Positions 1 to 42,807 of a DNA stretch of 42,807 bases are shown here, piece after piece (the stretch's first letter is position 1; the number at the start of each line of letters is the position of its first letter). The notes under the pieces were generated by a model. That model was not told the DNA's origin. It ran no database searches and was given only the letters and a program-made list of their open reading frames with translations. Both the position numbers and the translations under genes were made by a program. The stretch comes from Candidatus Uhrbacteria bacterium (lineage in GTDB: Bacteria; Patescibacteriota; Patescibacteriia; UBA9934; GWF2-40-263), in contig JACPHU010000001.1 of assembly GCA_016188495.1 (NCBI GenBank), positions 1 to 42,807 of the forward strand, in the 5' to 3' direction.

Positions 1-30
1 CCCAAATAAAAAGTTCAGTGATATTCTCAG

Positions 31-104
31 AATACAAAAAGGACATACGGTTTTCTTGTGAAGAGTTATACACCTCACAGGATACCAGATGTCCTTTTTG
101 TATT
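31..104. repeat. Long inverted repeat / hairpin of unknown role
   Basis: Bases 31-46 are the exact reverse complement of 89-104, a 16-bp perfect stem. A second, inner stem of about 8-9 bp lies around 57-81 (CTTGTGAAG opposite CCTCACAGG). The outer arms are A-rich on one side and T-rich on the other, so the structure could act as a bidirectional terminator, but it is longer and more elaborate than a usual one. The surrounding 1-208 contains no gene I can support. A 32-codon ORF at 89-187 starts inside the stem and was not accepted. Confidence 0.55.
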
Positions 105-208
105 TACTTAGCGATGAAATGAATTTTTGGGTTCACGGCTTAGGGACTCAATTAGAAAAAGAAGTACAAGTTCTGAGTATTGCATAAAAATTTCTTTTAT
201 CAAATTTG

Positions 209-238
209 AAAAATACAACCATTTACGGCTGTATTTTT
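209..238. terminator. Bidirectional terminator-like hairpin
   Basis: AAAAATACA pairs with TGTATTTTT around a short CC/GG-closed loop. A-rich and T-rich flanks allow function on either strand. It lies downstream of the next terminator in the transcription direction of the M23 gene. Confidence 0.5.
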
Positions 239-242
239 AATA

Positions 243-291
243 GAAAAACCGCACCCTAAACTATAAGCGTTATGCTTGTTTAAGATGCGGT
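243..291 (-). terminator. Intrinsic terminator of the M23 peptidase gene
   Basis: On the minus strand ACCGCA pairs with TGCGGT, with an inner TAAAC/GTTTA extension, and is followed by TTTTTC. It begins 16 bases after the stop of the gene ending at 307, where a terminator is expected. Confidence 0.75.
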
Positions 292-306
292 AAGATATAT
301 AAAATG

Positions 307-831
307 CTACGTAAAGTGGATTGGGATACTGACTCCATTTTTATAGACAGCAAAATGAATGTGAGGAGCATACGTCCAACCTGTTGAACCTTGTTTTGCA
401 ATGACCTGTCCTGTGTGAACACGGTCCCCGACCTTCACGCGCACACTTCCTTTTGCAAGATGAATAATGATAGATCGTTGACCCTCTTGTTCATCGATGA
501 CAGGATTCTGACCTCCCCCAAGTTCTTCATCGCTCCAGGCAAGTCGCGAATACCCCATAATCTTAAAAGTGAAACTTGTATGGTCGATGATGAGGTAATT
601 TGCACTTTGTGCAAAGTCTGGATTAGGACCACCGCAATCAGAATCATCTTTGATGGCAACCACCACTCCGTCGCGTGGAACACAAACAAGTGTGCCTTCT
701 GGGACAAGAAAGTCGATGGCATGTCTGTCTGGTCCAACATGAGCAACGGAATTGATCTCGATACGGGACCATACAAAAAAAGGAAATCTCCTCTGAAAAA
801 ATGAAAAGGGGCGACGATAAAAAATGGTCAT
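307..831 (-). CDS. M23 (LytM-type) metallopeptidase domain protein
   Basis: The 174-residue protein has the M23 endopeptidase signature. A first zinc-ligand pair appears as H37 and D40 (HAID), H124 sits in IIHLA, and the C-terminal HxH is H157/H159 in APHIHF, after the typical 'VKVGDRVHTGQVIAKQGSTG' segment. Family members cut peptide cross-links of peptidoglycan or act as cell-wall-binding regulators. No clear signal peptide is present; the N-terminus is basic and aromatic (YRRPFSFFQRRF), so secretion is uncertain. The start is well supported by AGGAGG seven bases upstream, a stronger ribosome-binding site than most genes here have. It follows the VanX-like gene by 25 bases, suggesting one peptidoglycan-related transcript. 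Confidence 0.85.
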   Translation of the reverse strand: MTIFYRRPFSFFQRRFPFFVWSRIEINSVAHVGPDRHAIDFLVPEGTLVCVPRDGVVVAIKDDSDCGGPNPDFAQSANYLIIDHTSFTFKIMGYSRLAWSDEELGGGQNPVIDEQEGQRSIIIHLAKGSVRVKVGDRVHTGQVIAKQGSTGWTYAPHIHFAVYKNGVSIPIHFT

Positions 832-856
832 GATCTACCTCCTGATAGCATTTCTA

Positions 857-1507
857 TCATTTCGAACCATAGATGGCAAACGGTACAGAACTTAGGTAAG
901 CCCAATAACGATCACCATAAGACCAGTGCCACCATTCAGCGGGATAATTTACAAAGCCAGCACGTTGCATGGCTTGAATCAATATTTGTCGATTCTTTTT
1001 AGTATCCTCGGAAATGGAAGGTGCAAATGTAAAACAGCTTCCAGAATAACCATCATTGAGATCCGTTCCCATATCGAGTTCTTTTCCGTCCATCGTCATG
1101 AGTGTGAGATCGATTGCTCCACCGGTTGAATGTGGTGGAGTATTGTCTGGCGGGGCAACAAAGGTAGATGTTTTTTCGTATACTTGCTGTTGTGTCCAAT
1201 CCGGATGTTCTTTTCTCACTTCATGAAGAGTCTCTGTAAAAATGGCTTGTTGTACTTCAAGCGGACGATACCCTTCGATGATCATAAAATGAATATCGTC
1301 TGGAAGATACTGCGTCGCTAATTTTAGACGTTCTGCAACACCTTTACGAAGAAAAGAAAGGGACCTCGAAATCTTTTGAGAATACTTACGTGATTGATCA
1401 ACAAAAAAATCAGGATATTCGTCCAGTACGTTGATCAGTGGCTCATCATTATCCTGAATGGGTACCGCATAAATCTCTGGCGCACTGATTTTTAGAAAAG
1501 AATTCAT
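857..1507 (-). CDS. D-alanyl-D-alanine dipeptidase, VanX/DdpX family (M15D)
   Basis: The 216-residue protein carries the VanX zinc-dipeptidase signature: GYRP with the catalytic arginine (R81), PPHSTGGAIDL giving H126 and D133 of the SxHxxGxAxD motif, and PAEWWHW giving catalytic E191 and zinc ligand H194. The family hydrolyses D-Ala-D-Ala, for cell-wall turnover or D-Ala salvage. No signal peptide is evident, so cytoplasmic action is likely. ATG 1507 is chosen; an upstream in-frame TTG at 1528 would overlap the preceding glycosyltransferase by a few codons and is possible. The neighbouring M23 gene supports a role in peptidoglycan metabolism rather than glycopeptide resistance, since no vanH or vanA partner is present. 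Confidence 0.88.
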   Translation of the reverse strand: MNSFLKISAPEIYAVPIQDNDEPLINVLDEYPDFFVDQSRKYSQKISRSLSFLRKGVAERLKLATQYLPDDIHFMIIEGYRPLEVQQAIFTETLHEVRKEHPDWTQQQVYEKTSTFVAPPDNTPPHSTGGAIDLTLMTMDGKELDMGTDLNDGYSGSCFTFAPSISEDTKKNRQILIQAMQRAGFVNYPAEWWHWSYGDRYWAYLSSVPFAIYGSK

Positions 1508-1520
1508 AAGAGAACTTTCA

Positions 1521-2723
1521 TTAAACAATTTCCTTGATCAAACTTTCAAGTCGATCCACATACACTTTGATGGAATAAGGCTGGGCTCGATCTCGGATGA
1601 GTTGAGATTTTTCCCACCACTGATCACGCTGTTCATGAATCGTTTCCATGGCGTGGGCAAGCTCACGGGCATCGTCGGGTTTCACCAATAGGCCTGTGAC
1701 TCCTTCTTCGATTAACTCTGGAATACCTCCAACGTCAGAGGCGATGACAGGCACGCCCACGAGAAAGCTTTCGTAAATGACGGTGGGAGAATTTTCATAA
1801 CAAATAGAAGGAATCACCACAGCATCTGTGCTTTGCAATAATCGAATGAGATGTTTCAAAGACACGAATCCGTGAAAATAAATCCGCGGATCGCGCTGTG
1901 CACGCTGGGCGACTATTTCTGATAAGGATCCTTCTCCAGCGATGTGTAACTCGATATCGTCTCCAACCTGATCTAGAGCATCGAACAATTGCATTACACC
2001 CTTATGGGACTCTAATTGACCCACATACAAAAATTGTGTACGTCGAGCCATGCGGGTTCCTCGTTTTCCAATACCATCTGGAGGAAGAGGGTTGGGAAGA
2101 ATTTCCATGCGTGTGTGAGCAAACAATCCTCGTTGCTGATAAAAATCAGCCAAAAATCTGGATGGAGAAAGGACAAGTTGAGGAGTTCCCATTTCTCGTC
2201 TGACTCCAGCCTCGTACCATCTGCGTAAAAAAGAACGGTTCAGCCAAGACTGTTCCTCTCCTACAATAAGCAATCCGCTTGGAATGCTTAATTGGACATC
2301 GTGAAGCGTATGGATATGCGGGATCCCCTGTCGTTGGATTTCAGAACCGATGGATACGCCAATGCCCTTCAGATTATGGGTGATGATCACGTCTGGATCT
2401 TCATCTTGAATAACCTGGGCCATCGCGCGACGGCCGCACACTCCCACAAGATCAATTAAGTGCCAAAGAATGCGAACGAAAAAAGGAATAGACCGATCAT
2501 GACGAAGATAATAAAAATTACAAGGATAAAAACGATACACGGCCTCCAGCGTCCGTTCCCGGATGCGAGGGAATAAACTTCGCACTCCTTCAAAAGGCTG
2601 CGTCGTCAAGACAAAAACCTCATGACCGCGTTCATATAAGGCATCGGCCACACGCTGAGCCACGAGCTCAGCTCCTCCGCGCGCGTCAGGAGGATAAAGG
2701 TTTGAGACAATACCAATCTTCAT
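1521..2723 (-). CDS. Glycosyltransferase, GT4 (GT-B fold)
   Basis: This 400-residue protein opens with MKIGIVSNLYPPDARGGAE, the N-terminal Rossmann start of GT4 enzymes. The C-terminal donor-binding domain shows LYVGQLESHKGV and the terminal EX7E-type region ENSPTVIYESFLVGVPVIAS followed by DVGGIPELI. GT4 enzymes transfer a sugar from a nucleotide donor with retention of configuration. Donor and acceptor cannot be told from sequence. No membrane segment is evident, so it probably acts on a lipid-linked acceptor at the inner face of the membrane. It follows the next GT4 gene by two bases, so the two are surely co-transcribed. Confidence 0.9.
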   Translation of the reverse strand: MKIGIVSNLYPPDARGGAELVAQRVADALYERGHEVFVLTTQPFEGVRSLFPRIRERTLEAVYRFYPCNFYYLRHDRSIPFFVRILWHLIDLVGVCGRRAMAQVIQDEDPDVIITHNLKGIGVSIGSEIQRQGIPHIHTLHDVQLSIPSGLLIVGEEQSWLNRSFLRRWYEAGVRREMGTPQLVLSPSRFLADFYQQRGLFAHTRMEILPNPLPPDGIGKRGTRMARRTQFLYVGQLESHKGVMQLFDALDQVGDDIELHIAGEGSLSEIVAQRAQRDPRIYFHGFVSLKHLIRLLQSTDAVVIPSICYENSPTVIYESFLVGVPVIASDVGGIPELIEEGVTGLLVKPDDARELAHAMETIHEQRDQWWEKSQLIRDRAQPYSIKVYVDRLESLIKEIV

Positions 2724-2725
2724 AA

Positions 2726-3889
2726 TTAATAATGTCGTTTAGATTGCTGACTCAATACGGACGCATAAGTGGACTCTAGCCGGTCAATCAGAGGTGCCCA
2801 ATCATAGAGATGTTCCGCATTGATTCGGGCAGAAAGTCCAAACCGTTCGCGCAAATCCACCTGTTCCAAAAGCAAAGAAATCGCCTTGGAGAGCTCTTCC
2901 ACATTCCCGGGTGGCACAAGCAAACCCGTATCACCATCTCGCACAACGGTACGAACTCCTGGCAAATCAGATGCGATGGAAGGAATGCCACTTGCGGCAG
3001 CCTCAAGAGCCACCATACCAAACGCTTCCGCACGTTTGGTAGAAGGAAACACGTGAATGTTTGCTAATCGATAATAGGCAGGCAAATCGTCGTCTGAAAC
3101 ATTTCCCGCAAAAAGAACTCGCTGCGACAATCCTTGTTGTTGTGCAAGATCTTGATAGGTTTGTTTTAGATTCCCCTCTCCAACAATAATTAACTGCCAC
3201 CGATAAGAAATCAATTTTTCTAAAGCACTCAACAACTCGGGAATTCCCTTAAACGCATGGGCGCTATCCAACCCGCCGACGAACAACAAAATGGGAAGAT
3301 GATGAGGTAATTGATGAAGTTCTCTGAGACCTGTTTCTTCACCTGGATGAAAACGCTCCAGATCTACACCGAAAGGATGTTCTTCTACACGATCCATCAC
3401 ATCCAATTCTGCAAGCGCAGAATGTTTCGCGTAATCCAGAGAACTCACCAAAATACGATCCACGCGATTCATGAGCCAAGGAAAAAGCAAACGGCGATGA
3501 GCGCTGAACAACGCTCCTTTGGCTCCGGAGGCAGAGGCATCCATATGATAGGTCATGATCAGACCCTGATCCTGGCGCATGGCTTTTCTCACAATCACGG
3601 GTTCTGCTCCACCAAAAAAAGGGTAGTGAAGATGAACAAGGTCAAAACCGGCAAGACGATGAAACAGCGAAGGGAGAACTCCTGCATTACCGATATGAAT
3701 AATTCCAGGAACACGATGAACGTAATGGGGGTCCTGTTCAACCTCTTGATCCTTAATCGTAAAAACATGCACATTATACCCGCGTGCCCGTAACCGTTCC
3801 ACATACTCATGAGCAACACCACCCATCCCACCGCGGTAAGGAGGGTACGTGCATACGACATGAGCAATGTTGAGAGAGGATTTATCCAT
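2726..3889 (-). CDS. Glycosyltransferase, GT4 (GT-B fold)
   Basis: About 387 residues. The N-terminus (IAHVVCTYPPYRGGMGGVA) is a GT4 acceptor-domain start. The C-terminal domain has LLFVGGLDSAHAFKG and the nucleotide-sugar motif region EAFGMVALEAAASGIPSIAS followed by DLPGVRTVV. Expected role: sugar transfer in surface-glycan assembly. ATG 3889 is preferred; it overlaps the upstream small membrane-protein gene by eight bases (stop 3882), while the longer reading frame begins at a TTG. Specificity cannot be assigned. Confidence 0.9.
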   Translation of the reverse strand: MDKSSLNIAHVVCTYPPYRGGMGGVAHEYVERLRARGYNVHVFTIKDQEVEQDPHYVHRVPGIIHIGNAGVLPSLFHRLAGFDLVHLHYPFFGGAEPVIVRKAMRQDQGLIMTYHMDASASGAKGALFSAHRRLLFPWLMNRVDRILVSSLDYAKHSALAELDVMDRVEEHPFGVDLERFHPGEETGLRELHQLPHHLPILLFVGGLDSAHAFKGIPELLSALEKLISYRWQLIIVGEGNLKQTYQDLAQQQGLSQRVLFAGNVSDDDLPAYYRLANIHVFPSTKRAEAFGMVALEAAASGIPSIASDLPGVRTVVRDGDTGLLVPPGNVEELSKAISLLLEQVDLRERFGLSARINAEHLYDWAPLIDRLESTYASVLSQQSKRHY

Positions 3890-4139
3890 CAAGAATATTT
3901 TTTAAAAAAAGAATAATGCTAAGACCCCCAAAAAACAGAAAGAAAAAAAGAATGATCGATAAAAATTGTTTAAAAGCTTTCTTTCTTGTGTTCGAATGAA
4001 AAAGACGTTTAAAGAGATCCAGAGTGGGCAGTGAGTGTCCATAAAATTCTTTATTCAAAGAAACACGAACAACGACAGCAATAATAAAAATAATGAGAAA
4101 ACCAACAAAATATTCAAGTTGTTCACCAAATTCAGACAT
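3882..4139 (-). CDS. Small membrane protein, two predicted TM segments
   Basis: Starting at ATG 4139 the product is about 85 residues (MSEFGEQLEYFVGFL...). One hydrophobic helix lies at about residues 10-28 and a second at about 62-80, separated by a basic loop (HSNTRKKAFKQF). No family was recognised. The frame stays open upstream to 4235, but that extension is encoded by a palindromic repeat (4169-4220) and is probably not translated. It is embedded between glycosyltransferase genes, overlapping the downstream one, so a supporting role at the membrane is plausible but unproven. Confidence 0.6.
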   Translation of the reverse strand: MSEFGEQLEYFVGFLIIFIIAVVVRVSLNKEFYGHSLPTLDLFKRLFHSNTRKKAFKQFLSIILFFFLFFGGLSIILFLKNILDG

Positions 4140-4168
4140 GAATAAAATTTTCTCAAAAGTTAATATTC

Positions 4169-4220
4169 CCTGAGCCTGTCGAAGAGGCAAATGCATTATG
4201 CAGCCTTCGACAGGCTCAGG
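4169..4220. repeat. Palindromic repeat, CCTGAGC...GTCGAAG family, copy 1
   Basis: CCTGAGCCTGTCGAAG at 4169-4184 is the reverse complement of the 16 bases at 4205-4220, with a short spacer. The same building blocks (CCCTGAGC and GTCGAAGGG, often next to 'aatat') recur at 23288-23374, 29389-29499, 34235-34282 and 34695-34740. It is intergenic, between a glycosyltransferase end (4235) and the next start (4139). Confidence 0.85.
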
Positions 4221-4234
4221 CAATATAAAAAACA

Positions 4235-5290
4235 TTAATAAATAAATCGTTTAAGAATACTCCAACACACAGAGAGAAACGGATTTATAAGTTTATCCAC
4301 GACAGGGCTGTTGGTTTCTTGATGTTCAATCTTTCCCGTCCATAATGACACAATCTCTCGATCACTCACGCGACGTAGCAGACGGCTTTCACGACGTTTT
4401 TTTGCCACATAAGCCCAGGTGCGAGGACTGAGGAGATTGACATACACCAAACATTTCTGTTTAAACCACCCTCCTTTAACGGAAAAAAGAATCAGTCCAC
4501 ACTCTGTAAAAAAAAGAAATGGAAGGAGTAATACTAGAGTTGACCAGCGCAGATGAGAAAAATGAACGAGAATGCGATTGCGTTCCATCCAATAAAATTT
4601 TTGAATGGAGCGCTTAAACTCATAATCGTGGTAGGCAATCGATTCAGTCGAGAGAACGTTGGTAAACCCTGCAAGCCGAATACGCCAACCTAATTCTAAG
4701 TCTTCATGATACAAAAATAAAAACGGATCAAGAAGACCAACCTTCTGCAAAACAGATGCCCGATACAAGACAGCGGCTCCGCTGGGATAGGCAATGGGTT
4801 GACCATTATGCACCTGGGCTTTCACCTCTTCCCAAGAACGGCCATTGTTTCCTGCAAACCCGAATCCCAAAAAATGCACCATCCCTCCGGTAACGTTTAC
4901 AATCCCGGGATGTTTCCAAAGCATAATACGCGACTGCACAGCACCGATGGCTTGATCAGATTCAGCAACGAACACAGCCTCTTTGATGGCATCAGGATGT
5001 AGTTTGGCATCTCCATTGAGCAAATAAACATACTCGGCCCCCGATAGCAGTGCGTGCTCTATTCCCACATTATTTCCTTGCGCAAATCCTAAATTTTCAC
5101 CGCTTGGAAAAAACGTGATCCCATTTTGAGCACGTAACCACTCCTGACTCCCGTCTGTAGAAGCATTGTCGACCACAATCATTTCTAACTTCTCAGACGG
5201 GTAATCAAGCATGCGCCATGAAGAAAAAACCTCCTCAAGATAGAGTCGGTTATTATACGAAAGATAGACGAGACAAACACGTGGAAGCAT
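4235..5290 (-). CDS. Glycosyltransferase, GT2 (rhamnosyltransferase/WbbL-like)
   Basis: 351 residues with a GT2 (GT-A) catalytic domain: VCLVYLSYNNRLYLEEV at the N-terminus, MIVVDNASTDGSQEW, NLGFAQGNNVGI, and LLNGDAKLHPDA, where a DxD-like metal site is expected (here NGDA). LFLYHEDLELGWRIRLAGF matches the ED..W.R catalytic-base region of WbbL-type enzymes. Hydrophobic segments near residues 250-275 suggest membrane association. The likely role is inverting transfer of a deoxysugar or hexose to a lipid-linked glycan. It starts five bases after the DUF2304 gene, in the same transcript. Confidence 0.9.
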   Translation of the reverse strand: MLPRVCLVYLSYNNRLYLEEVFSSWRMLDYPSEKLEMIVVDNASTDGSQEWLRAQNGITFFPSGENLGFAQGNNVGIEHALLSGAEYVYLLNGDAKLHPDAIKEAVFVAESDQAIGAVQSRIMLWKHPGIVNVTGGMVHFLGFGFAGNNGRSWEEVKAQVHNGQPIAYPSGAAVLYRASVLQKVGLLDPFLFLYHEDLELGWRIRLAGFTNVLSTESIAYHDYEFKRSIQKFYWMERNRILVHFSHLRWSTLVLLLPFLFFTECGLILFSVKGGWFKQKCLVYVNLLSPRTWAYVAKKRRESRLLRRVSDREIVSLWTGKIEHQETNSPVVDKLINPFLSVCWSILKRFIY

Positions 5291-5294
5291 GTCG

Positions 5295-5627
5295 TTATTC
5301 TTTTTTAAATTCGTCCAAAGAAAGCTTTCGCACCAAACGAGTCACTTCGCTTTCTACCTGTTCGATTTTTATGTATAAACGAAAAATAAAATAAAAAAGA
5401 GCCGTCAAGGAAACATAGATAACGACGTCTGCCCCTCGACCAACTCCTACAAATCGAGCAATTACGTCTGTGGTTTGAGGAAGCACAGCGACTAAACCGG
5501 TTCCAAACCAAAAGAGGATCCAAAAAAGTAACCACGCAATCGTCAGAGCTCCGCGTTTAAACTGAAAAATCGTTCTGCTCATCGCAAAGCCGGCAAAAAG
5601 TAAAATGACAATCTGGATCACGGACAT
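5295..5627 (-). CDS. DUF2304 family membrane protein
   Basis: 110 residues with three hydrophobic stretches (about 4-22, 32-50 and 68-90) and a charged C-terminal tail (KIEQVESEVTRLVRKLSL) that may form a short coiled coil. Size, topology and the pairing with a DPM-like GT2 gene match DUF2304 proteins. These often sit beside polyprenyl-phosphate glycosyltransferases in envelope clusters; their function is not established. It lies two bases downstream of the GT2 gene and five bases upstream of the next, a compact operon position. Confidence 0.8.
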   Translation of the reverse strand: MSVIQIVILLFAGFAMSRTIFQFKRGALTIAWLLFWILFWFGTGLVAVLPQTTDVIARFVGVGRGADVVIYVSLTALFYFIFRLYIKIEQVESEVTRLVRKLSLDEFKKE

Positions 5628-5629
5628 AA

Positions 5630-6298
5630 TTACTGGTTAATACGCCGCAGAACGAGCTTTATAAGTGTTTTAAGACCCACAAAAAAACTCTGGCCTTTAG
5701 AAAGAGAATATTCGGTATAGATCGCCTTAATAGGAACTTCCACAAGATTCAGCTTATGACGTTTGGCTTCTGCAATAATTTCGGAAGAGACTTCCATGCG
5801 ATTGGTTTTGATCTGTATCTGTTGGAGCGCAAATCGGGTAAATGCTCTGAAACCTGATTGACTATCCGTCACCCATGCCCCGAACAGACAAAACGTCACA
5901 AGGTTTCCTAACACTTGCGCCACTTGTCTGTACCAAGGCATCCCGTCAAAACCCGTCAGCATCCGCGAACCGATCACCACGTCCGCCCCATGCTCAATAG
6001 CTTCAATAAACTTTTTTATCTCTGCAGGGTCATGCTGACCGTCGGCATCCAGGGTAATCACCGCGTCTGCCCCAAGATACTGCGCTGCCGCAAACCCTGT
6101 GCCTAAGGAAGCGCCCAACCCGCGATTGACGCTGTGGTTGACTACGCGCACTCCTTGGGCCAATGCCCTTTGAGCGGTCTGATCGCTGGAGCCGTCGTTC
6201 ACCAAAATAATTTGATCGACAAATGGTTTTGTTTTTTGAAGCACTTCCGCAATGGTCGTTTCTTCATTGTAAGCAGGAATCACCGCAAAAATCTTCAT
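5630..6298 (-). CDS. Polyprenyl-phosphate hexosyltransferase-like GT2 (DPM1-like)
   Basis: 222 residues. Motifs are VIPAYNEETTIAEVL, ILVNDGSSDQT, NRGLGASLGTGF and TLDADGQHDP, the last containing the DxD metal/nucleotide site. VIGSRML and SQSGFRAF complete the dolichyl-phosphate mannose synthase-like core. This subfamily usually loads a sugar onto polyprenyl phosphate for use outside the membrane. No C-terminal membrane domain is present; the adjacent DUF2304 protein may supply membrane attachment (inference). Its ATG overlaps the stop of the upstream epimerase gene by four bases. Confidence 0.88.
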   Translation of the reverse strand: MKIFAVIPAYNEETTIAEVLQKTKPFVDQIILVNDGSSDQTAQRALAQGVRVVNHSVNRGLGASLGTGFAAAQYLGADAVITLDADGQHDPAEIKKFIEAIEHGADVVIGSRMLTGFDGMPWYRQVAQVLGNLVTFCLFGAWVTDSQSGFRAFTRFALQQIQIKTNRMEVSSEIIAEAKRHKLNLVEVPIKAIYTEYSLSKGQSFFVGLKTLIKLVLRRINQ

Positions 6299-7311
6299 AC
6301 ATTGGTAAGCAGCAACTTATTGGCTTTGATATAGTCGATGGTTCGCCGTAACCCGTCCTCCAAGCGCACAAGAGGAAACCATCCCAATTCTTTCGCCCGA
6401 TCAATGCGAGGAAGCACAGATTCAAAAAGGAATTCCAATGGTTCTCCCTCAACGATCGCTGAGGATGAATCCGTAAGCCGAAGAATATGTTGAGCAACTT
6501 CTTCAAGATGCAGATCCACATCGCTTCCAAGATTGACTGGCCCTTCGTACTCGGAAGCGTGCATGATGCGCAACAGTCCATCAATAACGTCTGTAATAAA
6601 CGTCAGCGAGGTACGGAAATCTTTTTTGCCGTAAAGCACCAGATCTTTGCCGTCTAGCGCATTGATAATAAATTCAGGAATAAGCTGTCCATCGAACAAG
6701 GACATACGGGGACCATACGTTCGAAACAAACGGACTATTCTTATTTCCAAGCCGTGAACCTGACGATAGGTTTCAAACATGGTTTCTGAAAAGCGTTTAC
6801 CTTCGTCATAACAGGCGCGAGGGGTGAGATGATCAAGAATCCCCTCTTCGTCTTCAGTAACCAACGTCGCCTGTTCTTTTCGCTGGCCATAAACAACGGA
6901 ACTGGAAGTGAATAAAATCTTCGATCGAAATTTTTTGGCCAGTTCAAGGACATGATAATTGCCCAAAGAATTGGAAAGAAGCGTCTGAATTTTAAACTGG
7001 TCAAAATTTCTGATCGTCGTAGGACAGGCCAGATGATAAATTTCCTGAATTCCTTGAAAAGGAATCTTAAATGGAGCCAATTCTGAAAAAGAATCTAATT
7101 CAAACGGTTGATTGATATCCAAACGGATAAAACTGAAATCGGGATTTTGGAGCAGGGCATCAATATGTCCGACATGGCCGGTTGAGAGATTATCTACACA
7201 AATGACGCGGTGCTTATCCTGCAATAAGCGCTCGCATAAATGAGACCCGATAAACCCAGCCCCGCCGGTTACAAGAATATTTTTATGTTCAAATGTAGGA
7301 AGTGAAGGCAT
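6295..7311 (-). CDS. NAD-dependent epimerase/dehydratase, UDP-glucuronate decarboxylase-like
   Basis: 338 residues, an extended short-chain dehydrogenase. The NAD-binding GGAGFIGSHL is at about residues 16-25. FTSSSVVYG carries the catalytic serine, and ACYDEGKR the YxxxK dyad. RLFRTYGPRM, DGQLIPEFI and FRTSLTFITDVIDGL match the UDP-xylose synthase (UXS) subgroup best. It would make a nucleotide sugar for the downstream glycosyltransferases. UXS is an assignment by motif resemblance; a related UDP- or dTDP-hexose epimerase is possible. A TATACT box lies eight bases upstream of the ATG, suggesting a leaderless transcript for this operon. Confidence 0.87.
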   Translation of the reverse strand: MPSLPTFEHKNILVTGGAGFIGSHLCERLLQDKHRVICVDNLSTGHVGHIDALLQNPDFSFIRLDINQPFELDSFSELAPFKIPFQGIQEIYHLACPTTIRNFDQFKIQTLLSNSLGNYHVLELAKKFRSKILFTSSSVVYGQRKEQATLVTEDEEGILDHLTPRACYDEGKRFSETMFETYRQVHGLEIRIVRLFRTYGPRMSLFDGQLIPEFIINALDGKDLVLYGKKDFRTSLTFITDVIDGLLRIMHASEYEGPVNLGSDVDLHLEEVAQHILRLTDSSSAIVEGEPLEFLFESVLPRIDRAKELGWFPLVRLEDGLRRTIDYIKANKLLLTNV

Positions 7312-7319
7312 ACCAGTTT

Positions 7320-7325
7320 AGTATA
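7320..7325 (-). promoter_or_regulatory. -10 box giving a possibly leaderless transcript
   Basis: On the minus strand TATACT is followed by exactly eight bases and the ATG at 7311. No good -35 hexamer is seen. The same box-N8-start arrangement appears at 21395, 23467 and 29365. Confidence 0.5.
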
Positions 7326-7333
7326 GCAGAAAT

Positions 7334-9418
7334 TTATAATCCCCATGCGGCTGAATTTAATCCCATGTGATTATTCTCATCATCGCTAAAAAACGTACCG
7401 ATTAATTTAGCGTATCCGTTATAGACCCGCACATGAGGACCGCCGCCGGGTCCCGCAACGGTAATGATGGACGCTCCTGGCCAATCACTTAAATTCCCTA
7501 CTGAAAGCCGAACACCTCCACGAAACTGATCATCGTACGCAAAAAAAGTTCCTAATTTTTTTCCTACACCATCAAAAATTTGTACTTGCGGTCCTCCGCC
7601 TGTATCTGTTCCTGTGACAATTTCGTCATCCCCGTCTCCATCTAAATCGCCGCTGGCAACAAAAACCCCTTTATCATAAGACGGATCATAAGCCAAAAAT
7701 TCATTGATCATTGTTCCATCTGGTTGATAAACTTGAATAATCGATTGAAATCCGTTTCCTCTGGCAACAACCACCTCGTCTGTCTGATCCCCATCCACAT
7801 CTGCCAGAGCAACACGGATACTTCCTTTTTTATCGTCATTACCAAAACTGGAAAAAAATTGATTCTGAACCGTTCCTTTTGAATTAAAAATCAAAATCTG
7901 TGAATCATTTGTTGAATCGGCATCCATACTCACAACAATCTCCTCAATCCCATCACCATCCGTATCTCCTGTGGCAATAAAAAACCCTGAACGGAAGGAC
8001 TCATCGAACGCGAAAAATTGCCCTTCAAGCTTTCCATTCAAATCAAAAATCCTCACTTGTGCCCCGCCTCCTGGACCTGGAACCGTCACGATTTCCTCTT
8101 CCCCATCTCCATCCACATCTCCCATAGCTAATCGAACACCTCCAGAAAAAGACGAATCGTACGCATTAAAAGAAGCAGTGACCTTGCTTCCATCGTTGGT
8201 CAAAATACGCACGATGGGAGGACTCCCAAATTCTGGAGCCACGGCGATACGATAGCTTGATGCCTGCACTGGAACAGATGAAGAACTCATTGCTCCGTCT
8301 CCAGGGTCTGCAAAAGAAGGTGCGATCGCAAGGGCATTGGAAAGATTTAAGCGTCCGGCTCCCATTTTTCCTACAGCGTCCCCCGTAGAAATCACAGGAT
8401 CCACAGATAAGCGCAAAATGGATTTAATGTCGTCAGGCGTGAGCGAGTGGTAAGCCGATTTCAATAGCGCTGCCGCACCTGAGATCATCGGAGAGGCCAT
8501 CGATGTGCCGGACCAACCCCCTTGATAGTAGCCCTGACTTAACGCCTGCCAATCATCATCCTGATAAACAGTGCTAAATATATCCTCGCCCGGAGCGGAA
8601 ATATCTGTACAGAGAGATCCGTAATTTGAGAAAAAAGCTTTTTCGTCATGGGTATCGGTGGCAGCAACACCCAAAATCCAATCATGATCGTCCTCTTCTC
8701 CGTAACAGGAAGGATAAATAGCCTGATCGTCCGTATTGATTCCGGGTTCTGCATTTCCCATGGCTGCCACGACCACAATGCCGGCACGGTACGCCTCCTC
8801 TATAGCGGCGCTTAAAAGGTCATCTACATCAAATCCTGTAAAACTCAAATTGATCACATCTGCTCCATTTTTGATCGCATACTTCACACCTTTATAGACG
8901 GAGTACGAGTCTCCTATTCCGTTGCTGTCTAAAATACGAATAGACATGAGCTGAACATCCCAGTTAATCCCAGCAATACCCTTTCCGTTATTTCCTACAC
9001 CCCCGATAATACCGGCGATGACGGTTCCATGAGAAACAGCTGATTCTTCAAAACCATTATCCTGATCAGGAACAGGCGATCCGTCTTCATCAATAAAATC
9101 ATAGCCGTTTAGGTCATCCACATATCCGTTATGGTCGTTATCGATCCCGTCGTCAGCTATTTCTTTTGTATTAATCCAAAGATTTTGTTTTAAATCCGGA
9201 TGGTCCAAATCAAATCCCGTATCTAAAATAGCCACGACCACGCTCCCGTCGCCTGTTTCAACATCCCATGCCTCTTGAGCATGAATTTGTTCTAAGTACC
9301 ATTGTTCGTCTAGGTATACATCATCTGGCGTTTGGGCAAACACGGGAAAAACCGTTACAAAAATAAAAGAGCCAAGAATACTTGCTCTCAATAAAAAACG
9401 AAAAAATGAATAATCCAT
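7334..9418 (-). CDS. Secreted subtilisin-like (S8) protease with FG-GAP/VCBS repeats
   Basis: 694 residues. A signal peptide spans about residues 1-28 (ending FPVFAQ). The S8 domain has Asp66 (ILDTG), His130 (SHGTV), oxyanion Asn222 (GNAEPG) and Ser306 (SGTSMASP), so the triad is intact. After about residue 390 come roughly five FG-GAP-like repeats of about 50 residues with the core 'GDVDGDGEEEIVT' and 'GGGAQVRIF', predicted to form a calcium-binding propeller. It probably acts at the cell surface. It starts 11 bases after the stop of a paralogue, so the pair looks like a tandem duplication in one operon. Confidence 0.93.
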   Translation of the reverse strand: MDYSFFRFLLRASILGSFIFVTVFPVFAQTPDDVYLDEQWYLEQIHAQEAWDVETGDGSVVVAILDTGFDLDHPDLKQNLWINTKEIADDGIDNDHNGYVDDLNGYDFIDEDGSPVPDQDNGFEESAVSHGTVIAGIIGGVGNNGKGIAGINWDVQLMSIRILDSNGIGDSYSVYKGVKYAIKNGADVINLSFTGFDVDDLLSAAIEEAYRAGIVVVAAMGNAEPGINTDDQAIYPSCYGEEDDHDWILGVAATDTHDEKAFFSNYGSLCTDISAPGEDIFSTVYQDDDWQALSQGYYQGGWSGTSMASPMISGAAALLKSAYHSLTPDDIKSILRLSVDPVISTGDAVGKMGAGRLNLSNALAIAPSFADPGDGAMSSSSVPVQASSYRIAVAPEFGSPPIVRILTNDGSKVTASFNAYDSSFSGGVRLAMGDVDGDGEEEIVTVPGPGGGAQVRIFDLNGKLEGQFFAFDESFRSGFFIATGDTDGDGIEEIVVSMDADSTNDSQILIFNSKGTVQNQFFSSFGNDDKKGSIRVALADVDGDQTDEVVVARGNGFQSIIQVYQPDGTMINEFLAYDPSYDKGVFVASGDLDGDGDDEIVTGTDTGGGPQVQIFDGVGKKLGTFFAYDDQFRGGVRLSVGNLSDWPGASIITVAGPGGGPHVRVYNGYAKLIGTFFSDDENNHMGLNSAAWGL

Positions 9419-9429
9419 AGGTGAAACAA

Positions 9430-11481
9430 TTACTCGATGGCGATAGAGGTACCGAAACGGTTAGCGGAATCAAAAGCAAAGAATCCTCCAATGACTTCTC
9501 CTAAGCTGTTAAACAGGCGAACCTGAGGACCGCCTGCTTGTTGGGGGACGATATACGCTTCTACAAGGCCGTTGTGATCAATATCTCCCACAGCAATCTC
9601 TACGCCCCCTCTATAATCGGAAGGAAACGCTAGAAACGAACGTTGGAGTTCTCCCTTTTGATTATAAATGCCTATCTGGGGGATAGAACCTGAGGTCGGA
9701 GAGACAAAAATTTCATGTCTCCCATCATGGTTTATATCGGCACTGGCAAGAGTAAATCCTGAAACAGATCCTCCCAAAGCCAGAAAAGAATGGATATAAC
9801 GACCATTTGCATCATTAATAAACACAAATCCGTTTCCTCCAGATCCTCGAGTGGAAATAATTTCTTCTTCAGCATCCTCATCCACATTTCCCAAGACGAC
9901 TCGAACGGGTTCTGTGGTTCTTCCCAGCGGGAAAAAAGCTCCTTTTAAAAATCCACGATTGTTAAAAATACGGACTTGACCTGAACCTCCTTTATCAGAA
10001 GTCACTAAAATTTCATCAATACCGTCTGCATTCACGTCTCCAGAGGCGACAAAAATTCCATAACGATGACCCTCGTCAAAGGCAAAAAACTGTCCTTCGA
10101 GTTGTCCATCTATATTAAAGATACGCACTTGAGGTCCTCCTCCAGGTCCAGGCCCCGTCACAATTTCTTCCTCTCCGTCTCCGTCGATGTCCCCCATGGC
10201 TAAACGAATCCCTCCATGAAAATCCTCACCGTACGCATTAAATTCCGCCAGAATATCTCCCCGACCACTGATACGGCGGACCACGGAAGAGGATCCTGGA
10301 CCTTGGGCAACAACAAATGAATGAGAAGGGATAACAGAGGATAGAAGAGAGCCGGGTAATACGCCTTTGACAAAGACAGACGCATATTCAAGGGCGCGGG
10401 AAAGATTCAAACGTCCGGCTCCCAATTGCTTTCGTGCGTCAAGAGAACTTTCTTTTACAGGATCAACGGAAAGTTTTAAGGCATTTCGAATTTGATCCGG
10501 GGTGAGCGTGGGGTGGGCAGATCGCAGCAAAGCGGCAGCTGCAGAAACCATCGGAGCCGATAGCGACGTGCCTTCCCAGGGCGAAGCATAGGAAGTCACG
10601 AAGGAAATAGAATCGTTGTCATGATACACCGCGGCAAAAATATCAACGCCGGGAGCTGAAAGATCTGTACACAACGTCCCAAAATTAGAAAAACTTGCTT
10701 TTTGGTCGTTCTGATCTGTCGACGCCACACCGATGACGGCATTGACTCCAAGCTGCTGATCAAAACAAGCGGGATACACAGGTTGGATATCTGTATTCGT
10801 ATTTCCGTTTCCAACCGCGGCAACCACCACCACCCCCTGTTCATAAGCCCATTTAATCGTCTGGGCGAGAAGATCATCAGGCTGACTGAAGGTAAAACTC
10901 AAATTAATGACGTCCGCCCCATTTTCTACGGCATAACGAATCGCTCGTCGAACATTCGCCGTTGAACCTGCACCGTATTCACCAAGCACACGCAAGGGCA
11001 TGATCGAAATATCCCAATTGATTCCAGCAATGCCTAAACCGTTATTCGCTGTGGCACCAATAATTCCTGACACAACCGTCCCATGAGACACGACGGTGTC
11101 ATTAAAATCTTCACTGATCACGGGGGAAGGATCTGAGTCATTATCCACGAAATCCCAACCTTGAACATCGTCCTCATACCCATTTACATCGTTATCAATG
11201 CCGTCTGTGTCTATTTCATCCGCATTAGACCAATACTGATCTATCAAATCCTCATGGGTTAAATCAAAACCTGCATCTAAAACCGCCACAATCGTCTGTT
11301 CTGATCCTGTTTCCATCTCCCAAGCTTCTGGAGCAGAAATTTGATCTAGATACCAAAGTTCTCCGCCAAACCGATCTGTAACCTCACGCGCCAAAACAGA
11401 GAAGGGATTCAATAAAAAAGAGAATAAAAAAGCAACAATAAGACTCTTTTTCAAAAAACAGTTCAAAACAAAATACCGCAT
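9430..11481 (-). CDS. Secreted subtilisin-like (S8) protease with FG-GAP/VCBS repeats, paralogue
   Basis: 683 residues, same architecture as the neighbour: signal peptide to about residue 31 (NPFSVLA), S8 triad Asp69 (VLDAG), His133 (SHGTV) and Ser306 (EGTSLSAP), oxyanion Asn225, then about five FG-GAP-type repeats (GDIDGDGEEEIVTGPGPGG and variants). The two proteins align over their whole length but are well diverged, so the duplication is not recent. The ATG lies inside a perfect 10-bp hairpin (11472-11496), which may limit initiation. No Shine-Dalgarno site is visible. Confidence 0.93.
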   Translation of the reverse strand: MRYFVLNCFLKKSLIVAFLFSFLLNPFSVLAREVTDRFGGELWYLDQISAPEAWEMETGSEQTIVAVLDAGFDLTHEDLIDQYWSNADEIDTDGIDNDVNGYEDDVQGWDFVDNDSDPSPVISEDFNDTVVSHGTVVSGIIGATANNGLGIAGINWDISIMPLRVLGEYGAGSTANVRRAIRYAVENGADVINLSFTFSQPDDLLAQTIKWAYEQGVVVVAAVGNGNTNTDIQPVYPACFDQQLGVNAVIGVASTDQNDQKASFSNFGTLCTDLSAPGVDIFAAVYHDNDSISFVTSYASPWEGTSLSAPMVSAAAALLRSAHPTLTPDQIRNALKLSVDPVKESSLDARKQLGAGRLNLSRALEYASVFVKGVLPGSLLSSVIPSHSFVVAQGPGSSSVVRRISGRGDILAEFNAYGEDFHGGIRLAMGDIDGDGEEEIVTGPGPGGGPQVRIFNIDGQLEGQFFAFDEGHRYGIFVASGDVNADGIDEILVTSDKGGSGQVRIFNNRGFLKGAFFPLGRTTEPVRVVLGNVDEDAEEEIISTRGSGGNGFVFINDANGRYIHSFLALGGSVSGFTLASADINHDGRHEIFVSPTSGSIPQIGIYNQKGELQRSFLAFPSDYRGGVEIAVGDIDHNGLVEAYIVPQQAGGPQVRLFNSLGEVIGGFFAFDSANRFGTSIAIE

Positions 11482-11496
11482 AATTCATGCGGTATT
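11472..11496 (-). terminator. Hairpin overlapping the start codon of the second subtilase gene
   Basis: AATACCGCAT at 11472-11481 pairs perfectly with ATGCGGTATT at 11487-11496 around a five-base loop. On the minus strand it lies 12 bases past the stop of the gene ending at 11509 and is followed by TTTTG, so it resembles a terminator. Its 3' arm contains the ATG (11481-11479) of the next gene. It may attenuate transcription or hide the start codon. Confidence 0.6.
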
Positions 11497-11508
11497 GTAA
11501 CGATCTTC

Positions 11509-12993
11509 TCAAAAATTGTCATCTAAACCTTCAACGGAAAGAAATTCTTCCTCTACATCATACTCATCAGCAGATTCAATAAGCTCGCCAAAGTCATAAT
11601 TTCCATAAAACGCGTCTGGGATATCATCAATGTGCTGATTCCAGTCTATACCGTATAAATCTGCCGCAACGTCTTCGCTGACAATCGCCCTCAAAAGACC
11701 CCCTCTTGAGACGGCGTAAACAGTTGAAAAACTCTGAAATTTCACCATTTTGGTTCCTGGATGATAAGTCACATTGGACCCAAGCGGAATCGTCGACATG
11801 AATTCTCTCTCTACTTCCCAGACATCGTCAAAATGTTCAAACCAGGTAAAAAATACTCGTTCATTCGGAAAAGCATGACGTTCATCATTAAGATAATAAT
11901 AAACCGCGTGACAAGGATCATCTACAAGAGCCCCTTCCTCACAGGCAAGTTTAATAAGGCTGCCTTCCTGCGTTTGGGATAAATCCTCTTCTCCAAGCAT
12001 GTCGGAAGATTCTTCTTCATCCAACGTGTCTTCTTGTATCGAATAAAAATAAACGGAAGAAAACACATCGTCATGAGAGCCTGCTACCCAGAATTGGGAC
12101 TCATTCTCATAATAAGCCGTATAAAAAGTAACGTCTTCTTCCACAAATGCTTCTGCGGCCCATGTGAGTCCGCTATCTTCAGATAAAAGGACGACGTTAT
12201 CGCCAACAACGACCATGTGTTCGCCTGAAACTTGAATGTCGTACAAATCCTGATCCACCAGACCTTCTACAGAAACCGCTGACCAGCTCGCGCCCGCGTC
12301 CGTTGTTTTTTTAAACGTTCCATTTTCTCCAATGACCCAACCAACAGAGGAAGATTCAAAGTAGACTCCTTGCAAATTTTCTGTCCCAACTCTTCCTAAA
12401 TTTGACCAAGAAAGTCCTCCATTTACCGCTTTCAACATCCGCCCCCCTCCCCCAACGATCCAAGCAGAACCGTCACCGTTATCTTGAACGGCGTAGAGAG
12501 GTTCTGTGACCTCAACAGAAGCCGTAAACCACTTTCCATTGGCAAGATACAAAATCATCCCACCAGAACCTGCGATATATCCATAAGAAGAAGATTGGTC
12601 GATATCATACAAATGAGCAGAAACTCCCAAAGAAAGCGAAGACCAATGCTGTCCTTGGTCCGAAGATTCGGCATAGGTTCCAGATTCCCCTACGGCCACG
12701 ACATCCCCGTCAGTCTGTGTCATCACCTCATGCCACCATGTGCCGGACACGTTCGTATTAAAAACCCATGAGTCTCCCTGATCTTGGGAAGTCATGATCG
12801 ATCCGCTACTGCCAACAGCCACGAGAGTCTCCCCTGTCTTGGTGATTCCCCGAATGCTTTGCATCGTTCCCGTCTCCTGCTCAATCCAATAATAGGAATC
12901 AGCTGCTGAAACAGTTGGTGTGAGTAGAGAAGAGAAGAGAAAAAAAATAAGAATGGAACAAAAAAAATTGATCTTAAAAAAAGTGTTGATCAT
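11509..12993 (-). CDS. Secreted YCF48/BNR-like propeller protein with C-terminal surface domain
   Basis: From ATG 12993 the product has 494 residues. A signal peptide covers about 1-30 (ending TPTVSAA). Residues about 35-315 hold repeated units such as 'AVGSSGSIMTSQDQGDSW' and 'VIGENGTFKKTTDAGASW', typical of YCF48/BNR-like beta-propeller blades. A linker rich in Glu, Asp and Ser follows. The last 125 or so residues (YYYLNDERHAFPNE, WFEHFDDVWEVE, GSNVTYHPGTK, DWNQHIDDIPD) closely match the N-terminal domain of the S-layer-like protein at 13284-17021. The frame extends upstream to 13026, but AAGGAT precedes ATG 12993 and the signal peptide starts there. The propeller probably binds or scaffolds other surface proteins; no catalytic role is evident. 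Confidence 0.82.
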   Translation of the reverse strand: MINTFFKINFFCSILIFFLFSSLLTPTVSAADSYYWIEQETGTMQSIRGITKTGETLVAVGSSGSIMTSQDQGDSWVFNTNVSGTWWHEVMTQTDGDVVAVGESGTYAESSDQGQHWSSLSLGVSAHLYDIDQSSSYGYIAGSGGMILYLANGKWFTASVEVTEPLYAVQDNGDGSAWIVGGGGRMLKAVNGGLSWSNLGRVGTENLQGVYFESSSVGWVIGENGTFKKTTDAGASWSAVSVEGLVDQDLYDIQVSGEHMVVVGDNVVLLSEDSGLTWAAEAFVEEDVTFYTAYYENESQFWVAGSHDDVFSSVYFYSIQEDTLDEEESSDMLGEEDLSQTQEGSLIKLACEEGALVDDPCHAVYYYLNDERHAFPNERVFFTWFEHFDDVWEVEREFMSTIPLGSNVTYHPGTKMVKFQSFSTVYAVSRGGLLRAIVSEDVAADLYGIDWNQHIDDIPDAFYGNYDFGELIESADEYDVEEEFLSVEGLDDNF

Positions 12994-13013
12994 ATCCTTT
13001 TCATTGTAACACA

Positions 13014-13206
13014 GAGATCGTTTCAAAACTTGATGAGATTGCCTTGAACGTCATGCCGAAGGCAGATCCGCCTCTGGCGGAGGCTGCCCGCCCGCCCGCA
13101 GAACGTTCGTTCGGGCGGGTCGAGTCCTGCGAACCCTATTCACATAGGGAGAGCTGGATCGACGGGCGCCCGTAAAAGGCAAGATCGCAAGTTTTGAAAA
13201 GATCTC
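13014..13206 (+). repeat. Structured element copy A (with internal insertion)
   Basis: A 19-bp outer stem joins 13014-13032 and 13188-13206 (18 of 19 pairs). Inside it are ATGAGA (13033-13038) opposite GATCG, then TTGCC opposite GGCAA, then UUGAACG... and GCCCGUAAAA. The apical hairpin is CCCTAT-TCAC-ATAGGG (13134-13149), flanked by GCGAA and AGAGC. About 62 extra bases after 13050, themselves GC-rich and palindromic, interrupt the 5' side of the third stem compared with copies B and C. It lies upstream of the propeller gene (start 12993) and downstream of the S-layer gene terminator, in the opposite orientation to both. Confidence 0.85.
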
Positions 13207-13214
13207 AAAACCAA

Positions 13215-13238
13215 AACCCACATCCGAAGATGTGGGTT
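13215..13238 (-). terminator. Intrinsic terminator of the S-layer-like gene
   Basis: On the minus strand AACCCACATC, loop TTCG, GATGTGGGTT, then a T-rich run. It lies about 45 bases past the stop at 13284. The stable UUCG-type tetraloop and ten-pair stem make this a strong terminator. Confidence 0.85.
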
Positions 13239-13283
13239 TATGGTTTTGAATCTTCTCGTGAAACGAGAAAGAGTCAATGGATA

Positions 13284-16200
13284 TTACTTAGCCCAAGTCT
13301 CGCCAGAAAGGTCGAGGTTCTTGATCAAGTAACCGACAGACCAATCACCTGAACCAGTCTCTGTAGCTCCATCATGTGATTCACCTGAGGAATCAGACCA
13401 AATGAAGTTGTAAGCAGAGTTATTAGTTGAGGCAGCGGTACAAGCACTGCTGACCTGTTCATCAAGCTCCCAAATATCACCTGCGCCTGAATCTTCAAGA
13501 CAGATGTCTGTAGAGTTATGAGCGGTGTCACCGGCAAGGTAAATGGAGAAGTAATCTTCATCACCTGTGTCAGAATCAGAGTCAAATCCGGTTGGGGTAG
13601 CGCGCAACGTGTAAGTTACGGTTTCACCAGCGGAAATAACATCTTCATTGGTATCCCAGATCACAACAACTGTTGTACTGGCTTCGACGACACCTGAGGT
13701 GTCTTCGATGTCGTTACCGGACTCGTCTTGAACGACGACAGCGGTACTGCTGGTTGAAACGTCAACGCCGTTCTTGTAAAGCTTCCAGCTTTCCATTTCG
13801 AGCGTATCAGCATCAACACCGTCGGTCCAAGTGATCGGAAGTTTGATCTGTTTAAGAGCAACGGAACCGTTGCTGTCAGCGGTCACCGTGAACTTGTAAA
13901 CGTCAGCTGATTGACCGTTTACGAGTGTGCTGTTTGTCAGATCGACAACAGACACTGTTGGGATTGAATTGTAAGCACGAATTTCATTTCCATCGCGGTC
14001 GGTTGCATCCGTTGACACAGCTCCGTTTGAATCGGAGTAGCGAGCTGAGTCAAGAGCGAGAGCAAGGTTCTGTTGTGAAGCGGCACCACCTGCACCAATA
14101 TCGTTCAAGACAAGCTTGGCGGTAATGGTTTTGGTTGAACCAGCTGGAACAGAGATATGAAGACCTGTGATGAGGGCTGCACCGTTGGCAACAGAGTCAC
14201 CAGAGGTTTGTGCGAATACGGCTGATCCTAGCAAGCTAGAACCATCGTACAATTCAGCTTTCGTGATCACTCCAGAAGCTGCGGCTGAAGCCACAGAAAC
14301 TTGAATTTGATCGATGGTATAGCTTTCACGAACAGCAGTAAATTTATACTTAGCAGCTTCGACTGTTTGGCCACCAGCAACAGCTTTTGCAACCGGAGTA
14401 GATCCGTCAAGGGCTGTTGAGAATGTACCGGAAGTGTACCAAGTAAGAGACTGACCTGTGACGTCGGAACCATCAATACCGGTTCCAGAGCTAGAAGCTG
14501 TTGCGTCTACGTCAAGATCAGCAGAGATAATGTCATCGCCATCGGTATCATCAGACACGGAAGTGGCAACGTTCGCGTAAGCATTGACGTAAATTGTCTC
14601 ACCTTTGGCAAGAGTGTAATTCAATGACCAGGTGTTGGAAGTGAGAGACACGGAAGTCTTTACAGACGTCTCGTGGTCATCACCTGCTGGACCGTAGGTC
14701 AAGTACAAACTTGAGTAGTCAGCGGCAGCACTGGCATCAGAAACGGCAGCAGAGAAGTCAACGTCAAATTGTGTGAGGTTAACATCTTCTGTGGTGTTCG
14801 CTGTAATAGTCCATGAACCAACTTTATATTCTGTCTTTGGAGCGACAGCGGACTGGTTGGCATAACTGGTGTTCTTTGCAACGGTCAATGCACCGGTGCG
14901 GACCGTGAGGGTATTGCCCTCAACGTCAGCAGCAGGGCGAGAGATGTAAGAACCAGACGTCATACGAAGCACGTTGCTTGAAGCAGAACCTGCGTCGATT
15001 TGAACTTGGATGGTGTCGCTAGCGGCAACATCGTTTGTTCCATCGCTGTCATACACATCGCCTCGAATTTCCAACGTCACTGGAGAACCAGGATAGACGA
15101 TGAAAGAAGAGCCGAAGGTATATGTGGTGTAAGCCTGAGTCGCATCGGTATCGCCGGCAATAGCCGCTGTTGAACCGACCTGTGTGCCGTCTACATAGAG
15201 AGCACCATTTCGCAAGGTGTAAGCGGTGTCGCCGTCATCCTCGTCGATCTGAACTCCGAGAGATTCGATCTTCATGGCTTCACCTGTTGCTTTGACCTCG
15301 AATGAACCGAGGGAAGCAGAGGAAGCGCCATTGATAAGGTCTCCGGAAGCGGAAGTAGAAAGCTTGGTAAAGGTGATATCACCTGAAGCAAGGGTCTGGG
15401 CAGCGGCGTCACGTGCAGAGAACGTGGTGCTGTTAGCCTGGACCAAAATTGGCTGATCGTAATCGTCTTCGATAAACACAGCGTCAGCAGTGTTTCGCAG
15501 ACCAACGGTCACGGTGCGGGTTGAACCGCCCCAGATGTCAGCCAAAACCTTGATCGTGTGGGTACCAGTGTTCATTTTGACTGGGTTGGCGGAAAGGTCG
15601 AAGGTGACATAGCCATCTTCATCCTGTTCAGCAACAACGCTGCCATAGTTCACACCAGCAACGTACAACATCCAGTTTCCGAGATCTTCGGCATTGATAG
15701 AACCGATGTTGCGGAAGCGCAACACGTTGAGCCAAGCTTCGTTGTTACCAACCGTAACCGTGTTCTCCCATACGCGGAAATCGTCTTCAGGAGAAGGCGT
15801 TCCATCGGAAGATGGCTGAGTGGTTGCGGCAAAGCTGAGTGTACCAAAGTTAGAAACGGAAGCGATCGTGTGTGTGGCAGAAGAAATCGCTGAACCTGTT
15901 GATGCATAAGAACCGCTGTACACAACGTCATCTGGATCAAGAGAAACTCCAACGGTTTGGCCAGAAGTGCTTGAAGCAATATCTGAACGAACAGCAACTG
16001 TTGCTGTTTCACCGGCTGGAATGGTGAAAAGTCCGCTTGAGTTGTTCCATGAAATAGAACCGCTAGAAACGGTTGCGGCATCACTCATACGAACCCAACC
16101 ATCAAAAAGGTAAAGGTTTGAGAGTGTGGTATCAGAAGAAACACCTTGACGATTCAACTTAACTTTCGTCACAACAACATCTTGTGAAGATGAGTTGGTG

Positions 16201-17021
16201 AAGTCATAAGAAGCAACGTGGGCGATACCTTGTCCAGAAACGAGCGTGCTTGCAGATGGAGAATCATCAGAAAGAGAAATCTCAACCATTTGAGTTTCAG
16301 CGTACTCATCGGTTTCCACCATTTGAGCAGCGTCGGTCAAATAAGCGAGTTCGCTGTCGATATCCTCACCTAAATCCATGCTGTCTGGGTCAACGCCTGT
16401 TCCGTCAAGAACGAAACCTTCGTTAAACATGTTGGCAGACATACCTTCGTCTGAAACCAAGTGGAATTCACCGTCCCAAATAAGGTAGGTGTCTGTTCCA
16501 TCGCTCCAGAGCATACCCTCATAACCTTCTGAAGCGTCAATGAGAGAATCTCCAACGGTGTAATCAACAAAGAAAACGTCTGGAACATCATCGATGTTTT
16601 TGTTCCAATCGCTTCCAGCAAGACCTACAGCTACTTCTTCAGACTCAATCCAGTGGATTGAACCATCAACAGCTACGGCATAAGTCTTTTCATCGCTAGT
16701 AATTTTGACCCATCGTGAACCTGGGCGGTAGACGATATTACCAGCAAGCGTGATGTCAGCGAGATCTTCATCAGAAATCGTTACAACATCGTCAAAATCT
16801 TGAAACCAAGAAAAATAGGTCTTTTCATTTGGGAATGAATAGCGTTGACCATCAGAACCGTAGTAATAAACGGTTGAAAGGGTTTCACCTTTGATCAGGT
16901 CACCGAACTCAGCGGCGGAAGCCTGTGAAGGAACGAGTGCGGACAAACCAGCTGTTGCCAAAATGGTAGCAGTGGCGACCACAAACGTGAACGCTTTTTT
17001 CAATCGGAGGGAATTAGACAT
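13284..17021 (-). CDS. Large S-layer-like surface protein
   Basis: 1245 residues. A signal peptide spans about 1-37 (basic LRLKKAF, hydrophobic core, PSQASA). Residues about 40-160 form a domain (YYYGSDGQRYSFPNEK, WFQDFDDVVTI, GNIVYRPGSR, DWNKNIDDVPD) shared with the propeller protein at 11509-12993. The rest is an acidic, Ser/Thr/Ala-rich array of beta-sandwich-like segments with recurring phrases such as 'LVSGQ', 'AGETATVAVRSDI' and 'IYVNAYANV', rich in Asp and very poor in Cys. Length, composition and export signal fit a main surface-layer component. A strong terminator follows and a long structured leader precedes. No Shine-Dalgarno site is seen at the ATG. Confidence 0.85.
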   Translation of the reverse strand: MSNSLRLKKAFTFVVATATILATAGLSALVPSQASAAEFGDLIKGETLSTVYYYGSDGQRYSFPNEKTYFSWFQDFDDVVTISDEDLADITLAGNIVYRPGSRWVKITSDEKTYAVAVDGSIHWIESEEVAVGLAGSDWNKNIDDVPDVFFVDYTVGDSLIDASEGYEGMLWSDGTDTYLIWDGEFHLVSDEGMSANMFNEGFVLDGTGVDPDSMDLGEDIDSELAYLTDAAQMVETDEYAETQMVEISLSDDSPSASTLVSGQGIAHVASYDFTNSSSQDVVVTKVKLNRQGVSSDTTLSNLYLFDGWVRMSDAATVSSGSISWNNSSGLFTIPAGETATVAVRSDIASSTSGQTVGVSLDPDDVVYSGSYASTGSAISSATHTIASVSNFGTLSFAATTQPSSDGTPSPEDDFRVWENTVTVGNNEAWLNVLRFRNIGSINAEDLGNWMLYVAGVNYGSVVAEQDEDGYVTFDLSANPVKMNTGTHTIKVLADIWGGSTRTVTVGLRNTADAVFIEDDYDQPILVQANSTTFSARDAAAQTLASGDITFTKLSTSASGDLINGASSASLGSFEVKATGEAMKIESLGVQIDEDDGDTAYTLRNGALYVDGTQVGSTAAIAGDTDATQAYTTYTFGSSFIVYPGSPVTLEIRGDVYDSDGTNDVAASDTIQVQIDAGSASSNVLRMTSGSYISRPAADVEGNTLTVRTGALTVAKNTSYANQSAVAPKTEYKVGSWTITANTTEDVNLTQFDVDFSAAVSDASAAADYSSLYLTYGPAGDDHETSVKTSVSLTSNTWSLNYTLAKGETIYVNAYANVATSVSDDTDGDDIISADLDVDATASSSGTGIDGSDVTGQSLTWYTSGTFSTALDGSTPVAKAVAGGQTVEAAKYKFTAVRESYTIDQIQVSVASAAASGVITKAELYDGSSLLGSAVFAQTSGDSVANGAALITGLHISVPAGSTKTITAKLVLNDIGAGGAASQQNLALALDSARYSDSNGAVSTDATDRDGNEIRAYNSIPTVSVVDLTNSTLVNGQSADVYKFTVTADSNGSVALKQIKLPITWTDGVDADTLEMESWKLYKNGVDVSTSSTAVVVQDESGNDIEDTSGVVEASTTVVVIWDTNEDVISAGETVTYTLRATPTGFDSDSDTGDEDYFSIYLAGDTAHNSTDICLEDSGAGDIWELDEQVSSACTAASTNNSAYNFIWSDSSGESHDGATETGSGDWSVGYLIKNLDLSGETWAK

Positions 17022-17044
17022 AATAATTTTAGAATGTGTATTTT

Positions 17045-17191
17045 ACCCGGGTTTTTTAATAAATTTTATACCCAGGCGAACCTTTTTAGCCCTGGTTAGG
17101 GGCTTAATTTAATTACGAGTAATGACCCCCGCCCGAACGACTGGTCGTACAGTCGGGCAGGTTTTGGTCTCGACCTTTCTTAATTACTCGT
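17045..17191 (-). promoter_or_regulatory. Structured leader of the S-layer-like gene
   Basis: Three minus-strand hairpins lie between the upstream gene and ATG 17021. ATTACTCGT at 17183-17191 pairs with ACGAGTAAT at 17115-17123 and encloses a GCCCG/CGGGC hairpin near 17131-17158. A second hairpin is AGCCC/GGGCT near 17089-17105. A third (17045-17076) pairs CCTGGGT with ACCCGGG. No convincing promoter was found; TATAAA near 17070 lacks a -35 partner. A stable 5' leader would suit an abundant long-lived mRNA (inference). Confidence 0.45.
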
Positions 17192-17242
17192 CAATTAATG
17201 AATTCATTCACTTCTCCATCTAAATTTAAGGAATGAAGAAGT

Positions 17243-17283
17243 GAGTCAGAGCCCCTTCTATATTAATGAAAGGGCCTAGACTC
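17243..17283 (-). terminator. Possible terminator of the DUF5667 gene
   Basis: GAGTC...GACTC closes an imperfect stem with GGCCCTTTC opposite GAAGGGGCT on the minus strand, about 20 bases past the stop at 17302. It lacks a following T-run, so its role is uncertain. Confidence 0.4.
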
Positions 17284-17301
17284 ATGAAATAATGATTGGT
17301 T

Positions 17302-18288
17302 TCAATCTTGTGCGGATTGAGTCTCCTGTGTTTGTTCTACGGTTTGTTCTGTACTGGTTTCTGTCTCAACCTGTGTTGTTTCTTCTGTTGTCTGTGTTTC
17401 CTCTTTTAACAGGATTTCCTGGTTGTAAGAAAAATCCTTTAGCACCTGAAAAGCTCGTCTGTAAGATCCTTCTATACGTAATGCTTGTGCTGTTTCAACG
17501 ACCATTTCTGAGTCTGCATCATATAAGGATTGTATTGAAATGATCTCTGTCTGAAGGGCTGCATCCAATTCGTAAGCACTTTCTTCATCTTGTTCTTGTT
17601 CATGGGCGGTAATAATAACCTCGACAACTTGGTCTTTGGTTTCTTCCAGAAGATCCTCAACTTCTCCCAGTACTTCATCCGGAAGCTCAGAGGTCGTAGA
17701 AGCCACGGTCGAAGAATACACATTCACTTTACGTCCCACCGTTTTTGCCAACTCTGTTTGGGAATCAGATGCTTCCTCTACCTGAAGTTCTTCTTGAATA
17801 TTCGTGACCTCGTCTTTAAAACGATTAACAGCCAGCTGAACCTCTGCTGGTTGACGGTGTTCAACCAAAGAAGCGATTTGAACCATTTCTTCTAAACGAC
17901 GGCTGGCAAATTCAACTTTAAGGTTTGCGCGCTGCTGCGATGTAAACGCCAAAGCGAGCTGCGCTTTTTCCATCCCAATCTTCACTGGATAAAACGTATC
18001 GCCCGGCAATGCATGAGCAGAGACATTGGCAACAGAGAGCCAGCCTGAAATAGCAAAGAAAAAAACAGCGAATCCGGCAGACAAAGGACGCATCAAATGA
18101 TGCGTTAACTCGTAAACATAAAATTCAGCATAGTCACGCCATGAATAATGGGGTTCTTTTTGAAACCCAAATCCATTCTGTCGTAACGCTTTTTGATGAA
18201 TCTTCTGAACGTCCAAATTCGATCCAAACGCAGGCTCGTTCTTGAGCTGTTTGAAAGATTTGATAATACGACGATCAATCTGATCCAT
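17302..18288 (-). CDS. DUF5667 single-pass membrane protein, probable anti-sigma partner
   Basis: 328 residues. A cytoplasmic N-terminal region of about 65 residues is followed by one membrane helix near 67-88 (PLSAGFAVFFFAISGWLSV). Next comes the DUF5667 signature ALPGDTFYPVKIGMEKAQLAL with AxxRLEEM downstream, then an acidic extracellular helical region and a Thr/Glu/Gln-rich tail. The gene lies 26 bases behind a sigma-factor gene in the same orientation, and this layout is usual for membrane-bound anti-sigma factors. That role is inferred from topology and neighbourhood; no zinc-binding anti-sigma motif is seen. Confidence 0.75.
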   Translation of the reverse strand: MDQIDRRIIKSFKQLKNEPAFGSNLDVQKIHQKALRQNGFGFQKEPHYSWRDYAEFYVYELTHHLMRPLSAGFAVFFFAISGWLSVANVSAHALPGDTFYPVKIGMEKAQLALAFTSQQRANLKVEFASRRLEEMVQIASLVEHRQPAEVQLAVNRFKDEVTNIQEELQVEEASDSQTELAKTVGRKVNVYSSTVASTTSELPDEVLGEVEDLLEETKDQVVEVIITAHEQEQDEESAYELDAALQTEIISIQSLYDADSEMVVETAQALRIEGSYRRAFQVLKDFSYNQEILLKEETQTTEETTQVETETSTEQTVEQTQETQSAQD

Positions 18289-18314
18289 AGATTATAGTAT
18301 TGGGAATTAAACAG

Positions 18315-18866
18315 TTATTTCTTTTCAAAAAAAGTTCGTACTTTTTTAAGAGCTCTGTGAATAAGGACGGAGGTTGCGTTTTCAGTTTTCCCAAGATACT
18401 TGGCGATTTCTTTTACTGAATATCCTTCCACAAAACGCAGAAGAAGTGCTTCTCTATCATCTTCATTTTCTAAAGCGTTGATTCCTTGAGTCACGAGCTG
18501 CACATCCACATTTTTTTGTATCTGTTCCCCTGAGAATTGAGATTCGAGATGAACTCCTTTTTCTCCTTCTTCATTCACCACCACAAGATCCTTGCCTTCT
18601 CGCTGTTTATAAAACTCCGCGATAATTCCCCGAGCAATGGTGTAAGCGAGTCCGGAAAAATGCTGGACAGGTGTCTGAATGGCATATTCCCATAAACGAA
18701 ACATGAGTGTTGAATATGCATCCTCTACATCAGCCTGGGTTGGAAGTTTGCGATAGAGAAATTTTTGCAAACCAGCTGAATATATTCCAAGTATTGAAGC
18801 AAACGCCTGTTCATCCTTAAATACTCGAATTCTGAAGAGGAAAAATTTTTCTTTATTGTCTGTCAC
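18315..18866 (-). CDS. RNA polymerase sigma factor, sigma-70/ECF-like
   Basis: 183 residues beginning at GTG 18866. Region 2 is seen in the first half (DVEDAYSTLMFRLWEYAI, then SGLAYTIARGIIAEFYKQR). Region 4 lies at the C-terminus (LENEDDREALLLRFVEGYSVKEIAKYLGKTENATSVLIHRALKKVR in pieces), with the helix-turn-helix EIAKYLGKTENATSVLIHR. The two-domain layout and short length are typical of ECF sigma factors. It would direct polymerase to a small regulon. With the DUF5667 protein downstream and the S-layer gene beyond, control of surface-protein genes is a reasonable guess. Confidence 0.85.
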   Translation of the reverse strand: MTDNKEKFFLFRIRVFKDEQAFASILGIYSAGLQKFLYRKLPTQADVEDAYSTLMFRLWEYAIQTPVQHFSGLAYTIARGIIAEFYKQREGKDLVVVNEEGEKGVHLESQFSGEQIQKNVDVQLVTQGINALENEDDREALLLRFVEGYSVKEIAKYLGKTENATSVLIHRALKKVRTFFEKK

Positions 18867-18972
18867 AATTGAGAAGTCTTTAAAAAAGAGATTATCTTAC
18901 AATTCTTGCAAAACGTACAAGATTTATAATAAGAAAAAATAGCTTAAATTAGGAAATAAATCAATATTTGCA

Positions 18973-19001
18973 TTGACAGGCTCTTCATTTTTGGCTACAC
19001 T
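18973..19001 (+). promoter_or_regulatory. Sigma-70-type promoter for the 19045 operon
   Basis: TTGACA (18973-18978), 17-bp spacer, TACACT (18996-19001). The start codon at 19045 lies about 37 bases past the expected start point. It faces away from the sigma-factor gene. Confidence 0.7.
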
Positions 19002-19044
19002 TGTGTGGACAAAATACTTCATCCACATTCTTCCTTGTACCACT

Positions 19045-19341
19045 ATGAAACCCGTTATCCGCCTTTCTGTTTCAGAAGCAGCAAAAATGTTTGGGATAAG
19101 CCAACGCACGGTCAGACGAGCTATTCAAAATAGCGAGGTGACCTATGTTGTGGTTCAAGGACGTTATAAACTCAATTTTGAATCACTCTTGCGCTGGTCA
19201 CAGCGCACGACCACCGTAAAAAACAAACGGGACAAAAAAGGAATTGGCCAGTATGTCGATAAGTGGAAAATCAGCAGCAAGCTTTATTCCCCCAACCCAA
19301 AAACATTAGACGAAGAAACAGATGCCCCAACAACGGTATGA
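19045..19341 (+). CDS. Small helix-turn-helix protein (excisionase/MerR-like)
   Basis: From ATG 19045 the product has 98 residues. The first 55 form an excisionase-type winged HTH: LSVSEAAKMFGISQRTVRRAI, then GRYKLNFESLLRW. The C-terminal tail is basic and probably disordered. It likely binds DNA as a small regulator. An upstream in-frame ATG (18973) lies within the promoter and is rejected. The stop overlaps the ATG of the next gene (ATGA at 19338-19341), so translation is coupled and the protein may regulate the surface genes that follow. Confidence 0.75.
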   Translation: MKPVIRLSVSEAAKMFGISQRTVRRAIQNSEVTYVVVQGRYKLNFESLLRWSQRTTTVKNKRDKKGIGQYVDKWKISSKLYSPNPKTLDEETDAPTTV

Positions 19342-21356
19342 AATATACACTTTGGTTATTGACACTTCTGATGCTTATTGTGACGCCAACAACCTCTGCC
19401 AAAGCATCTATTAAACATTCAACGTTTGTCCGAACAGCCAACTATTTTTTGTTATCTGGCTCGGCTCTGGAAAACCAGTCCACGATAAAAACGTTGGCAA
19501 TGTTTGATTTGATTATTATCCCCGTTGAAGCTCAAGTATACAATAAATCTTTCTTCCAAGAGATTCGTTCTCTGAATAAGAACATCATAATCCTCCCCTA
19601 TATCGCCACTGTCAGCTGGAATGATCTTTATTGGAATGATCCCCTTCATCAAAAATTGTATCAACAGATCAAACCTGAATGGTGGCTTACTGATGCAAAT
19701 GGAAAACAAGTTTCTGTTTGGCCTGGAACACGCGCCCTCAATCTTAATTCTGGCTGGAATACATTTCTTCCTGAATTTGTAAAAAAAGAAGTTCTCTCTA
19801 CAGGCCTGTGGGATGGCGTCTTCTATGACGAAGTTCAAGATTCTATCAGTTGGGTAGGTGCGACGGATGTAGATAAAAATAAAAAAAATGATTCACCCTC
19901 AACAGCCGATATTCTGTGGGAAACACGTTACGAGGAATTATTTGCTCGAACAAGATCGCTTGTGGGAAGCGACATGACCCTCATTTCAAATGGAAGCTCA
20001 AATCCAGACTTTGCTCGCTATTTAAACGGTCGTATGTTTGAAACCTTTCCCTCCTCCGACAACTCTCTTACGGAATGGAAAGTGATGACCAACGAATATC
20101 TAAACCTCGAACAAGAAATTTCAAACCCTTCTGTGATGCTCATCAATGTAAACACAGAAAATACAGGAGTCATTGATTATCAAAAAATTCGTTTCGGATT
20201 GGCGACAACCCTTCTAGGAAACGGGTACTTTACGTTTGATTACGGAACAGAAAACCATGCGCAGCTTTGGACGTACGACGAATACAACACCTACCTTGGA
20301 ACTCCAAAAAGCTCTTTTCAAAATCTGTATAACCCACAACAAACGACGATCAATCCAGGCATCTGGATGCGGGAATTCGAACAAGGACAAGTACTCGTAA
20401 ACGCGACAGATCAACAGCAAACCATCCATTTGGATGGAGAATTTGAAAAAATACACGGTACGCAGGATCCAAACGTCAATAATGGACGGATCGTCTCTGA
20501 AGTTACACTCTCCTCCAAAGACGGATTGCTCCTATTAAGACCAATTGAGGAAATACTTGATGCTCCTTATTTAAACGGGGCTTTCGCTAAAATCTATACC
20601 CCAGACGGAGTGACAAAACGAACGGGATTTTTTGCGTACAACAATTCCCAACGCGGTGGAAATCAAATCATTCAATTTGATACCGATGGGGACGGCAAGC
20701 GAGAAACTATCGTCGCTGATCACACCTATATTTCTATTTATAAACCGGATGGATCTCTTCACAAAAAATTTGCCCCTTATACGGCCCAGTACAATAGAGG
20801 AATTAATATTTCTGCCGGAGACATAGAAAATGACGGAAGCGTCGAGATTGTCACAGGAACAAAAAATGGCGGAGGACCTCAAGTGCGCGTCTTTAATAAA
20901 GACGGTGTGCTTATTAATCCTGGGTTTTTTGCCTACGAAGAAACCTTTCGTGGCGGAGTGAACGTGACGATCGGAGATTTGAACGGGGATGCGATCAAAG
21001 AAATTATCTGCGGAGCTGGTGTGGGCGGTGGTCCCCATGTGCGCGTATTTAGGAAAGACGGCACTCTCATTAATCCCGGATTTTTTGCCTATGACACATC
21101 CTTTCGAGGCGGCGTGAATGTTTCTGCGGGAGATGTGGATGGTGATGGAATTGATGAAATTGTGACAGGTCCGGGAATGGGCGGATCTCCTCTTGCTCGC
21201 ATTTTCACTCGTGATGGAAAACGCAAATCAGAATTTTATCTTTTTGACTCTACTCAACGTGACGGACTGGAAGTCGTCGTTTCTGATGTTGATACAGATG
21301 GAATTGCTGAAATCATCGGACTCACCGCTGATGTCTTTACATTAAGTTTATTTTAA
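19338..21356 (+). CDS. Secreted GHL15-like putative glycoside hydrolase with FG-GAP repeats
   Basis: 672 residues from ATG 19338 (overlapping the previous stop). A signal peptide spans about 1-23 (WLLTLLMLIVTPTTSAKA). The following 380 or so residues resemble a TIM-barrel glycosidase-like family (GHL15, PF14885): FDLIIIPVEAQ, IILPYIATVSW, WWLTDANGK, NLNSGW and DGVFYDEVQDSISW, which offers acidic residues where catalytic ones are expected. The C-terminal 250 residues hold about five FG-GAP repeats (GGGPQVRVFNKDG, FFAYEETFRGGVNVT) closely like those of the two subtilases. Surface glycan processing or binding is likely; activity is unproven. Confidence 0.82.
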   Translation: MKYTLWLLTLLMLIVTPTTSAKASIKHSTFVRTANYFLLSGSALENQSTIKTLAMFDLIIIPVEAQVYNKSFFQEIRSLNKNIIILPYIATVSWNDLYWNDPLHQKLYQQIKPEWWLTDANGKQVSVWPGTRALNLNSGWNTFLPEFVKKEVLSTGLWDGVFYDEVQDSISWVGATDVDKNKKNDSPSTADILWETRYEELFARTRSLVGSDMTLISNGSSNPDFARYLNGRMFETFPSSDNSLTEWKVMTNEYLNLEQEISNPSVMLINVNTENTGVIDYQKIRFGLATTLLGNGYFTFDYGTENHAQLWTYDEYNTYLGTPKSSFQNLYNPQQTTINPGIWMREFEQGQVLVNATDQQQTIHLDGEFEKIHGTQDPNVNNGRIVSEVTLSSKDGLLLLRPIEEILDAPYLNGAFAKIYTPDGVTKRTGFFAYNNSQRGGNQIIQFDTDGDGKRETIVADHTYISIYKPDGSLHKKFAPYTAQYNRGINISAGDIENDGSVEIVTGTKNGGGPQVRVFNKDGVLINPGFFAYEETFRGGVNVTIGDLNGDAIKEIICGAGVGGGPHVRVFRKDGTLINPGFFAYDTSFRGGVNVSAGDVDGDGIDEIVTGPGMGGSPLARIFTRDGKRKSEFYLFDSTQRDGLEVVVSDVDTDGIAEIIGLTADVFTLSLF

Positions 21357-21363
21357 GCGTATT

Positions 21364-21396
21364 AAGGCAATCTCATCTTATTTTGAAAAAAGTCTA
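21364..21396 (-). repeat. Partial copy E of the structured element (5' half only)
   Basis: The reverse complement reads GATGAGATTGCCTT (21377-21364), identical to the conserved 5' core of copies A and B. It is preceded by a TTTTTTCAAAATAAG arm resembling that of copy A (TTTCAAAACTTG). No matching 3' half (GCAAGATCG or arm) is seen in the adjacent gene. It looks like a truncated remnant just upstream of the -10 box at 21395. Confidence 0.55.
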
Positions 21397-21400
21397 TAAT
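21395..21400 (+). promoter_or_regulatory. -10 box (TATAAT) with N8 spacing to ATG
   Basis: TATAAT is followed by eight bases and ATG 21409, the same spacing as at 7320, 23467 and 29365. No -35 match is seen. It suggests a leaderless start, or a short leader if the start is 21514. Confidence 0.5.
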
Positions 21401-21408
21401 AGAAATGT

Positions 21409-23244
21409 ATGCCCCTGACGGAAGAGATAAAAAAAGGAGTTGCGTGCGACAGCGTGGATAAACCCCATTCTATTCTTGGGCGTGCCGTATGTTTATCCGT
21501 CCACCCAGGAAAAATGCTTATTTTTCCTTTTTTAGAATGGTTTGAAAAACGATATAAAGGAAGAGTTAAATTTGCACGACTGCTTTTTGCGTTCGATCTT
21601 CTCCTGATTGGAACAGCCTTAGGCATCGGAGCAATGGTTCTTTCGTTTGGTTACTTGCGCCCATCAACAACTATTGAGGATCGTATTTTCTTTGAAGCAA
21701 CCGTCGCCCCTAAAGAAATCAAAACCGGAGCGTCATCAACTCTGATCATCCACTACACCAACGAGGGGAAAGAACGGCTCTCCAATGCCCGACTTCATCT
21801 TTCTTTCCCTGATCATTTTCTTCTTCAAGAACTCTCCGCAAACAACACAGAACTTGAAGAGCGATCCATTGAACTTGGAACCATTCCCGCCGGAGGCTCT
21901 GGATCAATCAAAATACGAGGAGTGATGTTTGGTGCTGTGGGAGCAGATCAGACGTTTACAAGTACTTTGACGTTTACCTACGGTGAAAATCAACAAAAAA
22001 CCGGCGAAAAAAGAAGTACCTACACCTTCTCTCCAAACTCATCCGATTTGTCACTTACCCTTTCTCTTCCCGATCAGCTTGTCGCCTTTCAAGAAATAGA
22101 AGGCACGATACGCTACACAAACACAGGAGACATTGATTTTCCCATGATCGGCATCGAACCAACCTGGCCCGAAGGTTTCCGTTTCAGTTCCTCTTCTATT
22201 CCACTGACCGATGGAATATTCGTCCTCGAACCGCTTCAAAAAGGAGGCATCGGCGAGCTGACCTTTACGGGATATCTTGATAATACAAAAGAAGCATTAC
22301 CCTTTTCTTTTCGACCATCCTTTATTTTTGAAACAAATAGCTATCCACAAGACACACTCAACCACACCGCGCTTGTCGTCCCCCCGCAAATCCGCGTAGA
22401 ACAAACGGTAGAAAAAAAGAGTGCAAAACCAGGATCTGAAACGCTCTTTACTTTACGTTATCAAAATACAGGGGAATTTCCTGTTTCAGATCTTGTCCTT
22501 TCTATTGAATCAGACAGCCCATTCTTTCTAAAAGATTCTTATTCCTCTGCCTTGATCCCCTCTGTAGCCCCCAATGAATCCGGTGAAGTCACGCTCTCTA
22601 TTCCCCTGCGATCCTCGCTTCTGTTGAGCGAAACCAATGTCTACGAACAGTTAACACTCACCACACGAGCGGTTGCCACATACACTCTTGGAGATAAAGA
22701 TGGGCAACAAGTTACTTCTAAAAGTTCCCCTGTCACGACACCACTAACGACTCCCGTTGTTTTAGAATCTTTTGGACGTTATGCCACCGCTGGCGGTGAC
22801 CAAATCGGACGAGGACCTCTGTCCCCTCGCGTGGGAGAGCAGACGACTTATTGGATTTTTTGGCATGTAGAAGAAACATTTAATGAACTGGAAAATGTCC
22901 GTATAGAAGGAACGCTAGGCAGCCAAGTTGTCTATACAGGACGACAAAGTTCTTCACAAAACGGCGGGGCAGCCTATGACCCTCAAACCAATACCGTATC
23001 CTGGGAAACAGATCTGATAAACCCAACATTCTCCCCCACCAGTAAAATTATCGGCGTGGCGTTTGAAGTAGGTATGACACCAAACGCATCTATGATAGGA
23101 ACTGCTCCCGTACTTATGTCCAATATCCATATCACAGGAACAGATAAATATACCGGAGCCTTTGTAAGTGCTTCCGGCAAGGTAGTAACGACAAATCTCC
23201 CAGATGACCTTATGGCGACAGGGAAATCAATCGTAGAAGAATGA
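21409..23244 (+). CDS. Membrane-anchored extracellular beta-sandwich repeat protein
   Basis: 611 residues if started at 21409. One membrane helix lies at about 62-83 (FAFDLLLIGTALGIGAMVLSF). The large outside region has repeated immunoglobulin-like units of the DUF11/CARDB type ('LIIHYTNEGKERLSNARLHLSFP', 'TIRYTNTGDIDFPMIGIEP' and 'LFTLRYQNTGEFPVSDLVLSIES' in pieces). No catalytic motif is seen, so a structural or adhesive surface role is likely. An alternative start at 21514 (MLIFPFLEWFEKRY) has AGGA just upstream and would put a GTGGATAAAC/GTTTATCC hairpin (21452-21503) in a leader. The longer start is kept because of the TATAAT-N8-ATG arrangement. Confidence 0.75.
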   Translation: MPLTEEIKKGVACDSVDKPHSILGRAVCLSVHPGKMLIFPFLEWFEKRYKGRVKFARLLFAFDLLLIGTALGIGAMVLSFGYLRPSTTIEDRIFFEATVAPKEIKTGASSTLIIHYTNEGKERLSNARLHLSFPDHFLLQELSANNTELEERSIELGTIPAGGSGSIKIRGVMFGAVGADQTFTSTLTFTYGENQQKTGEKRSTYTFSPNSSDLSLTLSLPDQLVAFQEIEGTIRYTNTGDIDFPMIGIEPTWPEGFRFSSSSIPLTDGIFVLEPLQKGGIGELTFTGYLDNTKEALPFSFRPSFIFETNSYPQDTLNHTALVVPPQIRVEQTVEKKSAKPGSETLFTLRYQNTGEFPVSDLVLSIESDSPFFLKDSYSSALIPSVAPNESGEVTLSIPLRSSLLLSETNVYEQLTLTTRAVATYTLGDKDGQQVTSKSSPVTTPLTTPVVLESFGRYATAGGDQIGRGPLSPRVGEQTTYWIFWHVEETFNELENVRIEGTLGSQVVYTGRQSSSQNGGAAYDPQTNTVSWETDLINPTFSPTSKIIGVAFEVGMTPNASMIGTAPVLMSNIHITGTDKYTGAFVSASGKVVTTNLPDDLMATGKSIVEE

Positions 23245-23287
23245 AACTCCTCGCGAGCCATCCTGACGGGGTATCAGGCTGCATATT

Positions 23288-23374
23288 CCCTGAGCGGAGG
23301 AACGTTGCAACGAACCGGAGTCGCCCTTCAATAAGTTCAGGGCGACCGTGAGCCTGTCGAACGGTCGAAGGGTG
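23288..23374. repeat. Palindromic repeat, CCTGAGC/GTCGAAGG family, copy 2
   Basis: CCCTGAGC near 23288, an internal CGCCCTT...AGGGCG palindrome, GAGCCTGTCGAACGG, and a terminal GTCGAAGGG. It shares building blocks with the repeats at 4169, 29389, 34235 and 34695. It fills most of the 236-base gap between two plus-strand genes. Confidence 0.75.
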
Positions 23375-23443
23375 CATTTGCGGCCTTCATTCATTAAAAC
23401 CTTTCATTTTAAAGGGAAAAAAGGTCTTTTTGATAGTCAATCA

Positions 23444-23472
23444 TTGACAAAATGCCCATTTTTTGGTATTAT
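23444..23472 (+). promoter_or_regulatory. Consensus promoter for the glycosyltransferase at 23481
   Basis: TTGACA (23444-23449), 17-bp spacer ending TTTTTTGG, TATTAT (23467-23472), then eight bases and ATG. With a start point about seven to eight bases after the -10 box the mRNA would have essentially no leader. The promoter at 31315-31343 is strikingly similar (TTGACAAAATG...TGGTAT). Confidence 0.85.
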
Positions 23473-23480
23473 TTGGTGTT

Positions 23481-24659
23481 ATGAAAATAGCCATGATTGG
23501 ACAAAAAGGAATTCCTGCACGTTCTGGGGGTATTGAACGGCACGTGGAGGAACTCTCCGTAGAACTGGTTACGCGTGGACATGAAGTCCTCGTGTTTTGC
23601 CGTTCCTGGTATACATGGCCTATCCGAGATTATAAAGGCGTTCGATGTATCAAGACGGGTTCGATTGCGACAAAACATCTGGACACCATTACCCATACCT
23701 TTCTTTCTATTTTAAAAGCGGTCCAAGAAAAAGTGGATGTTTTTCACTTTCACGGAGTAGGTCCATCACTCCTTGCCTGGATTCCAAAGCTTTTGCGACC
23801 ATCGGCGAAAATTGTGGTGACATTCCACTGTATCGACCGTCATCACAAAAAATGGGGATTCATTGCACGCAGTATGCTCAAAATTGGAGAACGCATCGCC
23901 TGCCGTATCCCTCATGCCACCATTGCTGTGTCAAAAACACTTGAAACATACTGTCGGCTTTCTTATGGCACAACAGCAAAATACATTCCAAACGGAACAC
24001 AGATCCTTTTGGAAGATGCGGATCCCGGTCTCTTGAAACCTTTTGATCTAAGCCCTGGAAATTATCTGATGATGTGTTCGCGACTCGTGCGCCATAAAGG
24101 AGCCCACACACTTATCAATGCCTGGAAACAACTGAAACAGACAAATCCAAACTTAGTAAAAAACAAAAAATTAGCCATTGTAGGCGGAGGTGCTTTTACA
24201 GAAAGTTATGTAAAAGAACTCCATAAATTGAGTAAAGATGATCCTTCTATTATTCTCACAGGAAATCAGTCTGGAGACACGCTCCACAGCCTCTTCGCCC
24301 ACAGTTACGCGATCGTCCATCCTTCTGAATCAGAAGGATTACCTATTGCGATCTTGGAAGCGATGAGCTATGGAAAATGTGTTCTCTCCTCTGACATCCC
24401 TGAAAATAAAGAACTCACGCAAGATCATGGTCTGACATTCAGAACAAATGACGAAAGAGATCTCAAAGAAAAGCTGGCAATGATTCTAGAAAATCCAACC
24501 CTCGTCAAAGCCGTAGGACAAGAGGCGCGTCTGCACGTGGCAAAGCAGTATGATTGGAAAGATATTGCGGAAACGACAGAGTATCTCTACGAACTGCTCT
24601 GGCTTGAACCAGAAATGACAAAACAACACATTTATAAAACAAAAACCTCCCTTCAATAA
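23481..24659 (+). CDS. Glycosyltransferase, GT4 with DUF1972-like N-terminus
   Basis: 392 residues from ATG 23481. The N-terminus IAMIGQKGIPARSGGIERHVEEL is the GT4/DUF1972 acceptor-domain start. DVFHFHGVGPSLLAW and VTFHCIDRHHKKWGF follow. The donor domain shows MMCSRLVRHKGAH and the ESEGLPIAILEAMSYGK region that binds the nucleotide sugar. It is a stand-alone gene with its own promoter and terminator. The likely role is extracellular-glycan synthesis at the inner membrane face. An upstream ATG at 23463 falls inside the -10 region and is rejected. Confidence 0.9.
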   Translation: MKIAMIGQKGIPARSGGIERHVEELSVELVTRGHEVLVFCRSWYTWPIRDYKGVRCIKTGSIATKHLDTITHTFLSILKAVQEKVDVFHFHGVGPSLLAWIPKLLRPSAKIVVTFHCIDRHHKKWGFIARSMLKIGERIACRIPHATIAVSKTLETYCRLSYGTTAKYIPNGTQILLEDADPGLLKPFDLSPGNYLMMCSRLVRHKGAHTLINAWKQLKQTNPNLVKNKKLAIVGGGAFTESYVKELHKLSKDDPSIILTGNQSGDTLHSLFAHSYAIVHPSESEGLPIAILEAMSYGKCVLSSDIPENKELTQDHGLTFRTNDERDLKEKLAMILENPTLVKAVGQEARLHVAKQYDWKDIAETTEYLYELLWLEPEMTKQHIYKTKTSLQ

Positions 24660-24680
24660 AGAAAGGAGGTTTTTGTTTTT
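24642..24680. terminator. Bidirectional intrinsic terminator
   Basis: AAAACCTCC pairs with GGAGGTTTT, and T-rich DNA follows on both strands. It overlaps the last codons of the glycosyltransferase and also faces the convergent gene ending at 24769. Confidence 0.85.
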
Positions 24681-24768
24681 GGTTTTTTTATATTGAATAA
24701 TCTTCCAATGAACAATAACGTTCAAAATCAGTTTTTAATGTTTTTTGTAAACGATAGGCTTCCTTTTC

Positions 24769-25254
24769 CTAAGGCGACTGGGTATCAACACCTTGACTCT
24801 TGCGAATACGTTGATTTTGTCCCATTTCTGGAAATTTACCAGTCATCTCTTGCACAACATGAACTAATTCATGGGTCATTAATTCAGCAACTACATCTTC
24901 TATCGCTTTTAATGGGTGATTAAAATGAATCTCACAGGTATCAAGAAAAAACTTACCGATAACAATTTGTTCCTTTGTACCAAAATGTAAAGCCATGCGA
25001 TGTTGAGCTTCTACCATTCTTGGATCTTGCGAATTAAAGACGATCTTCACTTCTAGGGGATGAGCACGTTCTCCATTTTTAGCTCTACCAACGCGTTGCT
25101 CTAACAAGGACCAAAAGCGTTCATCAACTTCTAAATAATAGCGTTCTGGTTGATGTTCTTTTTCAATCGATCTTCCCTCCGTGGTGGTATACCTATGCTC
25201 TACTGAAGATACGGGTTCAGTCGTAACAGGAACATTATATTCTGGTCCTCTCAT
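24769..25254 (-). CDS. Putative zincin-like protein with HELVH motif
   Basis: 161 residues, no signal peptide. The C-terminal half contains VAELMTHELVHVVQEM, an HExxH zinc-peptidase motif in a predicted helix, preceded by a beta-strand-like segment (IVIGKFFLDTCEIHF). No third ligand can be assigned with certainty. The N-terminal 40 residues are polar and probably disordered. It is the last of three same-strand uncharacterised genes. It may be an intracellular protease or an inactive relative. Confidence 0.65.
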   Translation of the reverse strand: MRGPEYNVPVTTEPVSSVEHRYTTTEGRSIEKEHQPERYYLEVDERFWSLLEQRVGRAKNGERAHPLEVKIVFNSQDPRMVEAQHRMALHFGTKEQIVIGKFFLDTCEIHFNHPLKAIEDVVAELMTHELVHVVQEMTGKFPEMGQNQRIRKSQGVDTQSP

Positions 25255-25286
25255 AAAATGAAACTCTGTTATAAATGAATCAACAT

Positions 25287-25673
25287 TTAAACTTCCGTTT
25301 CTTCCTCTTCTTGATTTTCATCTACAGTCCTGCGGAATGTGACTTGAGTTATGTCGCTGTCACCGGAGCGTTCTTCTAATTCTTCTTTATATCTCCTATC
25401 TCTTTCAATACTAATTCTTGCTTCAATCTCTTTTAATGCTTTCAATCTTCCTTCTTTTAAACCTGTTTCAAAAATATTTAATGCCGTTTGTTCAGACTCC
25501 ATAAAATCTGGTTTTCCTTCTTCCCAATTTTCCTGCTTTGGAGAATTGAAATACCACTTATCATCTAAAGCATCGCTTAATCTTCTCCATTCTTGATAAT
25601 CTGTCATTAACTCTAAATCTTCTTGGTGCTCTGGTGTTCTTTGCATTTCTGGACGTTTTGGAAATTCGGTCAT
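25287..25673 (-). CDS. Hypothetical acidic protein
   Basis: 128 residues, highly charged, with predicted helical stretches (ALKEIEARISIERDRRYKEELEERSG) and an acidic end (DENQEEEETEV). No family, signal peptide or membrane helix was recognised. A GGGGG ribosome-binding-like stretch precedes the ATG and TATAAT lies at 25693-25698. It is spaced 32 bases from the HELVH gene, so the two are probably co-transcribed. Confidence 0.6.
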   Translation of the reverse strand: MTEFPKRPEMQRTPEHQEDLELMTDYQEWRRLSDALDDKWYFNSPKQENWEEGKPDFMESEQTALNIFETGLKEGRLKALKEIEARISIERDRRYKEELEERSGDSDITQVTFRRTVDENQEEEETEV

Positions 25674-25692
25674 AAATTTTAACCCCCTTTAA

Positions 25693-25698
25693 ATTATA
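25693..25698 (-). promoter_or_regulatory. Possible -10 box for the 25673 gene
   Basis: TATAAT on the minus strand, 20 bases upstream of ATG 25673, without a clear -35 hexamer. Confidence 0.35.
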
Positions 25699-25762
25699 TC
25701 TGTCATTTTATCGTCTTTCTTGAAAAAACAAAACGCTCTAAGACAAACCCTTGTATACTAGA

Positions 25763-26440
25763 TTAATCATCTATATAAATAGCTTTCACATCTCTTCTCC
25801 CAGGATTTGTTTTATCGCAAAATGCATCTGCAATTAAATCGAATAAAGCTGTTTTCTCTGGGACTGTGTTCTTCAAAGAACGAATGAATTCTTCCGGATC
25901 TGTAGGCCACTGTATTTCTATTAAAATTTGACGGTTCTCTTCAAGAAATTTTTTTAGCGAGGACTCATGATACGCGTATAGAGCACCCCCTGCTTTTCTT
26001 GACTCTTCCTCACTCAACATAAGCGTCTTCACTCCATCCAATCGGTCAAGCTGTTCTTGTAACATTTCTGGCCTAATTCCAAATTCATTTAAGGTTCTGA
26101 TCGGTAAATATCCCAAAGGTTTCTCTGGACCTACTTTTCTGAGATCATCAAGCAAACCATCGATCATCTCTTTTGTATATTCAACTGGTTCATATTTTTT
26201 TATATGGACAATTCTCTGTGGTTCTTCTCTCTCAATTTTTTCACCCCGTTCAAGACTTTGTTTTCTCGATACTTCTCTTGCTTCTGCATTTTTTAAAAAA
26301 AGACTAACTAATCCTGGTTCTTCTGTATTAATCTTCCTAATCTGTTCAGGATCTTTTCCCTCTGATGCTTCTTTAGCCTCTGTTCTTCTAGCTTCATTAT
26401 CCAAACTTTGAGTTTCATCCCACTCAAATAATCGTCTCAT
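25763..26440 (-). CDS. Hypothetical cytoplasmic protein
   Basis: 225 residues, no export signal, very charged N-terminal half (EARRTEAKEASEGKDPEQIRK and similar). The second half looks globular (LRKVGPEKPLGYLPIRTLNEFGI, then LLEEN and ALFDLIADAFCD). No family was recognised. The charged, Glu/Arg-rich style resembles the two neighbours downstream, suggesting a related accessory set. The ATG has no visible Shine-Dalgarno site. Confidence 0.6.
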   Translation of the reverse strand: MRRLFEWDETQSLDNEARRTEAKEASEGKDPEQIRKINTEEPGLVSLFLKNAEAREVSRKQSLERGEKIEREEPQRIVHIKKYEPVEYTKEMIDGLLDDLRKVGPEKPLGYLPIRTLNEFGIRPEMLQEQLDRLDGVKTLMLSEEESRKAGGALYAYHESSLKKFLEENRQILIEIQWPTDPEEFIRSLKNTVPEKTALFDLIADAFCDKTNPGRRDVKAIYIDD

Positions 26441-26466
26441 AAAACAAAAACTTAAAAAAATTATCT

Positions 26467-27696
26467 TTATCGAATCATTTCTTCGTAAACCTTCATGAGC
26501 CTGTGATAGTGATCCCTCAGGGAGAATTTATATTCGACTGTTAAACGTGCTGATCGGGCCAATTGGAGCCTGAACTCTTCATCGTAGACAAGCCTCATGA
26601 TCGCCTCCACCCAGCCATGCAAGTCAGCTGGATCTACCAAAAGCCCATTCACGCGGTCTTCAACAATTTCAGGAATTCCTCCCACATGGGACGCGATCAC
26701 GGGTTTGCCTAAGGCCATAGCCTCCAACAGAATAAGCGGAAAATTCTCCTGCACACGAGAAGGGAGAACGACAGCGCGGGCTCCGCGATAGAGCTCAACG
26801 AGTTCTTCTCCCATCCGGAATCCTACAAATTCAATATTCTTTACCCCATCTGCCAACAGATGCAGGCGTTCCATTTCAGGTCCTCGGCCCACAATTTTAA
26901 ACAAGACATCAGGAATGAGTTTTGCCGCTCGGACAATGGTTTCAATTCCCTTTTCTTCACTTAGACGTCCGACAAATAACAGATATCCGTCATGATCATA
27001 CCGTGGCTGAATCAATTCGCAATCGATGCCGTAAGGGTTGACGTGAATTTTCTGTTGCGGAAACCCGCCGGCAATCAACTGGCGTTTCATGTAGGAGGAC
27101 GGACACACAAACACATCAACCCCTCGTTCATACATCATCAAAGAGCGATGAAGTTTATAGGCGGCTATTTGGGCAAAGCTTCCCAAAAAAGACTGCTTAT
27201 GAAACCGCGACAGCGTTGCTTGAACAATGCCGGCGTCACGATAATCCTCTCCGCACCCAGGAGCCCAAATATTATACTGGGGCGAAATGAGATGATGATC
27301 ATGAACGGTCATGACCACAGGAACATGCTGATCCTTCAGTGTATCTAAAATCGAAGGGGAAATTTGCGTATAGATGTTGTGAATATGACAAAGGTCTGGT
27401 TTGGTAGAAGAAATCAATGTCGCCAAATTTCTGCGCGCTTCCAGAGAATAAGTCATTCGGCCAAGAGTTCGCAGACGCTCCCATACCCCCCTTAATCCTT
27501 CTGGAAATTCTTCTTTTTGCGTTCTTATTTGGCTGACAAAAAAATCTGAAAAAGGCGTCTGTTCATTGTCGGGATGAGCCATCGAAAACGGGATGACCTG
27601 ATGATGCTGTAATTCCAGCCAATGCGAAAGCTCAAACAGATAGCGTTCTGCCCCACCCTTAAGAGTATAAAATTTATTGGCTTGAATGACTTTCAT
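26467..27696 (-). CDS. Glycosyltransferase, GT4 (GT-B fold)
   Basis: 409 residues from ATG 27696 (MKVIQANKFYTLKGGAERYL). Typical GT4 elements are DLCHIHNIYTQISPSIL and VVMTVHDHHLISPQ in the acceptor domain, and LLFVGRLSEEKGIET plus QENFPLILLEAMALGKPVIAS followed by HVGGIPEIV in the donor domain. It belongs with the upstream O-antigen ligase-like gene, from which it is separated only by element B. The longer frame to 27711 uses a GTG inside the element stem and is rejected. Sugar specificity is unknown. Confidence 0.9.
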   Translation of the reverse strand: MKVIQANKFYTLKGGAERYLFELSHWLELQHHQVIPFSMAHPDNEQTPFSDFFVSQIRTQKEEFPEGLRGVWERLRTLGRMTYSLEARRNLATLISSTKPDLCHIHNIYTQISPSILDTLKDQHVPVVMTVHDHHLISPQYNIWAPGCGEDYRDAGIVQATLSRFHKQSFLGSFAQIAAYKLHRSLMMYERGVDVFVCPSSYMKRQLIAGGFPQQKIHVNPYGIDCELIQPRYDHDGYLLFVGRLSEEKGIETIVRAAKLIPDVLFKIVGRGPEMERLHLLADGVKNIEFVGFRMGEELVELYRGARAVVLPSRVQENFPLILLEAMALGKPVIASHVGGIPEIVEDRVNGLLVDPADLHGWVEAIMRLVYDEEFRLQLARSARLTVEYKFSLRDHYHRLMKVYEEMIR

Positions 27697-27698
27697 AG

Positions 27699-27824
27699 GA
27701 AATCTCTGCACAAATCGCGATCTTACCTTTCACGGGGCCCCATTGGCTCGTCACTGTATGTGAATACAGCTCTGTCGCCAATCTCCCCATTCAAGGCAAT
27801 CTCATCGATTTGTGCAGAGATTTC
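27699..27824 (-). repeat. Structured element copy B (perfect 19-bp outer stem)
   Basis: Read on the minus strand, the 19 bases at 27824-27806 pair perfectly with 27717-27699. Then come ATGAGA/GATCG, UUGCC/GGUAA (one G-U pair), AUGGGG/CCCCGU, AUUGGC/GCCAAU, and the apical hairpin CUGUAU-UCAC-AUACAG with GA-rich flanks. It starts 9 bases after the stop of the O-antigen ligase-like gene (ending 27833) and ends 2 bases before ATG 27696, so it is almost exactly the intergenic region. Confidence 0.9.
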
Positions 27825-27832
27825 ATAAAAAC

Positions 27833-29356
27833 TCATTTACTTTTTTCTTGTGCCAGCACATACAAAAATCCTGCATAGAGCCAGACATAAAACGCGCTGG
27901 TACGAATTTCAAAAAAGGTGGAGGTGAAGGCATTAAAAGCGACTCCGATAAACATCGCACACATACCCATTGCCAAAGAACGCACAAACGGATCTTTATG
28001 AATTCGAGCAATATTCAACGCGTAGAAAAAAAATCCAAGATACATCCACAGATAGAAAAGTATTCCTAAGGTCCCCGTCTCGCCCCATAACGAAAACCAA
28101 TTATTATCAATGTACCCTTCTGTTCCATACACACCAAACGGAAGACCGAGCTGTTCATACACTTTCGTATTGTGCAATGCCGCCGCAGCCCCTCCACCAA
28201 ACTGTCCGGGGCCAAATCCTAAGAATGGAGAAGCGACAACCACCTGCAATGGTGTCTGGACATACCAAAACACCCGTCCTAATCCATAATACTCCCCTCG
28301 CCAGCGAGCCAAGCTAAAGCTTTCAAAAAAACGTTCAGAAAGCGTTTGTCCAGGCATCTCTGTAATCAATCCCACATTGAGTCCAGAAACTCCCAGAAGA
28401 ACCATTAAAGAGACAACGAAAACGCCCAATCCGGCAAGAATGCGACGATCTTTCTTCAAAAAAAGACCAATAAAAAGAAAACCTAAGAGAAAACCGAACC
28501 AAGAAGAGCGCGAATAGGTTAATACCAGCGTAGGAACTCCTAAAATAAAAAGCCAAACGAGCCAGGGATATTTGCGATACATCTCTTTGGTAAACAGCAT
28601 TCCGGAGGCAATCAACAAAAAAAGGTAGAGAAAATTTCCAAGACGATCATAACGGCCCAATGTGGCAAACACTCGAGAACCGGGATCCCAAAATTGCTCC
28701 ACGCCTTCGGTTAACGTGATGCTTCCCAGGGTGCGTTCCTGCGAAGGCAGCAGAAATTGGTCCAAAGGTTCTCCGACAAAAGATTGGGTTAAACCCAGCA
28801 GGCATTGAAACACAAAGATGCCAAACAATACCCATGTGAGTTTACGAATAAACGCCTTGCTTGGCTTAATAAACGCAACCAAAAAAAAGATGATCATGAA
28901 TCTCAAAATCTGCCGCAGTCCCAAAATCGCAATCGTGGGAGGAACGAGATTCACAACTGACGACGCCAATAAGACAAGAACGAACAGAAAAAAAGGCAGA
29001 TCAAAAGGAGTTTGTTGATACGGCTTTTTTCCGGATAAAAAAGAAAAAAGAACAACGCCTGCCACCAGATAAATCAATAATTCTGATCCATAGCGAGCAA
29101 ACAGATACACCTCGTCTGGAACAAACTTTAACAAAACAGATTCAAAAGGAAGATAAACAGCAAGAATTCCCAAAGTGAATTCGGGTCGAACAAACGTTAA
29201 GATGACAAGACAGACCCCAATAACTCCCGACAAAACAAGAGCAGGAGAAAAAAATGATTGAAAAAGGATAAGAAACCCAAGGAGCAGGAAGAGGAACACG
29301 ACAGCCAATGCCGTATGCTCTTCTGCACGTTTATAAACCGTGCGCAGATTGATCAC
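27833..29356 (-). CDS. O-antigen ligase/polymerase-like membrane protein (Wzy_C type)
   Basis: 507 residues beginning at GTG 29356, with about eleven hydrophobic segments. The family's conserved extracytoplasmic loop region contains GFGPGQFGGG and WFSLWGETGTLGIL. LTYSRSSWFGFLLGFLFIGLF is the usual SRS-G helix. Members polymerise lipid-linked oligosaccharides or ligate a glycan to its acceptor at the outer face of the membrane. In a cell without lipopolysaccharide, transfer to another surface acceptor or polymerisation is more likely. A TACAAT box eight bases before the GTG suggests a leaderless transcript. Confidence 0.88.
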   Translation of the reverse strand: MINLRTVYKRAEEHTALAVVFLFLLLGFLILFQSFFSPALVLSGVIGVCLVILTFVRPEFTLGILAVYLPFESVLLKFVPDEVYLFARYGSELLIYLVAGVVLFSFLSGKKPYQQTPFDLPFFLFVLVLLASSVVNLVPPTIAILGLRQILRFMIIFFLVAFIKPSKAFIRKLTWVLFGIFVFQCLLGLTQSFVGEPLDQFLLPSQERTLGSITLTEGVEQFWDPGSRVFATLGRYDRLGNFLYLFLLIASGMLFTKEMYRKYPWLVWLFILGVPTLVLTYSRSSWFGFLLGFLFIGLFLKKDRRILAGLGVFVVSLMVLLGVSGLNVGLITEMPGQTLSERFFESFSLARWRGEYYGLGRVFWYVQTPLQVVVASPFLGFGPGQFGGGAAAALHNTKVYEQLGLPFGVYGTEGYIDNNWFSLWGETGTLGILFYLWMYLGFFFYALNIARIHKDPFVRSLAMGMCAMFIGVAFNAFTSTFFEIRTSAFYVWLYAGFLYVLAQEKSK

Positions 29357-29364
29357 ATGGGGTT

Positions 29365-29370
29365 ATTGTA
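29365..29370 (-). promoter_or_regulatory. -10 box for the O-antigen ligase-like gene
   Basis: Minus-strand TTTTTATGTTACAAT, eight bases, then GTG 29356. The same TTTTTATGTTAYAAT string precedes the permease gene at 39632. No -35 hexamer is seen; a palindromic repeat lies just upstream. Confidence 0.55.
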
Positions 29371-29388
29371 ACATAAAAATGAGAGCCC

Positions 29389-29499
29389 ACCCTTCGACTC
29401 GTCGCGGACTCCTCGCTCAGGGAGTATGAGGATAAAACTCATTATGCATTAACTAATATTCCCTGAGCGAAGCGACCAACGGGAGCGAAGTCGAAGGGT
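29389..29499. repeat. Palindromic repeat, CCTGAGC/GTCGAAGG family, copy 3
   Basis: ACCCTTCGAC at the left and GTCGAAGGGT at the right form the outer arms, with GCTCAGGGAGTAT and ATATTCCCTGAGC inside. The whole is a large imperfect palindrome made of two inverted units. Confidence 0.85.
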
Positions 29500-29520
29500 C
29501 ATACGAAAAATTCTAAACAA

Positions 29521-29585
29521 AAAGAAAAACCCCGAGCGAAGACGAGACCAGGAGCCTAAGCTCGGGATTCGCTTCGCACGGGGTT
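29521..29585 (-). terminator. Terminator of the 29632-31071 gene
   Basis: Minus strand: AACCCCG...CTTCGC paired with GCGAAG...CGGGGTT, then TTTTTCTTTTTG. It lies about 47 bases past the stop codon. It is longer and more GC-rich than terminators of the neighbouring regions. Confidence 0.85.
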
Positions 29586-29631
29586 CGTGCGTTTGTACAC
29601 CACCTTCGTCAGGGACTCAGGTGGTGGAGGT

Positions 29632-31071
29632 TTACTTGATACTGGAACTCTGACACTGCGAGGCAGTGCTCACGAGCAGCACTGCGGAACAGGATCCGGA
29701 AGACGAGTTGGCAACCCACACCTTGAGCTTGCTCTCGTCATACCAGGTCCCCTTCCACCAGATGTCCACCTGAACCGAGGGATCGATCGCGCTCCCCTCG
29801 CACAGCCAGTCGTAGGCAGGATTACCCACACTGACATTCAGACGGACACCGCAGAAGTCCGCCAGACTGCCGTACTCGGCGGTTGTAAACTCCACCGAAA
29901 CAGCGTTGGCCGACGTGACACTCGCGGTCTCATACCATTCGTTGCCCAGCTGACTAGCCGCGGTGAACACCTGGGCGTTGAGCTGATAGGTATTCTTGGT
30001 CGAGTAATTCACCTCGACCTTGGCCTCAGTCCCCTCGTCGATCGTCCCATCACAGTCGTCGTCGACCCCATTGGTCGTAACTTCGACGGCTCCGGGATGG
30101 ATCGTTGCGTTGGAGTCGGCACAGTCGCCGTATTTGTTGATATAACCCGACGGCTGACTAGTGGCGGTCTTGGTGTCCGTGGTGATGCCATAGCCGTCGC
30201 CATCGACGTCGCGGTACCAGGTGGTGAAACCCTCATCGATACTGCCATCGCAGTCGTCATCGATCCCGTTGGAGGTCTCGGTGACGCCGGGATAGACCGT
30301 TGCCCTACTGTCATCGCAATCACCGGAACGTGAGACGTAACCGGTGGGCTGTGAGCAGTTGGATGTGGTCGTACTGGTCGTGCCGTACGTATCACCATCC
30401 GCATCGCGGTACCAGGTCGTGACCGAGGTGCCGTTTTCATCAATGCTGCCATCGCAGTCGTTGTCGATGCTGTCGCACTGCTCGACGGCGCCTGGGTAGA
30501 CGCTGTCCTTGGTGTCGTCGCAATCACCAGCCATTTCTGACCAGCCTTCGTGATCTTCTCCAGCACAGCCCAGACGAGAATCTGTATCAGCTACATTACC
30601 GTAACCATCAACGTCCCAATCACGATAAAACGTAACTGTGACATTTTCATCCATCTGATCATCACAGTCGTCATCGAGACTGTTACATGTCTCGACGGCG
30701 CCGGGATAGACGTTGGGATCCTCGTCATCGCAGTCGACGTCATCGGAATACCCGTCGTTGTCGACGTCATCGTCGGGAGGCAGGGTTTCCTGCGGCGAGC
30801 AGACGAGATCGCTGCCGTTGCAGTCCTGATCCACACCGTCTCCGCAGACTTCCACGGCTCCTGGATGGATCGCCGCATTGCGATCGTTACAATCACTTGC
30901 AAGATCGTAAAAATCACCATCCTCATCCAGACCAGGGGTACTATCCCCCTGGCGATCATCTGCTGAATACATCGGGACATCACCCGGAGCACAACCGAAG
31001 ACCAGAACTGCGAGATAAAAACCGACAATCAATCCAACTACTGCTGCTGCAATCGTGTTCATCACCTTCAT
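29632..31071 (-). CDS. Lipoprotein with MopE-type Asp/Cys repeats
   Basis: 479 residues. The N-terminus (IAAAVVGLIVGFYLAVLVFGC) is a lipoprotein signal with Cys at about 27. Residues about 45-350 hold five units of the MopE/putative metal-binding repeat: 'DGDGYG', 'GDCDD', 'VYPGAVE', 'CNSLDDDCDD', 'IDEG', with the central three separated by aromatic 'TWYRDVDG'. These acidic Cys-containing loops probably bind calcium or other metals. The C-terminal 125 residues (YDWLCEGSAIDPSVQVDIW, SCSAVLLV) resemble the end of the 31489 protein. AGGAG eight bases before the ATG is a strong ribosome-binding site. Base composition is visibly richer in G and C than the flanks. Confidence 0.85.
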   Translation of the reverse strand: MKVMNTIAAAVVGLIVGFYLAVLVFGCAPGDVPMYSADDRQGDSTPGLDEDGDFYDLASDCNDRNAAIHPGAVEVCGDGVDQDCNGSDLVCSPQETLPPDDDVDNDGYSDDVDCDDEDPNVYPGAVETCNSLDDDCDDQMDENVTVTFYRDWDVDGYGNVADTDSRLGCAGEDHEGWSEMAGDCDDTKDSVYPGAVEQCDSIDNDCDGSIDENGTSVTTWYRDADGDTYGTTSTTTSNCSQPTGYVSRSGDCDDSRATVYPGVTETSNGIDDDCDGSIDEGFTTWYRDVDGDGYGITTDTKTATSQPSGYINKYGDCADSNATIHPGAVEVTTNGVDDDCDGTIDEGTEAKVEVNYSTKNTYQLNAQVFTAASQLGNEWYETASVTSANAVSVEFTTAEYGSLADFCGVRLNVSVGNPAYDWLCEGSAIDPSVQVDIWWKGTWYDESKLKVWVANSSSGSCSAVLLVSTASQCQSSSIK

Positions 31072-31095
31072 CGAATTACTCCTCTTTGCTGTTGT

Positions 31096-31234
31096 GGGGG
31101 AAAGCTTATTTATCCATCCACCAGGTAACTCCTGGCTCGATGTTTAAACAAGCTTAGACACCCCCATACCTTGATTTATCATCAGGGGTCGTCCGTCCAA
31201 AGGCTCAAACGACTTTTGTAGCCTTTAAACGGAC
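31096..31234 (-). promoter_or_regulatory. Structured leader of the 31071 gene
   Basis: Two minus-strand stems. One pairs 31234-31220 with 31205-31191 (GTCCGTTTAAAGGCT with AGCCTTTGGACGGAC, two G-U). The other pairs GGGGG and AAGCTTGTTTA (about 31165-31145) with TAAATAAGCTT and CCCCC (about 31112-31096), enclosing CCAGG-AGTTA-CCTGG. The leader is about 240 bases long from the predicted start point. Confidence 0.55.
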
Positions 31235-31314
31235 AAACCCTAAAAATTCTTTTTGAAAAATTTAAAGGACTTTATTCCATAAATTCAATAAAATCACCCA
31301 TTTCAGAATGTCTG

Positions 31315-31343
31315 ACTATACCATTTTTTGCCCATTTTGTCAA
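31315..31343 (-). promoter_or_regulatory. Consensus promoter of the 31071 gene
   Basis: Minus strand TTGACA (31343-31338), 17-bp spacer ending AAAATGG, TATAGT (31320-31315). Nearly the same as the promoter at 23444-23472. Confidence 0.85.
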
Positions 31344-31360
31344 TGATTATAGACACAAAA

Positions 31361-31482
31361 GAAAAACACCTTCTCAACAAAGAGAAGGTGTCGTAGTAAA
31401 GAGGAACAACCGCGAGCGGAAACCCTCCTCAGATATTTGAGAAGGTTAGATGGGCTTGCACACGAAGCCCGCGGGTGTTCCT
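31361..31482 (-). terminator. Terminator region of the 31489 gene
   Basis: First a long stem AGGAACA.CCGCG (31482-31467 with 31418-31402), then a perfect ten-pair hairpin ACACCTTCTC/GAGAAGGTGT (31391-31366) followed by TTTTTC. The second hairpin is the intrinsic terminator. The first may protect the mRNA 3' end. Confidence 0.85.
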
Positions 31483-31488
31483 AAAAGA

Positions 31489-32298
31489 TCAGTTGTCGAG
31501 ATAATCCGATATGAGGGATTCGATATCGATTGCCGCGGAACAACCGGTTGCATAAGGAACACCGTCTACGTTCCCATCGCCGAAGTACGATTCCTCGACC
31601 CACACTTCGACATTTCCGTTGATGGTGGGGTTGGAGTACCCCTCGCACAACCAGTGGTCCGGATCGTTATCACTGCCGACGAAGTAACTCGAGTTGAACC
31701 TCATCACCCCCGTCGACTTGACGACCAGATTCGCGGTCACGACCGACCCGGAATTGGAGACCACGCTCTGATGCCAGTCGGCACAGGCGGCCGGATCATC
31801 CTTATCCGAACAGTAGCCGTAACTGAAGTCGATTTTGGTCAGTCCGGAGGACGTGACCTTGATAGTGACATCATACTCCTCCGCAGTATCGGGCACCGGA
31901 GTCGAACTCTGACACTGACTGTCGGCCCCATCGATGGTGCCGTCACAGTCATTGTCCTTGCTATCGCTGCAGTTCTCGCTGACGCCGGGGTGAATGGCGG
32001 CGTCCTGATCGTTGCAATCGTTGGAGTAGGTATAACCGTCTCCGTCAAGATCGCAACCTTCATCGACCAGACCATCACAGTCATCATCGATCCCGTTGTC
32101 GAGCTCAGTAGCATCGGGATTAATGTCGTCGTCGTGATCGTCACAATCACCCTCGTCGATGGTATACCCATCGCCATCCGCATCAACAATCTCGTCTTCA
32201 TCCCCATCGGGAGCGACGACCTTGGCCGGCGTACAGGAGGCAGAGGCGAGAAGAAGAACGAAAGAAAAAACCGCGGTGAGAAGATACTTGGTGTTCAT
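31489..32298 (-). CDS. Lipoprotein with MopE-type Asp/Cys repeats (shorter relative)
   Basis: From ATG 32298 (GGAG six bases upstream) the product has 269 residues. The signal ends in a lipobox (VLLLASASC, Cys at about 23). Residues about 35-130 carry two MopE-type repeats (DGDGYTIDEGDCDDHDDDINPDATE, then DLDGYTYSNDCNDQDAAIHPGV in pieces, with DDDCDGLVDEG and DNDCDGTIDG). The C-terminal domain of about 130 residues (DPDHWLCEGYSNP, VEVWVEESYF, ATGCSAAIDI) matches the end of the 29632-31071 product. A predicted surface-anchored, metal-binding protein. Confidence 0.83.
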   Translation of the reverse strand: MNTKYLLTAVFSFVLLLASASCTPAKVVAPDGDEDEIVDADGDGYTIDEGDCDDHDDDINPDATELDNGIDDDCDGLVDEGCDLDGDGYTYSNDCNDQDAAIHPGVSENCSDSKDNDCDGTIDGADSQCQSSTPVPDTAEEYDVTIKVTSSGLTKIDFSYGYCSDKDDPAACADWHQSVVSNSGSVVTANLVVKSTGVMRFNSSYFVGSDNDPDHWLCEGYSNPTINGNVEVWVEESYFGDGNVDGVPYATGCSAAIDIESLISDYLDN

Positions 32299-32354
32299 CA
32301 GAATCTCCATGGATATTGTTACTGCCACTCAAGAGTCCTCAGCACAACTGCTTT

Positions 32355-32410
32355 GGAATCGAGAAGAGTCTGTGAGGAAAAAGACTTCCACACACATTCT
32401 TCCCGATTCC
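32355..32410 (-). promoter_or_regulatory. Leader hairpin of the 32298 gene
   Basis: Minus strand GGAATCGGGAAGA pairs with TCTTCTCGATTCC, enclosing a GTGTGTGG...CCTCACAG inner stem. It begins about 35 bases after the expected transcription start. Confidence 0.55.
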
Positions 32411-32452
32411 GTAAGGTTTATCGAACGAATTTCAAAGAACAATTGACGTGTC

Positions 32453-32481
32453 AGAGTAACAAAGAATTGAATTTTTGTCAA
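32453..32481 (-). promoter_or_regulatory. Consensus promoter of the 32298 gene
   Basis: TTGACA (32481-32476), 17-bp spacer, TACTCT (32458-32453) on the minus strand. A 12-bp tandem repeat (AATAGGGTATAA-like, 32484-32507) sits just upstream and could be an operator or an A/T-rich upstream element. Confidence 0.8.
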
Positions 32482-32504
32482 GAAATAGGGTATAAAATAG
32501 GGTA

Positions 32505-32539
32505 TAAAAAATCAGGTCCCCTTTCGTAGGTAGACCTGA
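32505..32539 (-). terminator. Intrinsic terminator of the 32663 gene
   Basis: Minus strand TCAGGTC...GACCTGA (32539-32533 with 32518-32512), then TTTTTTAT. A second palindrome, CCCGCTTTTCCC...GGGAAAGCGGG, lies nearer the stop at about 32574-32627. Confidence 0.8.
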
Positions 32540-32662
32540 CAGATATTAGAACGTTGGATTTTAGAGAGAACCCCCCGCTTTCCCTTCAAGATTAACTTTT
32601 CAGGAAAAAATGGGAAAAGCGGGTAATGGCGAGATTAGCTTAGGCAGGAATAAAGGGCAGAT

Positions 32663-34075
32663 TTACTTGAGGGCGCCAAAGGTGGCGCTCAAGCCAGCTC
32701 GTACGCCACCAGTGAGGCCACTTCCTTGGATCGGAACGGAACCTTCGGAAGTCTCCCCCCGGGTTCCGTAGAGTGAATAACCGATGAATCCCTCCCCATA
32801 ACCAGACAGAACAAAGTGCCCCTTCTTCATCAGGTCATAGGACACACCGGATCCGAGGAGAACACTTCGATCGATCGCGGAAAGATCCACGACCGTTGCG
32901 TGGTCTTCCATGACACCGTACAGCGCCATCAGACTCACGTTGACGGGGAGAGCCATGGGCTTCTCGAACATGGCCTCGACACCGAACTGGTACGCACTGT
33001 CGCCCGCGCCTTCACCGTCATTTCCGAACCCGACATCCAGACGCAGAAGCACCTGGAAACCGGCGGCGTCGACTCCTGCCCGAAGGTTGAAACCACCGAG
33101 TGGGAGAACGGCCTCACGGACCATATTGCCCGTGGGGACATCGTTCTGATCCACCTCCTGCAGAGGCTTCCGGAACATGACCCCGAAAGTCGGTGCGACC
33201 GAAACGAGCGGACCGTAGGACTCGAACCCGTCCATACGGGTGCTGAGATTGGTGTCGGTCGTTACCAGGCCGGCAATCTGTGCATCGACACCTTGCGAAT
33301 AACTATCGAGGGCCTTCTTCAGAGCTTCACGTTCTTCGCTTTCCCTTTTGAGAGCCTTCTCGCGTTCTTCGCTTTCCCTTTTGAGAGCCTTCTCGCGAGC
33401 CTTCCTCTCCTTATTCACCAGCCCCTCTACCCGCACCATACTCACACCACCGCCCGTATTTTCACAAATACGGGGATTGTGTGCTGCATCGGTCTCGAGA
33501 ACCATCTCCTGCCCATCACGGGTACACCCACGGTTCAGGAGCCCTGTGACCCCATCCACGTAGACGTCCTCAAAAACGTACCCCTTGGCCGGAACGAACT
33601 TACCGAGCACAAGGTCGATCTCACAGGTCGCCGGTGCGGTCGCCTCGGTGCAGGTATCAAAGTCCTGCACAAACAGCTTGGCACCGGGATCCCTGCCGCC
33701 GTATTCGTTCCTGACGAACACCTTGTAAATCGAGGCGGTGACGCCGTCCGGAAAGTTCAGATCCTCCCCGTCGCAGTCCTGATCGATACCGTCAGCGACC
33801 TTCTCAGTCGCTCCCGGGTTGATGGCCTTGACGTCATCGCGGCAGTCCTGTTTGAAGGACATTGGGAAGACCGCATCGATTTCGACCGTGGTGCAGAACC
33901 CGTCTTTGTCCAGGTCAATCAGACCCGGCACCTTGGCACACGGAGTGCCTGGACGAATCCCCACCTCCTTCTTGTCACCATCAGGGGATGGAGTCGTGTC
34001 GGCGTCCTGCCCGAAGGCGAGACTGCTGGAGATCAGACTGAAAAACACGATGAGACCGCTGAACAAATTTCGCAT
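32663..34075 (-). CDS. Exported protein: MopE-like repeat, coiled coil and barrel-like C-terminus
   Basis: From ATG 34075 (AGGAG seven bases upstream) the product has 470 residues. A signal peptide spans about 1-22 (SSSLAFGQ). One MopE-type unit lies at about 50-105 (DKDGFCTTVEID, DCRDDVKAINPGATE, GIDQDCDGEDL). Residues about 215-265 form a charged coiled coil built on an 11-residue repeat (EKALKRESEER). The last 190 residues alternate polar and hydrophobic or glycine residues (VLPLGGFNLRAGVD, LSGYGEGFIGYSLYG, GGVRAGLSATFG), as in an outer-membrane-type beta barrel. A barrel is surprising if the host has one membrane. The gene may be imported. Confidence 0.75.
   Translation of the reverse strand: MRNLFSGLIVFFSLISSSLAFGQDADTTPSPDGDKKEVGIRPGTPCAKVPGLIDLDKDGFCTTVEIDAVFPMSFKQDCRDDVKAINPGATEKVADGIDQDCDGEDLNFPDGVTASIYKVFVRNEYGGRDPGAKLFVQDFDTCTEATAPATCEIDLVLGKFVPAKGYVFEDVYVDGVTGLLNRGCTRDGQEMVLETDAAHNPRICENTGGGVSMVRVEGLVNKERKAREKALKRESEEREKALKRESEEREALKKALDSYSQGVDAQIAGLVTTDTNLSTRMDGFESYGPLVSVAPTFGVMFRKPLQEVDQNDVPTGNMVREAVLPLGGFNLRAGVDAAGFQVLLRLDVGFGNDGEGAGDSAYQFGVEAMFEKPMALPVNVSLMALYGVMEDHATVVDLSAIDRSVLLGSGVSYDLMKKGHFVLSGYGEGFIGYSLYGTRGETSEGSVPIQGSGLTGGVRAGLSATFGALK
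33331..33396. repeat. 33-bp tandem repeat inside the coiled-coil coding region
   Basis: Bases 33331-33363 are repeated exactly at 33364-33396. The unit is a multiple of three and encodes an 11-residue coiled-coil step, so copy-number change keeps the frame. Confidence 0.9.
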
Positions 34076-34234
34076 GATCGAACTCCTTTGTTTCTTCGCG
34101 TCGGGATCAAGGAACCCTGACACAATGCCAGTGCCCCTTACCGTCTGACCCCGACAGGGGGTTTTGACGGTTTGACTTAGACTGATTGTTAAGTTACGAA
34201 TCAGCCACGGTCAGATCAGAAAAATTCATTTATG

Positions 34235-34282
34235 CCCTTCGACTTCGCGCCTTACATATGAGGCGCTTCGCTCAGGGAATAT
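34235..34282. repeat. Palindromic repeat, CCTGAGC/GTCGAAGG family, copy 4
   Basis: CCCTTCGACTTCGCGCC at the left and GGCGCTTCGCTCAGGGAATAT at the right, with GGCGC pairing inside. It lies in the long leader of the 34075 gene. Confidence 0.8.
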
Positions 34283-34312
34283 GAGATAAATCTCTCTGAT
34301 CCGACCATGTAC

Positions 34313-34379
34313 TGAAGTGGTTTGACATCCAGCACTACAACAAGGAGGAGGTGTTGCAGGTGAACATCAAACCGCTTCA
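34313..34379 (-). promoter_or_regulatory. Leader hairpin with CCTCCTCCT loop, upstream of the 34075 gene
   Basis: TGAAGYGGTTTGA arms (34379-34367 and 34325-34313) pair over 13 positions. Within them CAACA and TGTTG close a loop reading CCTCCTCCT on the minus strand, complementary to an AGGAGG ribosome-binding site. The gene's own site is AAAGGAG. Pairing between them could repress translation (inference). Confidence 0.6.
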
Positions 34380-34431
34380 AAACATAGTAAAACCTTTGTT
34401 TATACAGAACGAAAACTTTTGTTAACGGAGC

Positions 34432-34460
34432 AAAATATCACAAAGGGGAATTTTTGTCAA
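34432..34460 (-). promoter_or_regulatory. Consensus promoter of the 34075 gene
   Basis: TTGACA (34460-34455), 17-bp spacer, TATTTT (34437-34432), minus strand. It shares TTGACAAAAATTC with the promoter at 32481. The leader would be about 350 bases. Confidence 0.8.
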
Positions 34461-34490
34461 GGAATATTGGCAGATAGGTGTTATAAATCA

Positions 34491-34519
34491 TTGACGAAAA
34501 GGAGTCTCTTTGGTATCCT
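34491..34519 (+). promoter_or_regulatory. Promoter of a probable small RNA
   Basis: TTGACG (34491-34496), 17-bp spacer ending TTTGG, TATCCT (34514-34519), plus strand. It diverges from the promoter at 34432-34460, with 30 bases between the two -35 boxes. Confidence 0.7.
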
Positions 34520-34525
34520 TATGCT

Positions 34526-34664
34526 CGAATTAAGTAAACGAAAGAAGTTCTTTTGAGGGCTTAGACACAGCGGTGAACACGACTCCTCCTTGTGTTGACA
34601 AGCTAGTATCTAAGTTCTCAAAAGAATTTTTTTCATCAAAAAACGGGATAAAATCCCGTTTTTT
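34526..34664 (+). ncRNA. Probable small structured RNA with an anti-Shine-Dalgarno-like loop
   Basis: Bounded by a promoter and a terminator and lacking a convincing ORF. The body folds into one long hairpin: TTCTTTTGAG (about 34549-34558) with CTCAAAAGAA, GCTTAGA with TCTAAGT, and an apical AACAC/GTGTT stem holding the loop GACTCCTCCTT. The long rod with internal bulges recalls 6S RNA, but the sequence is not recognisable as 6S or SRP RNA. The CTCCTCCTT loop is shared with the leader hairpin at 34313-34379 of the divergent gene. The transcription start is predicted, not observed. Confidence 0.6.
34637..34664. terminator. Intrinsic terminator of the small RNA
   Basis: AAAAAACGGGAT...ATCCCGTTTTTT, with runs on both sides, so it can act on either strand. 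Confidence 0.85.
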
Positions 34665-34694
34665 AATTATTTACTGCCTGAGCGGCCGCAACTA

Positions 34695-34740
34695 CCCCTT
34701 CGACTCCGCTTCCGTGGGTCGCTTCGCTCAGGGAATATTA
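34695..34740. repeat. Palindromic repeat, CCTGAGC/GTCGAAGG family, copy 5
   Basis: CCCCTTCGACTCCGCTTC ... CGCTTCGCTCAGGGAATATT. It lies 10 bases from structured element C. Confidence 0.8.
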
Positions 34741-34749
34741 ACTTCTATT

Positions 34750-34878
34750 GAGACCTCTGCAAAAATCGATGAGATTGCGGTGCACGGGCTGCTGAGCCCC
34801 GAGAACCCTACTAAGAGTAGGGAGAACGGGGTCAGCGGGGCCCGTAAGCCGCAAGATCGCGAGTTTTTCAGAAGTCTC
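34750..34878 (+). repeat. Structured element copy C
   Basis: The outer 19-bp stem joins 34750-34768 and 34860-34878 (16 of 19 pairs). The invariant loop ATGAGA/GATCG follows, then UUGCG/CGCAA, a compensated swap relative to UUGCC/GGCAA in copy A. Next are ACGGGC/GCCCGU, GCUGA.CCCCG/CGGGGUCAGC, and apical CCCUAC-UAAGA-GUAGGG with AGAA on both sides. Its last base is the first plus-strand base of the stop codon of the convergent Wzz-like gene. Confidence 0.9.
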
Positions 34879-35528
34879 TATTCATTGAAATCCTCGTGAA
34901 CAAACTGGTGTCTGCGTCTAATACGTTCAGTTTGGAGGATGGTAAAGGCGATTCCTACAAACCCTCCTAGTACAAATCCAGAGGACATATTTACAATAAT
35001 GTCTGGTTTCACAGGCCATCGGGAATTCAAAGGCTCATCCACAAGACGGACGGACACGTTGGCTCCCGACGTATACTCGCCCACACGTTGGGTAAGAACA
35101 AAGGAAATCGCGCGCACGAGCTGTTCTGCCTGATTGATATCTGTGTGGTAAGCGGTGACCGAAAGCAGTCCTGAACCACGGGCCACGGTTGCCTTAACCG
35201 TTCTTCCCCAAACTTTTCTTTGTCTTGACGGGTCTTCAGGAAAAATAGACTGATCAATGCTAAACCCTGCATCTACTACCTGATCAAAAAACGTACTAGT
35301 GTAAATCAGTGTGGAAAGATTGTCCGCGATCCGTTCTTCTGAACGCGAAGCCGTGTACGCATCTACCCCAGAACCGACATCTTGCAAAATAAGCAATCGC
35401 GAGGTAGAGGAATATTTGAGTGGCTGGATAAAAGAAATAATCAGAGCCAGTACCAACCCTAACAGACCAAAAAGAAGAATCGTCTGCCAATGTCCAAACA
35501 CGTCACGAAGATAATTTGGTTGGGCCAT
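34878..35528 (-). CDS. Wzz/chain-length-determinant-like membrane protein
   Basis: 216 residues with TM helices near 17-36 and 178-197 and a mixed periplasm-side region between them (SRLLILQDVGSGVDAYTASRSEERIADNL). This two-helix hairpin with a central helical domain is the polysaccharide co-polymerase (Wzz/YveK) layout. PLNSRWPVKPDIIVN carries the Pro-rich segment before the second helix. No kinase domain is attached. It probably regulates glycan chain length or export with the O-antigen ligase-like protein. A TATACT box lies nine bases before the ATG. The stop codon overlaps element C by one base. Confidence 0.83.
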   Translation of the reverse strand: MAQPNYLRDVFGHWQTILLFGLLGLVLALIISFIQPLKYSSTSRLLILQDVGSGVDAYTASRSEERIADNLSTLIYTSTFFDQVVDAGFSIDQSIFPEDPSRQRKVWGRTVKATVARGSGLLSVTAYHTDINQAEQLVRAISFVLTQRVGEYTSGANVSVRLVDEPLNSRWPVKPDIIVNMSSGFVLGGFVGIAFTILQTERIRRRHQFVHEDFNE

Positions 35529-35537
35529 AATGTTTTT

Positions 35538-35543
35538 AGTATA
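35538..35543 (-). promoter_or_regulatory. -10 box before the Wzz-like gene
   Basis: Minus strand TATACT, nine bases, ATG 35528. It falls right at the 3' end of the upstream gene (stop at 35546). Confidence 0.45.
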
Positions 35544-35545
35544 AC

Positions 35546-36628
35546 TTAAAGTTTCAATTCCCCCAACGTAAGCGTCACTTCTTGCTGTACGCCTTCGCGA
35601 TCAATCGTCAGACGGATGTGATCCCCCGGCGCATAAGAAACAAGCAAATCATCTAAAGAAAACGCAGGGCCTATCGCAACGCCCTCGACAGATAAAATAA
35701 TATCCCCCTCAACCAATGGCAGAGGATTAAGAATATTTCCGCTTGGGAGCGTCTGTGTTCCATAAAGTAAAAATCCATGGCGTAAACCTCTGGAAAATGC
35801 GGGCGAAACACCAACCGTGCGAGCAAGATCAATCCCCTGTAATCCCAACGCAGGATACACAATAACCTCAGAAGGAAGCAGTACTTGACGGAATGCTCCA
35901 GAAAACTGTTCAAAAGGAATCACATCGGTCGAAGTTTCTGTCTGAGAAATAATTCCCACCAGATCGCCAAACAGATTGAAAACAGCTGAACCATGTTCAA
36001 GTTCGGACGCATTCACGAGATGAATACGTCGTAAAGGAATATCGGAAGATTCTACACTGCGCGTACCCCACGTAAGGGAAGAAACGCTGGTCATATTCAC
36101 TTTTCCCATTGTTGAGACAACAAATACCTGATCACCGACAGCAACATCGTATCCGGATCCGAAATTCACCACAGGCACATTGATTGTCTGACAATGAGCA
36201 AACACAAATCCGGTCAATGGTTCATCAATGCGCTTATCGATCTCGCACTGTTGGGCTTGCCATTGAACGCGATCCCCCAGGGCCGCCTGCGGAGTAAGGA
36301 CCCATCCGTCAGAAGTTAAGGCAATGACAGGAATGTGTGAAAGAGAAAAAGGAATGCCGGTTTCTATCACCTGGCTGTTTTCAAACAACGATCCCACAGC
36401 AGGGAGAGCACGTTCTCGAAGGAGAGAAAGCGCGTCTTCATAATTTTTCGGGATCGCTCGAGGAAGCTCCTGAGTCATGCGAAGAGGTTCCGTAAGCCGC
36501 GATAATCCGAACGCATATTCGGAAAGATAATCCGTTGTAAGAGCGGTTCCAATAATCCCCGCTCCAAGACCGACAGCAAGAGAAAGGAGGATGAATGAAA
36601 AAAAGTGTGGCCAAGAACCTATGTTCAT
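35546..36628 (-). CDS. Membrane-anchored degenerate HtrA-like protein with PDZ domain
   Basis: About 360 residues. A TM anchor lies at about 8-30. The middle resembles a trypsin-fold HtrA domain (ALTSDGWVLTPQAAL, VGDQVFVVSTMG, HGSAVFNLFGDLVGII). The expected catalytic His position reads A in TPQAAL, and the GNSGG nucleophile loop reads EHGSA with His at the Ser position, so it is probably not a protease. A PDZ domain follows (ARTVGVSPAFSRGLRHGFLL, LVEGDIILSVEGVAI, YAPGDHIRLTIDREG). It may act as a peptide-binding sensor or scaffold. ATG 36628 gives a four-base ATGA overlap with the upstream gene; ATG 36634 is possible. Confidence 0.8.
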   Translation of the reverse strand: MNIGSWPHFFSFILLSLAVGLGAGIIGTALTTDYLSEYAFGLSRLTEPLRMTQELPRAIPKNYEDALSLLRERALPAVGSLFENSQVIETGIPFSLSHIPVIALTSDGWVLTPQAALGDRVQWQAQQCEIDKRIDEPLTGFVFAHCQTINVPVVNFGSGYDVAVGDQVFVVSTMGKVNMTSVSSLTWGTRSVESSDIPLRRIHLVNASELEHGSAVFNLFGDLVGIISQTETSTDVIPFEQFSGAFRQVLLPSEVIVYPALGLQGIDLARTVGVSPAFSRGLRHGFLLYGTQTLPSGNILNPLPLVEGDIILSVEGVAIGPAFSLDDLLVSYAPGDHIRLTIDREGVQQEVTLTLGELKL

Positions 36629-37389
36629 ACCCATTGAGACGTGACCACGATGATCACGGTGAGAAAAAAGAATAAAACGAGATACCGCTTAAGAACTTCG
36701 CGCGAAAGCTTATGAAGAGCATGGGCGCGAGAGAGTCCCAAAAAGACGTACACGCCTAACGCAAGAAAAGTCGCATTGGAATAAAAGCCGGTTGGAAGAA
36801 AAGAGAGGCTTGCAAAAAGTTCCGTGGTCAGAAGAGCTCCTGCAAAGGCATACGGTCTTGCGCGTTCAGGATCAACCTTCCCTGCCCAAAGAGTTCCGTA
36901 CACAATAAAAAAAAGAATGAAAAAAAAGATCAGAGAAATGAACCACAAAGGTGTATGAAGAAAAAGAGAAAGACCAAATCCTAAGGTTGAAAGAAAGAAT
37001 ACGGACAAAATGTGCAACAGCTGAGAAAGATATTCTAAAGTGAACGGCTGATAATTCATCGGGAGATAGGTGAAGCTAAACACATGCTCGACAAATAAAA
37101 ACAGAAAAAAAATGACCAAGACAGCGAGAACCACTTTTGCCAACAGATGTTCCAAAAGAAAAAAGGGGCCGAAGCTTGAAATGAAAAAAAGCGTCGGCGT
37201 TCCCAACAGATGCCAAAATTGAAACGTCCGGACATGCCATCCAAGCAACCGTGCAAGAACGATAGCGATAAAAAAAGTAGATAAAAAAACGGCAACGTAA
37301 GGATGGTTCCAACCTAAAAAAAGAGCAAGAAATCCAAAAGCAGCAATGAATGTGGCGACAAAAGAGGAAAGGCGATAAAAAAGGATCAT
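36625..37389 (-). CDS. Polytopic membrane protein of unknown function
   Basis: 254 residues, roughly eight hydrophobic helices, few charged residues, one longer basic segment near the end (RAHALHKLSREVLKRY). No family was recognised. Its ATG overlaps the preceding stop (ATGA at 37389-37386), and its end overlaps the HtrA-like gene, so the three are translated as a coupled unit. A role with the anchored proteins on either side is likely, but the function cannot be inferred. Confidence 0.7.
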   Translation of the reverse strand: MILFYRLSSFVATFIAAFGFLALFLGWNHPYVAVFLSTFFIAIVLARLLGWHVRTFQFWHLLGTPTLFFISSFGPFFLLEHLLAKVVLAVLVIFFLFLFVEHVFSFTYLPMNYQPFTLEYLSQLLHILSVFFLSTLGFGLSLFLHTPLWFISLIFFFILFFIVYGTLWAGKVDPERARPYAFAGALLTTELFASLSFLPTGFYSNATFLALGVYVFLGLSRAHALHKLSREVLKRYLVLFFFLTVIIVVTSQWV

Positions 37390-38153
37390 AACGGTGGTCT
37401 TGGTACTTCAACAGAAACAGTGCCTTGAATCAACAGCTCTCCTGAAGAAATATCCAGAGACGAGATCTTCCCGTACCGGACAATAAGCTCATTCAATTGA
37501 GCGAGTCGCTGTTTTAACAGAGGTGTGAAAAAAGTCTTCACCAAAAATGAAGGAACTCTCAAGTTTCCAACAAATACATCTTTAGGAATAACAGCGATCG
37601 CACCGTCTTTGACCATCACGTCAAAAAAGAAAATAACGGCTGTCTGAAGATGACTGTCTTGAACAGGGATAAAAACCTCTACCCCTGAATCGGGTTCTAA
37701 GATCACCTGAAGAGCTGAAATCTCCAACCCTTCCAAAGAAGCTTCCTCTAATTTGCTTCTCACGCTCGCTGTCAGAGAGGCTTCGGAAAGACGTACTTCG
37801 AGCGTTTGATTTGGCGAAGGCAAGAACCGACCGCCTTCACGGAAACGCTGTACAAAAGATGTGGCAATCTGTTCTCGCAACACGGTCTCAACAGGAATGC
37901 CAGGGGCCACTTCCCGCAATGGAACAGGCTGCGAATACGCAAAGCGAGTAAACACAGGAACAGACACCAAACCTGTAGAGGCGATGAGCCAAGCCAGAGA
38001 ACTAAGACCGACCAAAAAAAGAACCAAAAAAATGATCAGACACGTAAGCCATCGTTTGCGTGGTTTGGTCTGTTGTTTCATTTCCTGAACGACATCCCCT
38101 TTTACGTCCTGGATCTGTTTTTCTAAGGAAGCTTGTTTTTCTATACGCGACAT
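37386..38153 (-). CDS. Membrane-anchored protein, single TM
   Basis: 255 residues. A cytoplasmic segment of about 34 residues (KQQTKPRKRW) precedes one TM helix at about 36-57 (LTCLIIFLVLFLVGLSSLAWLIA in pieces). The outside part of about 195 residues looks alpha/beta (LEVRLSEASLTASVRSKLEEASLEGLEIS in pieces, VEVFIPVQDSHLQTAVIFFF, GAIAVIPKDVFVGNLRVPSF), reminiscent of lipid- or ligand-binding LppA/YpmS-like modules, though no firm match can be made. It starts six bases after the preceding stop. Confidence 0.7.
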   Translation of the reverse strand: MSRIEKQASLEKQIQDVKGDVVQEMKQQTKPRKRWLTCLIIFLVLFLVGLSSLAWLIASTGLVSVPVFTRFAYSQPVPLREVAPGIPVETVLREQIATSFVQRFREGGRFLPSPNQTLEVRLSEASLTASVRSKLEEASLEGLEISALQVILEPDSGVEVFIPVQDSHLQTAVIFFFDVMVKDGAIAVIPKDVFVGNLRVPSFLVKTFFTPLLKQRLAQLNELIVRYGKISSLDISSGELLIQGTVSVEVPRPPL

Positions 38154-38159
38154 AGATTT

Positions 38160-38579
38160 TTAAAGAGATAACCAAGGATAAGTGACCTTCAACTGTTCAA
38201 TAGTTTTTAAAGAGGTTGTTAAGTCTTCTTGAGAACCACTTTGCAAAGCGGTTTGGATTTGATTCCAAGCAATAGCCAGTTGCAGATGGAGATCTTTATA
38301 CTCAACAGGCACGCGAAGTTCAAGCAAAGCCGCCAGAGCTGTTTGAGTTGCAAGACGTTTTTGCGCCGCGTCTTGAGAGACGGCAAATTGTTCTTCGAAC
38401 GTTTGAAGAGTCACAGAAACACCCTCGCGATAGGCCTGTTCATTTACCACCTTAGGTTCTTGTGACAATGATGTTTTAGCAGAAGGTTGGCGAAAAACAA
38501 AAAACATGAAGCCTGCCAAAAGGATGGTTAACAAGATAATGACGATCGGAAAAAAAGAATGTTTTTGATAATAACGCAT
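38160..38579 (-). CDS. Small single-TM protein
   Basis: 139 residues from ATG 38579. A TM helix at about 11-30 (FPIVIILLTILLAGFMFFVF) is followed by an outside helical region (VTLQTFEEQFAVSQDAAQKRLATQTALAALLEL in pieces) with heptad-like spacing. No family was recognised. The longer frame begins with TTG at 38588. It lies between the permease gene and the 37386-38153 gene in one operon. Confidence 0.65.
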   Translation of the reverse strand: MRYYQKHSFFPIVIILLTILLAGFMFFVFRQPSAKTSLSQEPKVVNEQAYREGVSVTLQTFEEQFAVSQDAAQKRLATQTALAALLELRVPVEYKDLHLQLAIAWNQIQTALQSGSQEDLTTSLKTIEQLKVTYPWLSL

Positions 38580-38606
38580 ACTCGACAAAAAATTATTTGA
38601 GATATC

Positions 38607-39632
38607 TCATTCAGTTACATCTCGAAAAAGATCTTCTAAAATTACCACCCCCATCATCGCCAAAGGAATGGAAAAAACAGCTCCGACAATTCCTCCTGCT
38701 TTAATTCCTACCAGTAAGGCCAAGATACTAATGATGGGATTCAACCCCGTGACCTTCTGCATCACTTTGGGAACCAGTAAATGATTTTCAAGCTGCTGAA
38801 CAATCAGATACAAAATAACCACAGCAAAACCGATTACGGGCGATTGAGCAAAACCAATGATAAGCGCCGGGATAAGAGAAATGATAGGACCCACATAAGG
38901 AACCACTTCAAGCACACCAGCCATCAAGGCGAGAAGCAAGGCGTAATTGACTCCCAAAAAAAGCAAGCCCAGATAAACCGAACCACCAACAATCAGTCCC
39001 AAAATCAACTGGCCTCGCAGCCATTCCCCCATTTTCTTTTGCAATTTTTTTATCAAATGAACAACGTATGGCTGATATTCAATAGGAGCCAGATTTCGAA
39101 AATATTTTCGCATCTTTTCTTCCTCAACCACCATGTAAAAGGTTAAAACCAATACGATAAACACGGCAACGACTCCTCCGACAACTCCTTTCACGGTGGA
39201 AAAAACAGAACCGAAAGTATCGTTAAAACTTGTTTGCAGTGCCGTTAAAGAGGTTGAGAGATTCGTACTCAATCCATAATCTTCTGAAAACTGACGTACT
39301 TGTCCCAACGACTGTGTTGCTTGAGTATAATAATCTGAAAAATGCGCAAACAACTGAGCTCCTTGCTGTCCGACCACCGGAACAAACAGCACGATAAAAA
39401 TAGAAGTAAAAGAAAGCAGGAGCGTATAAATGATCAAGACAGCAATCCCCCGCGGAATTCTTCGCAGAGCAAACCACGCAGCAAAAGGTTCGATGAGCGA
39501 AGCCAATAAAAGAGAGCCGACAAAAATAGCCACGATGTCGCGAATAAACCACAGAAACCACAAACCCAATCCAATCAAAACAGCTTTAATAAACGTGGTT
39601 GTTGAAATACTAATGGACTGTGGAGGCTGCAT
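38607..39632 (-). CDS. AI-2E transporter family (DUF20) permease
   Basis: 341 residues with about eight TM helices. The N-terminal pair (LGLWFLWFIRDIVAIFVGSLLLASLIEPF) is followed by a soluble segment (about 75-145). The family core is GLIVGGSVYLGLLFLGVNYALLLALMAGVLEVVPYVGPIIS, then NHLLVPKVMQKVTGLNPIISILALLVG. Members are transporters of various substrates, including a Na+/H+ exchanger. The autoinducer name should not be taken as function here. It is probably the first gene of a six-gene operon ending at 34878. TATAAT lies ten bases upstream of the ATG. Confidence 0.88.
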   Translation of the reverse strand: MQPPQSISISTTTFIKAVLIGLGLWFLWFIRDIVAIFVGSLLLASLIEPFAAWFALRRIPRGIAVLIIYTLLLSFTSIFIVLFVPVVGQQGAQLFAHFSDYYTQATQSLGQVRQFSEDYGLSTNLSTSLTALQTSFNDTFGSVFSTVKGVVGGVVAVFIVLVLTFYMVVEEEKMRKYFRNLAPIEYQPYVVHLIKKLQKKMGEWLRGQLILGLIVGGSVYLGLLFLGVNYALLLALMAGVLEVVPYVGPIISLIPALIIGFAQSPVIGFAVVILYLIVQQLENHLLVPKVMQKVTGLNPIISILALLVGIKAGGIVGAVFSIPLAMMGVVILEDLFRDVTE

Positions 39633-39642
39633 AGATAAAAAA

Positions 39643-39648
39643 ATTATA
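39643..39648 (-). promoter_or_regulatory. -10 box for the permease operon
   Basis: Minus strand TTTTTATGTTATAAT, ten bases, ATG 39632. It overlaps the T-run side of the preceding terminator. Confidence 0.55.
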
Positions 39649-39653
39649 ACATA

Positions 39654-39676
39654 AAAACGGACTCAGAGTCCGTTTT
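39654..39676 (-). terminator. Terminator of the aminotransferase gene
   Basis: AAAACGGACT-CAG-AGTCCGTTTT, a perfect ten-pair stem with T-run, nine bases after the stop at 39685. Confidence 0.85.
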
Positions 39677-39684
39677 GCGTGTTC

Positions 39685-41004
39685 TTAAGGAAGTCTCACA
39701 AGAGCACTGTGGAGACAATTAATGGCACCGAGCGTGACCTCAGGGGTGTTGGCAAGGGAGAAACGAATAAACTCAGGTTGATGAAACACAGATCCCGGAA
39801 TAATCGCTAACCCATGTTCAGACGTGAGATATTGAGGGAGTGTAGAAACAGTCGTGACTCTCTCGTGTAACCAAGGAGACACTCGCACAAACGCGTAATA
39901 CCCTTGGTCCGCGACAAACTGATAGCCCCAAGAGTTCATCTGTTCGCGAAACAGTCTACGGCTTTGTTGGGTTGGTTCAACGACCCGACGAACCCATGGA
40001 TGTTTGTGTACATCGTCGTGTCGATATAGCTCAAAAGCAAGGGCTTCAGAGGTAACAGGCGTCAACACCGTGTGAGATGAAATCGCACCGATGGTCTTGG
40101 CAACGGTAAGACTTCCACAAAACAAATGAGCGTGACGAATATTACTTGCCCCGACAGACTTTGTCAGACCATCCAGTATGGTCACACATCCTCGTGCCTG
40201 TGGAGTGAGTGTCTTGAAAAGACTCGCGATGTCATAATGTTCTACCTCTTGATCCAAAACCATCTGATACATCAGATCAAGAAGAACGAACTTGATTCCA
40301 CAAGACACAGCCGTCTCAATCAGATCAACGATCTCCTGCTGGGTGAGATACACCCCCGAAGGATTATCAGGACTGGTTAACACAAGTCCGACAACGGGAT
40401 GCAAGTGATCCTGAGCAAACTCCACCGCGTGCTTGATCCCCTCCGGAGTCATTTTAAAATCCCCCTGAGTGGGAGCACGCAACATATTGAGTCCGCTTAG
40501 ATACCCTCCTTGGGCATAAGATTGCCAGGGGGCCGCAGAGACAATCACGCACTGACCGGCAGCACGCGTGAGAAGCGCGATGGACTGATACCACTTTTGC
40601 AACGCATCACGTCCGCCACAGGTTGTGAGCACATGAGCAGAACTTAAATCTGTAGAACCTTCCAGACGATAATAACGATTGAAAAGAACTTCTCTGACTC
40701 GCACATCCCCCTCAGGCTTCCCATAAGAGGTGGTTTGCGATCGAGAAAGAAATCGAGCGATTGCGCCCACAATCTCTTCGGGAGGAATGGGTGAGAGACT
40801 GGCTCCCCCATCGCCTTGAGAAGCATCATAGACAGGCAAATCTGGAGAATGACGTTTAAAGACCTCCAATCCCTGTTTGATGAGAAACATCTGAGAGGAA
40901 GGGAGTTCCCGTCTCAAGAATGATTGACCAGAAACTCGATACTCCAACGGATCCACAAAAACAGGGTCCGAGTATCCAAGCGCAATCGTTTGTCTGTCAG
41001 ACAT
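39685..41004 (-). CDS. PLP-dependent aminotransferase, class I/II
   Basis: 439 residues from ATG 41004, which has AGGAGG seven bases upstream. Fold-type I features are HVLTTCGGRDALQKWY (phosphate-binding turn), LTSPDNPSGVYLT (substrate and PLP contact), FVLLDLMYQMV (Asp for the pyridine nitrogen) and ILDGLTKSVGASNIR (Schiff-base Lys), with FIRFSLAN near the end containing the carboxylate-binding Arg. Substrate is uncertain; aspartate or aromatic aminotransferases are closest in style. It is monocistronic with its own terminator. A longer frame to 41031 lies over the ribosome-binding site and is rejected. Confidence 0.87.
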   Translation of the reverse strand: MSDRQTIALGYSDPVFVDPLEYRVSGQSFLRRELPSSQMFLIKQGLEVFKRHSPDLPVYDASQGDGGASLSPIPPEEIVGAIARFLSRSQTTSYGKPEGDVRVREVLFNRYYRLEGSTDLSSAHVLTTCGGRDALQKWYQSIALLTRAAGQCVIVSAAPWQSYAQGGYLSGLNMLRAPTQGDFKMTPEGIKHAVEFAQDHLHPVVGLVLTSPDNPSGVYLTQQEIVDLIETAVSCGIKFVLLDLMYQMVLDQEVEHYDIASLFKTLTPQARGCVTILDGLTKSVGASNIRHAHLFCGSLTVAKTIGAISSHTVLTPVTSEALAFELYRHDDVHKHPWVRRVVEPTQQSRRLFREQMNSWGYQFVADQGYYAFVRVSPWLHERVTTVSTLPQYLTSEHGLAIIPGSVFHQPEFIRFSLANTPEVTLGAINCLHSALVRLP

Positions 41005-41156
41005 GTAAAGACCTCCTTGGTTGATCGCCAAAAAATCCTACAATAAACTCACAAAAAATCAAAAAATCGTTATTGCCATTCTTCGCGCGTCCTCTCACAA
41101 ACAAGCCCTCTTCCTCGCATATTGGGCAATGAAGAATGTGGGGTGTGGGCTATAAC

Positions 41157-41185
41157 TGGACAAAATGTTCTTTTTGAAGTATTAT
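41157..41185 (+). promoter_or_regulatory. Promoter for the two small plus-strand genes
   Basis: TGGACA (41157-41162), 17-bp spacer, TATTAT (41180-41185). The 41005-41156 gap upstream contains a CATTCTTC/GAAGAATG inverted repeat (about 41076 and 41131), perhaps an operator shared with the divergent aminotransferase gene. Confidence 0.7.
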
Positions 41186-41225
41186 TTTTTGTTTTTTGGA
41201 ACAAAAACAGGAAAAGGAGAATAAA

Positions 41226-41555
41226 GTGAATCCAATAAAACTTACGGTCGCCAACCACTGGCAAGAGTTAGACGAGATGGAAAAAAACGGAGATCTCCCA
41301 GGAGAACTCGCACGTCATCTAAAACAACTGATAGGGTGTCATCTCAAGCAGATGATTCACCCAGCAGTATCTGCTGAAATTCTGCGTCTTGCCAAAGCAC
41401 ACTTGAAAGCGGGTATCCTCATTACCGATGAGAAACGCTGCTTCGAACAGCTCTATGAGATTGTTCTGTTCCAAGGTGATGAGCAAGCCCGCCTGTTCTT
41501 TCATCTGATTCCCAAATATCCACACGGACGTTTCCGGTATCTGGACGAAATCTAG
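41226..41555 (+). CDS. Hypothetical small helical protein
   Basis: 109 residues from GTG 41226, with AGGAG six bases upstream; the ORF open to 41196 has no ribosome-binding site. Mostly helical (HWQELDEMEKNGDLPGELARHLKQL in pieces), Leu and Lys/His rich, one Cys pair at distant positions. No family was recognised. It is first of a two-gene unit with a zinc-ribbon protein; their strong ribosome-binding sites suggest real expression. Confidence 0.65.
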   Translation: MNPIKLTVANHWQELDEMEKNGDLPGELARHLKQLIGCHLKQMIHPAVSAEILRLAKAHLKAGILITDEKRCFEQLYEIVLFQGDEQARLFFHLIPKYPHGRFRYLDEI

Positions 41556-41598
41556 ATCTGATACTTGAATAAAACCTCTACCGAAAAAGGAGTGGAAG

Positions 41599-41949
41599 AT
41601 GAGGGTACTTGAGGTTGGACGTGCGCATCCTGATTGGAAGCGTAAGTTCGATTGTGAAAACTGTGGGACAATCGTCGAAGTCGAACGATCAAATTTGGTA
41701 TTCACATACACACACGATATAAGCGGACCACGAAATAGAGTGGTAGCCGATTGTATCGTATGTAAGTATGAAATCGTCATCGACGACCCCGCCCATGACG
41801 ATTGGGGTGATTTACCTCACAAATCATACTGCCGAACTTGCCAACAACGAGTTATCGTGGCCGCAACAGATCTTGCCGATCCACATTGTTCCAACTGTGG
41901 TGCTTCGGTCACTGTTCATAAAGCACAGAAGAAGAAACAATACAGATAA
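41599..41949 (+). CDS. Small zinc-ribbon protein with four CxxC motifs
   Basis: 116 residues. CENC, CIVC, CRTC and CSNC form two probable zinc sites, the first two near residues 20 and 50, the last two near 80 and 100. The linker contains a hydrophilic acidic stretch (DDPAHDDWGDLPH). The pattern suits nucleic-acid or protein binding; the function is unknown. AAAGGAG lies seven bases before the ATG. It shares a promoter with the upstream gene and is followed by a strong terminator. Confidence 0.75.
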   Translation: MRVLEVGRAHPDWKRKFDCENCGTIVEVERSNLVFTYTHDISGPRNRVVADCIVCKYEIVIDDPAHDDWGDLPHKSYCRTCQQRVIVAATDLADPHCSNCGASVTVHKAQKKKQYR

Positions 41950-41957
41950 ATGCTTGA

Positions 41958-42020
41958 CCCCACCGCCAGCGAGAAACTTCCCTATCGGAAGCTCGCTGAT
42001 GGTGGGGTTATTTCTTTTCA
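41958..42020 (+). terminator. Terminator of the zinc-ribbon gene
   Basis: CCCCACC.CCAGCGAG pairs with CTCGCTG.GGTGGGG, then TTATTTCTTTTC. Confidence 0.8.
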
Positions 42021-42022
42021 AA

Positions 42023-42056
42023 AACAATATCGCATCATGAGTGATGCGATATTGTT
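42023..42056 (-). terminator. Terminator of ssrA
   Basis: Minus strand AACAATATCGCATCA / TGATGCGATATTGTT, 15 pairs, followed by TTTG. It starts at the last base of the encoded CCA. Confidence 0.85.
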
Positions 42057-42450
42057 GGTGGAGCTGAGGGGAATTGAACCCCTGTGTGGTTAGATTTTTC
42101 ACAATGACGTTTCCAAGCTCATTCACACCTGGAATACCTACATGCGCTTAAGGTGTGACGCAATACGTCTGTAGGAACCGATCGCAACTCTCGAGCGCGA
42201 AAGATCGGTGACTTCGCGTTCAAAGCTCAAAAATATAACACCCAATTGCTGGCTCTTGAGCAAAACCAACTTGGATGGTCCTTCAAACCCTTAGGCGAGG
42301 ACAGGAGCAAATGAAGGAACGCGCAAAGCGTTCTTGATCATTGCCATGACGTTGTTTGCAGTTGTCGTCTTACACGAGTTTGAGTACGTGCGGTCGTGCC
42401 CACACGGCTTGATCATTGTGAGTAGGCTCCCATCGATACCGATCAGCCCC
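42056..42450 (-). ncRNA. ssrA: tmRNA (ssrA)
   Basis: 395 bases. The 5' end GGGGCTGATCGG (42450) pairs with CAGCTCC before the encoded CCA (42056-42058), forming the tRNA-like acceptor stem. GGGGTTCAATTCCCC near 42066-42080 is the T arm. The 5' side has the TATCGATGGGA D-like segment. The tag frame starts at GCA 42359-42357 and ends at TAA 42293-42291. It encodes 22 residues beginning ANNVMAMIKNALR and ending PSFAPVLA. tmRNA rescues stalled ribosomes and marks the truncated product for proteolysis. The tag is longer than the usual 10-15 residues and ends in the usual hydrophobic-Ala style. Confidence 0.97.
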
Positions 42451-42609
42451 GGGACTGTTCCCGAATTCGCAACCTTGCCTTTCACGGGCACCCAGCCATC
42501 TCTTCAATGTACATTTTAGGTACATCTTCAGAGATGACCCGTCCGAATGGACATGAGTCCGGGCGGACAGCCCGTTCAAGGCAATCTCATCGAATTAGGA
42601 AACAGTCCC
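42451..42609 (-). repeat. Structured element copy D, flush against tmRNA
   Basis: Minus strand: 19-base arm 42609-42591 pairs with 42469-42451 (17 Watson-Crick, one G-U, one mismatch). Then ATGAGA opposite GGTTG, UUGCC/GGCAA, ACGGGC/GCCCGU, an extra GUCCG/CGGAC hairpin, and CAUCUCU/AGAGAUG with apical AUGUAC-CUAAAAU-GUACAU flanked by GAAG and UGA. It ends one base before tmRNA base 1 and starts within about ten bases of the predicted transcription start, so it is essentially the whole pre-tmRNA 5' leader. Confidence 0.88.
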
Positions 42610-42622
42610 GTCCCATGAGAAA

Positions 42623-42651
42623 AAACTAACAGAAAAACAGTGTTTTGTCAA
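42623..42651 (-). promoter_or_regulatory. Promoter of the element D-ssrA transcript
   Basis: TTGACA (42651-42646), 17-bp spacer, TAGTTT (42628-42623), minus strand. The expected start lies near 42616, just before the first arm of element D. Confidence 0.65.
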
Positions 42652-42679
42652 TCAAAAAATCCAGGATGTCAACGGGAAA

Positions 42680-42717
42680 TAGAAATGTCCTACTTCCAGG
42701 GATTTAGAAATGTCCTA
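42680..42717. repeat. 13-bp direct repeat at an insertion-sequence end
   Basis: TAGAAATGTCCTA occurs at 42680-42692 and 42705-42717, 25 bases apart. The second copy overlaps the stop codon of the transposase fragment. Such repeats are likely transposase-binding sites; the nearby TGTCAACGGG could be the terminal part. Confidence 0.6.
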
Positions 42718-42807
42718 GTGAGTGAGTTGTGAGAGGGTACAGTCTTTGGCGATTTGTTTTCTCCAAGGATGGTCGATCGCTGGTTTGGTAACCTGTTTGT
42801 TCGCAAG
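42715..42807 (-). CDS. C-terminal end of an IS transposase (cut by the window edge)
   Basis: The last 30 codons are in frame from the window edge to TAG at 42717-42715. The product contains KPAIDHPWRKQIAKD, resembling the 'P-xx-HPWR' ending of some DDE integrase-type transposases. The remainder, including catalytic residues, lies beyond 42807, so completeness cannot be judged. Identification rests on a short motif and the adjacent direct repeats. Confidence 0.6.
   Translation of the reverse strand, partial: LANKQVTKPAIDHPWRKQIAKDCTLSQLTH

Follow-up and report, generated by a model that had tools for sequence, protein, structure and literature searches.

In this Candidatus Uhrbacteria bacterium, the long hairpin that separates the tmRNA gene (ssrA) from its promoter is very probably a non-autonomous, MITE-like transposable element (element D), which inserted between the two and is now tolerated as a self-contained leader rather than acting as a switch. 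The window is the whole stretch of 42,807 nt that was analysed; coordinates without a contig or locus label refer to it.

A hairpin between the ssrA promoter and the tmRNA

The tmRNA gene is encoded on the minus strand at 42450-42056 (Rfam RF00023, 90.1 bits; not called at this position by ARAGORN) and retains an intact acceptor stem, GGGGCUG/CAGCUCC. It is the sole Rfam match in the window; over element D the search returned nothing credible at E values up to 10, and no ORF of at least 80 aa was found over the element. As an earlier note on this DNA had held, a structured element directly adjoins the mature tmRNA: the hairpin ends at 42451 and G1 of the tmRNA is at 42450, leaving no gap. The region 42616-42451 folds into one long interrupted hairpin with an MFE of -87.6 kcal/mol (z = -7.85; 0 of 200 shuffles). 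Alignment with related copies sets the borders of the element at 42451-42609 (159 nt); of the span originally proposed, 42451-42616, the end at 42451 stands, whereas the start has to be corrected to 42609, positions 42610-42614 (GGGAC) being flank. The promoter expected upstream of the element was recovered as well, with the hexamers TTGACA and TAGTTT 17 nt apart, and the same arrangement is retained in the same-genus relative G004.

Features of the ssrA locus:

42646-42651, minus strand: ssrA -35 hexamer TTGACA, kept in G004
42623-42628, minus strand: ssrA -10 hexamer TAGTTT, after a 17-nt spacer, kept in G004
42610-42614, minus strand: GGGAC, presumed left copy of a 5-bp target-site duplication and the only excess besides the element relative to the empty site of G004
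42451-42609, minus strand: element D, MITE-like palindrome (fold z = -7.85; covariance model R1, 86.8 bits, E 1e-18; homologous copies)
42593-42609, minus strand: 5' arm GGGACTGTTTCCTAATT, type C terminal inverted repeat (inverted repeat I1; arm type also at C12:15587)
42451-42467, minus strand: 3' arm AATTCGGGAACAGTCCC, partner of the 5' arm (pairing probability 0.9996 in the folded pre-tmRNA)
42446-42450, minus strand: GGGGC, putative right copy of the duplication, identical with tmRNA bases 1-5 (comparison with G004)
42056-42450, minus strand: tmRNA (ssrA; Rfam RF00023, 90.1 bits)

Judging from the sequence layout, transcription would start just 5' of the hairpin, which would then constitute almost the whole leader of the pre-tmRNA. 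Since the genome has genes for RNase P RNA and RNase III, such a leader could be processed. The suggestion that the element is a leader removed by RNase P thus agrees with its position, but the notion of a regulatory leader specific to ssrA does not fit a dispersed mobile element. Just 5' of the ssrA promoter, at 42674-42717, the window carries two 19-bp direct repeats (GGGAAATAGAAATGTCCTA), possibly another insertion-sequence end.

A dispersed family of palindromes with insertion-sequence ends

A DNA search with the element against its own genome (1.19 Mb in 29 contigs) yielded 81 local matches, and 47 distinct copies were extracted via the conserved motifs GATGAGATTGCCTTGAACGG and CCGTGAAAGGCAAGATCGCG. 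The covariance model R1, built from 31 copies, finds 69 places in this genome (some matched on both strands) and DNA matching adds three longer copies, giving at least 72 dispersed copies with listed lengths of about 70-235 nt. R1 also matches 31 of 43 genomes of the same bacterial family, from once to dozens of times per genome. The copies are many, short and scattered, and carry no transposase gene. Their architecture consists of inverted terminal arms of about 17 bp flanking a conserved hairpin core (GATGAG ... GATCGC). Over 65 copies, 1098 of the 1170 positions in the 17-bp arms are Watson-Crick paired, and 23 of 34 pairs have changed on both sides (0 of 500 shuffles reach the observed values). 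Searches of the literature on Uhrbacteria hairpins, Patescibacteria MITEs and MITE/tRNA combinations found no account of this element family.

Further copies in the window:

13014-13206, plus strand: copy A, a member of the element family
27699-27824, minus strand: copy B, ending 2 nt short of the probable start codon (ATG) of a glycosyltransferase gene
34750-34878, plus strand: copy C, flanked by the 4-bp direct repeat TATT (34746-34749 and 34879-34882), its right end coinciding with the stop codon of an opposite-strand gene (34878-35528)

Copies L002 (minus strand), L004, L005, L037 and L042 contain, beside TGA, another palindromic repeat (CCCTTCGAT...CTCAGGG...), which resembles the inverted pair at 29454-29498 and 34696-34740 of the window; the result is hairpins within hairpins.

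The origin of the ends could be traced for two arm types. Type A arms (GAGACCTCTGCAAAACTC) agree at every base with the end of an element in G002 that carries an IS5-family transposase (NF033581, 185 bits); this IS5-like source is broken by a contig end, and one of its ends is seen. Type B arms (CTGTGAATKAYGAAACTC) match both ends of another element in G002, here termed IS982-like because its score against the IS982 model, 111, lies below the cut-off of 130. Ends in common with an autonomous insertion sequence were thus found for types A and B, element D being of type C (GGGACTGTT[T/C]CC; end sequence GGGACTGTTCCC). The DDE transposase matches L259-L263 showed no type A ends. The match between arms and insertion-sequence ends, together with the target-site duplications described below, argues for a MITE built around a conserved hairpin core. 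An origin by insertion into a pre-existing terminator loop was also considered and was dropped because the arms match insertion-sequence ends.

An empty site and target-site duplications

In G004, the ssrA promoter and the tmRNA are conserved and directly joined, with nothing between them. When the 159-nt element is removed, the ssrA locus of our genome aligns to that of G004 with a single excess, the five bases GGGAC beside GGGGC of the tmRNA. On alignment evidence, GGGAC/GGGGC is best read as a target-site duplication with one mismatch; a target duplicated in this way would have rebuilt the tmRNA 5' end, accounting for the flush junction and leaving the mature RNA unchanged. The copy at C12:15587, which has a close type C arm, is flanked by an exact 5-bp duplication, TGAAT, and orthologous non-RNA sites that are empty in one genome and filled in the other display the duplications TATT (C15:20197) and AAGA (C15:63667). 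Exact 4-bp flanking repeats occur at 9 of 69 copies, a figure that 0 of 500 shuffles reach, and apparent duplications of 7-8 bp are found at type B copies, for example TCCACAAG at C20:1707. Clear duplications are seen in a minority of copies only. Duplication and empty allele are nevertheless documented by element D against G004, by the family-wide test and by the TATT and AAGA pairs.

Association with tRNA and tmRNA genes and with stop codons

At 17 of the 42 tRNA and tmRNA genes of the genome, the right end of an R1-type element lies 0-7 nt from the RNA 5' end (p ~1e-27, a rough binomial estimate in which 140 kb of intergenic DNA are assumed). A related hairpin outside the R1 model is present at tRNA-Ser, and two further elements adjoin tRNA 3' ends. 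The right ends also neighbour opposite-strand stop codons, 23 of 32 of which lie within -6 to +5 nt according to simple ORF calls, and in several cases element bases supply part of the stop codon; no such boundary pattern exists at the left ends. A TTAT-like target preference might be the cause of the stop-codon side of the pattern. With elements flush at 16 to 17 tRNA genes, many tRNAs of this bacterium probably have to be released from a transposon-derived leader. Loss of flanking DNA by erosion was rejected as the source of the flush right ends, since the left flanks at filled tRNA sites keep the leader of the relatives.

Only the right (GATCGC) end adjoins gene boundaries, though both ends bear nearly the same inverted repeat. 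At C18:10021-10150 (G000), element bases complete the stop codon of GroEL, the codon position being unchanged; in four of five relatives examined, GroEL likewise terminates in Met-Tyr-stop, without an element. tRNA-Lys(CTT) lies between two elements (G000 C2:1902-2236; L003 and L048), one at its 5' end and one 2 nt past the CCA, and the RNase III gene (C2:2529-2918) is its close neighbour.

Maintenance of pairing

The sites at the Arg-tct and Leu-taa tRNAs are filled both in our genome and in G004, and there 6-8 of the 18 positions have changed in both arms, which are still complementary. RNA-adjacent copies (n = 16) have accumulated more substitutions from the known end sequences than other copies, with fewer mismatches per substitution (12/152 versus 60/304, p = 0.004). 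In the arms, G-U pairs outnumber A-C mismatches by 23 to 6 (p = 0.002), an excess that favours folding of the sense strand. Because RNA-adjacent arms are the most diverged and yet remain paired, hairpin folding may be kept by selection.

These observations bear on a reading that goes beyond tolerance, namely that the elements originated as transposons and were then co-opted, so that the leader hairpins of tRNAs and tmRNA are functional in RNA maturation and under selection, for example as an RNase III or RNase P substrate or as a leader that prevents misfolding. The frequency of R1-type elements at RNA 5' ends, the Arg-tct and Leu-taa arms that retain complementarity through 6-8 changes, and the higher divergence but lower mismatch of RNA-adjacent arms all speak for it. 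We nonetheless consider co-option unlikely: the presence of the hairpins is erratic, many orthologous tRNAs and the ssrA of close relatives being without one; copies away from RNA genes are mostly paired too; and template-switch correction of imperfect palindromes, or replacement by a new insertion, could also keep the arms complementary.

Mode of mobility and the proposed switch

It is very improbable that the family represents a REP-type element moved as a single-stranded hairpin by the REP-associated tyrosine transposase of the genome, even though the hairpins are long, their pairing is strand-biased and each genome of the genus has a Y1 transposase match (the protein of our genome being NF047646). 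Around the tyrosine transposase gene lies an unrelated inverted repeat of its own (AAGGGGTCAGGTCGG), the repeats at L252 being a different sequence from the element, and both the duplications and the identity of arms with IS5/IS982-type ends favour DDE transposases. At L252:972-1906 (G000 C6), the gene for the REP-associated tyrosine transposase lies between copies of its own inverted repeat AAGGGGTCAGGTCGGATTACGGA.

Of 33 same-family genomes, 7 have a hairpin that ends no more than 10 nt from the tmRNA 5' end (9 of 50 genomes overall), compared with 3 of 927 control positions; ssrA is struck repeatedly, not regularly. In G003 and G005, the ssrA hairpins have different arms and a GATCGC-like motif, and no hairpin is found at ssrA of G001 and G004. 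The earlier note had itself counted relatives whose ssrA lacks such a leader as evidence against its reading, and G001 and G004, both of the same genus, are such relatives; flush related hairpins are confined to the 7 of 33 same-family genomes. In two relatives, a comparable hairpin is located instead at the tmRNA 3' end, in L076 (G033) and L080 (G027), flush with or 2 nt from the CCA.

The earlier note had also pointed to the likeness between the arm (GGGACUG) and the tmRNA 5' end (GGGGCUG) and envisaged alternative pairing of the arm with the acceptor strand. The two sequences do differ at a single position, but a GGGACTG arm is also present at a non-tmRNA site, C12:15587. Their likeness therefore does not require descent from tmRNA and most plausibly reflects the type C end itself. 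We folded the 566-nt pre-tmRNA and also forced the alternative pairing of arm and acceptor strand. In the predicted fold, the probability that the 5' arm pairs with the 3' arm of the element is 0.9996, against ~1e-8 for pairing with the acceptor strand, and forcing the latter is predicted to cost ~16 kcal/mol. Moreover, the 5' arm meets its own 3' arm long before the tmRNA 3' end is transcribed. Predicted pair probabilities in the acceptor stem are 0.77-0.93 instead of 1.0, and this modest weakening in the model is the most that supports any influence on folding. Despite the near-match of the arm and its placement directly before the tmRNA, a dedicated ssrA regulatory leader whose GGGACUG arm competes with the acceptor strand has next to no chance of being correct, given the cost and negligible predicted probability of that pairing, the identical arm motif at a non-tmRNA site and the ssrA genes of G001 and G004 without a hairpin.

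Proposed course of events and known elements

If element D is a MITE-like insertion tolerated as a leader, a transposase would have made a staggered cut, 5 bp wide, behind base 5 of the tmRNA gene, and gap repair would have duplicated GGGGC, leaving the tmRNA 5' end complete and the promoter shifted 164 bp upstream. Transcription would begin a few bases before the hairpin, which would fold on itself before the tmRNA is made and be removed by RNase P, perhaps with the help of RNase III. At RNA genes, loss of pairing in the leader would interfere with folding or with cleavage by RNase P, which would probably explain why the hairpin stays well paired. Some of the data sit less easily with this scenario: the duplication at ssrA carries one mismatch (GGGAC/GGGGC), strong enrichment and fixed polarity at gene boundaries are not an ordinary MITE property, and the protective-folding step rests on the statistics of few RNA-adjacent copies (n = 16). 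It is possible, if short of probable, that the conserved hairpin core travels as a passenger, borrowing its ends from several unrelated families of insertion sequences and entering gene boundaries in a fixed polarity; at RNA genes it would by now be a permanent component of tRNA and tmRNA precursors, so that ~40% of the RNA genes in this reduced genome would be matured from a transposon hairpin with compensatory changes in its arms.

Among known systems, RUP and Correia/NEMIS elements are short, gene-less, high-copy and intergenic, have inverted ends in common with insertion sequences and produce target-site duplications; transcribed copies of this type form hairpins, and RNase III cuts Correia elements in mRNAs (PMC10969869, PMC2229807). 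The Uhrbacteria element resembles them in size, lack of genes, copy number, intergenic location, insertion-sequence-like ends and duplications, but its core bears at least three end types with differing duplication lengths, and its copies lie at fixed polarity, flush with tRNA/tmRNA ends and stop codons; tRNA genes are unmentioned in these two reviews. Rickettsia palindromic elements and ERIC are palindromes of 100-150 bp that form long stem-loops (PMC2229807). Their likeness to the Uhrbacteria element lies in this description; how the latter moves can be read from its duplication and from the insertion-sequence ends that it matches. With REP/RAYT systems, the family has in common dispersed intergenic palindromes and a RAYT gene in the genome, but this RAYT has its own repeats and the elements show duplications and DDE-type ends. 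Dictyostelium TRE5-A, an example of the retrotransposons that target tRNA genes, favours insertion just upstream of these genes in a compact genome (PMC5391098); the Uhrbacteria element likewise lies 5' of tRNA genes, but is a bacterial, DNA-type element placed between promoter and RNA gene as a predicted transcribed leader.

A mobile element can thus separate an RNA gene from its promoter and leave the mature RNA unaltered, as the duplicated target rebuilds the 5' end, and this explains a tmRNA-leader hairpin that would otherwise be taken for a riboregulator. If the leaders are transcribed, RNase P must strip transposon hairpins of 100-230 nt from the transcripts of many tRNA genes and of ssrA in a minimal CPR genome, and leader tolerance, processing by RNase P and RNase III, and palindrome maintenance become testable. 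Of all these findings, the association of the whole family with tRNA genes most deserves further study. At L169, L170, L201 and L202, tRNA-Gln is preceded by a different hairpin, situated after a GTTCGG motif that resembles a broken tRNA.
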